This document shows positions 1-64,000 of a stretch of DNA of 64,000 nt, piece after piece (the first letter of the stretch is position 1; the number at the start of each line of letters is the position of its first letter). The stretch is from Halobellus limi. GTDB taxonomy: Archaea > Halobacteriota > Halobacteria > Halobacteriales > Haloferacaceae. The position numbers and the translations under genes are program-made. A model generated the notes under the pieces. The model was not told the DNA's origin. It ran no database searches and worked only from the letters and a program-made list of their open reading frames with translations. The stretch lies in assembly GCF_004799685.1 (NCBI RefSeq), contig NZ_CP031311.1:2473355-2537354 (forward strand). Direction: 5' to 3'.

Positions 1-398
1 AGGCCGAGAGCGAGGAGCGTCGCGACGAACAGCCAGTCGACGGCCGTCACGTCCCAGACGACGGCGGCGTCGGTCGCGCGCCACGGGAGGCCGACGCCGA
101 ACGCGACCGTCGGGTCGTCGCCGGCGACGACGAGGTCGTACGCGAGCGCGAGCGCGTAGAGGCCGGCTGCGACGACTGCGGCGAGTCGCGTTCGCGTGAG
201 ACCGCCCTCGGCCTCGTCGATCGCGTCCCAGTCGACGTCCTCGAAGCGTTCCCGTTCCGAATCATCGCCCTCTTCGTCCCGTGCCGGGTCGTCGCCCCCG
301 AAGCGTACCCGTTCGCCGCCAGAACCGTCGGAGTCGCCGTCTTCGTCGACCTCGACGCCGTCGTCGGGCCCGCCGTCGAGACCGTCGCGCTCCCACAT
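1..398 (-). CDS. ABC transporter permease, DppC-like (3' end beyond window)
   Basis: Second membrane permease of a peptide/nickel-type ABC importer. Only the N-terminal 132 codons are in the window. The start ATG overlaps the stop of the upstream permease by one base (TGATG), so the two are translationally coupled. The first 60 or so residues are a strongly acidic cytoplasmic leader rich in Asp, Glu and Gly. A first membrane segment then begins near residue 68 (LAAVVAAGLYALALAY), and another hydrophobic stretch starts at the truncation. The assignment to DppC/OppC rests on operon position, because the permease signature domain lies outside the window. Confidence is good for the gene and moderate for the subfamily. 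Confidence 0.75.
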   Translation of the reverse strand, partial: MWERDGLDGGPDDGVEVDEDGDSDGSGGERVRFGGDDPARDEEGDDSERERFEDVDWDAIDEAEGGLTRTRLAAVVAAGLYALALAYDLVVAGDDPTVAFGVGLPWRATDAAVVWDVTAVDWLFVATLLALG

Positions 399-1381
399 CA
401 GCGATCACCGTACTCGATCCGCGGATCGAGGACCGCGTACGCGAGGTCCTGCAGGAGGTTTCCGATCACCGCGACGAACGCCGGAAGGAGCGTCGTTCCG
501 AGCACGAGGGCGGTGTCCTGGCGGCGGATGGCTTCGAGGCTGAGTCGGCCGAGGCCGGGGATGCCGAAGACGACCTCCACGAGGTAGGACGCCGAGAGGA
601 TCACGCCGAGGAGGTCGCCGACGAGGATCGTCGACAGCGGGACGAGCGTCGGCCGGAGGACGTGTCGCGTGAGGATCCGCCACTCGCTCGCGCCCTTCGC
701 CCGCGCGGTCTTGACGAACGCCGCGCGGACGTACTCCAGCGCCTCGGCGCGGGCGTAGCGCATCGTCCCCGCGATCGCGCTCGTCGCGAGGACGAACACC
801 GGGAGCGCCAGTTGCCGGGCGTTCGCGAGCGAAAACGTTCGCGTCCGGGCCAACTCCGCGTCGAAGAGGACGGGAACCCAGCCGAGATGGACCGCGAAGA
901 CCAAGAGCAGGACGATCCCGAACCAGAAGTTCGGGACGCTGATCCCGAAGAACGCGACGAACGTGGCCGCGTAGTCGGTCTTGGTGTACTGGTTGAACGC
1001 CGAGTACAGGCCGATCGCGATCCCGAGCGTCGTCGAGGCGAGGACCGCGGGGACGGTGTACATAAGCGAGTACGGGAGCGCCGTCAGGATCGCCTCGGTC
1101 ACGGGCTGAGAGCGGGTGTCCGACCACCCCCAGTCGCCGGTCGCGAGGTTCGCGAGGTAGTCGAGATAGCGCGCCCACAGCGGTCCGTCCAGCCCTCGTC
1201 GTCGGGCGTACGCCTCCGCGGCGGCCTCGGCGCTCCCCCCGCTCGCGGCGGCTCGAAACTGCACGCGCGCCAGTTGCGAGTCGGGTGCGAGATCGAGGAG
1301 GACGAACGTGACCGTCAGGATGAGGCCGGCGACGACGCCGGCCCACGCGATCCGGCGCGCGGTGTATCGTTTCAGTCCCAT
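398..1381 (-). CDS. ABC transporter permease, DppB/OppB-like
   Basis: 327-residue inner-membrane permease of a dipeptide/oligopeptide-type importer. It has an N-terminal membrane helix (residues 9-30), a periplasmic segment, five more hydrophobic segments, and a recognisable permease loop that docks on the ATPase near residue 234 (KGASEWRILTRHVLRP). The length and the ending (LAYAVLDPRIEYGDR) match the DppB family. It lies 38 bases downstream of the substrate-binding lipoprotein and overlaps the next permease by one base, so the three form one minus-strand operon. The actual substrate cannot be told from the sequence. Confidence 0.92.
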   Translation of the reverse strand: MGLKRYTARRIAWAGVVAGLILTVTFVLLDLAPDSQLARVQFRAAASGGSAEAAAEAYARRRGLDGPLWARYLDYLANLATGDWGWSDTRSQPVTEAILTALPYSLMYTVPAVLASTTLGIAIGLYSAFNQYTKTDYAATFVAFFGISVPNFWFGIVLLLVFAVHLGWVPVLFDAELARTRTFSLANARQLALPVFVLATSAIAGTMRYARAEALEYVRAAFVKTARAKGASEWRILTRHVLRPTLVPLSTILVGDLLGVILSASYLVEVVFGIPGLGRLSLEAIRRQDTALVLGTTLLPAFVAVIGNLLQDLAYAVLDPRIEYGDR

Positions 1382-1419
1382 CTGTGGTTCGCTCCGATGG
1401 ATCTCCTCCCGGAGTCAGT

Positions 1420-3282
1420 TCACGTCGAATCCAGCCGCCACGTGTTCCGGTCCCACGTGTGGCCGAAGACCTCTTCGGGGCCCTCGACGGCGCTGTCGTA
1501 GCCCACGATCTCGACGCCCATATTGAGGAAGTTGAACGGCTGTTCCGCCGAGAGCGCGCCGAAGATCTCCTCGAACGTCTCCCGGCGCGCGTCCGCCTCG
1601 ACGGTCCCCGTGGCCGTCTCGAACAGCGAGGCGAAGTCCGTCTCGGGGACGTAGCCGTAGAAGTTGATGCCGCCGCGCTCGACGGTGAACCCCCGGATCG
1701 CGGAGGGCGTCCGCGGGTAGGTGTTGAACGTGATCCCGAGCACGAGGTCCCACGGCCGCTGGCTCACCGAGCCGTCGCGTGGACCGCCGTTGTACGGACC
1801 GGCCTCCCACGGCGGTTCGCCGTCGCCCTGCCAGCCGTTGTAGAGGTGCTGTTCGACCAGCGTCCCGTACTGCTTGCCGGACAGTTCGACGTCGAGGCCG
1901 ATCGCGTCGTACTCCCGGGCGACGATCTGGGCGGTCGTCTCCACCGCTTGGGACCCCTGCGCGAAGACCAGGTCCAGCGTGACCTGCTCGCCTTCCTCGT
2001 CGACGACCCGATCGCCGTCGTAGCGGTACGGCGTCGATCCGAGGTTCGCGGCGAGGAGTTCCCGCGCCCGCTCGTGGCTGTAGGCGTCGCCGACCCCGTA
2101 CTCGGTCACCTCGTCGTCAGCGTACCACTTCGAGAACGTCGGCTGGAAGGTGTGCGCGACCGTCGCGTACCCCCGGAGGACGTCCTCGACGATCGAGCGC
2201 TTGTCGACCGCGTGCGCCAGCGCCCGGCGGACGGCCGGCTTCCGAAGCGCCTCGTAGAAGGATCCGTTGGCGCGCTGGTTGTAGACGAGCGAGGTCATGT
2301 ACGCCTGCGGGAACACCCTGACGTCGACGTCGTCGAGCCCCTCGAGCTGTTCGACTCGGGTCTCGGGGACGTCGGTCGCGGTGAGTTCGCCCGAGCGGAG
2401 CGCGGAGAGCCGACTGCTCTCCTCGGGGACGACCCGGTAGGTGTAAGAGTCGAAGTACGGGGCCTCCCGCCACTCCTCGGGGACGTCCTCTGCTTCGCGG
2501 AGGTAGTAGTCGTCGTTCCTGACGGCGACGAACGCCGACCCGCGGTCCCAGCGTTCGAAGCTGTAGGGTCCCAGATTCCCGGCGTACGCCAGGGTCTGGA
2601 CCTCCTCGTCCCGCTGGAGTCCCTCCTGATCCCCGTCCGGACGGTACCGCTCGATGAGGCCCTTCGGCATACAGAACGCCCCCCACATAATCGGCCGCAG
2701 CGGGAACGCCGGATCGACCGACGGCAGGCGGATCTCGAACGAGCGCGTGCCGGTCTTCTCGACCGGGATCGGTTCGCCGCCGCGCCGCCAGTCGCCCGGG
2801 TTCGGGAAGCCGGCCCAGTTGGGGTCTGCCTGGAACACCTCGGTGATCATATACACCCAGTCCTCGGCGGTCATCCCTCCGTACCCCGCGCCCCACTCCA
2901 GGCCCTCTCGCAGTTCAACGGTGTAGACCCGCCCCTCGTCGGTCGAGACGTCCGCCCACAGCGGGAAGATCTCCTGGTCGGGCGTGATCGCGTAGGCGCC
3001 GTCGAGCGCCAACGCGACGCGGTTCGCGGAGGGGGTGTCGTCGACGGAGAGGAAGTTCAGGGTCTGCGTCCCGGTCGCCGTGCCCTCGACGTAGTGAGGG
3101 CGCTCGGGGGCACCGTCGCCGGTGGTGACGCTGCCGTCGGGAGTTCCGTCGCCGCCCCCGGGGGCGTTGCACCCCGCCAGCGTCGCCGCACCGCCGAGAC
3201 CGAGAAGCGACAGAAAAGACCGGCGGGACCGAGCGGCCCGATCGGTCGGTCCCCCCGCGACTGGATCGGTACCGGATGGCAT
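1420..3282 (-). CDS. ABC transporter substrate-binding lipoprotein (family 5)
   Basis: 620-residue extracellular solute-binding protein of the peptide/nickel class. The N-terminus carries a Tat signal with a twin arginine (RRSFLSLLGLGGAATLAGC). It ends in a lipobox cysteine, followed by a Gly/Thr/Asp linker, as is usual for haloarchaeal Tat lipoproteins. The body has family-5 features, including the MTAEDWVYMITEVF region and the repeated PxVRRALAHAVDK segment around residue 350. It is the first gene of the operon with the two permeases at 398-1381 and 1-398; the ATPases must lie beyond the window. The start is supported by a TATA element 28 bases upstream. Ligand unknown. Confidence 0.93.
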   Translation of the reverse strand: MPSGTDPVAGGPTDRAARSRRSFLSLLGLGGAATLAGCNAPGGGDGTPDGSVTTGDGAPERPHYVEGTATGTQTLNFLSVDDTPSANRVALALDGAYAITPDQEIFPLWADVSTDEGRVYTVELREGLEWGAGYGGMTAEDWVYMITEVFQADPNWAGFPNPGDWRRGGEPIPVEKTGTRSFEIRLPSVDPAFPLRPIMWGAFCMPKGLIERYRPDGDQEGLQRDEEVQTLAYAGNLGPYSFERWDRGSAFVAVRNDDYYLREAEDVPEEWREAPYFDSYTYRVVPEESSRLSALRSGELTATDVPETRVEQLEGLDDVDVRVFPQAYMTSLVYNQRANGSFYEALRKPAVRRALAHAVDKRSIVEDVLRGYATVAHTFQPTFSKWYADDEVTEYGVGDAYSHERARELLAANLGSTPYRYDGDRVVDEEGEQVTLDLVFAQGSQAVETTAQIVAREYDAIGLDVELSGKQYGTLVEQHLYNGWQGDGEPPWEAGPYNGGPRDGSVSQRPWDLVLGITFNTYPRTPSAIRGFTVERGGINFYGYVPETDFASLFETATGTVEADARRETFEEIFGALSAEQPFNFLNMGVEIVGYDSAVEGPEEVFGHTWDRNTWRLDST

Positions 3283-3304
3283 AGCGTCTACGTGCGACTA
3301 TCCG

Positions 3305-3314
3305 TTCAAATACC
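3305..3314 (-). promoter_or_regulatory. TATA element for the peptide-type ABC operon
   Basis: On the minus strand the sequence GGTATTTGAA is centred 28 bases before the ATG at 3282. This is the spacing expected for a leaderless haloarchaeal transcript. Confidence 0.6.
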
Positions 3315-3546
3315 CTTCGATCACCTCAGCAAAATCGTAGGTTATGTCGCTCGTATTACCCGAAATCGAGGCTCTGAACCGGGAGTCCGAACCGGAGACA
3401 TCGTCCGGATCCGACGCGGCGTGCGGGTCGTCACACGGTCGGTCGCACCCCGTTCGCGAAATGTGGTTCGGCCGTATCCGGTCCTGGAAGTGCGCGGTTC
3501 CGGGACTGCGACGTCTCTCACGGCTGTTCGCCCGACGGGACCGGGG

Positions 3547-4113
3547 TCAGTCGTCGCCGTGTTCGTCGACGATGACGACCTCGCCGTCCTCGACGCGGAC
3601 GTTGATCAGCGTCTTGACGTGGTGGCCGCTGTCGTCGAGTTCGTTGGGACCGGCCTTCTTGATGACGGCGACGGTGTCGACGATGTCCGCGCCGATGTGA
3701 TCGAGCGCGTCGAGCACCGCGCGCATCGTGCCGCCCGTCGAGAGCACGTCGTCGAGGACGAGCACACGATCGCCCGGTTCGACGTCGTTGATGTACATCT
3801 CGTTCTCGGAGTAGCCGGTCTGTTGACTCAGCGGCTGTTCGCCCTCGAGGCCGTACTGGCGCTTGCGGATGACGACGAGCGGGATGTCGGTCATAAGCGA
3901 GACGGCGGTGGAGATGTGGATCCCCATCGCCGCCGGCGTGACGATCTTGTCGACGTCGTCGATCTCGGCCTTCCGGATGATCTTGATGACGATCTCGCGG
4001 AGGAGTTCCGGCCGAAGCATCGGGACGCCGTCGCTGATCGGGTGGACGAAGTACTCGTACTCGCCTTTCTCGATGATCGGGGCCTCGAGGAGCGACTGCC
4101 GCAGTTGGTCCAT
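3547..4113 (-). CDS. hpt: Hypoxanthine/guanine phosphoribosyltransferase (archaeal type)
   Basis: 188-residue purine salvage enzyme transferring phosphoribosyl from PRPP to hypoxanthine or guanine (or adenine in some relatives). The PRPP-binding motif [14 protein letters not shown] is at about residues 118-131. The overall length fits the archaeal Hpt/Apt-like family, which begins [14 protein letters not shown]. The start at 4113 is chosen over an upstream in-frame ATG at 4170 because the protein family begins here and a TATA element lies 26 bases before it. It is monocistronic, between the ABC operon and the pilin gene. Which purine base it prefers cannot be read from the sequence. Confidence 0.9.
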
Positions 4114-4132
4114 GTCGTGGGTTCTCCGGGTC

Positions 4133-4144
4133 GAAAATAAAAAC
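4133..4144 (-). promoter_or_regulatory. TATA element for hpt
   Basis: Minus-strand GTTTTTATTTTC is centred about 26 bases before the ATG at 4113. It also decides the start codon, since it overlaps the region between the two possible ATGs. Confidence 0.6.
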
Positions 4145-4266
4145 TGGCGGTTCGGTACGCTCCGGTACACGACGCAACACGGTGTGTGGCGTCGGATCGC
4201 ATAATGGAGCGGCGGAAACGTTCGGACCGATCGGAAAAGAGGCGACTCGGGGTCGACGAACCAGTA

Positions 4267-4689
4267 TCAGTTGATCGTCGGGGCGGTGGAGCGGCTCAGC
4301 GTCGCCGAGGAGGACCCGTCCTGGGATTCCCAGACGACGCGGACGGTCTGCCCGGACCACTCGTCGTTTCCGCTGATTTCGTACGTCGCGGTGTCGCCGG
4401 CACCGACGGAGTCAGCGAACGATGTCGTCTCCGTCAACTCGACCGACGAGGTCACGTTCAACCGCTCGGCGTCGATCGTGTCACCGCTCTCGTGAGTCAC
4501 GTCGACGGAGTCGTTGGTGTAATCGAAGCCGAAGCTCGCCTGCGGGGCGCTCTGGTTGAGTCCCTGTCCGAGGTTGAGCACGAACGTGCCGATGACGGCC
4601 GCGAGGATGACCGTGATCGCGACCATCAGGATCACGCCGATGACCGGAGAGACCGCCTTCTCGTCTTTGAACAATTGGATTATATTCAT
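4267..4689 (-). CDS. Archaeal type IV pilin (PilA-like)
   Basis: 140-residue secreted pilin. Residues 8-35 form a class III signal: a charged leader (FKDEKA), then the conserved AVSPVIGVILMVAI hydrophobic stretch characteristic of haloarchaeal pilins cleaved by prepilin peptidase (PibD). The rest is a small beta-rich, Ser/Thr/Asp-rich head domain (about residues 45-140) with several N-x-S/T sequons. Such pilins mediate surface adhesion and biofilm formation in Haloferax. It stands alone, with a strong TATA element 26 bases before the start. No pilus assembly ATPase or membrane platform gene is in the window. Confidence 0.9.
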   Translation of the reverse strand: MNIIQLFKDEKAVSPVIGVILMVAITVILAAVIGTFVLNLGQGLNQSAPQASFGFDYTNDSVDVTHESGDTIDAERLNVTSSVELTETTSFADSVGAGDTATYEISGNDEWSGQTVRVVWESQDGSSSATLSRSTAPTIN

Positions 4690-4710
4690 AGTATTTTATA
4701 CGATCTGTGA

Positions 4711-4720
4711 GGATATAAAC
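4711..4720 (-). promoter_or_regulatory. TATA element for the pilin gene
   Basis: Minus-strand GTTTATATCC lies 22-31 bases before the ATG at 4689. A second AT-rich stretch at 4691-4701 sits just before the start. Confidence 0.65.
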
Positions 4721-4913
4721 GCGTATGGACCAGGACTAACACGACTCATCGTGTTATTCTCGTACGTTCGCCGATGCGGACCGTCGGCCGTCGGTTCCGG
4801 TCGGGGAACGCACCGCACTCTCGGCGAAAGGACACGAATATTCGGACAGTTCCGCACCCATATTTAAAATACGGCTGTCGATTCGAGAACAGCGTAGCCG
4901 GAGAGCGGAAGAC

Positions 4914-4922
4914 GTATTTGAC
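4914..4922 (+). promoter_or_regulatory. TATA element of the Mrp antiporter operon
   Basis: GTATTTGAC is centred about 30 bases before the ATG at 4948 (the leader ORF), not before the mnhE ATG at 5004. If transcription starts 25-28 bases downstream, the transcript begins almost on the leader ORF. A further AT-rich box (TATTTAAAAT, 4861-4870) lies upstream and may serve a different transcript. Confidence 0.5.
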
Positions 4923-4947
4923 CCCCTTAGTAACGGTACAGTAACGT

Positions 4948-5004
4948 ATGAGCCGAGAGTCCGACGGGCAACGGTCGGCGTCGAGCGAGGCGGGTGGTGG
5001 CTGA
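4948..5004 (+). CDS. 18-residue leader ORF before mnhE
   Basis: Short reading frame MSRESDGQRSASSEAGGG with its stop overlapping the mnhE ATG by one base (TGATG). This is the same junction used between genes inside the operon. Its ATG sits about 30 bases after a TATA element, where a leaderless haloarchaeal gene would start, so it could be translated and coupled to mnhE. The peptide is hydrophilic and resembles nothing I recognise. It could equally be the true upstream start of a regulatory leader or a chance frame. Confidence 0.45.
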   Translation: MSRESDGQRSASSEAGGG

Positions 5005-6119
5005 TGGGGGACGGCAGCTCTCGCATCCTCGTGCCGGTCGGCGAGTCCTCGACTGTCCGGAACACCGTCGCGTACGCGCTTCGGGAGGCGAGATCCGGCG
5101 CGGAGGCGGGCGAGGACGCGACCGTCCATTTCGTCTACCCCGCCCGCTGGCGGACCCTCGACGGCGACTCCGGCGACGATGCCACCGCCGCGAACGACCT
5201 GCTCGAACGCGTGCGGGTCTGGGCGGAGGAGGATCTGGACTACGACGAGGACGAGCCGTTCCCGGTCGACATCGAGACCGCGATCGTCGGGGCCGACCGA
5301 TACCTGTTCAGCCCCGGCGACTTCGCGAGCGTACTCGTCGAGTACGCCCGGGAGGTCGGCCTGGACCGCGTCGTCGTCGACCCCGAGTTTCAGCCCGGCG
5401 GGAGCGCCCCGATGCTCCGGCCGTTCGAGGTGGAACTGACGCGGTCTGACCTCGCCGTCGAGGAGGCCCCGGTCGAGCGGCAGACCACCCGAACGCGCCT
5501 CGTCTCGCGGGCGACGATCTCGAAGGCGGTCGCGACCTTCGGCGTCAGTTTCGCGTTCTACCTGCTCGTGGCGGGATCGCTGACGACGTTCAACCTCGCC
5601 ACCGGCGGGCTGACGGCGGCGCTTTCGGCGGTCGTCTTCTCGAACGTCACGTTCGTCACTTCGCCGGCCCTGAAACGGAGCACGCTCCGAGTGCTCCGGA
5701 TGGGGCTCTTCGTTCCGTATCTCGTCTGGGAGATCGTGAAGGCGAACCTCGTGATCGCGTACATCATCCTCCATCCGGACCTCCCGATCGATCCCGAGAT
5801 GCGGCGGTTCCGGGCCGCCGTCTGGGGAGGCCTCCCCGTGACGACGCTCGCGAACAGCATCACGCTCACGCCGGGGACCCTGACGGTCGACGTCGACCGG
5901 GACGGGTTGAAGATCCACACCCTGACCGGTGACGCCCGCGACGACCTCGCCGCCGGCGGCCTCGAACGGGCAGTTCGCTTCGTGTACTACGGCCGCGGCG
6001 GCGCGCGGATCCCGACGCCGACTGAGCGCGGGAGCATCGCTCGCGTCGACGACGACACCGAGGCCGACGGTCAGTCGGTTACCGACTCGGACGCCGACTC
6101 GAACGGGGGTGCCGAGTGA
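5004..6119 (+). CDS. mnhE: Mrp antiporter subunit MnhE with N-terminal UspA-like domain
   Basis: 371-residue membrane subunit of the multisubunit Na+/H+ antiporter. Residues 1-150 form a universal-stress-protein-like cytoplasmic domain (opening SSRILVPVGESSTVRNTVAYAL). Residues 165-310 are the MnhE core, with two hydrophobic hairpins and the conserved VKANLVIAYIILHPDLPIDP and LANSITLTPGTLTVDV segments. The C-terminal 60 residues are an acidic tail. Bacterial MnhE is usually about 160-170 residues, so the fusion roughly doubles it. It is the first full gene of the operon, coupled to the leader ORF upstream and to mnhF downstream by one-base overlaps. Confidence 0.92.
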   Translation: MGDGSSRILVPVGESSTVRNTVAYALREARSGAEAGEDATVHFVYPARWRTLDGDSGDDATAANDLLERVRVWAEEDLDYDEDEPFPVDIETAIVGADRYLFSPGDFASVLVEYAREVGLDRVVVDPEFQPGGSAPMLRPFEVELTRSDLAVEEAPVERQTTRTRLVSRATISKAVATFGVSFAFYLLVAGSLTTFNLATGGLTAALSAVVFSNVTFVTSPALKRSTLRVLRMGLFVPYLVWEIVKANLVIAYIILHPDLPIDPEMRRFRAAVWGGLPVTTLANSITLTPGTLTVDVDRDGLKIHTLTGDARDDLAAGGLERAVRFVYYGRGGARIPTPTERGSIARVDDDTEADGQSVTDSDADSNGGAE

Positions 6120-6403
6120 TGGTCGCCTCCGGACTCGTCGACGCGGTGCTTCTGGGTGCCGCGGGCGCGTTCGTCCTCTTCGCGGTCGTGTTGGTCTACC
6201 GTATCGTCGCCGGCCCGACGATGCAGGACCGCGTCATCGCGGTCAACGCCATCGGGACGAACGCCGTGGTCGTGCTCGCGCTTTTGGCCGCGGCGCTCGA
6301 CCAGCCCGGATTCCTCGACGTGGCGCTCGTCTACGGGATGTTGAACTTCCTCATGAGCATCGCGATCTCGAAGTTCACCGTCGAGCGCGGGGGGGTGATC
6401 TAG
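6119..6403 (+). CDS. mnhF: Mrp antiporter subunit MnhF
   Basis: 94-residue protein with three membrane helices and the family signature VYRIVAGPTMQDRVIAVNAIG. It is a small structural subunit of the Mrp-type cation/proton antiporter. ATG 6119 overlaps the mnhE stop (TGATG). A GTG at 6116 would add one residue and is less likely. The stop is directly followed by the mnhG ATG. Confidence 0.93.
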   Translation: MVASGLVDAVLLGAAGAFVLFAVVLVYRIVAGPTMQDRVIAVNAIGTNAVVVLALLAAALDQPGFLDVALVYGMLNFLMSIAISKFTVERGGVI

Positions 6404-6739
6404 ATGACGGTCACCGAACTGCTCGTCATCGCACTCGTCGCCGCGGGGACGTTCTTCGGGCTCGTCGCCGTCGTCGGGATCATCCGCCTCCCCGACCTGT
6501 ACACCCGGGCGCACGCGACGTCGAAGAGCGACACCCTCGGGATCATCCTGACGCTCGGCGGCGTCGCCCTCGTCTTCGGCGCCGATCTCGCCGTCGCGAA
6601 GACCGTCGTTCTGGGGCTGTTCCTGTTCGTGACGAACCCGACGGCGGCCCACGCGATCACTCGCGCGGCGTACGATCAGGACATCACGCCGTGGACGAGA
6701 GACGACGCTGCACCGCGAGCAACGGAGGGGGAGGAGTGA
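6404..6739 (+). CDS. mnhG: Mrp antiporter subunit MnhG
   Basis: 111-residue subunit with three membrane helices. The MnhG/PhaG signature GIIRLPDLYTRAHATSKSDT is at about residues 24-43, and a short polar tail closes the protein. It starts immediately after the mnhF stop codon. MnhE, MnhF and MnhG form the accessory cation-channel side of the Mrp complex in characterised systems. Confidence 0.93.
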   Translation: MTVTELLVIALVAAGTFFGLVAVVGIIRLPDLYTRAHATSKSDTLGIILTLGGVALVFGADLAVAKTVVLGLFLFVTNPTAAHAITRAAYDQDITPWTRDDAAPRATEGEE

Positions 6740-6741
6740 CG

Positions 6742-7278
6742 ATGGAGTCGGTCGCGCTCTACGCCGCGCTCACGTTCTCCGTGTTCGCCGCGCTGGCGGC
6801 GACGTTCCTCCGCGACGTCCTCAACGCGATCATCGCCTTCGCCGCGTTCAGCTTCGGGATCGCGGTCGCGTGGGTCCTGCTCGCCGCGCCCGACGTCGCC
6901 CTGACGGAGGCGGCCGTCGGCGCCGGCATCACGACGGTGTTTTTCCTCGTGACCATCGCGAAGACGGTCCGGCCCGGCGGGCAGCGGCTCGTCGAACGGG
7001 TCGAGTGGCGGTCGGTCGCGGTCGTCGCCGTGCTCGTCGGGACGCTCCTGGCGACCGTGCGGTCCCTGCCGGCCGTGGGGGCGGCCGACTCGCCGGTCGC
7101 GACGTCGCGGGTCACGGAGTACTACCTGCAGAACGCATACCCGGAGACCGGCGTCGAGAACGTCGTTACCGCCGTGTTGGCCGCCTACCGCGGATTCGAC
7201 ACCCTCGGCGAGGCGACGGTCGTCATCGCCGCCGGGGTCGCGGTCCTTCTCGTCCTTCGACAGGAGGCCTACGTATGA
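6742..7278 (+). CDS. Mrp subunit with DUF4040 (MnhA C-terminal / MbhD-E equivalent)
   Basis: 178-residue membrane protein. Residues 10-75 (RDVLNAIIAFAAFSFGIAVA, then LAAPDVALTEAAVGAGITT) match the DUF4040 segment that in bacteria is the C-terminal part of the large MnhA subunit and in Mbh-type complexes is MbhD. The second half (VTEYYLQNAYPETGVENVV, then the DTLGEATVV region) matches the MbhE/MnhB-N segment. Here these are one separate gene instead of an MnhA tail. A GGAGTGAC stretch lies just before the ATG. The end overlaps mnhB by four bases (ATGA). Confidence 0.88.
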   Translation: MESVALYAALTFSVFAALAATFLRDVLNAIIAFAAFSFGIAVAWVLLAAPDVALTEAAVGAGITTVFFLVTIAKTVRPGGQRLVERVEWRSVAVVAVLVGTLLATVRSLPAVGAADSPVATSRVTEYYLQNAYPETGVENVVTAVLAAYRGFDTLGEATVVIAAGVAVLLVLRQEAYV

Positions 7279-7802
7279 GTCAATCGGAACCAAACGGAAC
7301 CTACGTCGAGAGTACGATCATCATGACGACCGTCCGTATCGTCGTCCCGTTCGTCTTCACCTTCGGACTGTTCGTGATGTTCCACGGGGCGGATTCGGCG
7401 GGTGGCGGCTTCCAGGGCGGCGTCATCGTCGCCGCCGCCGTGTTGCTTCTGGCCTTCGCGTTCGGCATCGAACCGACCCGAGCGTGGCTCGAAGGCCCGC
7501 TTCTGCGGATCACGATCGCGGTCGGCGGCGCGACGTTCGCCTTCGTCGGCCTCGGTGCGCTGGCCGCGGGCGGGGCGTTCCTCGAGTACCCCGCGTACGG
7601 GTTCGGGTCCGACGGCGTGAAGTACGGCATCGAACTCGTCGAACTCGGGATCGGCGCGGTCGTCTCCGGCGTCCTGATCAGCCTCTTCTTCAGCCTCGCT
7701 CGGGGCGACTTCGAGGTCGTCTCCGAACACGACGGCGGCGACGCGGAGTCGAACGGAGAGCCCGAGGTCGACGCCGCCGCGACGGGGGGTGAGCGCGCGT
7801 GA
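7275..7802 (+). CDS. mnhB: Mrp antiporter subunit MnhB
   Basis: 175-residue membrane subunit with four hydrophobic segments. The signature FVMFHGADSAGGGFQGGVIV is at about residues 33-52. The last 30 residues are an acidic tail. It overlaps its neighbours on both sides by four bases (ATGA with the upstream gene, GTGA with mnhC), typical of tight translational coupling. Confidence 0.93.
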   Translation: MSQSEPNGTYVESTIIMTTVRIVVPFVFTFGLFVMFHGADSAGGGFQGGVIVAAAVLLLAFAFGIEPTRAWLEGPLLRITIAVGGATFAFVGLGALAAGGAFLEYPAYGFGSDGVKYGIELVELGIGAVVSGVLISLFFSLARGDFEVVSEHDGGDAESNGEPEVDAAATGGERA

Positions 7803-8158
7803 TCGACCTCCTCTCGACGCACTACAACTACCTCGTGTTCGTCGCGCTCGTCGGCATCGGCCTGTACGCCGTCACCGCCAGTTCGAACCTCGTGAAGAAG
7901 GTCATCGGGCTGAACGTCTTCCAGGTCGGGATCTTCCTCTTCTTCGTCACCAGCGGCTACGTCGACGGCGCGGCACCGCCGCTGGTCGGCCACGGCTCCG
8001 GCCCCTACGCGAGCCCGCTGCCGCACGTGCTCATCCTGACGGCCATCGTCGTCGGCGTCAGCCTGACGGCGGTCGCGCTCGCGCTGATCGTCCGCATCTA
8101 CGACGCCTACGGGACCCTCGACGAGGAGGCGATCCGGGAGGTGCAACTGAATGACTGA
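7799..8158 (+). CDS. mnhC: Mrp antiporter subunit MnhC (NuoK-like)
   Basis: 119-residue, three-helix subunit homologous to NuoK of complex I. Conserved features are LVKKVIGLNVFQVGIFLFF in helix 2 and a helix 3 of SLTAVALALIVRIYDAYGT. The start is a GTG overlapping the mnhB stop. It overlaps the first antiporter-like subunit by eight bases. Confidence 0.93.
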   Translation: MIDLLSTHYNYLVFVALVGIGLYAVTASSNLVKKVIGLNVFQVGIFLFFVTSGYVDGAAPPLVGHGSGPYASPLPHVLILTAIVVGVSLTAVALALIVRIYDAYGTLDEEAIREVQLND

Positions 8159-9689
8159 CGCCATCGCGCTGCTCGTGGTCGTCCCGATCGTCCTGTCGCT
8201 CGCGCCGATCGCCGTCGGGAAGGCGTGGAACCGCAGCGGGTGGGTCGCGGCCGCCGCGGCCGCGCTGGTCCACCTGGGACTGTCGCTGACGGTAGCCGGC
8301 CAGGTCTTCGCCACCGGTGCGTTCTCCTACGCCGTCGGCGACTACGCGCCGCCGTTCGGGATCGAACTCGTCGCCGACGGCGTGTCCGCGACGCTCGTCG
8401 TCCTCGTGTCCGCCGTGACGCTCGCCGTCGTCCTCTACGCCCGGGCGGCCGGGCCGCACACGAGCGGGTTCTACAGCGGCCTACTTTTGCTCACGGCCGG
8501 CATCTCGGGCGTCTTCGTGACCGGCGACCTGTTCAACCTCTACGTGTTCATCGAGATCACCGGGCTCGCGACGTACGCGCTGGTCGCGACCGGCCGCTCG
8601 CCCGCCGCGGCGATGGCGAGCCTGAAGTACCTCCTCGTCGGGACGATCGGGGCGTCGCTGTACCTGCTGGGCGTCGGCTACCTCTACGTCTCGACGGGGA
8701 CGCTGAACATGGCCGACCTCGCGGCGACGATCCCCTCGGTCGGCTACGACTCGCCGCTGGTGCTGACCGGCTTCGGCCTCCTCGTCGTCGGCCTCGCGGT
8801 GAAGGCCGCGCTCTTCCCGCTGCACACCTGGCAGCCCGGGGCCTACGCGGAGTCGCCCGACAGCGTCACCGCCTACATCTCCGCGCTCGTCTCGACGGCC
8901 GCGGCGTACGCGCTGTTCCGCGTGATCTACGCCGTGTTCACGCCCGCCTTCGACGCCGCCGTTCCCTTCGCGCTCGACGCGCTCGTGATCCTCGCGTCGG
9001 TCAGCGTCGTCGTCGGATCGGTCCTCGCCGTGTTGCAGTCGGACCTCAAACGGATGTTGGCGTACTCCTCGGTCGCGCAGTTCGGCCTGGTGATCGCCGG
9101 CTTCGCCGTCGCGAACACGACGGCCGTCACGGGGGGGCTGATCCACCTCGTCGGCCACGCGATCATGAAGGCCGGCCTCTTCGTCGGCGTCGGCGCGCTC
9201 GCGGGCGTCGCGGGCGGCCGCACCGTCGACGACTTCGCCGGCGTCGCCGAGCGCGCCCCGATTGTGAGCGCCGCGTTCGCGGTTCTCGCGTTCGCCCTGG
9301 TTGGCGTCCCGCCGGCGGTCGGCTTCGCCGGCAAGTGGCACATCGTCCTCGGCGCGGTCGAGGGCGGCCGCTGGGGCGTCGCGAGCGTCGCCGTCGTGAG
9401 CACGCTACTCACGCTCGCGTACTTCGCCCGCGTCGTCGAGCGGATGTACTTCCAGGACGCGCCAGCGTCCGGAGCGGTCGCCGACGCCGACGCGTCGGCT
9501 GACGCCGCGAGCGACGGCGTACTGGCCTCCGACGGCGGCTCGGAGGCCGCACCGTCCGGGGAGTCGGGAGTCTCGATCGAGGCCCGACTCGTGGTCGTCG
9601 CCGCCGCGGTCGGTGCCGTGGTCTTGGGGCTGTTCGCGACCGACCTCGTTTCCGTCTTCGAACCGGTTCTGGAGGTGTACTTCGAATGA
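8151..9689 (+). CDS. mnhD: Mrp antiporter subunit MnhD (first antiporter-like subunit)
   Basis: 512-residue polytopic protein of the NuoL/M/N family that carries the proton path. Visible landmarks are GDLFNLYVFIEITGLATYAL (the helix with the conserved Glu), GLAVKAALFPLHTWQPGAYA (the broken-helix Lys region), LKRMLAYSSVAQFGLVIAGF and GHAIMKAGLFVGVGALAG. An acidic, Ala/Ser/Asp-rich insert of about 40 residues (438-476) lies before the last membrane helix. It overlaps mnhC and the next subunit by eight and four bases. It is the closest of the three paralogues to classical MnhD. Confidence 0.93.
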   Translation: MTDAIALLVVVPIVLSLAPIAVGKAWNRSGWVAAAAAALVHLGLSLTVAGQVFATGAFSYAVGDYAPPFGIELVADGVSATLVVLVSAVTLAVVLYARAAGPHTSGFYSGLLLLTAGISGVFVTGDLFNLYVFIEITGLATYALVATGRSPAAAMASLKYLLVGTIGASLYLLGVGYLYVSTGTLNMADLAATIPSVGYDSPLVLTGFGLLVVGLAVKAALFPLHTWQPGAYAESPDSVTAYISALVSTAAAYALFRVIYAVFTPAFDAAVPFALDALVILASVSVVVGSVLAVLQSDLKRMLAYSSVAQFGLVIAGFAVANTTAVTGGLIHLVGHAIMKAGLFVGVGALAGVAGGRTVDDFAGVAERAPIVSAAFAVLAFALVGVPPAVGFAGKWHIVLGAVEGGRWGVASVAVVSTLLTLAYFARVVERMYFQDAPASGAVADADASADAASDGVLASDGGSEAAPSGESGVSIEARLVVVAAAVGAVVLGLFATDLVSVFEPVLEVYFE

Positions 9690-11629
9690 GCGAAATCGAC
9701 TCTCTCAGGCCGCTTGCGGCGGTGTTACTCCCCGCTCTCGGCATTCTCACGATCGTCGCATCGCACCGGAGACCGGACATTCGGGAGGGCTTCACGATCC
9801 TCACCGCGCTCGCGACGTTCGGCGTCGTCGCCAGCCTCGTGCCCGCGGCGCTGTCGGGGACGGTCCACGTCTCGCGACTGGGGACGTTCGTCCCCGGCGT
9901 CGACCTCACGCTGCACGCCGACCCGCTCGGGATGATCTTCGCGCTGCTCGCGAGCACGCTCTGGCTCGTCACGAGCTTCTACAGCATCGGCTACATGCGC
10001 GGGCTCGACGAGCACTCTCAGACCAGATACTTCGCCGCCTTCGCGGGCAGCGTCGGCGCGGCGATCGGCGTCGCGTTCGCGTCGAACCTCGTCGCGCTGT
10101 ACGTCTTCTACGAACTGCTGACGGTCGCGACGTACCCGCTCGTCGCCCACGACGAGAGCGACGAGGCGCGGGCGGCGGGTCGGAAGTACCTGACGTACAC
10201 CTTCGGCGGCGGGGTCGCGGTGCTGGCGGGGACGATCCTCGTCTTCTGGACGACCGGCACCGTCGCGTTCACTCCCGGCGGCATCGCCGACCTGGCGGCC
10301 GCCGACCCAGTGGTCGCCCGCGCGGCGTTCGCGCTGCTCGCGGGCGGCTTCGGCGTGAAGGCCGCGCTCATCCCCGTCCACTCGTGGCTGCCGGACGCGA
10401 TGGTCGCGCCGACGCCCGTCTCGGGACTGCTGCACGCGGTCGCGGTCGTCAAGAGCGGCGTGTTCGGGATCGCCCGCGTCGTCCTCGACGTGTTCGGACC
10501 CGAGACGGTCCAGCAGTTGGGCGTGGGCCTGCCGCTGGCCGCGGTCGCGGCGGTCACTATCGTCGTCTCCAGCGTCATCGCCCTGCGCCAGGACAACCTG
10601 AAGCGCCGGCTGGCGTACTCGACGATCAGTCAACTCTCGTACATCGTCCTCGGCCTGGGACTGCTCTCGCCCGCGGCGCTCGTCGGCGGGCTGCTCCACA
10701 TCCCGGCGCACGCCTTCATGAAGCTCACCCTGTTCTTCTGTGCGGGCGCGATCCACGTCGAGACCCACACCGACGACATCAGCGACATGGCCGGGATCGG
10801 AAAGCGGATGCCGCTCACGATGGCCGCCTTCGGCGTCGCCAGTCTCGGGATGGCCGGGCTGCCGCTTCTGGCCGGCTTCGTCAGCAAGTGGTACCTCCTG
10901 ATCGGGAGTATCGACGGCGGAAACGCGATCTTCGCGCTCGTCTTGCTCACCTCGGGGCTCCTGAACATCGGCTACTTCTGGCCGATCGTCTACCAGGCGT
11001 TCTTCCAGACGCCCGAGGACTCCGACGCCAAGCCGCTGGTCGAGTTCCCGATCGGCGGGACTCGGCTCCGCGCCGACGGCGGGGAGCGTCCGAGTGACGC
11101 CGACGAGACGGCAGACGACCCCGACGTCGCGAGCGAGGGGCGGCCCGACGAGTCCGTCGAGGAGGGAATCGACCCCGAGGCGTTCGTCGACACCGCCGAG
11201 GAGTCCGACACCGGCGTCCCGGTCGACACGGCCGGGCGGGTCGAACCGGATATCGAGCCCTCCGAGGAAGAGAGCCAGGTCGAGATCGAAGCCCGGATCG
11301 AGGGCGAGTACGCGGTCGATCGGCACCCGAGCGATCACCTCGGCGCGGACTCGACGGACGACGAAGCCGACCGCGACGCCCGCGAGGGCGACGACGTCGA
11401 CGAGGACCTCGCCGGCGAGACGCACGACGACCACGACCACCACCACGGCGGGCCACCGGCCGCCGGGTGGGAGCGCCGCGGGTTCGGCGAGGAGAGCACG
11501 TGGTTCATGCTCGGGCCGATCACCGCCGCCGCCGCCGGGGCCGTCGCGCTCGGCATCGCACCCCGCGGGATGGTCTTCCTCGCGCTGATCGAGCGCGTGC
11601 TCTTCGAGGTCACGGGGGTGGTGCTCTGA
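9686..11629 (+). CDS. Mrp antiporter-like subunit 2 with long acidic, His-rich loop
   Basis: 647-residue NuoL/M/N-family subunit. Residues 1-440 hold the usual membrane core, with LYVFYELLTVATYPLVAHDE, FGVKAALIPVHSWLPDAM and LKRRLAYSTISQLSYIVLGL. Residues about 441-594 are an insert of Asp/Glu-rich low-complexity sequence ending in a His cluster (HDDHDHHHGG). A final membrane helix pair follows. The insert makes it over 100 residues longer than ordinary MnhD. It probably supplies part of the proton-pumping function that MnhA carries in bacteria (inference). Confidence 0.9.
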   Translation: MSEIDSLRPLAAVLLPALGILTIVASHRRPDIREGFTILTALATFGVVASLVPAALSGTVHVSRLGTFVPGVDLTLHADPLGMIFALLASTLWLVTSFYSIGYMRGLDEHSQTRYFAAFAGSVGAAIGVAFASNLVALYVFYELLTVATYPLVAHDESDEARAAGRKYLTYTFGGGVAVLAGTILVFWTTGTVAFTPGGIADLAAADPVVARAAFALLAGGFGVKAALIPVHSWLPDAMVAPTPVSGLLHAVAVVKSGVFGIARVVLDVFGPETVQQLGVGLPLAAVAAVTIVVSSVIALRQDNLKRRLAYSTISQLSYIVLGLGLLSPAALVGGLLHIPAHAFMKLTLFFCAGAIHVETHTDDISDMAGIGKRMPLTMAAFGVASLGMAGLPLLAGFVSKWYLLIGSIDGGNAIFALVLLTSGLLNIGYFWPIVYQAFFQTPEDSDAKPLVEFPIGGTRLRADGGERPSDADETADDPDVASEGRPDESVEEGIDPEAFVDTAEESDTGVPVDTAGRVEPDIEPSEEESQVEIEARIEGEYAVDRHPSDHLGADSTDDEADRDAREGDDVDEDLAGETHDDHDHHHGGPPAAGWERRGFGEESTWFMLGPITAAAAGAVALGIAPRGMVFLALIERVLFEVTGVVL

Positions 11630-13443
11630 TGAGCGCCGCCCTCTCCTCGGCGCTGGCGACGGGCGCGATCCTCGCCAGCGAACCGTCGGTGTCGATCCCG
11701 ACCGCCGACGTGCCGACGGCCGTCCCGCCGGCGTTCGTCGTCCTCGCCGTCGCGCTCGTGATGCCGTTCCTCTCGCGGAAACTCGGCCACGCGCTGGGCG
11801 TCCTCGCGACGGGCGGCGTCGCCGTCTGGACGCTCCTCGCGCCGGCGGGAACGTACCTCTCTACGACCTTCCTCGGCTTCGACGCCGTCCTGTTCAACGT
11901 CGACGCCTTCTCGAAGCTGATGGGCGTCATCTTCGGGTTCATCGGCGCGGCCGCCGTGCTGTACTCGTACTCTTCGGACGCCGGGAACCGACAGACCGCC
12001 TTCGCGCTCGGCTACGTCGGGACGAGCGTCGGCGCCGTCTTCGCCGGCGACTGGCTGACGATGGTCTTCTTCTGGGAGCTGATGGCCGTCACTTCGACCC
12101 TCCTCGTGTGGGACTACGGCGGCGAGGCCGTCCGCGCGGGCTTCCGCTACGCCGTCTACCACGGGCTCGGCGGGAGCCTGCTGATGGCCGCGGTGGTCTG
12201 GCACTACACCGAGGTGGGGTCGTTCCTCTTCAGCGCCAGCGACGGCATCGTCGCGGGGATTCCGGCCGCGCTCGCCGCCGTCGGCATCGGCGTCAACGTC
12301 GGCTTCGTCGGCCTGCACACCTGGCTGCCCGACACGTACCCGCGGCCGCACGTCGCCGCGAGCGTCTTCCTCTCGGTGTACACCACGAAGACCGGCGTCT
12401 ACGGCCTCGCCCGCGCCTTCCCCGAGGGCAACCTCGCGATCGCGTATATGGGCGCGGCGATGGCGCTCGTCGGCGTCGTCTACGCGCTCTTACAGAACGA
12501 TATGCGGCGGCTGCTCTCCTATCACATCCAGTCGCAGGTCGGGTACATGGTGGCGGGCGTCGGCGTCGGGACGGCGCTCGCGACCGCCGGCGCGTTCGCG
12601 CACGTGTTCAACCACATCCTCTACAAGGCGCTGCTCTTCATGACCGCGGGCGTCGTGATCGCGCGGACGGACGAGCAGAGCCTGAAGTACCTCGGCGGCC
12701 TGGGGCGGGCGCTCCCGGTGACCGCGCTCGCCTTCACCGTCGCGGCGCTGTCGATCAGCGGCTTCCCCGGCTTCAACGGCTTCGTGAGCAAGGGGATGAT
12801 CACCGCGGCGGCGCACAAGGAGCACCTGGACGGGATCTTCTACATCCTGCTCGCCGCGGGCGTGGGGACGTTCATGTCCTTCATCAAGTTCGGCTACTAC
12901 GCGTTCCTCAAGGAGGGCAAAGGGACGTGGAACCTGAGGCGGTCGGTCACCGGCCAGCGGGTCGCGATGCTGGGCGTCGCGTCGCTGTGTGTCGCGCTCG
13001 GCCTGTACCCCGACGCGCTGTTCGCGCTCCTGCCCGGAAGCACCGCCGACGCTCACCCCTTCACGCTCGGTCACCTGGGCGAGGGCTTCGCGCTGGCGGC
13101 GCTCGGCGTCGTCGGCTTCGCGGTCCTCAAGAAGCCGCTGTCGAAGATCGGTCCCGGGATCGACGTCGACGCCGTGATCGAACCGGCGACGTTCTACGGG
13201 ATGCGCGGTCTGGTGCGGGGCGTCACCGACCTCTTCGCCGCCGTCGACCGGCTGGCCGTCGAGGCCGCCAGACGGTCGCTGGCCGCGGCCGGCGACCCGT
13301 ACGGAGCGGTCCGTGGGCCGCTGTCCGCGCTCGTCGGCGGGGACGAGGACGCGCTCCGTCCGGGGAGCCTCCGGGCGAGCATCGCCACGAGCGTGCTCCT
13401 CGTGCTGGTCGTGCTCGCGGCGACGCTCCTCGGACTGTTCTGA
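11629..13443 (+). CDS. Mrp antiporter-like subunit 3
   Basis: 604-residue third NuoL/M/N paralogue, last gene of the operon. Core motifs are WLTMVFFWELMAVTSTLLVW, GFVGLHTWLPDTYPRPHVAA, MRRLLSYHIQSQVGYMVAGV and FNHILYKALLFMTAGVV. A C-terminal extension of about 110 residues with a last membrane helix (TSVLLVLVVLAATLLGLF) is more NuoL/MnhA-like than MnhD-like. The start ATG overlaps the upstream stop (TGATG). With the DUF4040 gene it may reconstitute split MnhA. Confidence 0.9.
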   Translation: MSAALSSALATGAILASEPSVSIPTADVPTAVPPAFVVLAVALVMPFLSRKLGHALGVLATGGVAVWTLLAPAGTYLSTTFLGFDAVLFNVDAFSKLMGVIFGFIGAAAVLYSYSSDAGNRQTAFALGYVGTSVGAVFAGDWLTMVFFWELMAVTSTLLVWDYGGEAVRAGFRYAVYHGLGGSLLMAAVVWHYTEVGSFLFSASDGIVAGIPAALAAVGIGVNVGFVGLHTWLPDTYPRPHVAASVFLSVYTTKTGVYGLARAFPEGNLAIAYMGAAMALVGVVYALLQNDMRRLLSYHIQSQVGYMVAGVGVGTALATAGAFAHVFNHILYKALLFMTAGVVIARTDEQSLKYLGGLGRALPVTALAFTVAALSISGFPGFNGFVSKGMITAAAHKEHLDGIFYILLAAGVGTFMSFIKFGYYAFLKEGKGTWNLRRSVTGQRVAMLGVASLCVALGLYPDALFALLPGSTADAHPFTLGHLGEGFALAALGVVGFAVLKKPLSKIGPGIDVDAVIEPATFYGMRGLVRGVTDLFAAVDRLAVEAARRSLAAAGDPYGAVRGPLSALVGGDEDALRPGSLRASIATSVLLVLVVLAATLLGLF

Positions 13444-13600
13444 TCCCGTAGTCCGCGTTCCTCCGATTTATCCGTTCACCGGCGAGTAGCGGGCGCGCCG
13501 GTCGGCCTCACGGCGAGTCGAGTCCGGCGGGTTCGACACCAGATCTACAACGGATCGATAAATTATGTAGGATTGGAGGACGGATCAACAGCTACACGCA

Positions 13601-13608
13601 ATATTTAA
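13601..13608 (+). promoter_or_regulatory. TATA element upstream of the permease leader ORFs
   Basis: ATATTTAA is centred about 31 bases before the GTG at 13635 and about 235 bases before the permease start. The transcript should therefore carry a leader of roughly 200 bases or more. The 13444-13600 stretch upstream shows no gene. Confidence 0.55.
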
Positions 13609-13634
13609 CCGGTTCTGTCCGCTACGACGAGTAC

Positions 13635-13676
13635 GTGACTGCCACGAGTGCCGTCCCGTGTGACACGACACGATGA
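13635..13676 (+). CDS. 13-residue possible leader ORF
   Basis: GTG-initiated frame VTATSAVPCDTTR. It begins where a leaderless transcript from the 13601 TATA box would start, and it ends in ATGA, overlapping the ATG of the 54-residue ORF. It may be real coupling or chance; no homology can be judged at this size. Confidence 0.25.
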   Translation: MTATSAVPCDTTR

Positions 13677-13837
13677 GAGGACACACATCCGCTGACGACG
13701 GCCGGAGCGACGCCTCGCTGGTCCCAACGCCGGCGGACACCGGACGGACAGTCCCCCGACGCGGAGTGGAAGCGGTCCCGCGCTTCCGGGAGCGCGCCGC
13801 GCGAGGGGACGGCCTCGTCCCGACGGTGGTGAACTGA
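13673..13837 (+). CDS. 54-residue hypothetical ORF directly before the permease
   Basis: ATG frame beginning MRGHTSADDGRSDASLVPTP and ending with a TGA one base before the GTG of the amino-acid permease. It is Arg/Pro/Asp-rich, with no membrane segment and no recognised motif. The tight junction suggests translational coupling or a regulatory leader. It could also be untranslated leader. It does not resemble the DNA-binding or stress-domain parts of its neighbours. Confidence 0.4.
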   Translation: MRGHTSADDGRSDASLVPTPADTGRTVPRRGVEAVPRFRERAARGDGLVPTVVN

Positions 13838-13838
13838 C

Positions 13839-16052
13839 GTGCCGAAGGAACTCGAACGCGACCTCGGACTCTACGCGGTGCTGGCGATCAGCGTCGGCGC
13901 GATGGTCGGCAGCGGCATCTTCATCCTGCCCGCGCTCGCGGTCGACATCGCCGGGCCGGCGGTCATCCTCGCGTACGTCGTCGCCGGCGTGCTCGTGCTG
14001 CCGGCGGCGCTCTCGAAGTCGGAGATGGCGACCGCGATGCCCGAGGCGGGCGGGACCTACCTGTTCATCGAGCGCGGGATGGGCCCGCTCCTCGGCACCG
14101 TCGCGGGCATCGGCACCTGGTTCGCGCTCTCGTTCAAGGGCGCGCTCGCGCTCGTCGGCGGCGTACCGTACCTGCTGCTTCTCTTCGACGTCCCCCCGAG
14201 CGTCACCACGCCCGTCGCGCTCGCGCTGGCGACCCTCCTCGTCGTGGTGAACCTGCTGGGCGCGAAACAGACCGGTCGGTTGCAGGTCGGCATCGTCGTC
14301 GTGATGCTGGCCGCGCTCGTCTGGTTCGTGCTCGGCGGCGTCCCCGCTCTGCGGGGATCGAACTACACGCCGTTCCTCCGGGGCGGGATCGGCGGCCTGC
14401 TGGAGGCGACCGGCCTCGTGTTCGTCTCCTACGCCGGCGTCACGAAGGTCGCGAGCGTCGCCGAGGAGGTCTCCGATCCGGACCGGAACATCCCGATCGG
14501 CATCCTGGGATCGCTGGCGTTCACGACGGTCCTCTACGCGCTCATCGTCACGGTGATGCTCGGCGTCGCCGACCCCGCGAGCATCGCCGACAGCGCCACC
14601 CCCGTCGCGGTCGCCGCGGAGGCGACGCTGGGGACCGCCGGCGTCGCGGCCGTCGTCCTGGCGGCGATCCTCGCGCTCGTGAGCACCGCGAACGCGGGAA
14701 TCCTCTCGTCGTCGCGGTACCCCTTCGCGATGGCTCGCGACGACCTCGTCCCGGACCTGATGGCGTCGATCAGCGACCGCTTCGGGACGCCGTCGAACTC
14801 GATCACGCTCACCGGCGTCGTGCTACTCCTCCTCATCGCGTTCGTCCCCTTACTGGAGATCGCAAAGCTCGCGAGCGCGTTCCAGATCCTCGTGTTCGTC
14901 CTCATAAACCTCGCCGTCGTGGCGTTCCGCGAGGGGAGCGCGGCGTACGAGCCGTCGTTCACCGCGCCGCTGTACCCCTGGATTCAGATCTTCGGCGTCG
15001 TCAGCGGAGTCGTGTTGCTGACGCAGATGGGGACCGTCCCGCTCGTCGGAGCAGTCGTCCTGATCGCGGCCGGAATCGGCTGGTTCGGGGTCTACGGCCG
15101 GGACCGCGTCGACCGCGAGGGCGCGGCGGTCGACGCCGTCCGCCGGCAGGTCGGCCGCAACGCCGTCGACCGGACGCGGGAGACGATCGACGAGTCCAAG
15201 CGCGACTACCGGGTGCTGGTCGCGCTGGACCACGAGGTCACGAAGGCCGAGGAGCGCGCCTTCGTTCGCGTCGCGGCCGACGTCGCCCGCGCGAACGACG
15301 GCGAGGTCGTCGTCGCGCGGTTCGAGCAGGTCCCCGATCAGGTGTCGCTGACCTACGCCTCCGAGACGGAGTCGCCCGCGGACGTACAGTTCGAGGCGCA
15401 GACGTCCGAACTCGACGCCGAGTTCGAGGTACCCGTGAGCAGCGGGACGATCGTCTGTCACGACGTCCGCCACGCGGTCGTCAACTACGCCGACCACGAG
15501 GACGCGGACGTGCTCCTGATGGAGGAGGCCGCACCCGCGTCGGGACTCCGCGGACTCCTGTTCGGCTCGGACGTGGAGTGGGTGCTCCGCCACGCCCCCT
15601 GCGACGTGGCGCTCCTGAACGCGGGCGCGAACGGACTGGGCGAGTTCGAGGTCGTGGGCGTCCTCTCTGACGAGGGCCCCTACGACCCGACGAAGATCGC
15701 CGTCGCGGACGCGCTCGCCGCCGCCGCCGGCGGATCGATCACGCTCGCCTACGCGGGCCGGCCGGACGCCTCCGACATCGAAGAGAAGACGCTGGAAGAT
15801 TACCACGCGGCGGTCGCGGCGCTCTGTTCGGTGCCGGTCGAGAGCTGCGTGCCGTTCGGGACCGCGTCGGGAGCGGGTTCGGCGAGGGGCCTCGAAACCG
15901 CGGACCTGATCGTCGTCAGCGCGTCGGAGCGGACCAACGACGCCATCGCGGCGTACCTCACCGGAACCGACCGCCCCGTGCTCGTCGTCCACGAACAGGA
16001 GTCCGAACTGCGCGGTCGGATCGCTCGGACGGTCCAGCGACGCCTCTTCTGA
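13839..16052 (+). CDS. APC-family amino-acid permease with C-terminal tandem UspA domains
   Basis: 737-residue protein. Residues 1-430 are an APC-superfamily transporter with about 12 hydrophobic segments and the helix-1 binding motif AMVGSGIFILPAL (residues 21-33). Landmarks include SYAGVTKVASVAEEVSDPDR and LSTANAGILSSSRYPFAMAR (near residue 285). Residues about 460-600 and 605-735 are two universal-stress-protein-like domains (RDYRVLVALDHEVTKAEERA; EVVGVLSDEGPYDPTKIAVA). GTG start, one base after the preceding small ORF. Substrate unknown; an Lrp/AsnC regulator follows at 16138. Confidence 0.9.
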   Translation: MPKELERDLGLYAVLAISVGAMVGSGIFILPALAVDIAGPAVILAYVVAGVLVLPAALSKSEMATAMPEAGGTYLFIERGMGPLLGTVAGIGTWFALSFKGALALVGGVPYLLLLFDVPPSVTTPVALALATLLVVVNLLGAKQTGRLQVGIVVVMLAALVWFVLGGVPALRGSNYTPFLRGGIGGLLEATGLVFVSYAGVTKVASVAEEVSDPDRNIPIGILGSLAFTTVLYALIVTVMLGVADPASIADSATPVAVAAEATLGTAGVAAVVLAAILALVSTANAGILSSSRYPFAMARDDLVPDLMASISDRFGTPSNSITLTGVVLLLLIAFVPLLEIAKLASAFQILVFVLINLAVVAFREGSAAYEPSFTAPLYPWIQIFGVVSGVVLLTQMGTVPLVGAVVLIAAGIGWFGVYGRDRVDREGAAVDAVRRQVGRNAVDRTRETIDESKRDYRVLVALDHEVTKAEERAFVRVAADVARANDGEVVVARFEQVPDQVSLTYASETESPADVQFEAQTSELDAEFEVPVSSGTIVCHDVRHAVVNYADHEDADVLLMEEAAPASGLRGLLFGSDVEWVLRHAPCDVALLNAGANGLGEFEVVGVLSDEGPYDPTKIAVADALAAAAGGSITLAYAGRPDASDIEEKTLEDYHAAVAALCSVPVESCVPFGTASGAGSARGLETADLIVVSASERTNDAIAAYLTGTDRPVLVVHEQESELRGRIARTVQRRLF

Positions 16053-16107
16053 TTTGGACGCTCGGCCCTGGCTGCCCTCGGAAATTCCCCCGTCGAGGAG
16101 CACAACA

Positions 16108-16117
16108 CCTATTTATG
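16108..16117 (+). promoter_or_regulatory. TATA element for the Lrp/AsnC gene
   Basis: CCTATTTATG is centred 25 bases before the ATG at 16138. The regulator therefore has its own promoter and a leaderless start, rather than depending on the permease transcript. Confidence 0.6.
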
Positions 16118-16137
16118 GTTCGATTTGCACACAGTGT

Positions 16138-16635
16138 ATGGCCGCTGTCGACCTCGACGACCTCGATCGCTACATCGTCTACGCGCTCCAGAGAGACGCC
16201 AGGCACACCTCCAGCAGCGACATCGCGGAGGCGAAGGGCGTCTCGGCGAGCACCGTCAGAAACCGGATCTCGAAGCTCGAATCCGAGGGGATCATCCGCG
16301 GGACCCACGTCGACGTCGACTACGAGAAGATGGGCTTTCAGCTCTACACGATCATCTTCTGCACCGCGCCGATCCCCGAGCGCGAACGCCTCGCCGAGCG
16401 GGCGCTCGACGTCGAGGGCGTCCTCTCCGTCAGAGAGATCATGACCGGCGACGAGAACGTCCACATCACCGCCGTCGGCCGCGACAGCGACGACCTGAGC
16501 CGGATCGGCCGCGAGCTCAACTCGCTCGGCTTCGAGATCGTCGAAGAGGAGATCATCAGAAACGAGTACACGAACCCCTACAGCGCGTTCGATTCCTGCG
16601 GTTCCGAGGGCGACCGGGACGATCCGGGCGAGTGA
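16138..16635 (+). CDS. Lrp/AsnC family transcriptional regulator
   Basis: 165-residue regulator. Residues 5-60 are a winged helix-turn-helix (LDRYIVYALQRDAR, then SASTVRNRISKLESEGIIRG). Residues 65-150 are the RAM ligand-binding domain (LSVREIMTGDENVHITAVG). Such proteins sense amino acids and control their metabolism and transport. It sits 85 bases after an amino-acid permease on the same strand, so it may regulate that gene (inference). The start is taken at 16138 because of the TATA spacing; the upstream in-frame extension lacks family similarity. Confidence 0.92.
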   Translation: MAAVDLDDLDRYIVYALQRDARHTSSSDIAEAKGVSASTVRNRISKLESEGIIRGTHVDVDYEKMGFQLYTIIFCTAPIPERERLAERALDVEGVLSVREIMTGDENVHITAVGRDSDDLSRIGRELNSLGFEIVEEEIIRNEYTNPYSAFDSCGSEGDRDDPGE

Positions 16636-16739
16636 TGTAAGGGGGAGCGAGCGGGCCGAACGACGGCCGAGAAGCGACGTCGCCGACGTGACCGCCCGTG
16701 GCGACACATTGATTCCGGACTCGCGGCAAGCAGTAGGGT

Positions 16740-17009
16740 ATGACAGTCGTTACCGCGAGGGATGCGCTCGGATACGCGCTCGGACGTGAGATGCTCCTCC
16801 TGTATCTCGCCGTGCTGGCCGGGTACGTAGCGGTGCTCCTCGGCGGGTGGTTCGCGTCGGGGTGGGCGCTCCGCGGGGGCGGTGCCGGGTTCGTGGGGCA
16901 ACTGCTGGCGGCGGTCTGTTTCCTCGCCGGGTTCGTGGCCGTCCTCGGCGGCCTGATCGGCTTCGTGTACAAGGTGATCGCGGACGCGAACGCGGTCGCG
17001 CGGGAGTGA
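16740..17009 (+). CDS. Small two-to-three-helix membrane protein, unknown function
   Basis: 89-residue protein with hydrophobic segments at about residues 20-41 (LLYLAVLAGYVAVLLGGWFA) and 49-80. The short Gly-rich turn between them and the end (VIADANAVARE) are polar. No enzymatic motif is visible. It has a codon bias like its neighbours and a clear ATG. It is probably a conserved haloarchaeal membrane protein; I cannot assign a family. Confidence 0.65.
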   Translation: MTVVTARDALGYALGREMLLLYLAVLAGYVAVLLGGWFASGWALRGGGAGFVGQLLAAVCFLAGFVAVLGGLIGFVYKVIADANAVARE

Positions 17010-17091
17010 GCGAGGCGGGGTCGTCGCGGACGCCGTCGGTCCGGAATCCGTCGGCGAACGTGATCAGTCCCGAGGGTCGTCGCGGGCGCGG

Positions 17092-18291
17092 TCAGTCCCG
17101 GAGCGTCGTCGCGAGACGGTTCGCGATCTCGCCGCCGAGTTCCGCCTTCGTTCCCGCGAACTCGACCGACTCGGCCGCGTCGACGAACAGCGTCCGCGTC
17201 TCGTCGTCGCCCATCACGGAGGCGTCGTTGGCGACGACGAACGCGAGGTCCGACCGCGTCAGGATCCCGCGCGCGGCCTCGATCATCTCGCCGTCGTCGC
17301 CCGACGTCTCGGCTTTGAAGCCAACGATCGGAAGGTCCGGGTACGCCTCGCGCACGCCGTCGATGAGCTTCGGGGTCGGTTCGAGATCGAGCGTCCGCGA
17401 CTCCCCCGAGCGGAGTTTCTCGTCTGCGCGTTCGACGGTGTAATCGGAGATCGCCGCCGCCGAGACGAGGGCGTCGGCGGCGGGGGCGTCGCCCTCGTCG
17501 GATCCGTCACCGCCGCGATCACCGCCGACGGCGTCGAGGACGGCCTCGCGCATCTCCGCCGCGGATTCGACGGTCACCGTCTCGGCGTAGTGGACGTCGC
17601 CGCCGTCGTGGACGAGGGTGACGTCGGCCCCGCGGACGCGGCACGCGCGGGCGACCGCGCGGCCGGTCTTCCCGGACGCGCGGTTCGTGATGATCCGCAC
17701 GGGGTCGATCGACTCCGCGGTCGCCCCCGAGGTGACGACGACGCGTCGCCCCGCGAGCGACTGCTCCGTGGTCGCGCGGGCGACGGCGGTCACGATCGCC
17801 GCCTCGGTCGCGATCTTCGCCTTCCCCTCCTCGATCCGCGGGTCGACGAAGTCGACGCCCCAGGACTCCACGCGCTCGATGGCGTCCAGCACGCCCGGGT
17901 GGTCGTACATCGGCTCGTGCATCGCGGGCGCGACGACGACGGGCAGGTCCGCGCCGAGTGCGGTCGTCGCGCACGTCGTCACGGGCGTGTCGTCGACGGC
18001 GCCGGCGATCTTGCCGACCGTGTTCGCCGTCGCGGGCGCGAGCAGCAGCACGTCGGCCCATCCCTCGCGGCCGCAGAGTTCGACGTGCTCGACGCTCCCG
18101 GTCAGTTCCGTCACCACGTCGTTCCCGGTGGCGAACTCGACGGCCCAGGGGTGAACGATGCCCTGCGCGCTCTCGGTCATCACGCCGCGGACCGCCGCGC
18201 CCTGCCGTCGCAACTCGTGGGCGAGTTCGACCACCTTCACGGCCGCGATGCTGCCCGAGACGCCGAGCGCGACGTTGACCCCGTCTAACAT
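17092..18291 (-). CDS. coaBC: Coenzyme A biosynthesis bifunctional protein CoaBC
   Basis: 399-residue fusion. The N-terminal half (1-175) is the FMN-dependent phosphopantothenoylcysteine decarboxylase (VALGVSGSIAAVKVVELAHE, then LLAPATANTVGKIAGAVDD, and APAMHEPMYDHPGV). The C-terminal half is phosphopantothenate-cysteine ligase (VVVTSGATAESIDPVRIITN, then RASGKTGRAVARACRVRGAD). Together they convert 4'-phosphopantothenate to 4'-phosphopantetheine. A low-complexity acidic insert (about 265-282) interrupts the ligase domain. Start at 18291 (MLDGVNVALG); the upstream in-frame ATG adds only seven unconserved residues. Confidence 0.95.
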   Translation of the reverse strand: MLDGVNVALGVSGSIAAVKVVELAHELRRQGAAVRGVMTESAQGIVHPWAVEFATGNDVVTELTGSVEHVELCGREGWADVLLLAPATANTVGKIAGAVDDTPVTTCATTALGADLPVVVAPAMHEPMYDHPGVLDAIERVESWGVDFVDPRIEEGKAKIATEAAIVTAVARATTEQSLAGRRVVVTSGATAESIDPVRIITNRASGKTGRAVARACRVRGADVTLVHDGGDVHYAETVTVESAAEMREAVLDAVGGDRGGDGSDEGDAPAADALVSAAAISDYTVERADEKLRSGESRTLDLEPTPKLIDGVREAYPDLPIVGFKAETSGDDGEMIEAARGILTRSDLAFVVANDASVMGDDETRTLFVDAAESVEFAGTKAELGGEIANRLATTLRD

Positions 18292-18377
18292 CGGTCGACT
18301 CTTCGACGGCACGCGTGTAAAACTCCCCGTTCCGCCGACCCGGTGGACAGCGGTCGGACCGTGAGCTGATCGGGGGA

Positions 18378-18440
18378 GTCTATACGGATCGAGAAGGTGT
18401 CTATACGGGCCGAGAGGGTGTCTATACGGGTCGAGATCGG
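18378..18440. repeat. Three tandem 21-bp repeats between an FAD gene and coaBC
   Basis: Three copies of a 21-base unit beginning GTCTATACGG (18378-18398, 18399-18419, 18420-18440), each differing at a few bases. They lie 87-149 bases upstream of the coaBC start, in the 174-base gap after the minus-strand FAD gene. The conserved core GTCTATACGG is 21 bases apart, about two helical turns, so it could place proteins on one face of the DNA. Confidence 0.8.
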
Positions 18441-18465
18441 GATCGTGCGCGCGGCGATTCGCCCG

Positions 18466-19308
18466 TTACTCGTCGAGTCGGCCGAGTTCGTCGTCGACGA
18501 GGCTCGGGTGAGTCCGCTGCGGTTCCGGGTGCGGCCCCTCGAACGCCTCGCGCATCCGGTCGCGGGACTCGGCGTCGCGCCGCTCGCGCTCTGCGGCGTC
18601 GATCTCCTCACAGCCCGGCGGGACCTCCCGCCCGCGGTCGGTGAAGTACCCCTCCGGCGTCACCCAGTCGTGGTAGTAGGGCGTCTCGGAGTCGTGGACG
18701 ACCGTCAGGCCGACCTCCGCGCCGTGGCCCGCGGCGACGACCGCCTGGTGGTACTTTTCGGTCAACCGACCGGCGGCGTAGACCCCCTCGACGTCGGTTC
18801 GTCCGAGGTCGTCGACGATGACGTACGTCTTCGACCCGGCGTCGCGGGTCTCCACGCCGAGTCCGTCCAGGTAGGAGGCGTCCGACCACGACGCCGCGAC
18901 GACGGCGTCGGCGCGGTACGTCCGCGTCTCCCCGCCGTCCGAGACGGCACTGACCTCGAAGGCGTCGCCGTCCGAAGGGTCGGCGTCGCCGTGGGACTCG
19001 CCGCCGTCCGACGGGTCGGCGTCCTCATCCGTCCGCTCGACGTCGGTGACCCGACCCGTTCGCCGCCGAACGCCGTTCTCCTCGGCCTGTTCGACGAGGA
19101 GGTCGAGGAACCGTCTGGCGTCGACGCCGCCGGGGAATCCGGGGACGTTCTCCAGGTGGGCGTTCCGCGCGAGGATGCTCTCGTCGGTGTCGACGACGGT
19201 CGTGTCGAGTCCGGCGCGGGCGGTGAACGTCGCGGCCGTCAGGCCGGCGACGCCGCCGCCGCCGACCAGGACGTCGGCGGTCTCGGAATCGGTCTCTCGG
19301 GTGGACAT
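18466..19308 (-). CDS. FAD-dependent oxidoreductase, thioredoxin-reductase-like fold
   Basis: 280-residue pyridine-nucleotide-disulfide-oxidoreductase-like protein. The FAD-binding GxGxxG stretch (VLVGGGGVAGLTAATFTARA) is at about residues 13-32. A second dinucleotide-type signature (GVYAAGRLTEKYHQAVVAAG) lies near residue 185. The redox CxxC of thioredoxin reductase is absent: the only cysteine visible is near residue 240 (VPPGCEEID). It is therefore not a disulfide reductase of the usual kind. A 36-base-offset internal duplication encodes the DADPSDG repeats at about residues 96-112. Start at 19308 (MSTRETDS). Substrate unknown. Confidence 0.85.
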   Translation of the reverse strand: MSTRETDSETADVLVGGGGVAGLTAATFTARAGLDTTVVDTDESILARNAHLENVPGFPGGVDARRFLDLLVEQAEENGVRRRTGRVTDVERTDEDADPSDGGESHGDADPSDGDAFEVSAVSDGGETRTYRADAVVAASWSDASYLDGLGVETRDAGSKTYVIVDDLGRTDVEGVYAAGRLTEKYHQAVVAAGHGAEVGLTVVHDSETPYYHDWVTPEGYFTDRGREVPPGCEEIDAAERERRDAESRDRMREAFEGPHPEPQRTHPSLVDDELGRLDE

Positions 19309-19390
19309 ACCCGCGGGAAAGCGAGCGACTCCCGTGAGTCTCACGGTTTTGATCCGAGCAACGAAGAAACGCGCCGTCGGGAGGTCGCCG

Positions 19391-20275
19391 TCAGTACTCG
19401 GAGTCGGTGTCGTACAGCCGTTCGTCGTCGGTGGCGTCGACCGAGACGAGACCGCCCGGCCCGTCGCCGATCTCGACCCGAAGCCGCCAGCGGCGGTCCC
19501 CGAGCGGCGTCGCCGCCGCGAACCGGAACGTCGTGTCCGGAAGCCGCCGCGCCAGCGCGACCGAGAGCGGAAGCGTCGGGAGCCGCCCCGTCCGCTCCGC
19601 GAGCGCGTAGTCGCCGAACGTCAGGATCCAGACGTCGTCGTCGACGCCGGCGGAGACGGACGCGCCGTCGACGAAGCCGACGCGTTCGAGTTCCGACATC
19701 GTCGCGCGGACCCCCTCCCCGGGACGCATCGCCGTCCGGGCGTCCGGACAGCGAAGCGACCGGGCGGCGTCCTCGACGACCGTCACCCGTTGTCGCCGCG
19801 AGGCGCGATAGGCGAGTTCGCTCATCGTGCTCCACAGCAGCGTGAGACAGAAGTCGTCGCGGTCGTCGACGACCTCCGCGAGCGTCAGGTACGTCTCCAT
19901 CGCCGCGGACTCGACCTCGCGAAGCCCCGTATCGGAGAGGGCCTCGAAGGTCGCGCCCGCGACGTCGTGACAGAACGAGAGGTAGCGCAGGCGAGCGTCG
20001 GCCTCGGCCGCGGAGGAGACGCCGCCGGGGCCGTCCTCGATGTCGTGGACCAGCGGCTCGTAGAACGGCACTTGCGGGTCGTACTGTCTGAGCGTCGCCC
20101 GGTACTCCGCGGTGGCCTCCGCCGCCTCCGCGGCGGTGTCGCGGTCGTCGAACCGAAGTCCCGAGACGGGGTGGGGCTCGCAGCCGGTTCGACCGCAGAC
20201 GACGGCGTAGGGGCCGCCAGGCGCCGCGAGGCAGTCGACGTGCCGGCTGATGTCTCGAAGGGTCGACCCGACCAT
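19391..20275 (-). CDS. Conserved haloarchaeal protein (DUF7551-like), unknown function
   Basis: 294-residue soluble protein beginning MVGSTLRDISRHVDCLAAPG. An N-terminal region of about 60 residues (YAVVCGRTGCEPHPVSGLRF) is followed by an all-alpha middle and a beta-rich C-terminal half (DDVWILTFGDYALAE, then RRWRLRVEIGDGPGGLVSVD). From memory it resembles a family annotated DUF7551; that label is unverified. No catalytic motif is seen. It is divergent from the SRPBCC gene at 20456. Confidence 0.75.
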   Translation of the reverse strand: MVGSTLRDISRHVDCLAAPGGPYAVVCGRTGCEPHPVSGLRFDDRDTAAEAAEATAEYRATLRQYDPQVPFYEPLVHDIEDGPGGVSSAAEADARLRYLSFCHDVAGATFEALSDTGLREVESAAMETYLTLAEVVDDRDDFCLTLLWSTMSELAYRASRRQRVTVVEDAARSLRCPDARTAMRPGEGVRATMSELERVGFVDGASVSAGVDDDVWILTFGDYALAERTGRLPTLPLSVALARRLPDTTFRFAAATPLGDRRWRLRVEIGDGPGGLVSVDATDDERLYDTDSEY

Positions 20276-20455
20276 CGGTTCGGATATGATCGTTCTTCAA
20301 CAAGTACGTTCCGGTCGCCCACTTCCCGTGAGGCCAGGTCTCACGGCTCGTACCTCACGAGCGCCGGCTTGACCGGGACCGTTACAGCGGGATCGAGGCG
20401 GACGCCACCCGTCTACGGTCCCGCCCACAACGCTTTCGTCGCCCGCGCTCCACCG

Positions 20456-20995
20456 ATGCTCGTGGACGAACTCGTCGTCAGTACGGTGGTCTACCTCCCG
20501 GCCGGGGAGGCCTACGAGTTCCTCGTCGACTTCCCGCGGTACGCGGCGTACTCGAAGCACCTCCGCGACGTCGTCAGGCGCAGCGGCGACGGCGGCGCGG
20601 GGACGCGCTACGCGATGCGGTTCGCCTGGTGGAAGCTCACCTACACGGTCGAATCGGAGGTGACCGCGGTCGACCCGCCCGAACGGATCGAGTGGGAGGT
20701 CGTGAAGAACCTCGACGCGAGCGGCCGCTGGCGGATCGAGGAGCTGGCGGAGGTCCCCGAGGACGCTCCGGAGGACGTCGAGGCGGCCTCTCGTGTCTCC
20801 TTCGAGGTGTCGTACGATCCCCGCTCGGCGAACGAGCGCGGGATCGACCTCCCGCGGTTCGTCTCGCTGGGCTGGGTCGCAGAGAAGATCAAGCCCGCGA
20901 TCACGAGCGAGGCCGAGCGCCTCGTCGAGCGGGTCGTCGCGGATCTGGAGGGCGAACCGCGATCGGTCGATCTCACGGTCGAACGGCGGTCCTGA
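20456..20995 (+). CDS. SRPBCC / COQ10-START-like protein
   Basis: 179-residue single-domain protein with the helix-grip (Bet v1/START-like) pattern: STVVYLPAGEAYEFLVDFPR at the N-terminus, RYAMRFAWWKLTYTVESEV in the middle, and a long C-terminal helix (SEAERLVERVVADLEG). Such proteins bind hydrophobic ligands. Bacterial and mitochondrial COQ10-like members help quinone transport or act as ribosome-associated toxins, so the function here is open. It is monocistronic, ahead of trkA. Confidence 0.8.
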   Translation: MLVDELVVSTVVYLPAGEAYEFLVDFPRYAAYSKHLRDVVRRSGDGGAGTRYAMRFAWWKLTYTVESEVTAVDPPERIEWEVVKNLDASGRWRIEELAEVPEDAPEDVEAASRVSFEVSYDPRSANERGIDLPRFVSLGWVAEKIKPAITSEAERLVERVVADLEGEPRSVDLTVERRS

Positions 20996-21102
20996 GCCGT
21001 CTCTGCCGGTAGAATACCCGGATCGAGAGCGGAGATCGATGCCGAAAGAGAAATACCTCCGCGTCGGGCACACTCTGAAAGAATGAATCCGGGTGATCCC
21101 TC

Positions 21103-22440
21103 GTGCGCGTAGTCATCGTCGGCGCGGGGCAGGTCGGATCGAGCATCGCGGCCGATCTCGCGGACACACACGAGGTGATCGTCGTCGACTGCGACGGCGA
21201 GCGGGTCGAGGAGCTGAACTACTCCTACGACGTTCTCGGCGTGACCGGCGACGGGACGTCCGTCTCGACGCTCGAAGAGGCCGGCATCGAGGAGACGGAT
21301 ATGGTGATCGCCTCGACCGACAACGACGAGACGAACATCGTCGTCTGCTCGACGGTGAAGGCGATCTCGGACGCGTTCACGATCGCGCGGGTGAAGAACA
21401 CCGAGTACCTCAGGACGTGGGAGCGCTCCGAGCGCGCCTTCGGCGTCGACTTCATGGTCTGTACGAACCTGCTCGCCGCGAAGTCGATCGTCCGGATGAT
21501 CGGCCTCCCCGCCGCGCGCGACGTCGACCCCTTCGCGGGGGGGAAGGTCCAGATGGCGGAGTTCGAGGTCGACGACGACAGCCCCGTCGCGAACCAGACC
21601 GTCGCCGAGGCCGACCGCTTCGACTCGCTGACGTTCGTCGCGATCCTGCGGAACGGCTGCGTGGAGATCGCCCGCGGGGAGACGGTGATCAAGCCGGGCG
21701 ACCGCGCCGTCGTCATCGGCTCGCCCACGAGCGTCCAGGAGTTCGCCCGCTCGGTCGCGCCCGAGGAGTCGCCCGGGACCGCCGAGGAGGTCGTCGTCGT
21801 CGGCGGCTCGGAGATCGGCTACCACGTCGCGCGCCTGCTCGAAGAGCGCGGCTTCCGCCCCCGGCTCATCGAGCGCGACGGGGAGCGCGCCCGCGACCTC
21901 GCGGAGCGACTCCCCAAGTCGGTCGTGATGGAGTCTGACGCGACGGACATCGAGTTCCTCGAACGCGAGCACGTCGGCGACGCGGACGTGGTGGTCTCGA
22001 CGCTGGACTCCGACGAGAAGAACCTCCTCGTCTCGCTTCTGGCCTCCCGGATGGGCGTCGAGCGGACCATCGCGATCATCGACACGGCCGACTACGTCGA
22101 CCTCTTCGAGACCGTCGGCGTCGACGTGGGCGTGAGCCCCCGCAGCGTCGTCGCCGAGGAGATCTCGCGGTTCACCCGCGACGGCGAGGCCGAGAACATC
22201 GCGCTGATCGAGTCCGACAAGGCCGAGGTGCTGGAAATCGAGGTCGACTCCGAGAGCATCCTCGCGGGCCGTCCCATCCGGGAATCGATGCAGGAACTCC
22301 CCGACGGGCTCGTGATCGGCGCGATCACCCGGGACCGGGAGTTCGTCACCCCTCGCGGCGACACGGTGGTCGAGGTCGGCGACCACGTGGTCGTCTTCGG
22401 CGACATCGACGTCGTCGACGACATCGCGCCGAAACTGTGA
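21103..22440 (+). CDS. trkA: Trk potassium uptake regulatory subunit TrkA
   Basis: 445-residue peripheral subunit with two RCK units. RCK1 starts with the NAD-binding fold MRVVIVGAGQVGSSIAADLA, and its RCK_C domain lies at about 140-220. RCK2 starts near residue 229 (VVVVGGSEIGYHVARLLEER), with an RCK_C domain at the end (TRDREFVTPRGDTVVEVGDH). Binding of NAD(H)/nucleotides gates the partner channel TrkH, encoded two bases downstream. GTG start. Haloarchaea accumulate molar K+, so this pair is central to osmotic balance. Confidence 0.95.
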   Translation: MRVVIVGAGQVGSSIAADLADTHEVIVVDCDGERVEELNYSYDVLGVTGDGTSVSTLEEAGIEETDMVIASTDNDETNIVVCSTVKAISDAFTIARVKNTEYLRTWERSERAFGVDFMVCTNLLAAKSIVRMIGLPAARDVDPFAGGKVQMAEFEVDDDSPVANQTVAEADRFDSLTFVAILRNGCVEIARGETVIKPGDRAVVIGSPTSVQEFARSVAPEESPGTAEEVVVVGGSEIGYHVARLLEERGFRPRLIERDGERARDLAERLPKSVVMESDATDIEFLEREHVGDADVVVSTLDSDEKNLLVSLLASRMGVERTIAIIDTADYVDLFETVGVDVGVSPRSVVAEEISRFTRDGEAENIALIESDKAEVLEIEVDSESILAGRPIRESMQELPDGLVIGAITRDREFVTPRGDTVVEVGDHVVVFGDIDVVDDIAPKL

Positions 22441-22442
22441 CG

Positions 22443-24044
22443 ATGTCGGTCCGCGTCGACACCCGCGCGAGTCTCAGCCTCGTCGGATCGGTGCTGAAGT
22501 ACCTCGCCGTCCCGCTGTGTTTCCCGCTCCTCGTCGCGCTCTACTACGAGGAGACGATCGCACCCTTCGTCGGGACGATCCTCCTCACCGTCGTCCTCGG
22601 GGTCGGCCTCGAACGGCTCGACGCCGACCCCGACCTCCGGGCCCGCGAGGGCTTCCTGATGGTGGCAGTGACGTGGCTGGCCGTCGCCGTCGTCGGCGCG
22701 ATCCCCTACCTGATCGAGGCCCACGGCGTCCCGATACTCGTCGAACCCGTCCACCCGGAATCGACGCTCCGGAACCCCGCGAACGCGCTCTTCGAGACGA
22801 TGAGCGGCTTCACGACGACCGGGGCGACCGTGCTCGGCGACATCTCCTTCGAGTCCCACACCCGGGCGATTATGCTGTGGCGACAGCTCACCCAGTGGCT
22901 CGGCGGGATGGGGATCGTCGTCCTCGCGGTCGCGATCCTCCCGGAACTCTCCGTCGGCGGCGCGCAGCTGATGGACGCCGAAGCGCCCGGCCCCGGAATC
23001 GAGAAACTCACCCCGCGGATCGCGGAGACCGCGCGGGCGCTGTGGGGCGCGTACCTCGGCCTGACCGTCTTGGAGATCGCCTTGCTCTACTCGCTCAACC
23101 TCGCCGGTATCGACGGGGCGATGACGTTCTACAACGCCGTCTCTCACGGGCTGACGACGATGCCGACCGGCGGGTTCTCCCCGGAGGCCCGCAGCATCGA
23201 GGCGTTCAGCGCCGCCGCCCAGTGGATCATCATCCCGTTTATGATCGCCGCCGGGACGAACTTCGCGCTGTTCTGGCACGTCCTCACCGGCGATCCGAAG
23301 CGGCTCGTCCGCGACTCCGAGTTCAAGTTCTACGTCGGCGTGCTGGGGGCGTTGACCGCGGTCATCACGGCGGTGCTCTTCGCCGGCGGGCTCGTTAGCG
23401 CGGCTCCGGCCGGCGGAACCTTCGACGCCGCGTACCTGGAGACGTTCCGGGCGGAGATCGTCGGCCAGCTCGAACCCTCGCTGCGCTACGCGGCGTTCCA
23501 GGCGGCCTCCATCGTCACGACGACCGGGTACGCGAACATGGACTTCAACGCCTGGGGGCCGACCGCGCAGTACCTTCTCCTGTTCGCGATGTTCATCGGC
23601 GGGTCGGCCGGATCGACCGGCGGCGCGGTCAAGATCGTCCGGTGGTACGTGATCCTCAAGTCCGTCCGCCGCGAACTCTTCACCACCGCCCATCCCGACG
23701 CCGTCCGCCCGGTACGCCTCGGGGGCCGCGCCCTCGACGAGCGGGCGGTCCGCGGGATCTACGCCTTCACGCTCCTGTATCTGGTCATCTTCTTCGTCTC
23801 GGCGGGGATCGTCTTCCTCGATGCGACGCGGAGCGGGCTGTCGCTCACGGTGCTGGAGGTGCTGTCGGCGATCGCAGCGACGCTCGGGAACGTCGGTCCC
23901 GGATTCGGCGCGGTCGGGCCGATGGGGAGCTACCTCGCGTTCTCGAACGCGAGCAAGCTCTTCATGTTCGTGCTGATGTGGATCGGTCGACTCGAAATCA
24001 TCCCCGTGTTGGTCCTCTTGACGCCCGAGTACTGGGCTCGTTGA
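22443..24044 (+). CDS. trkH: Trk potassium uptake transmembrane subunit TrkH
   Basis: 533-residue membrane protein with the four P-loop repeats of the Trk/Ktr/HKT family. Filter-like Gly segments are visible in ETMSGFTTTGATVLGD, SHGLTTMPTGGFS, TTTGYANMDFNAW and ATLGNVGPGFGAVG. About ten hydrophobic segments surround them. It conducts K+ under control of TrkA, encoded immediately upstream. ATG 22443 follows the trkA stop by two bases; a GTG at 22437 would overlap the trkA end. Confidence 0.95.
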   Translation: MSVRVDTRASLSLVGSVLKYLAVPLCFPLLVALYYEETIAPFVGTILLTVVLGVGLERLDADPDLRAREGFLMVAVTWLAVAVVGAIPYLIEAHGVPILVEPVHPESTLRNPANALFETMSGFTTTGATVLGDISFESHTRAIMLWRQLTQWLGGMGIVVLAVAILPELSVGGAQLMDAEAPGPGIEKLTPRIAETARALWGAYLGLTVLEIALLYSLNLAGIDGAMTFYNAVSHGLTTMPTGGFSPEARSIEAFSAAAQWIIIPFMIAAGTNFALFWHVLTGDPKRLVRDSEFKFYVGVLGALTAVITAVLFAGGLVSAAPAGGTFDAAYLETFRAEIVGQLEPSLRYAAFQAASIVTTTGYANMDFNAWGPTAQYLLLFAMFIGGSAGSTGGAVKIVRWYVILKSVRRELFTTAHPDAVRPVRLGGRALDERAVRGIYAFTLLYLVIFFVSAGIVFLDATRSGLSLTVLEVLSAIAATLGNVGPGFGAVGPMGSYLAFSNASKLFMFVLMWIGRLEIIPVLVLLTPEYWAR

Positions 24045-24190
24045 GGGGACGTCCAGATTCGATCCATCGACCCCCGGCGAACCCACGTCTCTGGCGTCGG
24101 GGGTCTCCGGAGCGGGTCTCGAAGTCCCGGAGAATCGTTCCGATCCGGGCGGCGGTGTCGAAAACGCCCCGTTTCCGCCGCCGACCGTAG

Positions 24191-25522
24191 TTACGCTTCC
24201 ACGGCGGAGGCCGCCCGCACGATGGCCTCCTCGCCGAACTTCGGGCCGATCAGTTGCAGGCCGACCGGCAGGCCCTCGACCTCGCCGGCGGGCACCGAGA
24301 TGGCCGGGAGGTTCGCGAGGTTCACCGGGACCGTGTTGGCGTCCATCAGGTACAGCTGCAGCGGGTCGTCGAGGCTTTCCCCCAGTCGCGGCGGGAGCAC
24401 GGGCATCGTCGGCGTCGCGAGCACGTCCGCCTCGTCGAGGGCGTCGTCGAAGTCCCGCTTCACCCACGCGCGGGCGTCCTGGGCCTTTTTGTAGTACTTG
24501 TCGTGATACCCCGCCGAGAGGGCGTACGTGCCGAGCAGGATCCGACGCTTGACCTCCTCGCCGAAGCCCTCCTCGCGGGCGCGGGCGAACGCGTCGTTCC
24601 AGTTGCCCTCGTAGCCGCCGGACGTCCCATATCGCACGCCGTCGAAGCGCGCGAGGTTCGAGGAGGCCTCCGACATCGCGATGACGTAGTACGCCTGGAC
24701 GGCGTGTTCGACCGAATCCAGCGACACCTCGACGGTCTCTGCGCCCTGCGCGCGGAGGTCGTCCAGGGCGGCCTCGAACGTCTCGACGACGCGGTCGTCC
24801 GCGCCGTCGAGGAGGTCGGTGACGACGCCGATCGTCGTGCCGGCGACGTCGCCGTCGGCCGCGGCGGCGTAGTTCGAGTCCGTCGCGGGGTGTGCGGCGG
24901 CGTCGCCGGCCGTGTCGCCGCTCCCGCCGTCCCCTTCGTCGTCGAGGTCGAACCGCGTCGTCGAATCTCTCGGGTCGGGGCCCGAGATCACGTCGAGGAG
25001 GGCGGCGGCGTCCTCGACGCTCCGGGCGATCGGGCCGATCTGTTCGAGTGAGTTGGCGTAGGCGACGAGGCCGTACCTGGAAACGAGCCCGTAGGTCGGC
25101 TTGATGCCGACGACGCCGCAGAACGCCGCCGGGTTGCGGACGGAGCCGCCCGTGTCGGAGCCGAGCGCGAGGTCGGCCTCGCCGGCGGCGACGGCGGCCG
25201 CGGAGCCGCCGGAGGAGCCGCCGGGGACGTGCGCTTCGTCGACGGGGTTCTTCGTCGGGCCGTAGGCGGACGTCTCGGTGGTGCCGCCCATCCCGAACTC
25301 GTCCATATTGGCCTTGCCGACGATGGTCGCCCCCGCGTCCTTCAGGCGTTCGACGACCGTCGCGTCGTAGGGCGGCACGTACGATTCGAGCATCGCGGAG
25401 CCGCAGGTCGTCCGGACGCCCTCGGTGCTGATGTTGTCCTTGACGGCGACGGTCTTCCCCGAGAGTGCCCCATCGTCGTCGCCCTCGATCGCCTCCTCGG
25501 TGATGAACGCGTTCAGGCTCAT
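24191..25522 (-). CDS. gatA: Asp/Glu-tRNA amidotransferase subunit GatA
   Basis: 443-residue amidase subunit. It releases ammonia from glutamine for conversion of Asp-tRNA(Asn) or Glu-tRNA(Gln). The amidase Ser-cisSer-Lys elements are visible: Lys28 in KTVAVKDN, and the Gly/Ser-rich GGSSGGSAAAVAAGEADLAL followed by GSDTGGSVRNPAAFCG (about residues 100-135). A haloarchaeal acidic, Ala/Asp-rich insert lies at about 187-220. The start overlaps the gatC stop by one base. The partner gatB is not in the window. Confidence 0.95.
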   Translation of the reverse strand: MSLNAFITEEAIEGDDDGALSGKTVAVKDNISTEGVRTTCGSAMLESYVPPYDATVVERLKDAGATIVGKANMDEFGMGGTTETSAYGPTKNPVDEAHVPGGSSGGSAAAVAAGEADLALGSDTGGSVRNPAAFCGVVGIKPTYGLVSRYGLVAYANSLEQIGPIARSVEDAAALLDVISGPDPRDSTTRFDLDDEGDGGSGDTAGDAAAHPATDSNYAAAADGDVAGTTIGVVTDLLDGADDRVVETFEAALDDLRAQGAETVEVSLDSVEHAVQAYYVIAMSEASSNLARFDGVRYGTSGGYEGNWNDAFARAREEGFGEEVKRRILLGTYALSAGYHDKYYKKAQDARAWVKRDFDDALDEADVLATPTMPVLPPRLGESLDDPLQLYLMDANTVPVNLANLPAISVPAGEVEGLPVGLQLIGPKFGEEAIVRAASAVEA

Positions 25523-25800
25523 CACGACACCCGCGGACCCTTGAAGAAGCCGTCCTCGGTCTCTGCGGCGTTCGCGAGCGCCTCCTCCTGGTCGAGGCTC
25601 TCTTCGACCTCGTCGGGACGCATCACGTTCACCAGGTCGGCGTCGCTCTCGACTTCCGGCACCTCGTCGAGGGCCTCGAAGTACTCGAGGATCTCGGCGA
25701 ACTGCGTCGCGAACGCATCGACCTCCTCGTCGGCGAGGTCGACCCGCGCCAGTTCGGCGACGTGTTCGACCTCCTCGGCGTCGACGGACGTCTCGCTCAT
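25522..25800 (-). CDS. gatC: Asp/Glu-tRNA amidotransferase subunit GatC
   Basis: 92-residue belt subunit that wraps GatA and GatB. It has the two-helix N-terminus (VEHVAELARVDLADEEVDAF) and the conserved MRPDEVEESLDQEEALANA region, ending in DGFFKGPRVS. It is the first gene of gatCA. The start at 25800 (MSETSVDAEE) is family-typical; the in-frame upstream ATG at 25845 lies in a non-coding repeat. Confidence 0.95.
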   Translation of the reverse strand: MSETSVDAEEVEHVAELARVDLADEEVDAFATQFAEILEYFEALDEVPEVESDADLVNVMRPDEVEESLDQEEALANAAETEDGFFKGPRVS

Positions 25801-25844
25801 ATCCGAGCAGAACCGTGGCCCGGGAGTAAGGGTTTCGGTGCACA

Positions 25845-25990
25845 CCCACCTTTTGCTGCGGGCGGCTTCGCCGCCCTGGCAAAAGCTGGATCAAAAGCAC
25901 TGCGTCACCCTCTCAGCGCGGCGGGCCGCGCTTCGAGGGTTCCTTGGCCCGCTCGCTCACTGCGTTCGCTCGCGGTACGTAGGTCATCTG
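25845..25990. repeat. GC-rich intergenic mosaic with hairpins (recurrent haloarchaeal type)
   Basis: Non-coding stretch between gatC and the Nudix gene. It holds a perfect hairpin GGCGGCTTCGCCGCC (25861-25875), flanked by the inverted words TTTTGC (25851-25856) and GCAAAA (25879-25884), and then GCTGGATCAAAAGC. A second GC palindrome lies near 25914-25931, and alternating CGCTCGC words sit at 25950-25974. I recall similar text in intergenic DNA of other haloarchaea. The remaining gap to 26085 shows no gene. Confidence 0.55.
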
Positions 25991-26085
25991 TGTCGATCAG
26001 TCCACCGTGGCCCGTGCTCGCGACGCTTCTGCCGTCGTCGAGCTCGAAGGGTAAGAACCACTTGTACGCCGCAACATCGGCGGGT

Positions 26086-26589
26086 ATGGAGACGACGCGT
26101 CACTTCACCGCGACGGTCTACATCGTCGAGAGCGGGGCGGTCGCCCTGCACCGCCACGAGCGGCTCGGGATCCGCATCCCGCCGGGCGGTCACGTCGACC
26201 GCGACGAACTCCCCCACGAGGCCGGGCTGCGCGAGGTCCGCGAGGAGACCGGACTCGACGCCGAACTGCTCGACGGGACCCGAGAAATAGACGCCCCCGC
26301 GGGGCGCACGCTCCCGCGGCCGCGACACCAGATGCTCTACGACATCAACGTCCACGGCGACGGGGGCGTGGGCCACCAGCACATCGATCATATCTACTAC
26401 GCCCGGGTCGACTCCCGCGAGATCGATCCCGACGGCGACGACGAGGCCGATCCCGAGGTCTGGGCGTGGTACGACGAGTCGGACCTCCGGGCCAGCGACG
26501 TCGACCCCGACACGGTGCAGTTCTCGCTGGAGGCGATCGCGGCCGCGGAGGACGAAGCGTCCCCAGAAGAGGCCGCCGGGGACGGTTAG
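26086..26589 (+). CDS. Nudix hydrolase
   Basis: 167-residue enzyme with a perfect Nudix box at residues 35-57 (G-x5-E41-x7-R49-E50-V-x-E53-E54-x-G56-L). It hydrolyses a nucleoside diphosphate linked to another moiety; the substrate is unknown. The C-terminal half contains HQMLYDINVHGDGGVGHQHI and VWAWYDESDLR, suggesting the small ADP-ribose/NTP-type Nudix class. It converges with the minus-strand asparagine-synthase-like gene, and the two coding regions overlap by four bases at the stops. Confidence 0.9.
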   Translation: METTRHFTATVYIVESGAVALHRHERLGIRIPPGGHVDRDELPHEAGLREVREETGLDAELLDGTREIDAPAGRTLPRPRHQMLYDINVHGDGGVGHQHIDHIYYARVDSREIDPDGDDEADPEVWAWYDESDLRASDVDPDTVQFSLEAIAAAEDEASPEEAAGDG

Positions 26590-27851
26590 TCGCCGGAGCC
26601 GGATCCGCCCGTCTCGTCGTCGGGCGGCCGCACGGGACCGTCGCCGACGAGTTCGCGGACGTACCGCTCGACGTGGTCGTCCATCCGGCGTTTGAACCCC
26701 GCTCGCCGGGCCAGTCGGTCCAGTTCGCGGGAGACGTAGGTCCCGTACTGGACGGCTTTTTTGTCCGCGGTCCGGACCGACTCGGGAACCACGTCGCGGG
26801 CCGCCTCCCGGAGTGCGACCTTCCGCCGGCCGTCGTCCACGAGCAGGTGTTCCGGAAGCTCCAGCGCCGCCGCGACGACCTCGTCGTGCAGCAGCGGCGT
26901 GAGCGGTTCGACGCCCGCGGCGCGAAGGGCCACGACGTCGCGCTCGGCCTGCCCGGGAATCGTCGCCAGCGTCTCCCGACGCGCACCGCGGACGGTGTCG
27001 GCGTCGACGCGCGGATCGGTCGGTGCCTTCTCGACCTTGGCGTAGCCGCCGAACAGTTCGTCCGCGCCCTGCCCGAGCGCGAGGCGGTCGAAGCCGTCGG
27101 CGGCGGCACGCTCGCCGACGAGATAGAGCGGGAGCGCGATCGAGAGGTCCATCGGGTTCGTTCGACCGATCGAGGCGACGAGTTCCGGGACCGTCTCCCG
27201 GACGTCGTCGTGCGTGAGTTCGACGACGCGGAGGTCCCGATCCATCGCTTCGGCGGCGTCGCGGGCGGCGGCGACGTCGTGGCAGCCCTCGAAGCCGGCG
27301 ACGTAGCAGGGCGCATTCGGGATTCCGGCGGCGACGACTGCGGAGTCGACACCCCCGGAGAAGGCGACGGCGACGTCGTCGGAGTCGACAGTCTGGTCGT
27401 TTCCCAAAGCAGCCGCTCGCGTCCGATCGAGCACCGCGTCGCGGACCGCGCGGAGGGCCTCGCGGTCGTCGTCGTTCGGCCGCGGATCGGGCAGCGTCCA
27501 CGTCCGCTCCGCGTCGTCCGTGGCGGTCACAGCCGTCGCTGGCGGTGTGACCGCCCCCGCTGGGACGGCCACGGGGTCCGAAAGTGCCCGCGGGTCGAAC
27601 GCCCACGACGAGGGGGCGTCGGCCTCGACGAACAGCGGCCGACGGCCGAGAACGTCGCGGACGAGTCGGCCGTCGACGACGCCCGCGAACCCGGCGGTGC
27701 CGGGCAGCGGTTCGCCCGTTTCGATGGCGTTCCGGACGGTGGCCGGATCGACCCCGTCGACCTCCGTCGCCGGCCCGGCCCCGCCGGTCTTCGTCTCCGA
27801 GCCGACCTCGTCTCCCGTCTCCCGATCCGAGGGTCCGCCGTCGCGGGCCAT
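26586..27851 (-). CDS. Asparagine-synthase-like protein without glutaminase domain
   Basis: 421-residue PP-loop ATPase of the asparagine synthase family. The ATP pyrophosphatase motif VAVAFSGGVDSAVVAAG lies near residue 162. The family signatures ALGQGADELFGGY (about 262-274) and VRTADKKAVQYGTYVS (near 365) are intact. The N-terminus keeps only a remnant of the class-II amidotransferase domain (GFAGVVDGRLVRDVLGRRPL), and the catalytic Cys2 is absent, so it cannot use glutamine by that route. It probably uses ammonia or another amine donor (inference). It starts one base from the PHP gene stop (shared A). Exact product uncertain. Confidence 0.85.
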   Translation of the reverse strand: MARDGGPSDRETGDEVGSETKTGGAGPATEVDGVDPATVRNAIETGEPLPGTAGFAGVVDGRLVRDVLGRRPLFVEADAPSSWAFDPRALSDPVAVPAGAVTPPATAVTATDDAERTWTLPDPRPNDDDREALRAVRDAVLDRTRAAALGNDQTVDSDDVAVAFSGGVDSAVVAAGIPNAPCYVAGFEGCHDVAAARDAAEAMDRDLRVVELTHDDVRETVPELVASIGRTNPMDLSIALPLYLVGERAAADGFDRLALGQGADELFGGYAKVEKAPTDPRVDADTVRGARRETLATIPGQAERDVVALRAAGVEPLTPLLHDEVVAAALELPEHLLVDDGRRKVALREAARDVVPESVRTADKKAVQYGTYVSRELDRLARRAGFKRRMDDHVERYVRELVGDGPVRPPDDETGGSGSGD

Positions 27852-28534
27852 CACACGAGGTCCGAGACGGTGCGCTTGATCCGGCGCTTGACGCCGCCGC
27901 CGAACTGTCTGAAGGAGATCCGCCAGGGCGTTCGACTGCCGACGACGCTCGTTTTGCCTTCGACGATGGCGTCGAGGATCCCCTCGACGGAGCGGTCGTC
28001 GGTCCCCACTTCGGTGACGGCCTGGCCGACCATCTCGCCGATGTGGGCGTCGCTGCCGGCGGTCATCGGCAGCTTGCGGGCGGTCGCGAAGCGCTTGGCC
28101 TTCCGGTTGGCCCAGCCGGTGAACAGCCGCGAGTTGTACACCTCGATGGCGTCCGCGGCGGCGAGTTGATCGCGGCTGATGTGCGCGGCGACGCCGTGCC
28201 GCGAGGATTGAAACGGGTGCGGGACGACGGCGACGCCGCCCTGCTCGTGGATGCGGTCGAGCGTCTCGTCGTAGGAGAGGCCCGCGGGGACGAGTTCGTC
28301 GATGCCGAACGCGAGGATGTGCCCCGCCGCGGAGGTCACCTCCATCGCGGGAATCCCGACGAGGCCGTACTCGGGAGCCAGCTCCGCGGCCTCCAGGCTC
28401 GCGTCGATCTCGTCGTGGTCCGTGACCGCCAGCGCGTCGAGCCCGACCGCCTGCGCCTGCGCTAACAGCAGTTCGACGGGGTCGCGGCCGTCGTACGACA
28501 GCGACGAGTGCGCGTGCAGCTCGACCGATAGCAC
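27851..28534 (-). CDS. PHP-domain metal-dependent phosphoesterase
   Basis: 227-residue PHP-family hydrolase with the metal-ligand motifs in order: VELHAHSSLSYDG (residues 4-16), VTDHDEIDASL (about 38), VVPHPFQSSRHG (about 103) and TAGSDAHIGEMVG (about 158). A basic tail follows (GGGVKRRIKRTV). Related enzymes hydrolyse nucleotide or histidinol phosphates; the substrate here is unknown. It is first in a two-gene operon with the asparagine-synthase-like gene, which overlaps its stop by one base. Confidence 0.9.
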   Translation of the reverse strand: MLSVELHAHSSLSYDGRDPVELLLAQAQAVGLDALAVTDHDEIDASLEAAELAPEYGLVGIPAMEVTSAAGHILAFGIDELVPAGLSYDETLDRIHEQGGVAVVPHPFQSSRHGVAAHISRDQLAAADAIEVYNSRLFTGWANRKAKRFATARKLPMTAGSDAHIGEMVGQAVTEVGTDDRSVEGILDAIVEGKTSVVGSRTPWRISFRQFGGGVKRRIKRTVSDLV

Positions 28535-28553
28535 GGCCGGAGATAGTCGCCGA

Positions 28554-28563
28554 GATTAAAAAA
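28554..28563 (-). promoter_or_regulatory. TATA element for the PHP gene
   Basis: Minus-strand TTTTTTAATC is centred 24 bases before the ATG at 28534. It faces away from the purL promoter in the same 170-base intergenic region. Confidence 0.55.
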
Positions 28564-28671
28564 GCGACCCGATCCGGTCGTCGGTTCGACGCGGGAGGGC
28601 TCGACGCCGAACGACGATCCCCCGCCCGGCGCACCGGGGCGAGGAAAATACACGTCCGTGCACACAGAAAA

Positions 28672-28680
28672 GCATTAATC
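28672..28680 (+). promoter_or_regulatory. TATA element for purL
   Basis: GCATTAATC is centred 29 bases before the ATG at 28705, giving a leaderless purL transcript. Confidence 0.55.
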
Positions 28681-28704
28681 TGCCCTTCTTGAACAGGGAA
28701 GTGA

Positions 28705-30834
28705 ATGAGCCTGCCGGACTCTGATCGCGAACTCGTCACGGCCGAACTCGGGCGTGACCCCACCCCGACGGAAGCCGCGCTGTTCGAGAACCTCTGGAGC
28801 GAACACTGCGCGTACCGCTCGTCGCGACCCCTCCTCTCTGCGTTCTCCTCGGAGGGCGAGCAGGTCGTCGTCGGCCCCGGCGACGACGCCGCCGTCGTCC
28901 GTCTCCCCGACAACGACGGAACGTCCGATTCGGAGACGTACGTCACGATGGGGATCGAGAGCCACAACCACCCCTCGTACGTCGACCCCTACGACGGCGC
29001 GGCGACCGGCGTCGGCGGTATCGTCCGCGACACCCTGTCGATGGGCGCGTACCCGATCGCGCTGGCGGACAGCCTCTACTTCGGCGGCTTCGACCGCGAA
29101 CACACCCGCTACCTCCTCGACGGCGTCGTCGAGGGGATCGCTGACTACGGCAACGCCATCGGCGTTCCCACCGTGGGCGGCAGCGTCGAGTTCCACGACG
29201 ATTACGAGGGCAACCCGCTCGTGAACGTCGCCTGCGTCGGTCTCCTCGACGAGGAACGGCTCGTCACCGCCGAAGCGCAGGAGGCGGGCAACAAACTCGT
29301 GCTCGTCGGGAACGCGACCGGCCGCGACGGTCTCGGCGGCGCGTCCTTCGCCAGCGAGGACCTCGCGGAGGACGCCGAGACGGAGGACCGCCCGGCCGTC
29401 CAGGTCGGCGACCCCTACTCGGAGAAGCTGCTGATCGAGGCCAACGAGGACCTCATCGACGCCGGCCTGATCCAGTCCGCGCGCGACCTGGGCGCGGCCG
29501 GCCTCGGCGGCGCGTCCTCCGAACTCGTCGCGAAGGGCGGCTTCGGCGCGCGAATCGAACTCGACCGCGTCCACCAGCGCGAGCCGAACATGAACCCGCT
29601 GGAGATCGTCCTCGCCGAGTCGCAGGAACGGATGTGCTACGAGGTCCGGGCGGAGGACGTCGACGCCGTCGCCGAGATCGCAGAGCGATACGACCTCGGC
29701 TGCTCGGTCATCGGCGAGGTCACCGAGGGGAACTACGTCTGCACCTTCAGCGGTGAAACCGTCGTCGACGTCCCGCCGGAGTTCCTCGCGGACGGCGCGC
29801 CGATGAACGACCTCGACGCGGTCGAACCGACGCAGCCGGAACCCGACCGCCCCGACGTCGACGTCGAGTCCGCGTTCGAGGCGGTCGTGAGCGCGCCCAA
29901 CACGGCCTCGAAGCGGTGGGTCTACCGCCAGTACGACCACGAGGTCGGCGCGCGGACCGCGCTGCTGCCCGGCGACGACGCCGCGGTGCTCGCGGTCCGC
30001 GAGGCCGGGACGGGCCTCGCGATCTCCGCGGGGGCCGTCCCCGCCTGGACCGACTGCGCGCCCTACGACGGGGCCCGCGCCGTGGCTCTGGAGAACGCGA
30101 CGAACCTCGCCGCGAAGGGGGCGACGCCGCTGGCCGCGGTCGACTGCCTGAACGGCGGCAACCCCGAGAAGCCCGACGTCTACGGCGGCTTCAAGGCCAT
30201 CGTCGACGGTCTCGCCGATATGTGCCGGGACCTCTCGGTGCCGGTCGTCGGCGGGAACGTCTCGCTGTACAACGACTCCGTCGAGGGGCCGATCCCGCCG
30301 ACGCCGACGCTCGCGATGGTCGGCGCGAAGGACGGCTACGACGCCCCGCCGGCCGCGTTCGACGGCGAGGGGACGGTCCTCCTCGTCGGCGAGGGAAGCG
30401 ACGCGCTCGGCGGCTCGGAACTGCTCGCACAGGTGGGCGGCTCCGACCGGTTCCCGACGCTGCCCGAGGACGCCGGTAACGTCGTCGCCACGCTCGCGGA
30501 CGTCGCGGACGCCGACTCGACGCTCGCCGTCCACGACGTGAGCAGCGGCGGCCTCGCGGTGGCGCTCGCGGAGATGGTCACGGCCGAAGCAGGCGCGGAC
30601 GTCGCCGTCGACGACGCCGTGGCGCTCTTCGAGGAGACGCCCGGACGGGCGGTCGTCGAGACCACGGATCCGGCCGCGGTCGCGGCCGCGTTCGACGGCG
30701 TCGCACCGGTGACGACGCTGGGCGAGGCGACGGCCGACGGAACGCTGTCGCTCTCGGTCGACGGGACGAACCTCGCGGTCGACGCGGAAACGATCGCGTC
30801 GCTCCGGGACGTGCTCGCGGCGGAACTCGATTAG
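28705..30834 (+). CDS. purL: Phosphoribosylformylglycinamidine synthase subunit PurL
   Basis: 709-residue large subunit of FGAM synthase, the fourth step of purine synthesis (FGAR plus ATP plus ammonia from PurQ). Small-type PurL motifs are present: [15 protein letters not shown] with the catalytic His34, [20 protein letters not shown], and the second ATP-grasp-like half with [16 protein letters not shown] and [16 protein letters not shown]. The length agrees with standalone PurL, which works with PurS and PurQ (not in this window). It is monocistronic with its own promoter. Confidence 0.96.
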
Positions 30835-30855
30835 ACCGGCGGGCGAATCCGGTTT

Positions 30856-31041
30856 TTACGCGAGGAACAGCGGAACGCCGAAGACGACGGCCAGGCCGAC
30901 GGCGAGGACGAGAAGCCCCGTCGTGACCCGGCTCATTCCGAACGCCTGCATCGGCGAGGTGACGCGGACGTCCACCAGTTCGCTCCCGTGGCTGTCGTCG
31001 TGTCCGTGATCGTCGTGTCCGTGGTCGTCGTGGTCGGCCAT
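30856..31041 (-). CDS. His-rich single-helix membrane peptide (DUF7550-like)
   Basis: 61-residue protein. Residues 1-20 are a repeated His/Asp block (MADHDDHGHDDHGHDDSHGS) able to bind divalent metal. Then comes RVTSPMQAFGMSRVTTGLLV and one membrane helix to the end. I recall such peptides as a haloarchaeal family (DUF7550); the label is unverified. A TATA element lies at about 31063-31072. It may be an accessory membrane subunit or a metal buffer; the function is unknown. Confidence 0.75.
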   Translation of the reverse strand: MADHDDHGHDDHGHDDSHGSELVDVRVTSPMQAFGMSRVTTGLLVLAVGLAVVFGVPLFLA

Positions 31042-31096
31042 ACGCGAGACGTGGACCACCGTCTACTAAAGTGCTCCCGAATCGGCGTCGGGGGCT

Positions 31097-31152
31097 GAGA
31101 CCGAACCAGCGACGCCTACCGATGGAGACCGAACCAGCCACACCTAATTGCC
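31097..31152. repeat. 28-bp direct tandem duplication before the GH13 gene
   Basis: Two copies of a 28-base unit beginning GAGACCGAACCAGC (31097-31124 and 31125-31152). The first 14 bases are identical, the rest diverged. The second copy contains CACCTAATTG, which is centred 26 bases before the glucosidase ATG and is the likely TATA element of that gene. Confidence 0.7.
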
Positions 31153-31171
31153 GTCGGCGTGTGGCGGGCGT

Positions 31172-33013
31172 ATGACCGATACGACGAGAAACGAGGGGGT
31201 CACGGAGTCCGACGAGGGAACGGGCGACGTGGAGACACTCCCGAACGGCGAGACGCGACGGTGGTGGAAGGAGGCGGTCGTCTACCAGATCTATCCCAGA
31301 TCCTTCAACGACAGCGACGGCGACGGCGTCGGCGACATCCCGGGCATCCGCCGAAAGGTGGAGTACCTCGACGACCTCGGCGTCGACGTCGTCTGGCTCA
31401 ACCCCGTCTACGAGTCGCCCAACGCCGACAACGGCTACGACATCTCGGATTACCGTGCGATTATGGACGAGTTCGGGACGATGGAAGACTGGGAGGCGCT
31501 CCTCGCGGATCTCCACGACCGAGACATCCGACTGGTGATGGATCTCGTCGTGAACCACACCTCCGACGAGCACGCGTGGTTCCGGTGGTCGCGGGAGTCG
31601 ACGGAGAGCGACTACCGCGACTGGTACTTCTGGCGCGAGGGAGAGGACGCCGAAGCCGTCCCGTGGGACGCCGAGGGCGGACCGGACGGGGAGGCCCCGC
31701 CGAACGACTGGGAGTCGTTCTTCGGCGGCCCCGCCTGGACCTACGACGAGGCGACCGGAGAGTGGTACCTCCACCTGTTCGACGAGAAGCAGCCGGATCT
31801 CGACTGGACGAACGAGCGGGTCCGCGAGGAGGTGTTCGACACGATGGCGTGGTGGCTCGAGAAGGGGATCGACGGGTTCCGGATGGACGTCATCAACCTC
31901 ATCTCGAAGCCCGAGGGCCTCCCGCCGACCGACACCGACCGGGGGATCGAAACGATCGACCGGGTGGCGGACGGGCCGCGGGTCCACGAGTACCTCCGCG
32001 AGATGCGCGAGGCCGTGCTCTCCCCGGACCTGCTGACGGTCGGCGAGATGGTCGGCGAGGAACTTCCGATGGCGGAGGCGCGGCAGTACGTCGGCCAGGG
32101 ACCCGATCGCGACGGCCTCTCGATGCTGTTTCACTTCGAGCATATGCTCTTAGACCGCGGCGAGGAGTTCTGGGAGACCAGCGAGTGGGAGCTGACCGAC
32201 CTGAAGGCCGTCTTCGACCGCTGGCAGGCGGGCCTCGCCGACGAGGGGTGGAACTCGCTGTACTTCGCCAACCACGACCAGCCGCGCTCGGTGTCTCGAT
32301 TCGGCGACGACGGCGAGTACCGTCGGGAGTCGGCGAAGCTGCTCGCGACCCTCCTTCACACGCTCCAGGGGACGCCCTACGTCTACCAGGGCGAGGAACT
32401 CGGGATGACGAACGTCCCCTTCGAGTCGCTCTCGGAGTTCCGCGACGTCGACACGCTCAACCCGGTCCGACGGGCGATCGAGCGCGGCGAGATCGACTCC
32501 TTCCAGAGCGTCGCCGAGGGCGTCCGCGCGAACAGCCGCGACAACGCCCGGACGCCGATGCAGTGGTCCGCGGAGACGAACGCCGGCTTCACCGACGGGG
32601 AGCCGTGGATCAAGGTGAACCCGAACCACGCGGAGATCAACGTCGCCGACGAGCGCGAGGATCCGGATTCGGTGTGGCACTACTACCGACGGCTGATCGA
32701 GTTACGGGACGAACGCGACGTGATGGCCTACGGCGACTACGACCCGTACCTGCGGGAGCACGAGGAGGTCTGGGCGTACACCCGAACGCTCGGCGAGGAG
32801 CGGTGGCTCGTCGTCCTCAACTTCTCCGGGACCGAAACGGAGTTCGAACTCCCGGCGGACGTCGTCGCCGACGCGGACCCGGAGGTCGTCATCGGGAACT
32901 ACGAGGCGGGTGAGACGGACCGGGAGCGAGCGGACGAGACGGCCCCGATCGGAGCGGCGGAGGCCGGCGAGTTCCGACTCCGACCGTGGGAGGCGCGCGT
33001 CTACGACCTGTAG
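31172..33013 (+). CDS. GH13 alpha-glucosidase / alpha-amylase family protein
   Basis: 613-residue glycoside hydrolase family 13 enzyme. The four conserved regions are present: [26 protein letters not shown] with the nucleophile Asp near residue 237, [10 protein letters not shown] with the acid/base Glu near 291, and [19 protein letters not shown]. The opening [20 protein letters not shown] and the overall length match oligo-1,6-glucosidase/alpha-glucosidase enzymes. No signal peptide is seen, so it is probably intracellular. The preferred linkage cannot be told. The start is at 31172; an in-frame ATG 24 bases upstream lies over the promoter. Confidence 0.92.
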
Positions 33014-33243
33014 GGTCGGCTATCGGGGGCTGTGGGGCGGACAGGCGACACGGGACCGTCGCGGCGCGGTGTGTCGCGCACCCGCTTTTCGCGCCGCGGT
33101 CGACGTCAAGTCACGGAGGACCTGGCCCCGCCTCGGTATATGAACCCTCGCGCCGAACCGGAGTCGGATCCAGTCCGCTGTCGAAAGGGGGGTGTCGCAG
33201 TCGAAACCATCAAGCGGTCCATCCCCGAAGGATTAGGTACCAA

Positions 33244-34056
33244 ATGCTCACGAAGCGGATCATCCCCTGCATCGACGTCGACCTCGACGACGACGGGAAC
33301 CCCGCCGTCTACACCGGCGTCAACTTCGAGGACCTGCAGTACACCGGCGACCCCGTCGAGATGGCCAAGCGGTACAACGAGGCCGGCGCCGACGAGTTCG
33401 TCTTCCTCGACATCACCGCCTCCGCGGCGGGCCGGGAGACGATGCTCGATACGGTCTCTCGCGTCGCCGACGAGGTGTTCATCCCGCTGACGGTCGGCGG
33501 CGGGATCAGGACGAAAGAGGACATCAAGGAGACGCTCCGGGCCGGCGCGGACAAGGTCTCGATCAACACCGCGGCGCTGGAGAACCCCGACCTGATCGAC
33601 GAGGGCGCACGCGCCTTCGGTTCGCAGTGCATCGTCATCTCCGTCGACGCGCGGCGACGCTTCGACGAGGCCGGCGAGTACTACGCCGAGGTCGACGGGG
33701 AGTCCTGCTGGTTCGAGTGCACCGTGAAGGGCGGCCGCGAGGGAACCGGGACCGACGTCGTCGAGTGGGCGAAGGAGGCGGAGTCCCGCGGGGCCGGCGA
33801 GCTGTTCGTCAACTCGATCGACGCCGACGGGACCAAAGACGGCTACGACATTCCGCTGACGAAGGCCGTCTGCGACACGGTCTCGACGCCCGTGATCGCC
33901 TCCTCGGGCTGTGGCGGCCCCGAGGATATGTACGAGGTGTTCACCGAGGCGGGCGCGGACGCCGGCCTCGCGGCGTCGATCTTCCACTTCGGCGACTACA
34001 GCATCCGGGAGACGAAAGAGTACCTCGACGAGCGTGGCGTCCCGGTTCGGCTGTAG
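33244..34056 (+). CDS. hisF: Imidazole glycerol phosphate synthase cyclase subunit HisF
   Basis: 270-residue (beta/alpha)8 barrel making imidazole glycerol phosphate and AICAR in histidine synthesis. The catalytic Asp11 ([14 protein letters not shown]) and the second Asp near residue 133 ([14 protein letters not shown]) are present. The phosphate-binding loops [14 protein letters not shown] and [17 protein letters not shown] are intact. The partner HisH is not in the window. The 3' end carries a 24-bp tandem duplication that includes the last codons and stop. Confidence 0.96.
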
Positions 34057-34078
34057 CGTGGCGTCCCGGTTCGGCCGT
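34031..34078. repeat. 24-bp tandem duplication across the hisF stop codon
   Basis: The unit beginning AGCGTGGCGTCCCGGTTCGG occurs at 34031-34054 and again at 34055-34078 with a single change. A third degenerate start (AGCGTTCCG) is at 34079. The first copy encodes the last HisF residues; the hisF TAG is the final base of copy one plus the first two of copy two. Confidence 0.85.
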
Positions 34079-34131
34079 AGCGTTCCGATCCGGTCGGTGC
34101 GTAGCGCGGTGCCGGCCGCGGAAAACGTCGA

Positions 34132-34416
34132 TTACGCCGCGGCCTCGAACGCGGACGAGAAGTCCTCGACCATCGCCTGAACGTTACGAGAGGCCTCTTC
34201 GAGCGCGTCGAGGGGGTCGACGCCGGATTCGGTCTTGATCGAGAGGATCGGTTCGGTCTGTCCGCCCGACTGCTCGGGGTTCACGTCGTAGGTCGCCGCG
34301 GCGACGCCCTCGGTCTCCAAGAGCGCGCCCTTCATCACGTTCATGAACGTGTGATCCTCGCCTGCGACCTCGATGCGGAGTTCCTCCTCGGTCTTGTCGA
34401 TGACCCGCAGTTCCAT
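34132..34416 (-). CDS. rpoL: DNA-directed RNA polymerase subunit L
   Basis: 94-residue Rpb11/AC19-type subunit that pairs with RpoD in the assembly platform of archaeal RNA polymerase. It has the typical opening [20 protein letters not shown], then [20 protein letters not shown], and a C-terminal amphipathic helix ([20 protein letters not shown]). The length matches the family. It is convergent with hisF and lies downstream of the MBL gene on the same strand, with no overlap. Confidence 0.95.
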
Positions 34417-34443
34417 ACTCTCCCCGTTACCGACGACGGCGTT

Positions 34444-35514
34444 TCAGTATTTCGTATTCGGGAACAGCGCCGAGACGTCGGGATCGCGGTCGATCAACCG
34501 ATAGACGGAGCCGTCGCGGTCGACCACGCCGGCGTGTTCGAGGTGGTCCAGGTGCGCGAACGCCTCGCCGGGACCGTGGAGGATGTGGATGTCCTCGAGT
34601 TCGCCGAAGAGGTGCGCGCTGACCGTCCACGCGTCCGCCGCGCCGTGTTCGCGGAGGGCGTCGACGACGCGTCGGGTGCGTTCGACGTGGTGTGCGCGGA
34701 TCACCCGCGCGCGCTCGGACGGCTCTTCGATCGGATCGCGGTGCCCCGGCCAGGCGTAGTCGAGATCGAGTCCGATGAGCCGATCGAGGCTCTCGACGTA
34801 CTGTTCGAGCGGCCGGTCCAGCCGGAGGTCCGCACCGCCGACGTTGGGGGTGTACTCGGGGAGGATCACGTCGCCGACGAAGGCCTCGAACCGCGGTTCG
34901 GCGGTCGGGCCGTCGCCGCCGGGACGCTCGGAGGCGTCACTGTCGCCGGGGCGCTCCGAGGGGGCACCGCCCCGGGCCGACGACGTCTCGAACGTGAACG
35001 CGACGTGCCCGGCCGCATGGCCCGGGAGGTGACACACCGTCAGTTCGCCGTCGCCGGCGGGGATCCGGTCGCCGTCGACGAGCGATTCGACCTCCGCCGG
35101 GTTGCCGGCCACCGAGTCGAACTCCGACTGCACCGCTTCGAGTTCCGCGCGCTTCCCGTCGGGGACGCCCCACTCGTCGAAGCGCCGCTCGCGCAGCGCA
35201 CGCAGATCGGCGGTCGCGTCCTCGTCGCCGGCGATCAGCGGGACGTCGGCCCCGTGGGCGTACACCGTGGCTCCCGAGCGCTCCTGGAGTTCGCCGGCGA
35301 GGCCGCTGTGGTCGGGATGCCAGTGCGTCAGGAGGATCTGATCGACGTCTCCGGGCGAGACGTCGGCCGCGGCGAGTCCGTCGAGCAGGTCCTCGCGGAC
35401 GTCGGACATCGAAATGCCGACGTCCACGAGCGTCGTCACGGCGCCGTCGACCAGGTACGCGTTGTTCCGCCCCTCGAAGACCGTGTTCCCGAGCGGAATG
35501 CGGGTGACGTCCAT
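34444..35514 (-). CDS. Metallo-beta-lactamase-fold hydrolase
   Basis: 356-residue MBL-fold protein. Metal ligands are in ILLTHWHPDHSGLAGEL (HxHxDH, about residue 61), HLPGHAAGHVAF (about 162) and YAWPGHRDPI (about 268). A Gly/Pro/Glu low-complexity insert (about 178-205) interrupts the domain. A C-terminal winged-helix-like segment (HLDHLEHAGVVDRDGSVYRL) resembles the lactamase-B-associated helix domain of LACTB2-like enzymes. Substrate unknown; hydrolysis of a thioester or RNA-like ester is plausible. A TATA element (minus CTCATAATC, 35535-35543) precedes the start by 25 bases. Confidence 0.88.
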   Translation of the reverse strand: MDVTRIPLGNTVFEGRNNAYLVDGAVTTLVDVGISMSDVREDLLDGLAAADVSPGDVDQILLTHWHPDHSGLAGELQERSGATVYAHGADVPLIAGDEDATADLRALRERRFDEWGVPDGKRAELEAVQSEFDSVAGNPAEVESLVDGDRIPAGDGELTVCHLPGHAAGHVAFTFETSSARGGAPSERPGDSDASERPGGDGPTAEPRFEAFVGDVILPEYTPNVGGADLRLDRPLEQYVESLDRLIGLDLDYAWPGHRDPIEEPSERARVIRAHHVERTRRVVDALREHGAADAWTVSAHLFGELEDIHILHGPGEAFAHLDHLEHAGVVDRDGSVYRLIDRDPDVSALFPNTKY

Positions 35515-35655
35515 ACGGCGAGAGTCGGGCGAACGATTATGAGAGTTACCATAGCGGCGGTCCGTCAGCGCATCTCGTCCTCGGCGAACCGAGCGGGGTC
35601 CCCTCTCAGGGTCGGTACATTCAATTCGGTCGCTGTCGAACCGCGCGGACAGGGG

Positions 35656-36762
35656 ATGGAGGACTTCTACGACCTGCTGGGGGTGGCCGAAGACGCCTCG
35701 GCCGAGGAGATCGATCGCGCGTGGCGCCGGAAGGTCCGCACGTATCACCCGGACGTCAACGACGACACCCGGGCGAACGCGCAGTTCAAGACGCTGAAGA
35801 AGGCCCACGAGACTCTCTCCGACGAGACCGAACGCGCGGCCTACGACCGAATGGGCCACGAGTCGTACGTGCGGCGGCGACTCGACGGCCTCCCGACGAA
35901 GGGACAGCCCCAGCGACCGGACGCGACGGCGGAGCCGAAGACGGACGCAGCGGCCGAGTCGGACGCAGCGGCGAACGACGACGCGACTGCGAATGGGAAC
36001 GCAGCGGCGAGCGACCCGGATTCGGGGACGAGCGCCCGCGCCGCGGACCGTCGAACGGCGACGGGGCGGACCGCCGGCGAACGGACCCGGTCCCGGGACT
36101 CGTCCGAATCGAGACGGAGCGGCCGTCGGTCCTCCGAGAGCGCCCGCTCCAGTGCGTCCGGGGGCAGTCGCGGAAGACACGCGTCGGCCGGATCCGGCGG
36201 GCGGGGAACGGCCCGGGACGCCACGACGGGCGGGTCGAACGCCGGAGGCTCGGAGTCGGAGGCCCGAGGTCCAGGGTCGACGTCGTCGAGGGCGACGCGC
36301 TCGGCGAGCCGACTCACGCCGCTCTCGTACGGGTGGACTGCCGTGTTGCTCGCGGGCATCCTGTACGTCGCCGGTCTCTGGCGGTACCTCCGGGCGAACG
36401 CCGAGGCGCTGGCGGCCCTTCGGCGCGCGGCGGCCGCCGATCCGATGGCCGCGGCGACCGCGACGCAGGAACTCGTCGCCCCCGGACAGTTCGTCCTCGA
36501 ATCGGTGACGGTCGGCGAGCCCCTGACGCTCCTGTTTCCGATCGGAACGGTCGTGCTGGCGGTCGCGCTCGCGGGGGTCGTTCACTCGTTCGGTCGAGGC
36601 GTGGCGTACCTGTACGCGCTCGGCGGTCTCCTCCCGTTGTTCGCACTCGCTGCGGGCCCGATGGTGACGCTCCCGGACGGCGCCGTCCTGGGACTCGTCT
36701 GTGTGTGCCCCCTCCTCGCGACGGCGGCCTTTCTCGTCGACGTCGGACGAGTCGCCTTCTGA
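35656..36762 (+). CDS. J-domain membrane protein
   Basis: 368-residue protein. Residues 2-66 are a J domain with the HPD tripeptide in RTYHPDVNDDTRAN (DnaK co-chaperone signature). Residues about 75-220 are a disordered Ala/Asp then Arg/Ser/Gly-rich linker. The C-terminal 140 residues hold four hydrophobic helices (YGWTAVLLAGILYVAGLWRY and later segments). It presumably recruits DnaK to the membrane. The usual DnaJ Gly/Phe and zinc regions are absent, so it is not the canonical co-chaperone. It is divergent from the MBL gene. Confidence 0.88.
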   Translation: MEDFYDLLGVAEDASAEEIDRAWRRKVRTYHPDVNDDTRANAQFKTLKKAHETLSDETERAAYDRMGHESYVRRRLDGLPTKGQPQRPDATAEPKTDAAAESDAAANDDATANGNAAASDPDSGTSARAADRRTATGRTAGERTRSRDSSESRRSGRRSSESARSSASGGSRGRHASAGSGGRGTARDATTGGSNAGGSESEARGPGSTSSRATRSASRLTPLSYGWTAVLLAGILYVAGLWRYLRANAEALAALRRAAAADPMAAATATQELVAPGQFVLESVTVGEPLTLLFPIGTVVLAVALAGVVHSFGRGVAYLYALGGLLPLFALAAGPMVTLPDGAVLGLVCVCPLLATAAFLVDVGRVAF

Positions 36763-37096
36763 GGGGCGGGCGGACGGTCACGAGAACCAGCGTCCTACCG
36801 GCGGATCGGTGAAAGGAAGCGGGGCCGCATCGGGCGGGCCCCTGACTGACCAAGCCACTGCGAAGAGCACCAGTCTCGCAGTTCCTTACCTGACGCGCCC
36901 GGTTGCTTCGACCACGCGCGTCGGTAATTACTCGGCGATTTTTCGTCAAAAGTCCTGGGATAGAGCCAATATCCGCCCAGACGGACACAAAATTTGGTAT
37001 AATTATTCGATTCTGCCCTATATTCGGGAAAGAAATAAGAAATACAGAACATATTTATTCGATTCCACCGCCGAACCGGAACGATACTGATCGAAT
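36763..37096. other. AT-rich intergenic island with repeated TTATTCGATTC words
   Basis: 334 bases without a clear gene. The first 120 are ordinary GC-rich DNA. From about 36920 to 37095 the base composition drops sharply. The word TTATTCGATTC occurs at 37003-37013 and 37055-37065, and an inverted partial copy (GATCGAATA) is at 37090-37098. A TATA-like ATATTTATTC (37051-37060) lies 37-46 bases before a small ORF at 37097. Confidence 0.6.
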
Positions 37097-37213
37097 ATGG
37101 GACTTTTCGGCGGCGACGAGTCGGTAGCGTGCCCCGGGCGCGTCACCCACCATCCGGTCGGTTGTGACGGTTCAGTATCGGTCGCACACTGGGAGGTGGG
37201 AAAACTCGGCTGA
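37097..37213 (+). CDS. 38-residue hypothetical protein
   Basis: ATG frame beginning MGLFGGDESVACPGRVTHHP, with two Cys and three His and no membrane segment. It follows the AT-rich promoter-like island and converges with the UDG gene, stopping six bases before that gene's end. The MGLFGGDE opening looks like a genuine haloarchaeal small-protein N-terminus, but this rests on impression only. Confidence 0.4.
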   Translation: MGLFGGDESVACPGRVTHHPVGCDGSVSVAHWEVGKLG

Positions 37214-37218
37214 GCCTC

Positions 37219-37848
37219 TCAGCGGACCATGTACGGGTCGTTTCCGGCGCCGAACCGGCCGAGGTCGGCCTCGCGCCGGTAGTCCGTCGAACGGAGCGTC
37301 TCGATCCCCTCGACGAGGCGGTCGTGGTGTGTCTCCCCCCACTCGGCGGGCTCTCGGATCGGGACGACGAGGAAGCCGCTGCCCCGCAATTCCTTCGCGT
37401 GTAACGCCTCCATATCGATCTCGGTCTTCCACGCCTGGGCGGTGTACGTTTCCAGCACGTGTGCCGTCGCTTTCGCGCCCACCGGAAGGAGGACGTGAGC
37501 GGCGATCGCCCGCAGTTCGGCGTCGAAGAACCGCTCGAGGTCGTCGTACGACGACTGCGGGGGGTCGTCGCCGTCGGGCGCACACAGGTGCAGGTACGAG
37601 AGAAACGTCCCGTCGGGTTCGGGGCTGTCACCGGTCGTCCGCAACAGCCCGGCGCCCGCCAGCGCCGCCTGCAGGCGACGGCCCGCGTCGTTGGTGAACG
37701 GAACGCCGGTGTCCAGACCGCCGTGGACGCCGGGGTGGTCGCCGACGACGTGGAAGTCGGCGTTGGCGTCGCCGTATCCCGGGACGAAGCGCTCACACGG
37801 GGGGCGCATATCGAACGGGTTCCGAATCCGGTCTGTGACGTTCTCCAC
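37219..37848 (-). CDS. Uracil-DNA glycosylase superfamily protein
   Basis: 209-residue protein that fits the UDG fold: MENVTDRIRNPFDMRPPCER, then DFHVVGDHPGVHGGLDTGVP (water-activating loop region), FLSYLHLCAPDGDDP (about residue 82) and the late motif VVPIREPAEWGETHHDRL. It would excise deaminated cytosine or damaged bases in DNA repair. The Fe-S cysteine set of family 4 enzymes is not obvious, so the subfamily is open. A TATA element (minus CGTTTTAATC, 37871-37880) lies 27 bases upstream. Confidence 0.82.
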   Translation of the reverse strand: MENVTDRIRNPFDMRPPCERFVPGYGDANADFHVVGDHPGVHGGLDTGVPFTNDAGRRLQAALAGAGLLRTTGDSPEPDGTFLSYLHLCAPDGDDPPQSSYDDLERFFDAELRAIAAHVLLPVGAKATAHVLETYTAQAWKTEIDMEALHAKELRGSGFLVVPIREPAEWGETHHDRLVEGIETLRSTDYRREADLGRFGAGNDPYMVR

Positions 37849-37870
37849 GCTGGCGACGTAGCGGCGGTGC

Positions 37871-37880
37871 GATTAAAACG
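37871..37880 (-). promoter_or_regulatory. TATA element for the UDG gene
   Basis: Minus-strand CGTTTTAATC is centred 27 bases before the ATG at 37848, within the 47-base gap after the DUF5793-like gene. Confidence 0.55.
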
Positions 37881-37895
37881 GGATCGGTTCGGTCC

Positions 37896-38372
37896 TCAGA
37901 GTTCGACGCCCGAGGGGATCAGACTGTGCGATCGGAGGAGGTTGCCGTCGGCGTCGTACACGAGGAACGTCTGCTTCTCGTAGGTGACGAGGTCTTCGCC
38001 GTCGATGCTCACCTCGACGCGGTAGCGGCCGTCGTCGGAGTCCGGCGCGTTGCGACCGTACTCGCGCGCGGCGCGGATGAACGCGAGGACGTCGTCCGCG
38101 GACTCGTTGAGTTCGAGGACGAAGTCGCCGGTGATTCGGTTCGTCACGCTCACGACGCCCGCGGCGTCCGGTTCGTCGAGGGAGTCCTGCAGTCGGAACG
38201 CCACGTCTGTCTCACCGGCGTCCAGATAGCCGCCTGTCGGATCGGAGAGGCGATGCTCCAGCACCTCTTTGGGACCGTGGAAATCGATCCGCACCTGTGG
38301 CTTTCTGGGGTCGTCGCCCTCGTCGACCCAGGCGACGTTCTTGACGTCCAACTCGAAGTAATCCCGCCTCAT
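37896..38372 (-). CDS. Conserved haloarchaeal protein (DUF5793-like)
   Basis: 158-residue, soluble, acidic beta-rich protein opening MRRDYFELDVKNVAWVDEGD and ending DADGNLLRSHSLIPSGVEL. From memory it matches a haloarchaeal family labelled DUF5793 (label unverified). No catalytic or binding motif is evident. Codon use is typical of its neighbours. Confidence 0.78.
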   Translation of the reverse strand: MRRDYFELDVKNVAWVDEGDDPRKPQVRIDFHGPKEVLEHRLSDPTGGYLDAGETDVAFRLQDSLDEPDAAGVVSVTNRITGDFVLELNESADDVLAFIRAAREYGRNAPDSDDGRYRVEVSIDGEDLVTYEKQTFLVYDADGNLLRSHSLIPSGVEL

Positions 38373-38412
38373 TCCGTGTAACGAGGTAGAACGTCATCGC
38401 GTATGAACGTAA

Positions 38413-38475
38413 CGCCCGCGTCAGACACGGCCGCGTTGAAATGCGGGCGGACGCCTACCGTTTAGCAACGGTGGG
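38413..38475. other. Two adjacent hairpins in the 257-base gap before the Rio kinase gene end
   Basis: The gap 38373-38629 has no gene. It contains a 7-bp stem CGCCCGC/GCGGGCG (38413-38419 with 38443-38449) and a 9-bp stem with a four-base loop (38454-38462 with 38467-38475). A TATA-like TATATGATTTAT lies at about 38569. This could be a small RNA or terminator structure, or chance in GC-rich DNA. Confidence 0.35.
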
Positions 38476-38629
38476 ACGGGCGAGCTCCCCCAGAGTCCTC
38501 CACTGCGACGGCAGCGAGCCGTCGGGCTGTCACACTGAACAACGAGGACGACCGTTTCTCTATCGCAGTATATGATTTATTTCCGGCATCGACAGCCCAC
38601 TTCGGGTCCTGCCAGAGTGACAACGAGGA

Positions 38630-39538
38630 CTACGCGAGGTGCGCTCGGACCGTCTCGAAGTCGTTCGCCGCGATGCTGTCGCCGATCGAATCGGCGTCGA
38701 GGTCCGGGACCGCACCGGGGTACTTCCGCTCGAAGTACGAGAGGAGGTTCGCGACGTCGCGATCGACGAGCTCCCGGGCGTTCTCGTGATCCGTCGGGAC
38801 GGCCTGTGGCCAATCGAAGACCGTCACCCCGGACTCGCTGATCGCGACGTTGTACTCGCTCATGTCCGCGTGGACGTATCCGGCGTCGTAGGCGGCGGTG
38901 ATCTCCCGGAGGATCAGATCGAGGACGCCGACGACCTGGTCCTCGGGGAGTTTCGCCCGGTGGAGTTCCACCCCGTCGAGTTTCGCCATCACGATCGCGT
39001 GGCGGTTGTGATCGATCGGTCGGGGGACCGAGACGTCGGGGTACAGCGATTCCAGGGCGTCGTACTCGCGTTCGGCCGCCTTTCGCGCCGTGTAGAGCCA
39101 GGAGACGTGCTGGTTGTCCGACGTGTAATCGCGCTCGCGCATCACCTCCCGGAAGTTCGTGTATCCCTCGCGGTGGAACTTCAGCGCGAGCGGTCGGTAG
39201 GACTGGACTTCGAGGACGTCGCTCTCCTTCCCGACGCCGAGCGGCGCGCCGACACCCTCGATGGTGTCGCGTTCGGAGAACGTTCGGAGGGCGAGCGCGT
39301 CGTACCCCTCGGCGGTGAGCGTGTAGCCCTCGTACTGGATCGTCTTCCGCTCGATCAGCTCCCGGGTCGCACAGCGGTCAAGTCGGTAGTCGACCTCCTC
39401 GGGCGAGAGGTTCGACAGTTCCGGAAGTTTGCCGCGGTTGACCCACTCCGAGAAGCGCATTCCCTGCTCGACGCCGGAGAGGAGATAGAAGTCCTCGGGT
39501 TCGAGTTCGGCCATCACGCCGGCGACGTTCCGCACCAT
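38630..39538 (-). CDS. RIO-type serine/threonine protein kinase (Rio2)
   Basis: 302-residue atypical kinase acting in small-subunit ribosome maturation. A winged-helix domain occupies residues 1-85 (ELEPEDFYLLSGVEQGMRFS). The kinase domain follows: the nucleotide loop GVGKESDVLEVQ (about residue 101), the Lys in PLALKFHREGYTNFREV, the catalytic HADMSEYNVAI (about 220) and the metal-binding VFDWPQAVPTDHENA. The winged helix identifies Rio2 rather than Rio1. The start at 39538 is chosen from family length; a TATA-like CCTTTTACGC lies 26 bases upstream. Confidence 0.93.
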   Translation of the reverse strand: MVRNVAGVMAELEPEDFYLLSGVEQGMRFSEWVNRGKLPELSNLSPEEVDYRLDRCATRELIERKTIQYEGYTLTAEGYDALALRTFSERDTIEGVGAPLGVGKESDVLEVQSYRPLALKFHREGYTNFREVMRERDYTSDNQHVSWLYTARKAAEREYDALESLYPDVSVPRPIDHNRHAIVMAKLDGVELHRAKLPEDQVVGVLDLILREITAAYDAGYVHADMSEYNVAISESGVTVFDWPQAVPTDHENARELVDRDVANLLSYFERKYPGAVPDLDADSIGDSIAANDFETVRAHLA

Positions 39539-39672
39539 ACCCCTATTCCGCCGGCGACGCGTAAAAGGCCCGCGAGTCCGGGCCACTCGCACGCGTATAT
39601 CCCATTTCGGTATATCAAATCCGTCTGAGCGGGTTACGAAACCGATTTCCCGGGGCGGCCGTAGTCTCAGGT

Positions 39673-40500
39673 ATGACAGGCGACTCCGCGGGGCCGCTCG
39701 CCGATCGGGAGTGGCGGATCATCCGCGAGGAGGCCCGCGACGGGCCGATGCAGATGGCGCTCGACGAGATCGCAGCGGAGACGGCCGCGGCAGGTGGGCC
39801 GCGAACGGTTCGCGTCTACCGCTGGGAGCCGAGCACGCTCTCGCTCGGCTACGGACAGGACCCCGAGACCGTCGATTGGGACCACTGCGCCAGGGAGGGG
39901 GTCTCCGTGACCCGTCGGCAGACCGGCGGCGGCGGCATCTACCACGACGTCGACGGCGACGTCTCCTACTCGATCGTGGCCCCGAAGTCGGAACTGCCGG
40001 GCGACCTGATGGACGCCTACCACCTCCTGTGTGAACCGATCCTCGACGCGTTCGACCGCCTGGGTGTCGACGCCGACTACGTTTCGGAACCCGTTCCGGA
40101 GATCTGGAAGCCGGCGTGCTACCTCCGGGAGTTGCATCCGGCACACGACGTCGTCGCGGCGGGGCGAAAGATCAGCGGCAACGCCCAGTACCGCCGCCGC
40201 GAGTCCGTCGTCCAGCACGGCTCTCTCACCTACGCCGTGCGCGCCGCCGAACACCTCGACGTCTTCGCCGGCCACGACGTCGACCCGGAGCGGTTCCGAG
40301 AGCGCGTCGTCGGCGTCGAGGAACTCGCCGACGTGTCGCGAGCGGAGATGGTCTCGACCGTCGAGGAGGCCCTGGGCGCGTGGGCCGATGCCGACGAGGG
40401 GGGCTGGACCGACGACGAACTCGAACGGGCGCGCGAACGCGCCGCGGAGAAGTACGCGGACGACGAGTGGGTTCGGCGCCGGCCCGACGACCGCTCCTGA
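39673..40500 (+). CDS. lplA: Lipoate-protein ligase A family protein
   Basis: 275-residue BPL/LplA-type adenylating enzyme that attaches lipoate (or octanoate) to 2-oxoacid dehydrogenase E2 or glycine cleavage H protein. Landmarks are the N-terminal [20 protein letters not shown] (substrate-binding RRxxGGG, about residues 77-96) and the catalytic Lys region [22 protein letters not shown]-terminal accessory domain as in E. coli LplA is short or missing. The biotin ligase alternative is less likely given the motif set. Confidence 0.87.
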
Positions 40501-40565
40501 GGTCCCGAAAGCGTCGGGGCGACGGACTCCGAAGTCGCTTTACTCTCCCAGTGACAGCACTCCGT

Positions 40566-41396
40566 ATGCGCGTAGGAGCACACGAGTCGATCGCCGGCGG
40601 CGTCGCGAACGCCGTCGATCGGCAGCTGGAGGACGGCGGCAACTGCGGACAGATCTTCACCCACTCCCCGCAGGTGTGGCAGAACCCCGACATCGACGAG
40701 GACGACGCCGCGGCGTTCCGCGAGCGATCGCGCGAACACGACGTCGGTCCGTGGGTGATTCACTCGTCGTACCTCGTGAACCTCTGCACGCCGAAGGATG
40801 GTCTCCGCGAGAAGTCGATCGACTCGATGCAGCGCGAGGTCGACGCCGCGGCCCTGCTCGACATCCCCTACGTGAACGTCCACCTGGGCGCACACACCGG
40901 TGCGGGCGAGTCCCAGGGGCTCGAAAACGCCGTGTCGGCGCTCGACGAACTCGACGTCCCCGACGACGTCACCGTCCTCGTCGAGTCCGACGCCGGATCC
41001 GGCACGAAGATGGGCGACGACTTCGACCACCTGGGGTACGTCCTCGACGAGAGCGAACAGGACCTCGAGGTCTGTCTCGACACGGCCCACGCCTTCGCGG
41101 CGGGCTACGATCTCTCCGGGTCGGAAGGCGTCGAGGAGACGATTGAGGAACTGGACGCGGCGGTCGGCCTCGACAACCTGGCGTGCGTCCACCTGAACGA
41201 CTCGAAGCACGAGTGCGGCACCAACAAGGACGAGCACGCCCACATCGGCGAGGGCCAGATCGGCGAGGCGGGAATGCGCGCGTTCGTCAACCACCCGGAC
41301 CTCCTCGAGGTGCCGCTCGTGCTGGAGACGCCGAACGAGGACGGGAAGGGGTTCGCCTGGAACATCGAGCGCGTCCGCGAACTCCGCGAGGAGTGA
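40566..41396 (+). CDS. nfo: Endonuclease IV (AP endonuclease)
   Basis: 276-residue TIM-barrel, three-zinc AP endonuclease of base-excision repair. Metal-ligand regions are seen in [83 protein letters not shown] and [15 protein letters not shown]. The length matches the family. It stands about 6 kb from the minus-strand UDG gene at 37219. Confidence 0.95.
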
Positions 41397-41459
41397 GGTC
41401 CCGAGCGTCGACGGGAGGCAACCGACTCGCTTTTTACCGCGCCGGCGGTACGGGGCGGC

Positions 41460-42272
41460 GTGCGGAAGTTTTCGCCGGAGTACCTGCGTCGAACCCGAGA
41501 GGGGATGTGGGAAGAGTCCAGAGAGGCGCTCGACCCGCTCTCGCTGTCGGACCGATCGCGGATCCTCGACGCCGGCGCGGGCACGGGCGAACTCGCCCGC
41601 GTCCTCGACGAGGAGTCGCCGGGGGACGTCGTCTGCCTCGACGCCGACGCGGATCTCCCCGCAGTCGCCCGCGGAGAGACCGGACTCGACGCGGTCGTCG
41701 GCGACGCGACCCGGCCGCCGTTCGCGGACGACTCGTTCGACCTGGTGGTCTGTCAGGCGCTGCTCGTCAACCTTCCCGATCCCGGGGCCGCCCTCCGCGC
41801 GTTCGGCCGTCTCTCGACGGAGTTGGTCGCCGCGATCGAACCCGACAACGCCGACGTCGGCGTCGACTCGACCGTGGAGCGGGAGGTCGAACTGGAGCGT
41901 CGCGTCCGCGCGGCGTACATCGAGGGCGTCGAGACGGACGTCGCGATGGGCGATCGACTGGTGTCGCTGTTCCGCGAGTCGGGGTTCGAGAGCGTTCGGA
42001 CGAGGCGGTATTACCACCGGAAGGTGACCGAACCGCCGTACGGCGAAGAGGCGCTCTCGGCCGCGGCGCGGAAGGCCAGCGGGGGAGCCCTCGCGGAGCA
42101 CGAGGCGGAACTGCGCCGGACGCTCTCCGCGGAGGAGTACGACGCGCTGCGGGGGGCGTGGCGCGAGATGGGAAGAGACGTGATCGACGCGATGCGCGAG
42201 GAGACGTACCGGCGGGCCGAGGTCGTCCCGTTCGACGTCGTCGTCGGTCGGGTCGGCGGCGACGGTGGGTGA
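41460..42272 (+). CDS. Class I SAM-dependent methyltransferase
   Basis: 270-residue methyltransferase. Motif I is ILDAGAGTGELARVL (about residue 35), the acidic motif II is VVCLDADADLP, and motif IV is FADDSFDLVVCQALLVNLPD. A long C-terminal region (about 150-270) carries no family signature I recognise. The start is GTG 41460. Substrate unknown. Confidence 0.82.
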   Translation: MRKFSPEYLRRTREGMWEESREALDPLSLSDRSRILDAGAGTGELARVLDEESPGDVVCLDADADLPAVARGETGLDAVVGDATRPPFADDSFDLVVCQALLVNLPDPGAALRAFGRLSTELVAAIEPDNADVGVDSTVEREVELERRVRAAYIEGVETDVAMGDRLVSLFRESGFESVRTRRYYHRKVTEPPYGEEALSAAARKASGGALAEHEAELRRTLSAEEYDALRGAWREMGRDVIDAMREETYRRAEVVPFDVVVGRVGGDGG

Positions 42273-42344
42273 GCGGAGGCGGTGGGTGAAAGAAGGCGTC
42301 GACCGAATCTGAGACGGCGAGTGGACGGAAGCTGTCCGACCCCG

Positions 42345-42989
42345 TCAGACGACGTCGCCGCGGACGGTGCGGCCCGACTGGGACGCACGGTACGCTGTGA
42401 CCGCCTCGGCGGCCTCGGCGGCGGTGTCGTCGTCGACGCCGAGCATCGACAGCGACTCCGGGAGCGTCGGGAAGGCGAGTTCGCCGGCGCGGAGTTTCTC
42501 CAGCGCCGAGTCCGAGCGCCGGCCCTCGGCGTACAGACAGACCCCCCGCGGGTCGAGGATCTCCTCGTAGGCCTCGCGGGCGAGCGCGCCCTTCAGCCGC
42601 TGTCGGACGTTGTCCTCGAAGGAGGCGTTGCACACCTCCAGGTGGACCGGTTCGTCCTCGGGTAAGAGGTGCGCCGCGAGGCACTTCTCGGGGGCCGCGT
42701 ACCCGCTCCCGTTCGTCCGGAGCAAGTGGGGGTTCGCCTCGGCCCACTCCGCGGAGACGCTCTGCCCGACGCCCTTCACGCCGTGAGTCGACTCGAAGTC
42801 GGTGTCCGTGTCGGCGTCGCTCCCGAGCAGCAGGTCCTTCGTCACGTAGACGTCGAGACGGTCGACCGGATCGAGGCCGAGGGCGACGTCGCCGTACACC
42901 CAGACCTCCCGGACCGGGACCGGAAGGAGACCGTCGTCGACGGCGTCGAGGACGGATTCGACGCGGTCGAGCGCACTCGAACGTTCCAT
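42345..42989 (-). CDS. Conserved haloarchaeal protein (DUF7095-like)
   Basis: 214-residue acidic soluble protein, MERSSALDRVESVLDAVDDG at the start. Later sections include VREVWVYGDVALGLDPVDRL, GYAAPEKCLAAHLLPEDEPV and LEKLRAGELAFPTLPESLSM. From memory it is a haloarchaeal family labelled DUF7095 (unverified). No catalytic motif is seen. Upstream in-frame sequence up to 43211 is repeat-derived and is not included. Confidence 0.75.
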   Translation of the reverse strand: MERSSALDRVESVLDAVDDGLLPVPVREVWVYGDVALGLDPVDRLDVYVTKDLLLGSDADTDTDFESTHGVKGVGQSVSAEWAEANPHLLRTNGSGYAAPEKCLAAHLLPEDEPVHLEVCNASFEDNVRQRLKGALAREAYEEILDPRGVCLYAEGRRSDSALEKLRAGELAFPTLPESLSMLGVDDDTAAEAAEAVTAYRASQSGRTVRGDVV

Positions 42990-43072
42990 ACCCCCGCTGA
43001 GAGCGGGACGCTCGAATGTGTTTCGACAGGGCGGCCGGGGCTCCGTCGCCGGCGACGACGGCGCCGTTCCAG

Positions 43073-43161
43073 CGCGCCGGCGAAGCGTCGCCGTCGGCAT
43101 CGGAGTGGCTGTCGATCCGCCACCGAATCGCTGTCGACGCGCCGGCGGAGCGTCGCCGTCG
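43073..43161. repeat. Imperfect 64-bp tandem repeat in the 435-base gap before ncsA
   Basis: The word CGCGCCGGCGAAGCGTCGCC (43073-43092) recurs 64 bases later with one change (43137-43156). The intervening words CGAATCGCTGTCGACG and CGAACCGCTGTCGGCG also match. The rest of 42990-43424 holds an inverted TGAGT/ACTCA pair near 43230 and no gene that I can support. Confidence 0.6.
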
Positions 43162-43424
43162 GAGTCGAACCGCTGTCGGCGGCCACCGCGGAACGGACGC
43201 GCGCTCGGCACGGCGGTTTCGGAGGTATTTTGAGTGAGGTGTGCATACTCACGGCCGGCACCTCGGGGGTGTCGATCGACCGGTCGCCCACGGCGACCAC
43301 TCGGGGCAACGCAACCTCCGGGTGCCTTCCCCCCATCCCCCCTCTCCCTCGATCACGCGTTCCCCGTTTTTCCCACCTGCCCGAGACGAAACCCGTATCC
43401 ACGAGCGTCGCCAACGCCGGGTCG

Positions 43425-44390
43425 ATGGAGTGCGACAAGTGCGGCAGCGACGCCGTGATGCACGCCGGCTACTCCGGCGCCCACCTGTGCGAGGAGCACT
43501 TCCTCGCCTCGGTCGAGAAGCGGGTCCGGCGGCGGATCCGCCGCGACAGCCTCGTCCCGCGGGACGCCTCGCCCGACGACCCCGAGCGGTGGGTACTCGG
43601 CCTCTCCGGCGGGAAGGACAGCGTCGTGCTCGCGCAGATCCTCGACGAGACGTTCGGCCGGGACCCGCGGATCGAGATCCTCGCGCTGACGATCCACGAG
43701 GGCATCGAGGGCTACCGCGACGAGAGCGTCGAGGCCTGCGTCGAACTGTCCGAGGACCTCGACCTCCGCCACGAACTCGTCTCCTACGAGGAGGAGTTCG
43801 GCGTCCGGATGGACGACGTCGTCGAGGACGATCCCGAGGGGATGGCCCCCTGCGCGTACTGCGGCGTCTTCCGCCGCGACTTACTGGAGACCTACGCCGA
43901 GGAGTTCGATGCCGACATCCTCCTGACGGGCCACAACCTCGACGACGAGGCCCAGACCGCCCTGATGAACGTCTTCGAGGGCGACGTCGAGCAGATGGCC
44001 AAGCACTTCGACGCGAGCCTCGGGCCGTTCGACGAGCGCACCGAATCGCCGCACTTCGTCCCGCGGGCGAAGCCGCTCCGCGACATTCCGGAGAAGGAGG
44101 TGGCGCTGTACGCGCACCTGCGGGACCTCCCGGCGCACATCACCGAGTGTCCACACGCCTCGGAGGCCTTCCGCGGGGAGATCCAGGAGTTGCTGTTGAA
44201 GTTAGAGGAGGACCATCCGGGGACCCGCCACTCGATCCTCTCGGGCTACGAGGAGATGGCGTCGATGGCGGCCGACCGCTACCGCGGTGAGTCGACCGCG
44301 GAGATGCGCGAGTGCGAGCGCTGCGGCTCGAAGACGACGCGTGAGGTCTGCCGGAAGTGTCGGCTGTTGGAGTCGCTAGAGGCGGTCTGA
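43425..44390 (+). CDS. ncsA: tRNA 2-thiolation protein (TtuA/NcsA family)
   Basis: 321-residue ATP-dependent tRNA thiolase. An N-terminal zinc finger (CDKCGSDAVMHAGYSGAHLC) precedes the PP-loop LSGGKDSVVLAQ (about residues 60-71). Fe-S or catalytic cysteines appear in MAPCAYCGVFRRDL (about residues 141-154) and ITECPHASEAF (about 245). A C-terminal zinc finger (CERCGSKTTREVCRKC) closes the protein. In Haloferax NcsA works with the ubiquitin-like SAMP2 to make thiolated tRNA-Lys; that role is from the family. TtuA for T54 thiolation is the alternative name. Confidence 0.92.
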   Translation: MECDKCGSDAVMHAGYSGAHLCEEHFLASVEKRVRRRIRRDSLVPRDASPDDPERWVLGLSGGKDSVVLAQILDETFGRDPRIEILALTIHEGIEGYRDESVEACVELSEDLDLRHELVSYEEEFGVRMDDVVEDDPEGMAPCAYCGVFRRDLLETYAEEFDADILLTGHNLDDEAQTALMNVFEGDVEQMAKHFDASLGPFDERTESPHFVPRAKPLRDIPEKEVALYAHLRDLPAHITECPHASEAFRGEIQELLLKLEEDHPGTRHSILSGYEEMASMAADRYRGESTAEMRECERCGSKTTREVCRKCRLLESLEAV

Positions 44391-44572
44391 GATCGGAGTC
44401 GTTACCGTCTGACGGTCGGATTCGTTCGCGATCGACCGCCTCGAACTGTGGGAACGACCCGCCGGTAGAGGATCGAAAGAACGGAAAACCGCACGAAACG
44501 CGAGAGACTGGAGACGCCTGCGCCGGTGGTCAGCTCGGCGCGGGTCGGTCGGTCTATCCTCGTCGGACGACG

Positions 44573-45772
44573 CTATCGGATGACGTCGAGGCCGTTCTGC
44601 TTCTCGCGCTGCTCGCGGCCGCCGTCGGACTGCCAGGACCCGCCGGTCGCGGTCGATCCGGTGGACTCCTGGGCGAACTCGGCGTTCTCGCTGGCATCGA
44701 ACTCCGTCGTCTCGATGCTCTCTCTGGATCGGTCGGCCTGTTTCTGCGTCGACGGGCCGAGCACCTGCGCGGACTGGACGCCGGTCATAATCGCCATCAC
44801 GCGGACTTTCCCCTTGTACTCGTCGCGGATGCGCGCGCCCCAGATGACGTTCGCGCGCGCCTCCAGCCGTTCGGTGATGTTGTTCGCGATGCCCTCGGCC
44901 TCCTTCAGGGTGAGGTCGGGACCGCCCGTGATGTGGACTAACCCGCCGGACGCCCCGCGGTAGTCCACGTCCAAGAGCGGGTGGTTCATCGCGTCGTTGA
45001 CGACCTCCTGGGTCTTGTTCTTATCCTGGGTCTGACCGACGAGCATCACCGCGACGCCGCCCTGATCCATGATCGTGGACATGTCCGCGTAGTCCAGGTT
45101 GATCAGCGACGGTTGCGTGATGGTCTCTGAGATTCCTTTCACGGTCTCGGCGATGATCTGGTCCATCACCGAGAACGCCTTGCCGATCGGGAGGTTGGGG
45201 ACGTAATCCAAGAGCCGGTTGTTGTCGAGGACGATGATCGAGTCGGCCTCGTTGCGGAGCTTTTCGAGCCCCTCCTCGGCCTTCACGGTCCGGGCGCGCT
45301 CGACGTTGAACGGGGTCGAGACCATCCCGACGACGATCGCGCCCTGCTCTTTGGCGATCTTCGAGACGACCGGGGCCGCTCCGGTCCCGGTGCCGCCGCC
45401 CATCCCGGCGGTGACGAAGACGAGGTCGGCCTCGCCGAGGACCTCCTTGATCGTCCCCTGGGCCATCTCCGTCGCCCGCTCGCCCATCGAGGGGTCGCCG
45501 CCGGCGCCGAGTCCCTGCGTCAGGGACTTGCCGACGAGGATCTTCGTGTCGGCCTCGATCATCTTGAGGTGCTGTTTGTCGGTGTTGATCGCGACCGTGT
45601 CGGCGCCGTCGACGCCGATGTTGTAGAGTCGGTTGACCGTGTTGTTGCCGGCACCGCCGCAGCCGACGATGACGATTCGGGGACTCCCGAACTCGTCGCC
45701 CTCCGGGGCCTCGGTGTTTGCGTCTCGCTCCTCCTCGTCGCGCTGCATCGCCTCTCTGACTATGTCTTGCAT
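44573..45772 (-). CDS. ftsZ2: Cell division protein FtsZ2
   Basis: 399-residue tubulin-superfamily GTPase forming the division ring. It has the Rossmann start [20 protein letters not shown], the tubulin signature [20 protein letters not shown] (about residue 125) and the T7 loop [20 protein letters not shown]. The tail is variable and ends GLDVIR. Haloarchaea have FtsZ1 and FtsZ2. The tail and the cdrS/cdrL neighbourhood identify this as FtsZ2, needed for ring constriction in Haloferax volcanii. It starts three bases after the cdrS stop, so it is cotranscribed with it. Confidence 0.95.
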
Positions 45773-45775
45773 TGG

Positions 45776-45952
45776 TTACACCTTAGCCCAGTGTTTGGTC
45801 GGCGAGTCGCGTCCCTCGGCCTGCTGTTCGTTGAGCATCTCTCGAACAGCCGAGCGGATCGCCTCCGACCGGTTCGGGAACTCCCCGGTCTCGACCATCT
45901 GTTCGACCTCCTCGATCTGCTGCTTCGGAATTCGTAGTGTCACACGCTCCAT
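45776..45952 (-). CDS. cdrS: Ribbon-helix-helix cell division regulator CdrS
   Basis: 58-residue RHH DNA-binding protein. The strand [12 protein letters not shown] is followed by two helices ([20 protein letters not shown], then [14 protein letters not shown]). Small size and its position directly before ftsZ2 match CdrS of Halobacterium and Haloferax, an essential regulator of ftsZ2 and cell division. The start is at 45952 by alignment of the RHH strand. Repeated GTAAGACG half-sites lie upstream in the leader and promoter region. Confidence 0.92.
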
Positions 45953-45967
45953 TGTTGCATTCCCCCG

Positions 45968-46002
45968 GTAAGACGGCGCGCACATCTGTGCGAACGTCTT
46001 AC
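45968..46002. promoter_or_regulatory. Spaced inverted GTAAGACG pair in the cdrS leader
   Basis: GTAAGACG (45968-45975) and its exact reverse complement CGTCTTAC (45995-46002) are separated by 19 bases. The half-sites equal those of the perfect palindrome at 46053. It lies 16-50 bases before the cdrS ATG. Candidate operator or leader hairpin. Confidence 0.6.
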
Positions 46003-46052
46003 ACCCCCGAAAACGGACGACAGCGGATCTCTCCCCCGCGCCGCCGGGTTCT

Positions 46053-46070
46053 GTAAGACGACCGTCTTAC
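46053..46070. promoter_or_regulatory. Perfect 18-bp palindrome, candidate RHH operator for cdrS-ftsZ2
   Basis: GTAAGACGACCGTCTTAC has two 8-base half-sites in perfect symmetry around AC. It sits about 27-45 bases downstream of the TATA element (46094-46103) on the minus strand, i.e. on the predicted transcription start. This is the classic place for repression by a ribbon-helix-helix protein. A lone half-site GTAAGAC is at 46116-46122. Confidence 0.7.
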
Positions 46071-46093
46071 GCGAGAGTTACCACAGAGCGATG

Positions 46094-46103
46094 CCTTATA
46101 AAT
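46094..46103 (-). promoter_or_regulatory. TATA element of cdrS-ftsZ2
   Basis: Minus-strand ATTTATAAGG is the only good TATA-like element in the 210-base gap between cdrL and cdrS. It implies a start near 46070 and an untranslated leader of roughly 118 bases, long for a haloarchaeal gene. Confidence 0.6.
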
Positions 46104-46162
46104 GTAACGCCGACTGTAAGACAGATCGGCGCTGGTGGCGTATACGGCCGCTTCGACACCGT

Positions 46163-46777
46163 TTACGTCCGTTCGAGGACGTCAGCAGCCGACGTCCGAC
46201 GGCCGCAGCTCGGACAGAACGCCCAGTCGGATCGGAGTTCGTCGCCGCACTCGCAGAATACCCGATGGGAGGCCTTCTCGCCGCAGTTCGGGCAGTACAC
46301 GTGATCGCCCTCGACACGTTCGCCGCACTTGTCACACGTCTTTGCGCCGGCGTGTTCGTCGACGGTTCCCCCCTTTGTCTTACGTTCAGACTCGGACGAT
46401 GTCGACGGCGTAGGTTCGTCGGTAGCGGACGTCTTCTCCGCGTTGACGCCGTCGAGCGAGATGTTGACGTTGAGGTCCTGTGTGCGACCGGCGGGCGCGG
46501 TCCGTCCGAGCCGCTCGTCGAGGCGATCGGCGACGAGTTCGTCGACGCGCTCTCTGATGGCCTCGTCGATGGAATCGGTGGATCGCGCCTCCGACGACGA
46601 CTCCGCGTCGAGGTCGATCATCGGTTCCGCGTCGCTCGTGTCGGACAGGGTGTCGTCACGGTCCGCGCCGTCGAGGTACGTGCGCAACGCTTCGCGCATC
46701 GCCTCCGACTTGGAGGTGTCGAGCGCCTCCAACCGCTCGACGAGGTCGTCGTCGGCGCGGAACGTGATCTTGCTCAT
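46163..46777 (-). CDS. cdrL: RHH and zinc-ribbon regulator CdrL
   Basis: 204-residue protein. An N-terminal ribbon-helix-helix (MSKITFRADDDLVERLEALD, then TSKSEAMREALRTYLDGADR) is followed by an acidic linker with a predicted coiled helix (DEAIRERVDELVADRLDERL). Two zinc ribbons come last: CDKCGERVEGDHVYCPNCG (about residue 145) and CECGDELRSDWAFCPSCG (about residue 172). It precedes cdrS on the same strand with 210 bases between them. This corresponds to CdrL, reported to regulate cdrS-ftsZ2 in Haloferax. It has its own TATA element and palindrome. Confidence 0.9.
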   Translation of the reverse strand: MSKITFRADDDLVERLEALDTSKSEAMREALRTYLDGADRDDTLSDTSDAEPMIDLDAESSSEARSTDSIDEAIRERVDELVADRLDERLGRTAPAGRTQDLNVNISLDGVNAEKTSATDEPTPSTSSESERKTKGGTVDEHAGAKTCDKCGERVEGDHVYCPNCGEKASHRVFCECGDELRSDWAFCPSCGRRTSAADVLERT

Positions 46778-46778
46778 C

Positions 46779-46796
46779 GGTCGTATATATGCGACC
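46779..46796. promoter_or_regulatory. Inverted repeat between the cdrL TATA box and start codon
   Basis: GGTCGTATATATGCGACC is a symmetric arrangement GGTCG-8-CGACC with an AT core. It lies 2-19 bases upstream of the cdrL ATG and directly next to its TATA element. Likely an autoregulatory site; its sequence differs from the GTAAGACG sites of cdrS. Confidence 0.6.
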
Positions 46797-46797
46797 G

Positions 46798-46808
46798 ACT
46801 ATTTGAAT
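46798..46808 (-). promoter_or_regulatory. TATA element of cdrL
   Basis: Minus-strand ATTCAAATAGT is centred 26 bases before the ATG at 46777, consistent with a leaderless transcript. Confidence 0.6.
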
Positions 46809-46905
46809 CTTCCTTCGTGTCTGACGGATGTCAGTCGGCGTGTCTGCCGTCGGGAGCGAATTCCCCTCCGGCAAATTCAAGTCGACTTTCACCGTTTCAA
46901 GCGTA

Positions 46906-47556
46906 GTGGCAGTAACGTTCGATCTCTTCGGGACGCTGGTCGCGGTCGACCGCCCTGCGGACCCCGCTTCCGCCGTCGGAGCGGAACTCCGAGAACGCGA
47001 CATAGCGGTCCCGGACGACTGGGCGTCCGCCTACGCCGAGCGGCACGTCGACGCGCCGGCGGGCGCAGAGGTCCCCCTTCCCGCGCACGTCGCCGCGGCG
47101 CTCCGCTCCCGCGGCGTCGACGTCCCGAACAACGCGGCCCGGCGCGCCGTCGTCGCCGCCTTCGATCCCGCGGTTCGAACCCGTCGGGGCGCCGTCGACG
47201 CCGTCGCGGCCGCCGCGGAACGCGGACCCGTCGGGCTCCTCTCGAACTGCTCGGTCCCCGAACTCGTCTCGCGGACGCTGATCCGCTCGACGCTGGACCG
47301 GGCGGCGTTCGACGCCGTCGTGACGAGCGTCGGCTGCGGGTGGCGCAAGCCGCATCCGCAGTCGTTCGAGACGGCCGCGGAAGAACTCGGCGTCGACCCC
47401 GCCTCGCTCGTTCACGTCGGCGACGACGAGGGGACCGACGGGGGAATCGCGTCGCTCGGCGGGACGTTCGTCGACGTCGCCGCCTGCGGCCTCGACGACG
47501 TCGCGCTGCGGCTCCGGCGGGGCGAACCGCTCGGAGGTGCCGAATCGTGCCGGTGA
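46906..47556 (+). CDS. HAD-superfamily hydrolase, first gene of the cobalamin operon
   Basis: 216-residue HAD hydrolase. Motif I is VTFDLFGTLVAVD, motif II VGLLSNCSVPE, motif III CGWRKPHPQSFET and motif IV VHVGDDEGTDG. These fit a Cap-I type phosphatase. The start is taken as GTG 46906 directly before motif I; an ATG at 46828 would add 26 unconserved residues. Its stop overlaps cbiB by ten bases, and five more cobalamin genes follow in the same tight arrangement. It could be the missing adenosylcobalamin-5'-phosphate or alpha-ribazole-phosphate phosphatase (inference). Confidence 0.87.
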   Translation: MAVTFDLFGTLVAVDRPADPASAVGAELRERDIAVPDDWASAYAERHVDAPAGAEVPLPAHVAAALRSRGVDVPNNAARRAVVAAFDPAVRTRRGAVDAVAAAAERGPVGLLSNCSVPELVSRTLIRSTLDRAAFDAVVTSVGCGWRKPHPQSFETAAEELGVDPASLVHVGDDEGTDGGIASLGGTFVDVAACGLDDVALRLRRGEPLGGAESCR

Positions 47557-48692
47557 CCGCGACCGCCGCTGTCGTCCTCGCGGCGGGGCTGGACGCCCTC
47601 GCCGGTGAGCCCCCGGCGCGCGTGCACCCGGTCGCGCTGCTCGGTCGCCTCGTGGCGTGGATCGATCGGCGCGGTCGGGGCGCTCCGGGCTCCCGCGACC
47701 CCGACGGCCGGTGGTCGCACCCGCGGCTCGTCGGCGTCCTCACGGCGCTGTTCGTGCCGCTCGGATTCGCCGCCGTCGCCGCGGGGGTCGTCGCCGCCGG
47801 ATCGACCGTGGCCGTCGAGTCGGCGGTCTCAATCGGACCCGTCACCGCTTCCTGGTTCGGGGCGGCGCTGGCCGCCACCGTCCTCGTTTCGACGACGAGC
47901 CTGCGTCTGCTGCTCGACAGCGCCCGGACGGTCGTCGCCGAGAGCGACGCCGACCTCGACGCCGCGCGTACCGACCTCCGGGCGCTGGCCGGACGCGATC
48001 CCGACTCGCTGGACGCGGCCCACGTCCGCTCGGCGGCCGTCGAGAGCCTCGCGGAGAACCTCGCGGACGGCCTCGTCGCACCGCTCCTCGCGTTCGCGGT
48101 CGCCGTCGCGGTGACCGGCGCGTTCGTTCCGGCGGCGACGTCGCCCGCACTCGTCCCGGCGGCGACGTCCCCCGCGCGGCCGTCCGTCTCGCTCCCGCTC
48201 GCCGCGGGCGCGGGGGCGGCCGCCTGGGTGAAGGCGGTCAACACGCTCGACTCGATGCTGGGCTACCGATCGAACCCGATCGGCTGGGCCTCCGCCCGCC
48301 TCGACGACGCCGTGATGTGGCTCCCGGCGCGGCTCTCGGCGCTACTTCTCGCCGTCGCCGCGGGGTCGCCCGCGGTTCCGCTCCGGCGGTCCGTCCGGGC
48401 GCTCGCCCGCCGACCGTCCTCGCCGAACTCGGGGTGGCCGATGGCGACGATGGCCGCGCTGTTGCCCGCGCGGTTGCACAAGCCGGGCGTCTACGACCTC
48501 GATCCGACCGATGCGGGGCGGTCGAGTGCCACGCCGACGGCGCCGGCATCAGACGCGCCCACCCGGTCCCGGGGTTCGAGCCCGAAGGCGACGACGCTTC
48601 CGGACGTCGCGACCGCGACGCGCGCGGTCCGGATCACTCGGCGCGCCGGCGCGCTCGCGTTCGTCGCCGCGGGGGTGATCGCGTGGTTCTGA
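47547..48692 (+). CDS. cbiB: Adenosylcobinamide-phosphate synthase CbiB
   Basis: 381-residue membrane enzyme that attaches aminopropanol or its phosphate to adenosylcobyric acid. The family start is recognisable (AAGLDALAGEPPARVHPVAL), with the later conserved segments ESLAENLADGLVAPLLAF, KAVNTLDSMLGYRSNPIGWA and RLDDAVMWLPARL. An in-frame 27-bp duplication (48126-48179) encodes PAATSPAL/PAATSPAR. GTG start overlapping the HAD gene; GTG 47553 is an alternative. It overlaps cobS by ten bases. Confidence 0.93.
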   Translation: MPVTATAAVVLAAGLDALAGEPPARVHPVALLGRLVAWIDRRGRGAPGSRDPDGRWSHPRLVGVLTALFVPLGFAAVAAGVVAAGSTVAVESAVSIGPVTASWFGAALAATVLVSTTSLRLLLDSARTVVAESDADLDAARTDLRALAGRDPDSLDAAHVRSAAVESLAENLADGLVAPLLAFAVAVAVTGAFVPAATSPALVPAATSPARPSVSLPLAAGAGAAAWVKAVNTLDSMLGYRSNPIGWASARLDDAVMWLPARLSALLLAVAAGSPAVPLRRSVRALARRPSSPNSGWPMATMAALLPARLHKPGVYDLDPTDAGRSSATPTAPASDAPTRSRGSSPKATTLPDVATATRAVRITRRAGALAFVAAGVIAWF

Positions 48693-49447
48693 CCGCGGTC
48701 CGCGGGGCGCTCGGGTTCCTCACTCGACTGCCGGTCGGCGGCGACGCGGACGCCTGGGAGGCGTTCCGGCGGACGCCCGTCTCGATCCCGCTCGCCGGCT
48801 ACGTCGTCGGCGCGCTCGCCGCCCTGCCCTTCCTCCTCCCGCTGCCGGTCCCGAGCGTCGCCGCGCTCTACCTGGTGACGGTCGTCCTCCTCACCGGCGT
48901 CACGCACGCCGACGGACTTGCCGACCTCGGGGACGCCGCGGCGGTCCACGGCGGAGTCGACGCCGCGCGCCGACGGGAGGTCCTCAAGGACTCACAGACC
49001 GGCGTCGGCGGCGCGCTGGCCGTCTCGCTCGCGCTCGTGACGCTCGGCCTCGGAACGCTGGGGCTGGCGGGGACGCTCCCGCGCGTCGCGTTCGCGCTCG
49101 CGCTCGCCGCGGAGGTCGGAGCGAAAACCGGCGTCGCGCTGCTCGTCTGTACGCGGGAGGCGATGCACGAGGGCCTCGGCGCCGCGCTGACCGAGGGAGC
49201 GACGCCGACGGGGCTACTGCCCACCGTGATCGCCGTTCTCCCGGTGTTCGCCGTCGCCTCGGCGGCAGGTGCGGGCTACGCGGGACCGCTCGGCGCGGTG
49301 CTCGCGCCGCTCGGCGTCGCCTGGCTCGTCGGCGTCTGGGCGACGGGCGCGCTCGGCGGAATCAACGGCGACGTCCTCGGCGCGGCGAACGAACTCGGCC
49401 GCGTCGTGGGCGTGCACGCGGGGGTGATCGTATGGACGCTCTGGTGA
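48683..49447 (+). CDS. cobS: Adenosylcobinamide-GDP ribazoletransferase CobS
   Basis: 254-residue integral membrane cobalamin synthase joining adenosylcobinamide-GDP and alpha-ribazole(-phosphate). Motifs are RGALGFLTRLPVGGDADAWE at the N-terminus, the metal-binding THADGLADLGDAAAVHGGVD and REVLKDSQTGVGGALAVSLA. It ends in GGINGDVLGAANELGRVV. GTG start, overlapping cbiB by ten bases and cobY by sixteen. Confidence 0.94.
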   Translation: MVLTAVRGALGFLTRLPVGGDADAWEAFRRTPVSIPLAGYVVGALAALPFLLPLPVPSVAALYLVTVVLLTGVTHADGLADLGDAAAVHGGVDAARRREVLKDSQTGVGGALAVSLALVTLGLGTLGLAGTLPRVAFALALAAEVGAKTGVALLVCTREAMHEGLGAALTEGATPTGLLPTVIAVLPVFAVASAAGAGYAGPLGAVLAPLGVAWLVGVWATGALGGINGDVLGAANELGRVVGVHAGVIVWTLW

Positions 49448-50067
49448 TGTGCGGCGGGCGGGGAACGCGGCTTCGAGGTGGGGAGAAAACGGAACGCTTC
49501 TCGACTATCGAGAAGCCGCTCGTCGAAGTCGGCGGCGAGGCGATGTTCGACCGGGTGGTCGACGCGCTCCGCGCGAGTCGTATCGGTGGGGACGGGGCGG
49601 TCGCGGGACAGATCCACGCGGTCGTCTCGCCACACGCGCCCGAGACGGCCGAGCGGGCCCGAGAGCTGTCTCTCTCGGTCGTCGCGACGCCCGGCGACGG
49701 CTACGTCTCAGACCTCACGACCGCTCTCGATGCCATCGGCCGACCGGCGCTCACGGTGCCGGCGGACCTGCCGCTCTTGGCCTCGGAGCACGTCGACGAC
49801 GCCGTCGAGCGCTCGGTCGGGGACAGCGAGGGGACCGACGCCCGCGAACCGACCTCGATCACCGTCTGCGCGCCCGTCGCGCTGAAGCGTCGCCTGGGCG
49901 CGTCCGTGGACACCGCGTTCGAGCACGACGGACGGACGGTGGCGCCGACGGGGCTGAACGTCGTCGCCGGCGACGACGACACCGTGGCGTTGACGTACGA
50001 CGCCCGCCTCGCGGTCAACGTGAACCGACCTTCGGACCGAGAACTGGCAGGAGCGCTATGCGAGTGA
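49432..50067 (+). CDS. cobY: Adenosylcobinamide-phosphate guanylyltransferase CobY
   Basis: 211-residue archaeal nucleotidyltransferase (non-orthologous replacement of bacterial CobU) making adenosylcobinamide-GDP. It has the sugar-nucleotidyltransferase start MDALVMCGGRGTRLRGGEKT, the conserved KPLVEVGGEAMFDRVVDAL and the VPADLPLLASEHV region. It overlaps cobS and cobT. Confidence 0.92.
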   Translation: MDALVMCGGRGTRLRGGEKTERFSTIEKPLVEVGGEAMFDRVVDALRASRIGGDGAVAGQIHAVVSPHAPETAERARELSLSVVATPGDGYVSDLTTALDAIGRPALTVPADLPLLASEHVDDAVERSVGDSEGTDAREPTSITVCAPVALKRRLGASVDTAFEHDGRTVAPTGLNVVAGDDDTVALTYDARLAVNVNRPSDRELAGALCE

Positions 50068-51122
50068 TCCTCGTCGCGGGGACGACCCGCACGGCCGAGA
50101 TCGACGGGATCAGCGCCGCGGGCGCGACCCGGGACCTCCTCGTGCACACCCCGAGCGCCGACGCGGAGATCCTCGCCTACGGCGACACGGTCCGCGCGCC
50201 CGTGACCCCGGTGAGCCCGACGGGCTGTCCGACGCCCGCGGTCGTGACGCGCACCGTCCGGGAACTGCTCGGCTTCGACGTGACTGTCGTCGACGGCGGC
50301 CTCGCGCGGTCGACCGGCGCGCCGTCCGTCACGGTGGGGGCGCGACCCGGCGACGACATCCGGGAGACGGATCCGGTCCAAACCGCACCGGGCGCGTTCG
50401 TGGCCGCGCGGAAGTTCGGCCGCGCGCTGCCGGAGGACCGGATCGTCGTCGGCGAGACGATCCCCGGCGGGACGACCACGGCGATGGCGACCCTCCGCGC
50501 GCTCGGGGAGGACGTCCTCGAATCGACGTCGTCGTCACTACCGGAGAACCCGCTGGACCTGAAAGAGCGAGTCGTCGGGACGGCGTTCGAGTCGTCGGAC
50601 GTCGACCCCGGCGGCGCCGCCCACGCGCCGGAGACCGCCCTGCGGTCCGTCGGCGACCCGGTGCTGGCCGTCGCCTCGGGCCTCGCCGCCGGCGCGCTCG
50701 AATCCGGTACCGACGTCGTCCTCGGCGGCGGGACCCAGATGCTCGCCGTGGCCGCGCTCGTCCGCCACGCCGGCGTCCCCGACCGCGCGACGCTCGCGAC
50801 GACCTCGTACCTGGCCGCCGACGTACCCGAACTCGACGAGGCGACCGGAGCGCTGGAGTTGGACCTCGTCGTCTCCGACCCCGGCTTCGACGCCGACGCG
50901 GGGCCGCTGTCGGCGTACGCCGACGGCGTGGCGAAAGAGGGTGCGGCGATGGGCGGTGCGCTCCGGCTCGCCGACGAGGCCGGACGGCTCGACGAGGTGG
51001 TCGAGGCGACGCGCGCAGTGCTGGAGCGGGTGACCGTCGATCGCCCCGAGGAGGTGACCAGCGACGGCACCGTTGATACCGCCCGCGACGGACCTCGTGA
51101 GAACGACGGCGATGGACCCTGA
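50058..51122 (+). CDS. cobT: Nicotinate-nucleotide phosphoribosyltransferase-like CobT (archaeal)
   Basis: 354-residue archaeal CobT-family protein that activates the lower-ligand base (5,6-dimethylbenzimidazole or another) to its alpha-ribotide. Recognisable parts are MRVILVAGTTRTAEIDGISA, the Gly-rich VVGETIPGGTTTAMATLRAL, VLAVASGLAAGALESGTDVV and LGGGTQMLAVAALVRHAGVP. The archaeal members differ strongly from bacterial CobT. It overlaps cobD by eleven bases. Confidence 0.92.
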   Translation: MRVILVAGTTRTAEIDGISAAGATRDLLVHTPSADAEILAYGDTVRAPVTPVSPTGCPTPAVVTRTVRELLGFDVTVVDGGLARSTGAPSVTVGARPGDDIRETDPVQTAPGAFVAARKFGRALPEDRIVVGETIPGGTTTAMATLRALGEDVLESTSSSLPENPLDLKERVVGTAFESSDVDPGGAAHAPETALRSVGDPVLAVASGLAAGALESGTDVVLGGGTQMLAVAALVRHAGVPDRATLATTSYLAADVPELDEATGALELDLVVSDPGFDADAGPLSAYADGVAKEGAAMGGALRLADEAGRLDEVVEATRAVLERVTVDRPEEVTSDGTVDTARDGPRENDGDGP

Positions 51123-52212
51123 CGGCCTCGCGGACGTCGAGCGCGTCCCTCACGGCGGCAGCGACGACCGGGACCTGGTCGACTTCAGCGCGAACACGAA
51201 CCCGGTCCGGCCCGCGGGCGTCGCGGACGTCTACGAGGCGGCGCTCGCGGACGCGACCCGCTACGCCGACGGGTTCGACGACTTCCGCGCGGCGGCCGCC
51301 GAGTACGTCGGGCGTGAATCCGACGACGTGGCCCACGGCACCGACCGCGACGATCACGGCGCCCACCACGGCACCGACGACGCGGGCTGTACCGCAGACG
51401 ACGTGATCCCGACCGCCGGTGGCCTCGCGGCGCTCCGCCTCGCGTTCGGCGTCACCGTCTCGCCGGGCGACCGCGTGCTCGTCCCGGAACCGAGCTTCGG
51501 CGAGTACGCCCGGGAGATCCGCCTGCAGGGCGGCGACCCGGTGGGCGTCGCGCACGGCGAACTCCTCGATCGCGATCCCGCAGACTACGCCGCGGCGGTC
51601 GTCTGCAACCCGAACAATCCGACCGGTGAACTCCGAGAGCGGGACGCGCTCGACGCGTTCCGAACGCGGTGTCGCGCCGTCGGAACCCCGCTCGTCGTCG
51701 ACGAGGCCTTCCTCGACTTCACCGACGCGCCCAGTCTGGCGGGCGAACCGGGCGCGATCGTCGTCCGCTCGCTCACCAAGATGTTCGGCCTGCCGGGAAT
51801 CCGCGCGGGCTTCGCCGTCGCGGTCGGCGACCTCGGCGACCGACTCCGGACCGCGCGGCCGACGTGGGCGCTGTCCACGCCCGCGGCCGCGGTCGGAACC
51901 CACTGCCTCCGGCAGACCGACTTCGTCGAGCGCACGCGCGAGCGGGTCGCCGGCGAGCGCACCCGGATGCGCGAGGCGCTCTCGGAGCGGTACGCGGTCG
52001 CGCCCTCGGACGCCCCCTTCCTGCTCGTCGACGTCGGCGACGAGCGGGCCGACCCGGACGCGGCGGTCGAGACGGTGCTCGCCCGCGCCCGCGACGGCGG
52101 CGTCGCGGTCCGCGACGCGCGGACGTTCGAGCGCCTGGACTCGCACGTGCGCGTGGCCGTGCGCCGCCCGCACGAGAACGACCTGTTGCTCGACGCGCTG
52201 CTTGACCGATGA
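51112..52212 (+). CDS. cobD: L-threonine-O-3-phosphate decarboxylase CobD
   Basis: 366-residue PLP-dependent fold-I enzyme giving (R)-1-amino-2-propanol phosphate for CbiB. The PLP lysine lies in VVRSLTKMFGLPGIRAGFAV (about residue 223). The conserved VCNPNNPTGELRERDALDAF and LVVDEAFLDFTDAPSLAGEP segments are present. A His/Asp-rich insert (about residues 79-95) is unusual. The start is ATG 51112, inside the end of cobT. A histidinol-phosphate aminotransferase reading is excluded mainly by the cob context. Confidence 0.9.
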   Translation: MDPDGLADVERVPHGGSDDRDLVDFSANTNPVRPAGVADVYEAALADATRYADGFDDFRAAAAEYVGRESDDVAHGTDRDDHGAHHGTDDAGCTADDVIPTAGGLAALRLAFGVTVSPGDRVLVPEPSFGEYAREIRLQGGDPVGVAHGELLDRDPADYAAAVVCNPNNPTGELRERDALDAFRTRCRAVGTPLVVDEAFLDFTDAPSLAGEPGAIVVRSLTKMFGLPGIRAGFAVAVGDLGDRLRTARPTWALSTPAAAVGTHCLRQTDFVERTRERVAGERTRMREALSERYAVAPSDAPFLLVDVGDERADPDAAVETVLARARDGGVAVRDARTFERLDSHVRVAVRRPHENDLLLDALLDR

Positions 52213-53072
52213 GCGGCGTGCCGGACCCAGGCGACGTCGGGGCCGACTCCGTGTTCGAGTCGACGGTCCGCGGGGAGGTCTGTCGGCTCTCCCGGCCGGG
52301 GACGCGGTGGCTCTCGACCGGATACGCGGGCGGAGAGTCCGTCGCCGACGCCGCCTACCTCCTCTCGGTGCCGGAGGGGTGGGCGGACGTCGACGTTTCG
52401 GGCTACGTCCGACGCCGCCTTCGAGAAGTCGGCTTCGGCGGCGATCGGTCGGACGACGACCGAAGCGGCGACGACCGGGCGGGCGGGAATCGAGGCGAGG
52501 GGCGATCCGACGATGATGGAGACGCCGCGCCGGCGCTCCTCACCGGCGTCTCGATGCGACACGCGCGCCGCGCCCGACTCGGCCCGGTCGAGGCCGTCGT
52601 CACCGCGGGCGTGAGTAATCCGGCTGCGCTGCCGATGGCAGCGGACGGGCGGAGCGACCGGAACACCGGAGGCCAGCGCGGCGACCGCAGCGACGGCGAC
52701 GGCGACCGGCGGCACGCCGGTACCGTCAACGTCGTCGTCGGGACGACGCGGTCGCTCGCGCCCGGCGCGCTCGCGAACCTCGTCGCCGTCGCCGCGGAGG
52801 CGAAGGCGGCGACGCTACTCGATCGGACTGGCTTCCCGGGGACGACCTCCGACGCGGTCCTCGTCGGCTGCGATCCCGGCGGCGAGCCGGCGGCCTTCTC
52901 GGGGAGCGCCACGGAAGTCGGATCGGCGGCGCGCGCCTGCGTCCGCGACGCGCTGCTCGCCGCCCTGGAGTCGCGCTACGTGGACGAGGCGCCGCCGGGA
53001 TCCGTCACGGAAGCGGAGTACGGCGTCGTGACCGACGAGCGTGCCGACGTCGAGGCCGTCGTCGACGAGTGA
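52209..53072 (+). CDS. cbiZ: Adenosylcobinamide amidohydrolase CbiZ
   Basis: 287-residue amidohydrolase that removes the aminopropanol side chain of scavenged cobinamide so that it re-enters the pathway at cobyric acid. Family landmarks are WLSTGYAGGESVADAAYLLS, VEAVVTAGVSNPAALPMAAD, TVNVVVGTTRSLAPGALANL and ALLAALESRYVDEAPPGSVT. Two acidic, Arg/Gly-rich inserts (about 78-105 and 141-163) look like low-complexity expansions. ATG overlaps the cobD stop by four bases. It is the last gene of the tight block. Confidence 0.92.
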   Translation: MSGVPDPGDVGADSVFESTVRGEVCRLSRPGTRWLSTGYAGGESVADAAYLLSVPEGWADVDVSGYVRRRLREVGFGGDRSDDDRSGDDRAGGNRGEGRSDDDGDAAPALLTGVSMRHARRARLGPVEAVVTAGVSNPAALPMAADGRSDRNTGGQRGDRSDGDGDRRHAGTVNVVVGTTRSLAPGALANLVAVAAEAKAATLLDRTGFPGTTSDAVLVGCDPGGEPAAFSGSATEVGSAARACVRDALLAALESRYVDEAPPGSVTEAEYGVVTDERADVEAVVDE

Positions 53073-53116
53073 CGGCGAACAGTCATCGACGGGTGATGGC
53101 GAACAGTCGGCACGGG
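53069..53116. repeat. 24-bp tandem duplication across the cbiZ stop codon
   Basis: GTGACGGCGAACAGTCATCG (53069 on) recurs as GTGATGGCGAACAGTCGGCA (53093 on), a 24-base period. The cbiZ TGA is inside the first copy. It resembles the 24-bp duplication at the hisF stop in size and position. Confidence 0.75.
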
Positions 53117-53136
53117 AGCATCCGCGACTCACTCAT

Positions 53137-53213
53137 ACTGATTACTCTCGTCTCTTGCCGCCGAGCGCCGTAAACGGGGGTGGCGCTCGGCGGGAAAAGT
53201 GAGAGTAATCAGT
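53137..53213. repeat. 77-bp nested palindrome between cbiZ and cbiA
   Basis: Outer perfect 13-bp arms ACTGATTACTCTC (53137-53149) and GAGAGTAATCAGT (53201-53213) enclose perfect 12-bp inner arms CCGCCGAGCGCC (53158-53169) and GGCGCTCGGCGG (53182-53193), around a 12-base loop. In RNA it would make a long hairpin. It could be a terminator-like leader structure, a palindromic dispersed element or a protein site. The rest of the 328-base gap up to 53400 shows no gene. Confidence 0.85.
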
Positions 53214-53367
53214 GTCAGAACCCGCGTCGACGTGCCGAACGATCGCGACCCGACGCGGGACAGCTTTCAGATCACGGGGGTGGTGGTCCCGTAATCGCGT
53301 AAAAAGGTTCGTCGTGCACCGGAATCGCGCCCTGATGTGAGCCGGCGCGACGCCGTGCACACGGAAT

Positions 53368-53377
53368 CACTTAACCG
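53368..53377 (+). promoter_or_regulatory. TATA element for cbiA
   Basis: CACTTAACCG is centred 29 bases before the ATG at 53401. cbiA therefore has its own promoter after the palindrome. Confidence 0.5.
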
Positions 53378-53400
53378 ACAGCGTCGCGGAGGCTACCCCG

Positions 53401-54732
53401 ATGACCACCGACGCGGTGCCCTCGGACCTCCCCGGCGTCGTCCTCGCGGGGACGGCGTCGGGCGTGGGCAAGACCGTCGCGACGCTCGCGGTCTGTCGCG
53501 CGCTCGAACGCGCCGGACGGACCCCCGTCGCCGCGAAGGCCGGCCCGGACTTCATCGATCCGAGCCACCACGCGGCCGTCCTCGACCGCCCGTCGCGGAC
53601 GCTGGACCCGTGGCTGGCCGGCGAAACCGGCGTCAGGCGCGCCTACGCGCGGGGCGCCGACGACGGCGACGTCTGCGTCGTCGAGGGGATGATGGGGCTG
53701 TACGACGGCGACGTCAGCACCGCCGCCGTCGCCGCGGCGCTCGATCTCCCCGTGGTGCTCGTCGTCGACGCCTCCGCGGGGATGGAGAGCGTCGCGGCGA
53801 CGGCGCTCGGGTTCCAGCAGTACGCCGAGCGAGCGGGCTACGACGTCGACGTCGTGGGCCTGCTCGCCGCCCGGGCACACGGCGGACGGCACGAGCGAGG
53901 CATCCGCGACGCCGTCGAGGGCCTCCGGTACGTCGGCCGGACGCCGCGGCTCGACGGACTGGAGATCCCGGACCGTCACCTCGGATTGCACTTCGGCGAG
54001 GAGTCGCCCGTCTCCGAGGAGGCGCTGGACTCGGCGGCGCGGCAGATCCGGACCGGCGTCCTCCTGGACCTCGCTCGCCGGCCGCGTCTCGACACCTCGG
54101 CCTCCCTCCGCGCGGACGACGAGACGGGCGTCCGGGTCGCCGTCGCCGCCGACGACGCGTTCCGGTTCGTCTACCCGAGCACCCGGGACCGACTCGCCGC
54201 CCGCGGATCGGTCGAGACGTTCTCGCCCGTCGCGGGCGATTCGGTCCCCGACTGCGACGTCGTCTACCTCCCCGGCGGCTATCCGGAACGACACGCGGCG
54301 GCGCTCTCGGCGTCGGCGACGACGGACGACCTCGCCGCCCGCGCGGCCGACGGCCTCCCGATCTTCGGCGAGTGCGGCGGGATGATGGCGCTCGGTGAGT
54401 CGCTGACGACGACCGAGGGCGTCGAACACGCGATGGCGGGCGTCCTCCCGATCGAAACGCGGATGACCGACGGACCGGTGGCGCTCGATCACGTCGGCGT
54501 CCGCGCCCGGGAGGACAACCTCATTGCGCCCGCGGGCGAGACGCGCCGGGGCCACGAGTTCCACTACTCCTCGGGGACGGCCGCCCCCGACGCGCGGTAC
54601 GCCTTCGAGATGGTCCGCGGGGCCGGCGTCGACGGGGCCAACGACGGTCTCGTCGAGTACCGGACGCTCGGGACGTACGCGCACTTCCACGTCGGATCGG
54701 ACGCGTTCGACTACCTGCTCGAAACCGTCTGA
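53401..54732 (+). CDS. cbiA: Cobyrinic acid a,c-diamide synthase CbiA/CobB
   Basis: 443-residue glutamine amidotransferase that amidates side chains a and c of cobyrinic acid using ATP. The N-terminal P-loop is VVLAGTASGVGKTVATLAVC (about residues 13-32). The Walker-type VVEGMMGLYDGD follows. The class-I glutaminase Cys lies in IFGECGGMMALGE (about 325), with the His near the end in RRGHEFHYSSG. It is separated from the other cob genes by the 53137 palindrome, on the same strand. CobQ would be larger and lack the LYDGD motif. Confidence 0.93.
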   Translation: MTTDAVPSDLPGVVLAGTASGVGKTVATLAVCRALERAGRTPVAAKAGPDFIDPSHHAAVLDRPSRTLDPWLAGETGVRRAYARGADDGDVCVVEGMMGLYDGDVSTAAVAAALDLPVVLVVDASAGMESVAATALGFQQYAERAGYDVDVVGLLAARAHGGRHERGIRDAVEGLRYVGRTPRLDGLEIPDRHLGLHFGEESPVSEEALDSAARQIRTGVLLDLARRPRLDTSASLRADDETGVRVAVAADDAFRFVYPSTRDRLAARGSVETFSPVAGDSVPDCDVVYLPGGYPERHAAALSASATTDDLAARAADGLPIFGECGGMMALGESLTTTEGVEHAMAGVLPIETRMTDGPVALDHVGVRAREDNLIAPAGETRRGHEFHYSSGTAAPDARYAFEMVRGAGVDGANDGLVEYRTLGTYAHFHVGSDAFDYLLETV

Positions 54733-54737
54733 GCGGA

Positions 54738-54800
54738 GAGACGGAGCGGGTTGAGTGGGAGACGGAGCGGGTTGAGTGGGGAACAGAGCGGGTCGATGGG
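54738..54800. repeat. 21-bp tandem repeats after cbiA
   Basis: The unit GAGACGGAGCGGGTTGAGTGG is at 54738-54758 and identically at 54759-54779, with a degenerate third copy at 54780-54800. It starts five bases after the cbiA stop. Confidence 0.85.
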
Positions 54801-54920
54801 TAGACCACGCGCGAGGGGCGCAGGCGGACGTCGAAGCGCGCGGCCGACGCGGCCGTGCCGCGTCCGTCCCGGACCCATCTCGCAGGGTTTATGCCGCCGC
54901 CGGGGGTATCACGCGATACT

Positions 54921-55193
54921 ATGGCCGAACAGAAGGCGCGACAGACCGGCAGCGCCGGTCGCTTTGGTGCGCGATACGGGCGCGTCGCCCGTCGACGCGT
55001 GAAGGAGATCGAAGAGGCAACGCGGAACGCGACGGTCGACGAGGACAGCGTCACCCGTCTCGAACCCGGCATCTGGCAGAACGACGAGACCGGCGAGGTC
55101 TTCACCGGCGGCACGTACCGCCCGCAGACCCCCGGCGGCAAGCAGGTCCGCCGTTCGATCCGCGCGGCGCTCTCCGGCGAGAGCGACGAGTGA
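54921..55193 (+). CDS. Large ribosomal subunit protein eL43 (L37Ae), cysteine-free
   Basis: 90-residue ribosomal protein. The conserved N-terminus [20 protein letters not shown] and the C-terminal [20 protein letters not shown] match L37Ae. Family members normally carry a four-cysteine zinc ribbon in the middle (CPxC...CxxC), but here the whole protein has no cysteine, so the ribbon core is metal-free. It lies before rpoP, pcc1 and prefoldin beta, a conserved archaeal neighbourhood. Confidence 0.9.
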
Positions 55194-55271
55194 GCGCGGT
55201 CGCGTGACCGGTCCGAACGCAACCGTCCACACACGAAAGAGCCAACACCCCCACACCCCACGTATTTATCA

Positions 55272-55406
55272 ATGAGCTACAAGTGTTCCCGGTGCAAGCG
55301 CGACGTCGAACTGGACGAGTACGGCGGCGTCCGCTGCCCGTACTGCGGGCACCGCATCCTGCTGAAGGAGCGCGCGCCGGACGTCAAGGAAGTCCCGGTC
55401 GAATAG
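55272..55406 (+). CDS. rpoP: DNA-directed RNA polymerase subunit P (Rpb12)
   Basis: 44-residue zinc protein: [20 protein letters not shown], then a second pair in [20 protein letters not shown]. The CxxC...CxxC layout and length are those of archaeal RpoP. A TATTTATC stretch lies immediately upstream, too close to be its own leaderless TATA box. It is likely co-transcribed from eL43, 78 bases before. Confidence 0.93.
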
Positions 55407-55422
55407 CCCGTTTTCGAGTCCG

Positions 55423-55713
55423 ATGGCGAGTCGAGAGGCGGCCGCCCTCGGGGTCGCTCACACCGCGGAGATCGACTTCGAGTACGGCGAGGAGCGCCGC
55501 GCCCGGATCGTCGAAGAGAGCGTTCGCGTCGAGGTCGACGAGATCGCGGACGACCGCTCCCGAGCAACCGTCGCCCGCGACGGACGCGTCGTCAGGGTGA
55601 CCGTCGAGGCGGCGGATCTGATCGCGCTCCGCGCGGGGGTGAACACCTGGACCCGTCTGCTGGAGGTCGCAGAGCGCATCACCCGAACGGGCGATCGCCT
55701 CGTGGAGGAGTGA
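55423..55713 (+). CDS. pcc1: KEOPS complex subunit Pcc1
   Basis: 96-residue dimerisation subunit of KEOPS, which makes the universal t6A37 modification of ANN-decoding tRNAs with Kae1-Bud32-Cgi121. The Pcc1 pattern is visible in [20 protein letters not shown] and in the C-terminal [20 protein letters not shown], a dimer-forming helix. It is 16 bases after rpoP. Confidence 0.9.
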
Positions 55714-55769
55714 CACCCGCTGATCGGAGAATACGGGCCTTTTTCAGTCAGCATCCCGTCGCCTCGGGT

Positions 55770-56162
55770 ATGCAGGGCAATCTGCCGCCGGAAGCACAAG
55801 AGAAACTCGAGGAACTACAGGACCTTCAGGAGACCGCACAGAAGGTGGCCGCCCAGAAGGAACAGGCCGAGTCGACGCTCACCGAGTCGAAGACGGCGCT
55901 CGACGCCCTCGATGACATCGACGAGGACACGACGATGTACCGCGAGATCGGCGAGCTGCTCGTCGAGGCCGACTACGACGAGGCGTACGACGAACTCTCC
56001 GAGAAGGTCGACAGCCTCGAGGTCCGCGTCGAACAGCTCGGAAAGCAGGAGGAGCGCGTCGAAGAGCAGTTCGAGAGCCTCCAGGAAGAGCTCCAGCAGA
56101 TGCTCCAGGGCGGCGGCGCGGGCGGACCGCCGATGGGCCCCGGCGGCGCGGGCGGCGCGTAA
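55770..56162 (+). CDS. pfdB: Prefoldin subunit beta
   Basis: 130-residue chaperone subunit with two long coiled-coil helices ([20 protein letters not shown], then [20 protein letters not shown]) joined by a beta hairpin ([20 protein letters not shown]). The Gly/Pro-rich tail ([17 protein letters not shown]) is typical of haloarchaeal members. It forms a hexamer with alpha subunits to hand unfolded proteins to the thermosome. The start follows 56 bases after pcc1. Confidence 0.94.
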
Positions 56163-56168
56163 TCGCCG

Positions 56169-56417
56169 ATGCCGACCGACGAAGAGGTCGTCCAGGTGGC
56201 CGCCGAAGCCGCTGAGGGCGTGATACTCGGCCACTACAAGCAATCGGCGCTGACCGATTTCGACGTGACCGTGACGTTCGAGGAGGGCGTCCTCGACGTC
56301 GACGTCTACGTCAACGCGCCCGACGACGCCGAGACCGACGCCGACGAGGTCGCCGACGAGGCCGCGCGGGCGGCCGGCGAGGCCGTCGACGAACTGTTCG
56401 CGGTCGAAGACGAGTAA
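56169..56417 (+). CDS. DUF3194 family protein
   Basis: 82-residue acidic protein, MPTDEEVVQVAAEAAEGVIL, with the central beta segment DFDVTVTFEEGVLDVDVYVN and a C-terminal helix. It belongs to the small archaeal DUF3194 family, usually encoded next to prefoldin beta as here (six bases after it). Function unknown. Confidence 0.88.
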   Translation: MPTDEEVVQVAAEAAEGVILGHYKQSALTDFDVTVTFEEGVLDVDVYVNAPDDAETDADEVADEAARAAGEAVDELFAVEDE

Positions 56418-56534
56418 GCCGTCGACTCCGCGGCCGAAGGCGGGGACCGATCGACCCCGCGCCGGCGACGAGGTGGCGACCGCGGCGGTCTCGCGGCGCT
56501 TTTTCCGTTCGATGAACCGAAACAGCGGCCGCTC

Positions 56535-56617
56535 ACGCGGAGCGGATGCGTGGAGTGGGTCGGACACGCGGGTCGGATGCGTGGGGTAGATCGGATACGC
56601 GGAGCGGATTTCCGGAT
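56535..56617. repeat. 31-bp direct repeats between DUF3194 and DUF2070 genes
   Basis: A unit beginning ACGCGG is repeated at 56535, 56566 and 56597 (31-base period), with variable ends. It fills most of the 215-base gap between the two convergent genes. Confidence 0.65.
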
Positions 56618-56632
56618 ACGTCGAGGGGCGGC

Positions 56633-58648
56633 CTACGCGAAGAGGAAGATGAGGACGCTGACGGCGACGGCCGCGAGGATGATCGAGACGGCGAACGCGC
56701 CGCCCATCGCGACGACCGCGTTCGCGTGGCTGGCCAGCGTCTCCGTGCGGTCGTTGCCGAAGACCGTGACCTCCGCGCGCTCGACGGCGACGCCGGCCTC
56801 GACGGGTTCGAGGTCCGCCCGGGCCTCCGTGACGAGCTCGCAGACGAGCGTCCGGAGTTCGTCCCAGTCGATGGCCGCGCCGACCTGGTTGTCGGCCTCG
56901 ACGGTGTTGACGATGTGCGTGTCGGTCGTCATCACCTCCGCCTCGTCGAGGGGACCGTCTTCTACGACCGCCTCGACGAGTTCGCCGCGGAGTCCGGGTT
57001 CCATATTGTTGCCGTCGACCAGCACGTACGCGGTCTCCTGGTCGTCGACGGCGGTGACCGCCACGCGGACGCCGAGAGGCCCGATCCCGTCCGCGGGCGT
57101 CCACGGCGTCTCGTCCCACGCGACGCCGAGTTCGAGCCCGTGACGGTCGGCCGCCGAGAGCCGCTGGCCGGAGACGCCGGCCGCGCCGATCATATCGAAC
57201 GCGCGCTTGGACCCGGGCGTGACGTGGCCCAGGTCGGGGCCGCTCAGGCCGTCGTTGGAGTTGTGCGCGTCGACGAGGACGACGTCGTCGAGGCCGCTGG
57301 TGCGGGCCTCCGCCGCCGCGGAGAGGCCGACCCCGAACTCGACGTCGTCGGCGAACCCCGGTGCGTACGTCGAGACCAGGAGGGCGTCGTCGCCGAAGGC
57401 CTGCCCGAGCATCGACGCCTCGCCGGAGCGGACGCGGACGCTGCGGGTCGCGGCGTCGTCGTAGATGATCCGGTCGGCCGCGGTGCGGGCGGCGTCGAGG
57501 ATCTCGTCCACCTCGCGCTCGGTCACGAGGTTGAAGTCGTGGCCGGCGGTGGCGTGCGGCGGGAAGACGAGCCCCGAGCAGTCGGTTGCGACGCGCTCGG
57601 GGAAGTTGCCGCCGCCGATCTCGCCCATCGGGCCGGGGTGGATCATCGGGAGCACGAACCGGGCCTTCTCGTCGCCGGAGCTGTCTTTTTCCCCCGCGTC
57701 CGCGTCGCTGGCGGTCGATCCGTCATCGGCCTCACCGCCGTCGGCCGCGGCGCCCGTGTCGTCGCTCCCACTGCCATCGGCCCCGTCCACTCGACGGAAC
57801 GAGAGCACCGAGACCGGTACGATCGCCTCCTCGCCGAGTTGCTGGAAGAACTCCTCGAGTTCCCGCGACCCCTCGGCGACGTGGCCCACGAAGCCGCGGA
57901 GGAAGTCCAGAAGCGAGACGCCGAGACTCCGCTTCCAGGGCCTGTCGACGGCGACGATGAAGACGTAGACGGCGAGCGCGTAGATGCCGCAGGTGATCGC
58001 CAGCAGCGCGAAGTGTTCGGCGGTGATCGCCGAGAGCTCCGCGGGCGCGTCGGCCGAGCGGGCGAGATACGGCGTCAGATAGGCGTCGATGAGTGGGCCG
58101 CCGACCTCCAGAAAGCGGAGCGTGCCGCTGTAGACGAACAGCAGGACCGCGGCGGCGAGCGTCTGGAGGCTCGCGGGGATCGACGCCACGAGAATCGACG
58201 AGCGCGAGACCGCCATAATCACCAGCAGCCGGAAGGCGAAGATCGAGGCGAGACCGACGACCAAGGCGTCGTAGACGAACTGCTGTTCGAGCGAGGTGAG
58301 CACCGATACGATCGCCGCGAGCGTGACGATCGCCACCAGGATGATCTCGGAGATCAGCGCGAGCAGCGACGACCGGTTGGGCGTGAGCTTCCCCCCGACG
58401 AACCGGTCGACGCCGGTCGTCCCGAAGGCGGCGACGACGGTCGGGATGCCGATGAAGAAGATCCCCTCCCAGGCGTCGCGGCCGAGGATGAAGAGCCCGC
58501 GCCACGTCCGGACGTAGGCGCCGGAGTCGAACGCGGCGATTCCGGCGAGCGCAGCGAGCAGGAGCGCGAACGCGAGACTGGTGTACCAATTGGGAGCGCG
58601 GAAGATGAACCGGGACAGACTCGCGAGGTCGCTTTGGGTCGAGGTCAT
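56633..58648 (-). CDS. DUF2070 family membrane protein
   Basis: 671-residue protein. An N-terminal part with about eight membrane helices (residues 1-245, e.g. WYTSLAFALLLAALAGIAAF and ITCGIYALAVYVFIVAVDRP) precedes a large soluble domain (about 250-620) and a C-terminal membrane anchor (VVAMGGAFAVSIILAAVAVS). The soluble part contains IHPGPMGEIGGGNFPERVAT and ATAGHDFNLVTEREVDEI, conserved in the archaeal DUF2070 family, for which no function is known. It is followed on the minus strand by no other gene; guaAA lies upstream, 43 bases away. Confidence 0.9.
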   Translation of the reverse strand: MTSTQSDLASLSRFIFRAPNWYTSLAFALLLAALAGIAAFDSGAYVRTWRGLFILGRDAWEGIFFIGIPTVVAAFGTTGVDRFVGGKLTPNRSSLLALISEIILVAIVTLAAIVSVLTSLEQQFVYDALVVGLASIFAFRLLVIMAVSRSSILVASIPASLQTLAAAVLLFVYSGTLRFLEVGGPLIDAYLTPYLARSADAPAELSAITAEHFALLAITCGIYALAVYVFIVAVDRPWKRSLGVSLLDFLRGFVGHVAEGSRELEEFFQQLGEEAIVPVSVLSFRRVDGADGSGSDDTGAAADGGEADDGSTASDADAGEKDSSGDEKARFVLPMIHPGPMGEIGGGNFPERVATDCSGLVFPPHATAGHDFNLVTEREVDEILDAARTAADRIIYDDAATRSVRVRSGEASMLGQAFGDDALLVSTYAPGFADDVEFGVGLSAAAEARTSGLDDVVLVDAHNSNDGLSGPDLGHVTPGSKRAFDMIGAAGVSGQRLSAADRHGLELGVAWDETPWTPADGIGPLGVRVAVTAVDDQETAYVLVDGNNMEPGLRGELVEAVVEDGPLDEAEVMTTDTHIVNTVEADNQVGAAIDWDELRTLVCELVTEARADLEPVEAGVAVERAEVTVFGNDRTETLASHANAVVAMGGAFAVSIILAAVAVSVLIFLFA

Positions 58649-58691
58649 GACGGGGAGTGCTGGGATAGGACGGTTCGGAGACGCGAACGGG

Positions 58692-59240
58692 CTACTCGCA
58701 GATCGAGACGAAGTTGCGGAACACTTCCTCGCCGCGTTCGGTGTGGGCGACCTCGGGGTGCCACTGCACGCCGTAGAGGTCCCGGTCGGTGTCGCTCATC
58801 GCCTCGACGTCGCAGACGTCGGAGGTGGCGGTTCGGGTGAACCCCTCGGGCACCTCCTTCACCTCGTCGGCGTGGCTGGCCCACACGCGCGTCTCGGGGG
58901 CGAGCGAGCCGACGAGCGGGTCCTCGTCGTCGAGGATCTCGACGTCGACGTCGGCGTATCCGCCGTAGTCGCCGGAGCCGACCGCGCCGCCGAGTTCGGC
59001 CGCGAGGATCTGCATCCCCAGGCAGATGCCGAAGACGGGGACGTCGAGGTCGAGGTAGTCCGGGGAGTTGCCGATGCGGTCCATGTCCGGGCCGCCCGAG
59101 AGGACGATCCCGTCGGCGTCGATCTCCGCGGGCGGGGTGTCGTTGTCGAGGATGTCGACGTCGACGTCGAGGTCGCGGAGCGCGCGCCGTTCGAGATGGG
59201 TGAACTGGCCGTGGTTGTCGATGACGACGATGCGGGTCAT
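58692..59240 (-). CDS. guaAA: GMP synthase glutamine amidotransferase subunit A
   Basis: 182-residue class-I glutamine amidotransferase supplying ammonia to the separate GMP synthetase subunit (GuaAB). Catalytic Cys in FGICLGMQILAAELG (about residue 76); His and Glu in GVQWHPEVAHTERGEEV. The stand-alone two-subunit arrangement is archaeal. The start at 59240 (MTRIVVIDNHG) is the family start; the longer in-frame ORF up to 59321 is not used. It lies 43 bases upstream of the DUF2070 gene on the same strand. Confidence 0.93.
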   Translation of the reverse strand: MTRIVVIDNHGQFTHLERRALRDLDVDVDILDNDTPPAEIDADGIVLSGGPDMDRIGNSPDYLDLDVPVFGICLGMQILAAELGGAVGSGDYGGYADVDVEILDDEDPLVGSLAPETRVWASHADEVKEVPEGFTRTATSDVCDVEAMSDTDRDLYGVQWHPEVAHTERGEEVFRNFVSICE

Positions 59241-59386
59241 CAGTTGGGGAGTCTTACAGCGAAGAGAGGCAAAAAGCGCCCGGTCTGGGCGCGCGTCGGT
59301 CAGTTGACGTTTCCTCGCCACCGCTCCGACGGTCCTCAGCCTGGTCGCGGTGGAACCCCGGCCTGATCGCGGCGGCTACGGCGCCG

Positions 59387-59953
59387 TCACGAGCCGTCGG
59401 ACTCGCGACGCTCGCGGGCGGTCGAGAATCCGAACTCCGATCGCTCCTTCGCGCGACGCTCCTCGCGGGCGGCGAACGCCTCTGGGTCGGGTTCGACGTC
59501 GTCGTCGACGCGGGCGAACGAGCGGTGGATCTTCGCGTGACACCACCGACAGAGCGCGACGGTGATCTCGTGGCTCGGTTCCTCGGTGGTCCCGGAGCCG
59601 TCGGGGTCGGTACTCGCACGGTCGCCACCGCCGCTTCCGTACGACAGGTGGTGCTCTTCGAGCAGCGGCCGCGAGTCGTCGTGGGCGATCCGCACCGCTT
59701 CGAGGCCGCAGCGGACGCACTCGCGGCCGTCGGTGGTCGAGCGGTAGTGCGGGCAGTCGCGGAACTCGCTGTCCTCCTCGGCCGCGACGCAGTCGTAATC
59801 CGCAGCGCGCCGGGCGGCCGAGAACTCGGGGTCGTCGCCCGCGCGGGTGAGCGCGAACCGACAGCGCCCGTCGTCGGTGAGGTGATCGCAGACCCCGGCG
59901 TGCTCGTAGGGGTCGTCGACGCCGACCGGCGTGCCCGTTGGCGTCTCCTCCAT
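59387..59953 (-). CDS. Cys-rich HNH-endonuclease-like protein (DUF7097-like)
   Basis: 188-residue protein. An HNH-like core has PLLEEHHLSYG (about residue 97) and then ITVALCRWCHAKIHRSFARV (about 130). The N-terminal half carries a set of cysteines (CDHLTDDGRCRFALTRAGDD; DCVAAEEDSEFRDCPHYRS; CVRCG), so a second metal site is likely. From memory it corresponds to a haloarchaeal family labelled DUF7097 (unverified). Start at 59953; the upstream in-frame extension is repeat DNA. Target unknown. Confidence 0.75.
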   Translation of the reverse strand: MEETPTGTPVGVDDPYEHAGVCDHLTDDGRCRFALTRAGDDPEFSAARRAADYDCVAAEEDSEFRDCPHYRSTTDGRECVRCGLEAVRIAHDDSRPLLEEHHLSYGSGGGDRASTDPDGSGTTEEPSHEITVALCRWCHAKIHRSFARVDDDVEPDPEAFAAREERRAKERSEFGFSTARERRESDGS

Positions 59954-60000
59954 AGGCGGAACTCGGCGGCCGCGGAGTTGAATCCGACGGTGAGTCGGGT

Positions 60001-60066
60001 CGGAGCGGACCGACGCCCGACGGCGACTCCGGCCGGAGCGGACCGACGTCCGACGGTGACCCCGGA
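60001..60066. repeat. 33-bp tandem duplication upstream of the HNH-like gene
   Basis: CGGAGCGGACCGACGCCCGA begins a 33-base unit (60001-60033) that recurs at 60034-60066 with four changes. A weaker third copy covers about 59968-60000. It separates the divergent HNH-like and DUF192 genes. Confidence 0.8.
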
Positions 60067-60103
60067 AGGCCCCGGCCGGCACCGTCGGAGTCGGCGGTCG
60101 GTC

Positions 60104-60112
60104 GTTTTATCT
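60104..60112 (+). promoter_or_regulatory. TATA element for the DUF192 gene
   Basis: GTTTTATCT is centred 27 bases before the GTG at 60135. Confidence 0.5.
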
Positions 60113-60134
60113 CATCGGGCACAGACCGGAACCT

Positions 60135-60482
60135 GTGCGAGTCGAACACGACGGCGCCGCGGGAACGCGGACCCTCGCGAGCGACGTCGACGTCGCCGAC
60201 ACGTTTCTCTCCCGTGCGCGGGGACTGATGTTCAGGCGGTCGATCCCGGACGACTACGCGATGGTGTTCACCTTCGGCGACGCCGGCGAACGCGACCTCC
60301 ACATGGTCTTCGTCCCCTTCGACCTCGACGCGCTGTGGCTCGTCGACGGGGAAGTCCGGGACAAAAAGCGGCTCCGGGCGTGGCGGGGACTCGGTGCCGC
60401 GGTCGCCGACACCGTCGTCGAACTGCCGGCCGGGGCCGCGGACGAGGTCGAAGTCGGCGACGGCGTCCGGGTCATCGAGTGA
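60135..60482 (+). CDS. DUF192 family protein
   Basis: 115-residue beta-rich protein of the DUF192 (UPF0127) family, with the family core VADTFLSRARGLMFRRSIPD and the following LHMVFVPFDLDALWLVDGEV. It ends with VVELPAGAADEVEVGDGVRV. Bacterial members often carry a secretion signal; none is seen here, so it is cytoplasmic. Function unknown. GTG start, with a TATA element at the right distance. Confidence 0.9.
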   Translation: MRVEHDGAAGTRTLASDVDVADTFLSRARGLMFRRSIPDDYAMVFTFGDAGERDLHMVFVPFDLDALWLVDGEVRDKKRLRAWRGLGAAVADTVVELPAGAADEVEVGDGVRVIE

Positions 60483-60529
60483 CTGGCGGCCGGGAGCGCG
60501 CCGACTGACCGGCCGCCGGAAAAGTGTGA

Positions 60530-60537
60530 TTTAAATA
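60530..60537 (+). promoter_or_regulatory. TATA element for the LeuA/CimA-family gene
   Basis: TTTAAATA is centred about 39 bases before the GTG at 60573 and 32 bases before an out-of-frame ATG at 60566. The spacing leaves the true translation start open. Confidence 0.6.
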
Positions 60538-60572
60538 CCTGCACGACCACAACCCGTGTGAGCACATGACTC

Positions 60573-62144
<1,572 letters not shown>

Positions 62145-62206
62145 GAAGGCTGCCGTCGTCGCTCGCCGGCGGTCGTTGCCGCGCTTCGGCGATCGGTACC
62201 GCCTCC

Positions 62207-62401
62207 TCAGCGGTCTTCGACGAGATACGTCCAGCCGCCGCGCCGTTCGATGCGGACCTCCGCATTCGTGTCGGCAGCGCGGCGCTCGGCGTACTCGGCC
62301 ACCTGCGCGGTCGCGACGTCGGTGACGTCGATCCGCCGGGTCGCTCGGGTGCGGTCCGCCTTCGAGTTCGAGTTCGACGTTTCGACTGCCGTCGCGTGCA
62401 T
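62207..62401 (-). CDS. Small hypothetical protein, 64 residues
   Basis: Soluble, Arg/Thr/Glu-rich protein opening MHATAVETSNSNSKADRTRA and ending VRIERRGGWTYLVEDR. The C-terminal half has a helix then two strands (TAQVAEYAERRAADTNAEVR). No known motif. It has a convincing TATA element (minus CTTACATACC, 62424-62433) at the correct distance, which supports it as a real gene. Confidence 0.65.
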   Translation of the reverse strand: MHATAVETSNSNSKADRTRATRRIDVTDVATAQVAEYAERRAADTNAEVRIERRGGWTYLVEDR

Positions 62402-62423
62402 ACCCCGACTGTCGCACGGAACC

Positions 62424-62433
62424 GGTATGTAAG
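62424..62433 (-). promoter_or_regulatory. TATA element for the 64-residue protein gene
   Basis: Minus-strand CTTACATACC is centred 27 bases before the ATG at 62401. Confidence 0.5.
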
Positions 62434-62508
62434 CCAGCCTAGTAGAGTGAAAGTGAAAAGTGGTAGACTGCGACGGGGTCGGCGCCGAACCGGTGATCGC
62501 GAGCCAGC

Positions 62509-62566
62509 GCGACGAGACGCACCGCTCGGAATCGTTCTCAGGAGCGCCGAGGGTGAGATGTTGAAC
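62509..62566 (-). pseudogene. Partial duplicate of tRNA-Ser 3' end with its downstream flank
   Basis: The bases from GCGACGAGACGC (62509) through the T-arm word GAGGGTGAGATGTTGAAC (to 62566) parallel 62641-62697 at the real tRNA gene, offset by about 132. On the minus strand this is the last part of tRNA-Ser plus its 3' flank. The anticodon half is missing, so it cannot be a functional tRNA. A third, inverted T-arm fragment (GATTCAAATCTCAC) follows at 62591-62604. Confidence 0.65.
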
Positions 62567-62676
62567 CACGGTCGCAGCAGAGCTGCTCCCTGATTCAAAT
62601 CTCACGTAAGCGCGACAAAACTACTAACGCGTACTGCGGCGCGACGAGACGCGCCGCGCGGGTTAGTGCTCAGGAG

Positions 62677-62761
62677 CGCCGAGGGTGAGATTTGAACTCA
62701 CGTGTCCGAATGGACAGCAGATTTCGAATCTGCCGCCTTGGCCAGGCTAGGCTACCTCGGC
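62677..62761 (-). tRNA. tRNA-Ser (anticodon CGA)
   Basis: 85-base class II tRNA. Acceptor stem GCCGAGG/CCTCGGC is closed by 62761-62755 and 62684-62678, with discriminator G at 62677. The anticodon arm is CAGAT-TCGAA-ATCTG with CGA. A long variable arm (GTCCATTCGGAC) and a T-arm GTGAGTTCAAATCTCAC are present. Long variable arm plus CGA identifies Ser reading UCG. No encoded CCA. A TATA-like element (minus CGATTAAACG, 62786-62795) lies about 30 bases upstream. Confidence 0.95.
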
Positions 62762-62785
62762 TACACCCACAGATGATCGGCGACG

Positions 62786-62795
62786 CGTTTAATCG
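62786..62795 (-). promoter_or_regulatory. TATA element of the tRNA-Ser gene
   Basis: Minus-strand CGATTAAACG is centred about 30 bases before the tRNA 5' end at 62761. Confidence 0.5.
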
Positions 62796-62874
62796 GTTTC
62801 GATTTTGACGGACGGCGGACGGCGCCGGTACGCGACGGTGCCCCCTGCGGGACGAGCCGATTCTCTCCACCGAA

Positions 62875-64000
62875 TCAGCGAGCGTTGTCGGGGAATCTGA
62901 GAATCACGACGCCCGTCTCGTCGTCGGCGCGTCCGCCCTCCGGCTCGCGGTTGCCGCCGCCTCCGTCCCCGAACGTGAGCTCGCCGCCGTTCTCGATCAC
63001 GCACCAGTACGCGAGCCACAGCCCCAACCCCTCTGCGTGCTGCAGCGGCGTCTCCGATCCCGCAGCGAGCGTTTCGCGCTCGACAGCCGGGATCGCCGGG
63101 CCGTCCGACTCGACCCGGATCACGACGCCGTCGCGGCGCTCGACGCCGACCTGGATCGTGACGTCTCCGCGCTCGTCGTCCACCTGGCCGACGAGTAGTT
63201 CGATCAGCTCTTCGAGCGCCGTCGCGATCGATCCGGCGTCGCTGAGTTCGACCTCGACGCGCGGCGTCCCGAGGAACGCGAACGTCACCTCCGGGTACTT
63301 CCGTCTCGCCTGGTGGACGACGCCGGCGACGATCGCGGAGACGTCGTGGTTCGTCGCCGGCTGTGCGTGGGAATCGTCGAGTTCGGACACCTTTCGGGCC
63401 TTGTCGCTGACGGTGAGGAGGTCGTCGGTCCGGTCGAGGATCGAGCGTGCGGCCCGCTTCGTGTCTATATCGGAACCGCTGGCGACGATGTCGGCGTAGC
63501 CGCGGACGACGTTCATGTCGTTCCGGAGGTTGTGCCGCAGAACCCGGTTGGCGACCTCGAGGCGCTGCTCGTACCGGTGTCTCCCAGTGACGTCACGGAG
63601 CGCCAGCGCGTATCCGATCTCGTCGCCGCGTTCGTCGGTCAGTTCCGAGATGCGGATGTCGTACGCCAGGTTGTTCGCGTCCGTCACGGTGGTACCGTGG
63701 AGCTGTTCGAACGGCGTCCCGGGGAACGCCTCGTCGATCGAAGAACCGACGCTCGGGGAGGGATCGAGGATCCGACGGGCGATGTCGTCGACCTGGACGA
63801 CGGTCCGGTCCGAGTCGAGCACCACGAGGCCGTCGCCCATCGCCTGCAACGCCTGGCGACGCGCTATCGGAACCCGTTCGAGCAGGTCGAACTGGTAGAG
63901 GCCGAGCACCAGCAGAAGCCCCGTGAACGCGAACGTGAACGGCGTCAGATCGAGAGACGGGACCGGACTGACGCCGAACATAAAGGCGATGTTCGAGAGG
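62875..64000 (-). CDS. Histidine kinase with N-terminal 7TM region (5' end beyond window)
   Basis: Sensor kinase cut by the window edge: the frame stays open to base 64000, reading LSNIAFMFGV upstream of the first ATG at 63981. The first visible part ends a 7TM sensor (PFTFAFTGLLLVLGLYQFDL). A PAS-like domain follows (ALQAMGDGLVVLDSDRTVVQ). The H-box region is RVLRHNLRNDMNVVRGYAD, and the HATPase region holds ALEELIELLVGQVDDERGDV and the G-box EGLGLWLAYWCVIENGGELT. No response regulator is adjacent. Signal unknown. Confidence 0.88.
   Translation of the reverse strand, partial: LSNIAFMFGVSPVPSLDLTPFTFAFTGLLLVLGLYQFDLLERVPIARRQALQAMGDGLVVLDSDRTVVQVDDIARRILDPSPSVGSSIDEAFPGTPFEQLHGTTVTDANNLAYDIRISELTDERGDEIGYALALRDVTGRHRYEQRLEVANRVLRHNLRNDMNVVRGYADIVASGSDIDTKRAARSILDRTDDLLTVSDKARKVSELDDSHAQPATNHDVSAIVAGVVHQARRKYPEVTFAFLGTPRVEVELSDAGSIATALEELIELLVGQVDDERGDVTIQVGVERRDGVVIRVESDGPAIPAVERETLAAGSETPLQHAEGLGLWLAYWCVIENGGELTFGDGGGGNREPEGGRADDETGVVILRFPDNAR

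Follow-up and report, generated by a model that had tools for sequence, protein, structure and literature searches.

A conserved palindrome at the predicted cdrS-ftsZ2 start in Halobacteria, a probable CdrL operator whose arms also pair in the leader RNA

From the sequence, position and conservation of a perfect palindrome on the predicted cdrS-ftsZ2 transcription start, from two half-site grammars and from the topology and covariation of a leader RNA, we infer that the palindrome is probably the operator of CdrL, that it was formerly a CdrS site and stands in a feedback loop, and that its arms are reused in the leader RNA (Table 1; the window is the whole 64-kb stretch of DNA analysed). Two CdrL RHH dimers would occupy the two 7-bp GTAAGAC half-sites, whose centres lie 11 bp or about one turn of the helix apart, and H1, a third half-site upstream of the TATA box, would assist binding. 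Repression is predicted from the position of the operator over +1: bound CdrL would block polymerase entry or escape and in this way set the FtsZ2 dose. The operator probably derives from a CdrS autoregulatory GTCNGAC site, kept ahead of cdrS-ftsZ2 in relatives that lack CdrL. In most Halobacteria the proposed loop would have CdrS activating cdrL and CdrL repressing cdrS-ftsZ2. After transcription, pairing of H2 with H5 and of H3 with H4 would give a three-way-junction leader, whose 5' structure probably has a stabilising or regulatory role. More tentatively, and with some doubt, the whole may be a dual-coded element, serving first as CdrL operator and then as RNA junction strands with two local hairpins as the alternative fold; the leader would then belong to an archaeal RNA family not described before, and might act as a switch, in a CdrS-CdrL loop setting the FtsZ2 dose.

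The genes cdrL, cdrS and ftsZ2, all on the minus strand, had been assigned in an earlier sequence-only reading, and their domain content shows the assignments to be correct. Among named organisms, Halobellus species hold the closest relatives of the CdrS protein. The single TATA box of that reading was borne out, with a predicted cdrS leader of about 118-122 nt. The bicistronic message of Hfx. volcanii is reported to measure about 1,500 nt by Northern, a size compatible with some 120 nt of leader but no proof of it. The 8-mer GTAAGACG occurs exactly at 45968-45975 and 46053-46060 on the plus strand and at 45995-46002 and 46063-46070 on the minus strand; these four copies are the only ones in the window (expected 1.2; four were reached in 2 of 100 shuffles). 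The sequence GTAAGACA was found at 46116-46123. The 7-mer has five copies inside 155 bp, compared with a maximum of 2 in 60 simulated windows. The palindrome, the second pair of half-sites (45968-46002) and the lone half-site all lie where they had been placed before. Across the window's own whole genome there is one palindrome with 0 mismatches, and the next best matches carry 2. A separate inverted repeat, CGGTCG-N8-CGACCG, lies at 46778-46797 between the cdrL TATA-like box and start codon and is possibly another operator.

Table 1. Coordinates of genes, DNA sites and leader RNA elements in the window.
Feature	Position	Strand	Description
ftsZ2	44573-45772	minus	Tubulin and FtsZ_C domains
cdrS	45776-45952	minus	RHH_1 domain, 58 aa
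cdrS leader RNA	45953-46072	minus	5' end predicted; three-way junction fold
H5	45968-45974	minus	transcript GTCTTAC; pairs with H2 (helix P1)
P3	45975-45995	minus	small hairpin between H4 and H5
H4	45996-46002	minus	GTAAGAC; pairs with H3 (helix P2)
P2 hairpin	46003-46052	minus	variable, with conserved CGRTTT-like stretch before H4; closed by P2
Palindrome GTAAGACGACCGTCTTAC	46053-46070		GTAAGAC-N4-GTCTTAC, perfect, 18 bp; proposed CdrL operator, at predicted transcription start
H3	46053-46059		palindrome arm, second in transcript order; as RNA, 5' strand of P2
H2	46064-46070		palindrome arm, first in transcript order; as RNA, 5' strand of P1
TATA hexamer TTTATA	46102-46097	minus	cdrS-ftsZ2 promoter; starts 32 bp ahead of palindrome
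H1	46116-46122	plus	half-site GTAAGAC; upstream of TATA, outside cdrS transcript
cdrL	46163-46777	minus	RHH, CdrL_M and double zinc ribbon
CdrS-type site	46819-46836		GTCTGAC-N4-GTCAGTC, upstream of cdrL promoter; sole such site in the window at ≤1 mismatch

Conservation was surveyed in 292 Halobacteria and 204 non-Halobacteria genomes, with the reversed pattern as control. Lack of the half-site in related species had been named beforehand as one outcome that would refute the sequence-only reading; it is kept across Halobacteria. The N4 palindrome GTAAGAC-N4-GTCTTAC is present in 233 of the 292 Halobacteria genomes and the N5 form in 42. Comparison of the two tables gives one or the other in 275/292 genomes, nearly always in single copy and none with both. 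The reversed pattern was found in none of the 292 genomes, and the palindrome is absent from all 204 non-Halobacteria genomes. Among the 17 remaining Halobacteria, 16 carry a variant at the same position (gap of 2, 3 or 6, or one half degenerate). The seventeenth, genome G230, has neither the palindrome nor a clear cdrS (the best match has E 3.4e-4); its assembly may just be incomplete. The exact palindrome stands in 176 of 183 distinct cdrS upstream regions, and its start lies 30-33 bp past the start of the TATA hexamer across the 183 loci (32 bp in 141). The half-site centres are 11 bp apart in 148/183 loci and 12 bp apart in 21, the spacing expected of RHH operators. The gap ranges from 2 to 6 among the 183 loci, which is wider than a rigid dimer-dimer contact would predict and counts against the CdrL operator model. 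As expected of a CdrL operator, there is normally one copy per genome, located upstream of cdrS in the 183 loci. The lone half-site had been counted as part of the set, and it does belong there: H1 recurs with ≤1 mismatch 40-85 bp upstream of the palindrome in 173/183 loci, where about 12% would be expected by chance in a simple calculation that takes all bases as equally frequent. Some arrangements are unusual. In L024 (from the genus of the window) and in L081 and L086 (both Haloquadratum) the second arm is a direct GTATGAC at a gap of 3, so that the half-sites are in tandem. The chromosome record CP132292.1 (Haloferacaceae archaeon XH8) holds two cdrS loci (L089 and L098), both with N5 palindromes, and genome G240 has two N4 palindromes.

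The sequence-only reading had proposed an RHH operator bound by CdrS or CdrL. An RHH-type operator at the cdrS-ftsZ2 start is supported by the class-wide half-site; CdrS as the binder is disfavoured relative to CdrL. By ChIP-seq, the sole reproducible genomic site of CdrL in Halobacterium salinarum is the cdrS-ftsZ2 upstream region (PMC7439475), and CdrS in Haloferax volcanii has 18 sites, most of them lying 41-110 nt ahead of start sites, with its own cdrS promoter not among them (PMC8406309); both data sets have peak resolution and come from species other than that of the window. At ftsZ1, a CdrS target (PMC8406309), all 34 promoters have two half-sites of the form GTCNGAC separated by N4, 63-68 bp ahead of the ATG (20/34 perfect, the others with 1-2 mismatches), and a GTAAGAC pair occurs in none of the 34. 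The GTCNGAC grammar also precedes hisB and a PRC-barrel gene and, less perfectly, dacZ (clear in some genomes, weak in Haloferax with 3 mismatches), all gene kinds in the CdrS ChIP table (PMC8406309). This distribution indicates that the motif of CdrS is very probably GTCNGAC-N4-GTCNGAC, the GTAAGAC palindrome being something else; at the 148 gap-4 loci the cdrS palindrome has GTAAGAC where a CdrS operator, as at ftsZ1, has GTCNGAC. The loose form of the CdrS-type pattern (2 mismatches) was rejected as a regulon definition, since it gave 69-153 matches per genome and is too permissive.

It is unlikely that CdrS binds the palindrome and autoregulates, as arrays in outgroups hint for the past. 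GTAAGAC and GTCNGAC half-sites are a single base apart and have identical N4 spacing, CdrS-type arrays stand in outgroup cdrS leaders, and the RHH strands of the two proteins are near-identical (that of CdrL, SKITFRAD, being near-invariant). However, GTC is kept at 34/34 ftsZ1 sites where the palindrome reads GTA, the CdrS ChIP list is without the cdrS promoter, and the phylogenetic range of the palindrome is that of CdrL (both 0/204 outside the class) and not the wider range of CdrS. The CdrL_M middle domain was found in none of the 204 non-Halobacteria genomes and was below detection in 10/43 Halobacteria; the RHH part of CdrL is present beside cdrS in nearly all examined loci. CdrL is the most likely binder, because its only reproducible ChIP site is the cdrS-ftsZ2 promoter, the CdrS ChIP list omits that promoter, and the half-sites at CdrS targets read GTCNGAC. 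A difference at residue 3 of the RHH strand (K3 versus R3) was considered as a sufficient cause of GTA versus GTC and rejected: the outgroup CdrS of L256 has K3-T5-R7 together with GTCCGAC sites.

The cdrS-ftsZ2 pair occurs outside Halobacteria without CdrL. Within the upstream 200 bp of 12 such outgroup cdrS loci there are 23 GTCNGAC copies (0.25 expected from 500 shuffles) and 20 GTCNGAC pairs in 11-bp register (0.03 expected from the same number of shuffles). With these arrays in relatives that lack CdrL, the ancestral state looks like CdrS autoregulation, which suggests that in Halobacteria an ancestral CdrS site may have been replaced by the CdrL palindrome. A CdrS-type site with ≤2 mismatches is present in the cdrL promoter at 132/170 loci, compared with 4/850 shuffles, in most cases between -59 and -72 relative to the ATG. 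It is missing at 2 mismatches in 38/170 loci. In two Haloferax (denitrificans and massiliensis) it is degenerate, with 3 mismatches, and several other groups lack it. The cdrL gene is likewise not in the Hfx. volcanii CdrS ChIP list (PMC8406309), an absence consistent with the degenerate site in the two Haloferax. At ftsZ1 the CdrS site is upstream of the promoter and apparently activating (PMC8406309). The site at cdrL is upstream of TATA like that of ftsZ1 and the palindrome covers the cdrS-ftsZ2 start, from which negative feedback is predicted; the two sites together imply a candidate CdrS-CdrL loop.

The leader of the window folds into a three-way junction (-57.5 kcal/mol, z -3.75), within which the H3-H4 hairpin has a z of -4.31; H5 is located just upstream of a GGGGGAA stretch and the cdrS start. 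The junction topology was obtained in 30 of 32 dereplicated leaders with all four arms. When the spacers alone were shuffled, the junction was obtained in 13% and local H2:H3 and H4:H5 hairpins dominated. Among 34 leaders that lack an exact H4, pairing of H3 with a far-downstream stretch is kept in 76% (11% in controls), and H2 is paired with H5 in 88% (16% in controls). The outer flanks of H3 and H4 are complementary above partner-shuffled flanks (z 4.8); those of H4/H5 and H2/H5 have no excess over the same control. Across P1 and P2 in 40 aligned leaders, 36 cells changed on both sides compared with 17.1 in shuffles (0/500), and the covariation score was 0.125 compared with 0.071 (0/500), also above slid controls; kinship inflates these counts and affects the slid and other-flank controls equally. 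Conserved structure with compensatory changes, as is expected of a cis-regulatory leader RNA, is therefore present. When one subgroup was aligned with MAFFT and folded freely with RNAalifold, P1 and P2 were recovered with almost no covariation, because the arms are invariant there, and the wider set was needed. A scan of 45900-46200 against the Rfam covariance models, with hits up to E 1 allowed, found none.

The second pair of half-sites, which the sequence-only reading counted in the operator set with a possible action within the leader, is better explained as mainly RNA, its halves pairing with the palindrome arms. A second operator was rejected as the main reading because H4 is exact in just 110/183 loci, yet its RNA pairing with H3 is kept even at loci that have lost the DNA half-site. 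A self-contained H4:H5 hairpin was also rejected: the flanks have no excess complementarity, and it forms in 6% of natural leaders compared with 43% of controls. The small P3 hairpin within H4-H5 is likely real; its z-scores are no better than those of the adjoining H3-H4 stretch, which is itself structured. Pairing alone does not account for the conserved CGRTTT-like stretch that precedes H4 in the 3' part of the P2 hairpin (46003-46015 in the window, and the matching place in relatives).

The repeats could be conserved mainly as RNA, the DNA palindrome being a by-product of self-complementary arms. The junction frequency of natural over shuffled leaders, the compensatory changes in the P2 flanks and the survival of H4 pairing after loss of the DNA half-site are in its favour; nevertheless this explanation is quite improbable, as H1 is conserved though untranscribed and upstream of TATA, H2 and H3 themselves almost never change or compensate, and CdrL has a ChIP peak at the cdrS-ftsZ2 promoter in Halobacterium. 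Three loci also bear on it. L177-L179 keep the palindrome (imperfect in L179), and L177 and L178, where it is exact, fold as local hairpins in place of the junction; the operator may therefore be older than the leader junction. Reading of the half-site by CdrS-CdrL mixed dimers, one subunit on GTC and the other on GTA, would suit GTAAGAC and the H1 variants GTCATAC and GTATGAC, each with one GTA and one GTC quarter-site, in contrast to CdrS-type sites with GTC on both sides, but is highly improbable, since a comparable asymmetry is found in GTATGA, the half-site read by E. coli NikR (PMC7055735), so that the asymmetry needs no mixed dimers, and the CdrS ChIP list has no peak at the cdrS promoter.

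The CdrL operator as proposed resembles the CdrL region of Halobacterium salinarum in promoter, adjoining regulator gene and one site per genome; that report gives a ChIP peak, its text being without motif or palindrome (PMC7439475), and the present analysis gives the proposed operator base by base, shows its near-universal occurrence in the class, and adds H1 and the leader RNA. The CdrS motif of Haloferax volcanii (PMC8406309) is likewise a symmetric RHH site, and the deduced ftsZ1 form GTCNGAC-N4-GTCNGAC shares the N4 layout of the palindrome. CdrS sites differ in reading GTCNGAC, in lying upstream of the promoter, in being apparently activating and in that the 18 do not include the cdrS promoter (PMC8406309). 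NikR, one of the proteins of solved structure closest in sequence to CdrS (E 0.0022), is an RHH protein with the operator GTATGA-N16-TCATAC (PMC7055735); it shares a related half-site and differs in its N16 spacing and metal-sensing tetramer, the cdrS palindrome half-sites being one turn apart. With structured, riboswitch-like 5' leaders the cdrS leader shares a conserved multi-helix fold with covariation ahead of one operon. It differs from them in having no Rfam match and in forming two helices from DNA operator arms, and a ligand or switching is hypothetical. A search of the accessible literature found no CdrL motif and no leader RNA for the cdrS-ftsZ2 locus.

It is an open question how the level and timing of the archaeal division ring are set; CdrS and CdrL had previously been known just from binding peaks, expression data and phenotypes. 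Base-level candidate operators are now available for both regulators, with a code (GTAAGAC versus GTCNGAC) that would separate CdrL from CdrS. The feedback loop is testable, and the evolutionary account is that of a new RHH paralogue which may have captured a formerly autoregulatory site. Through the leader RNA, the FtsZ2 mRNA may be controlled at a further level. Further CdrS-type sites were observed ahead of other genes. In L236 and L241 they precede an uncharacterised gene with a repetitive 'VVVGNRSTVEFGVRGRNVLAG' start, the first 60 residues of which matched nothing in Pfam. SepF is lowered in CdrS-depleted Haloferax, yet is outside the published ChIP list; at L002, in the window's own genome (C1:410458-410475), a perfect CdrS-type palindrome, GTCAGACGAGCGTCTGAC, is present 36 bp ahead of the ATG of a SepF-like gene recognised by eye from its sequence.
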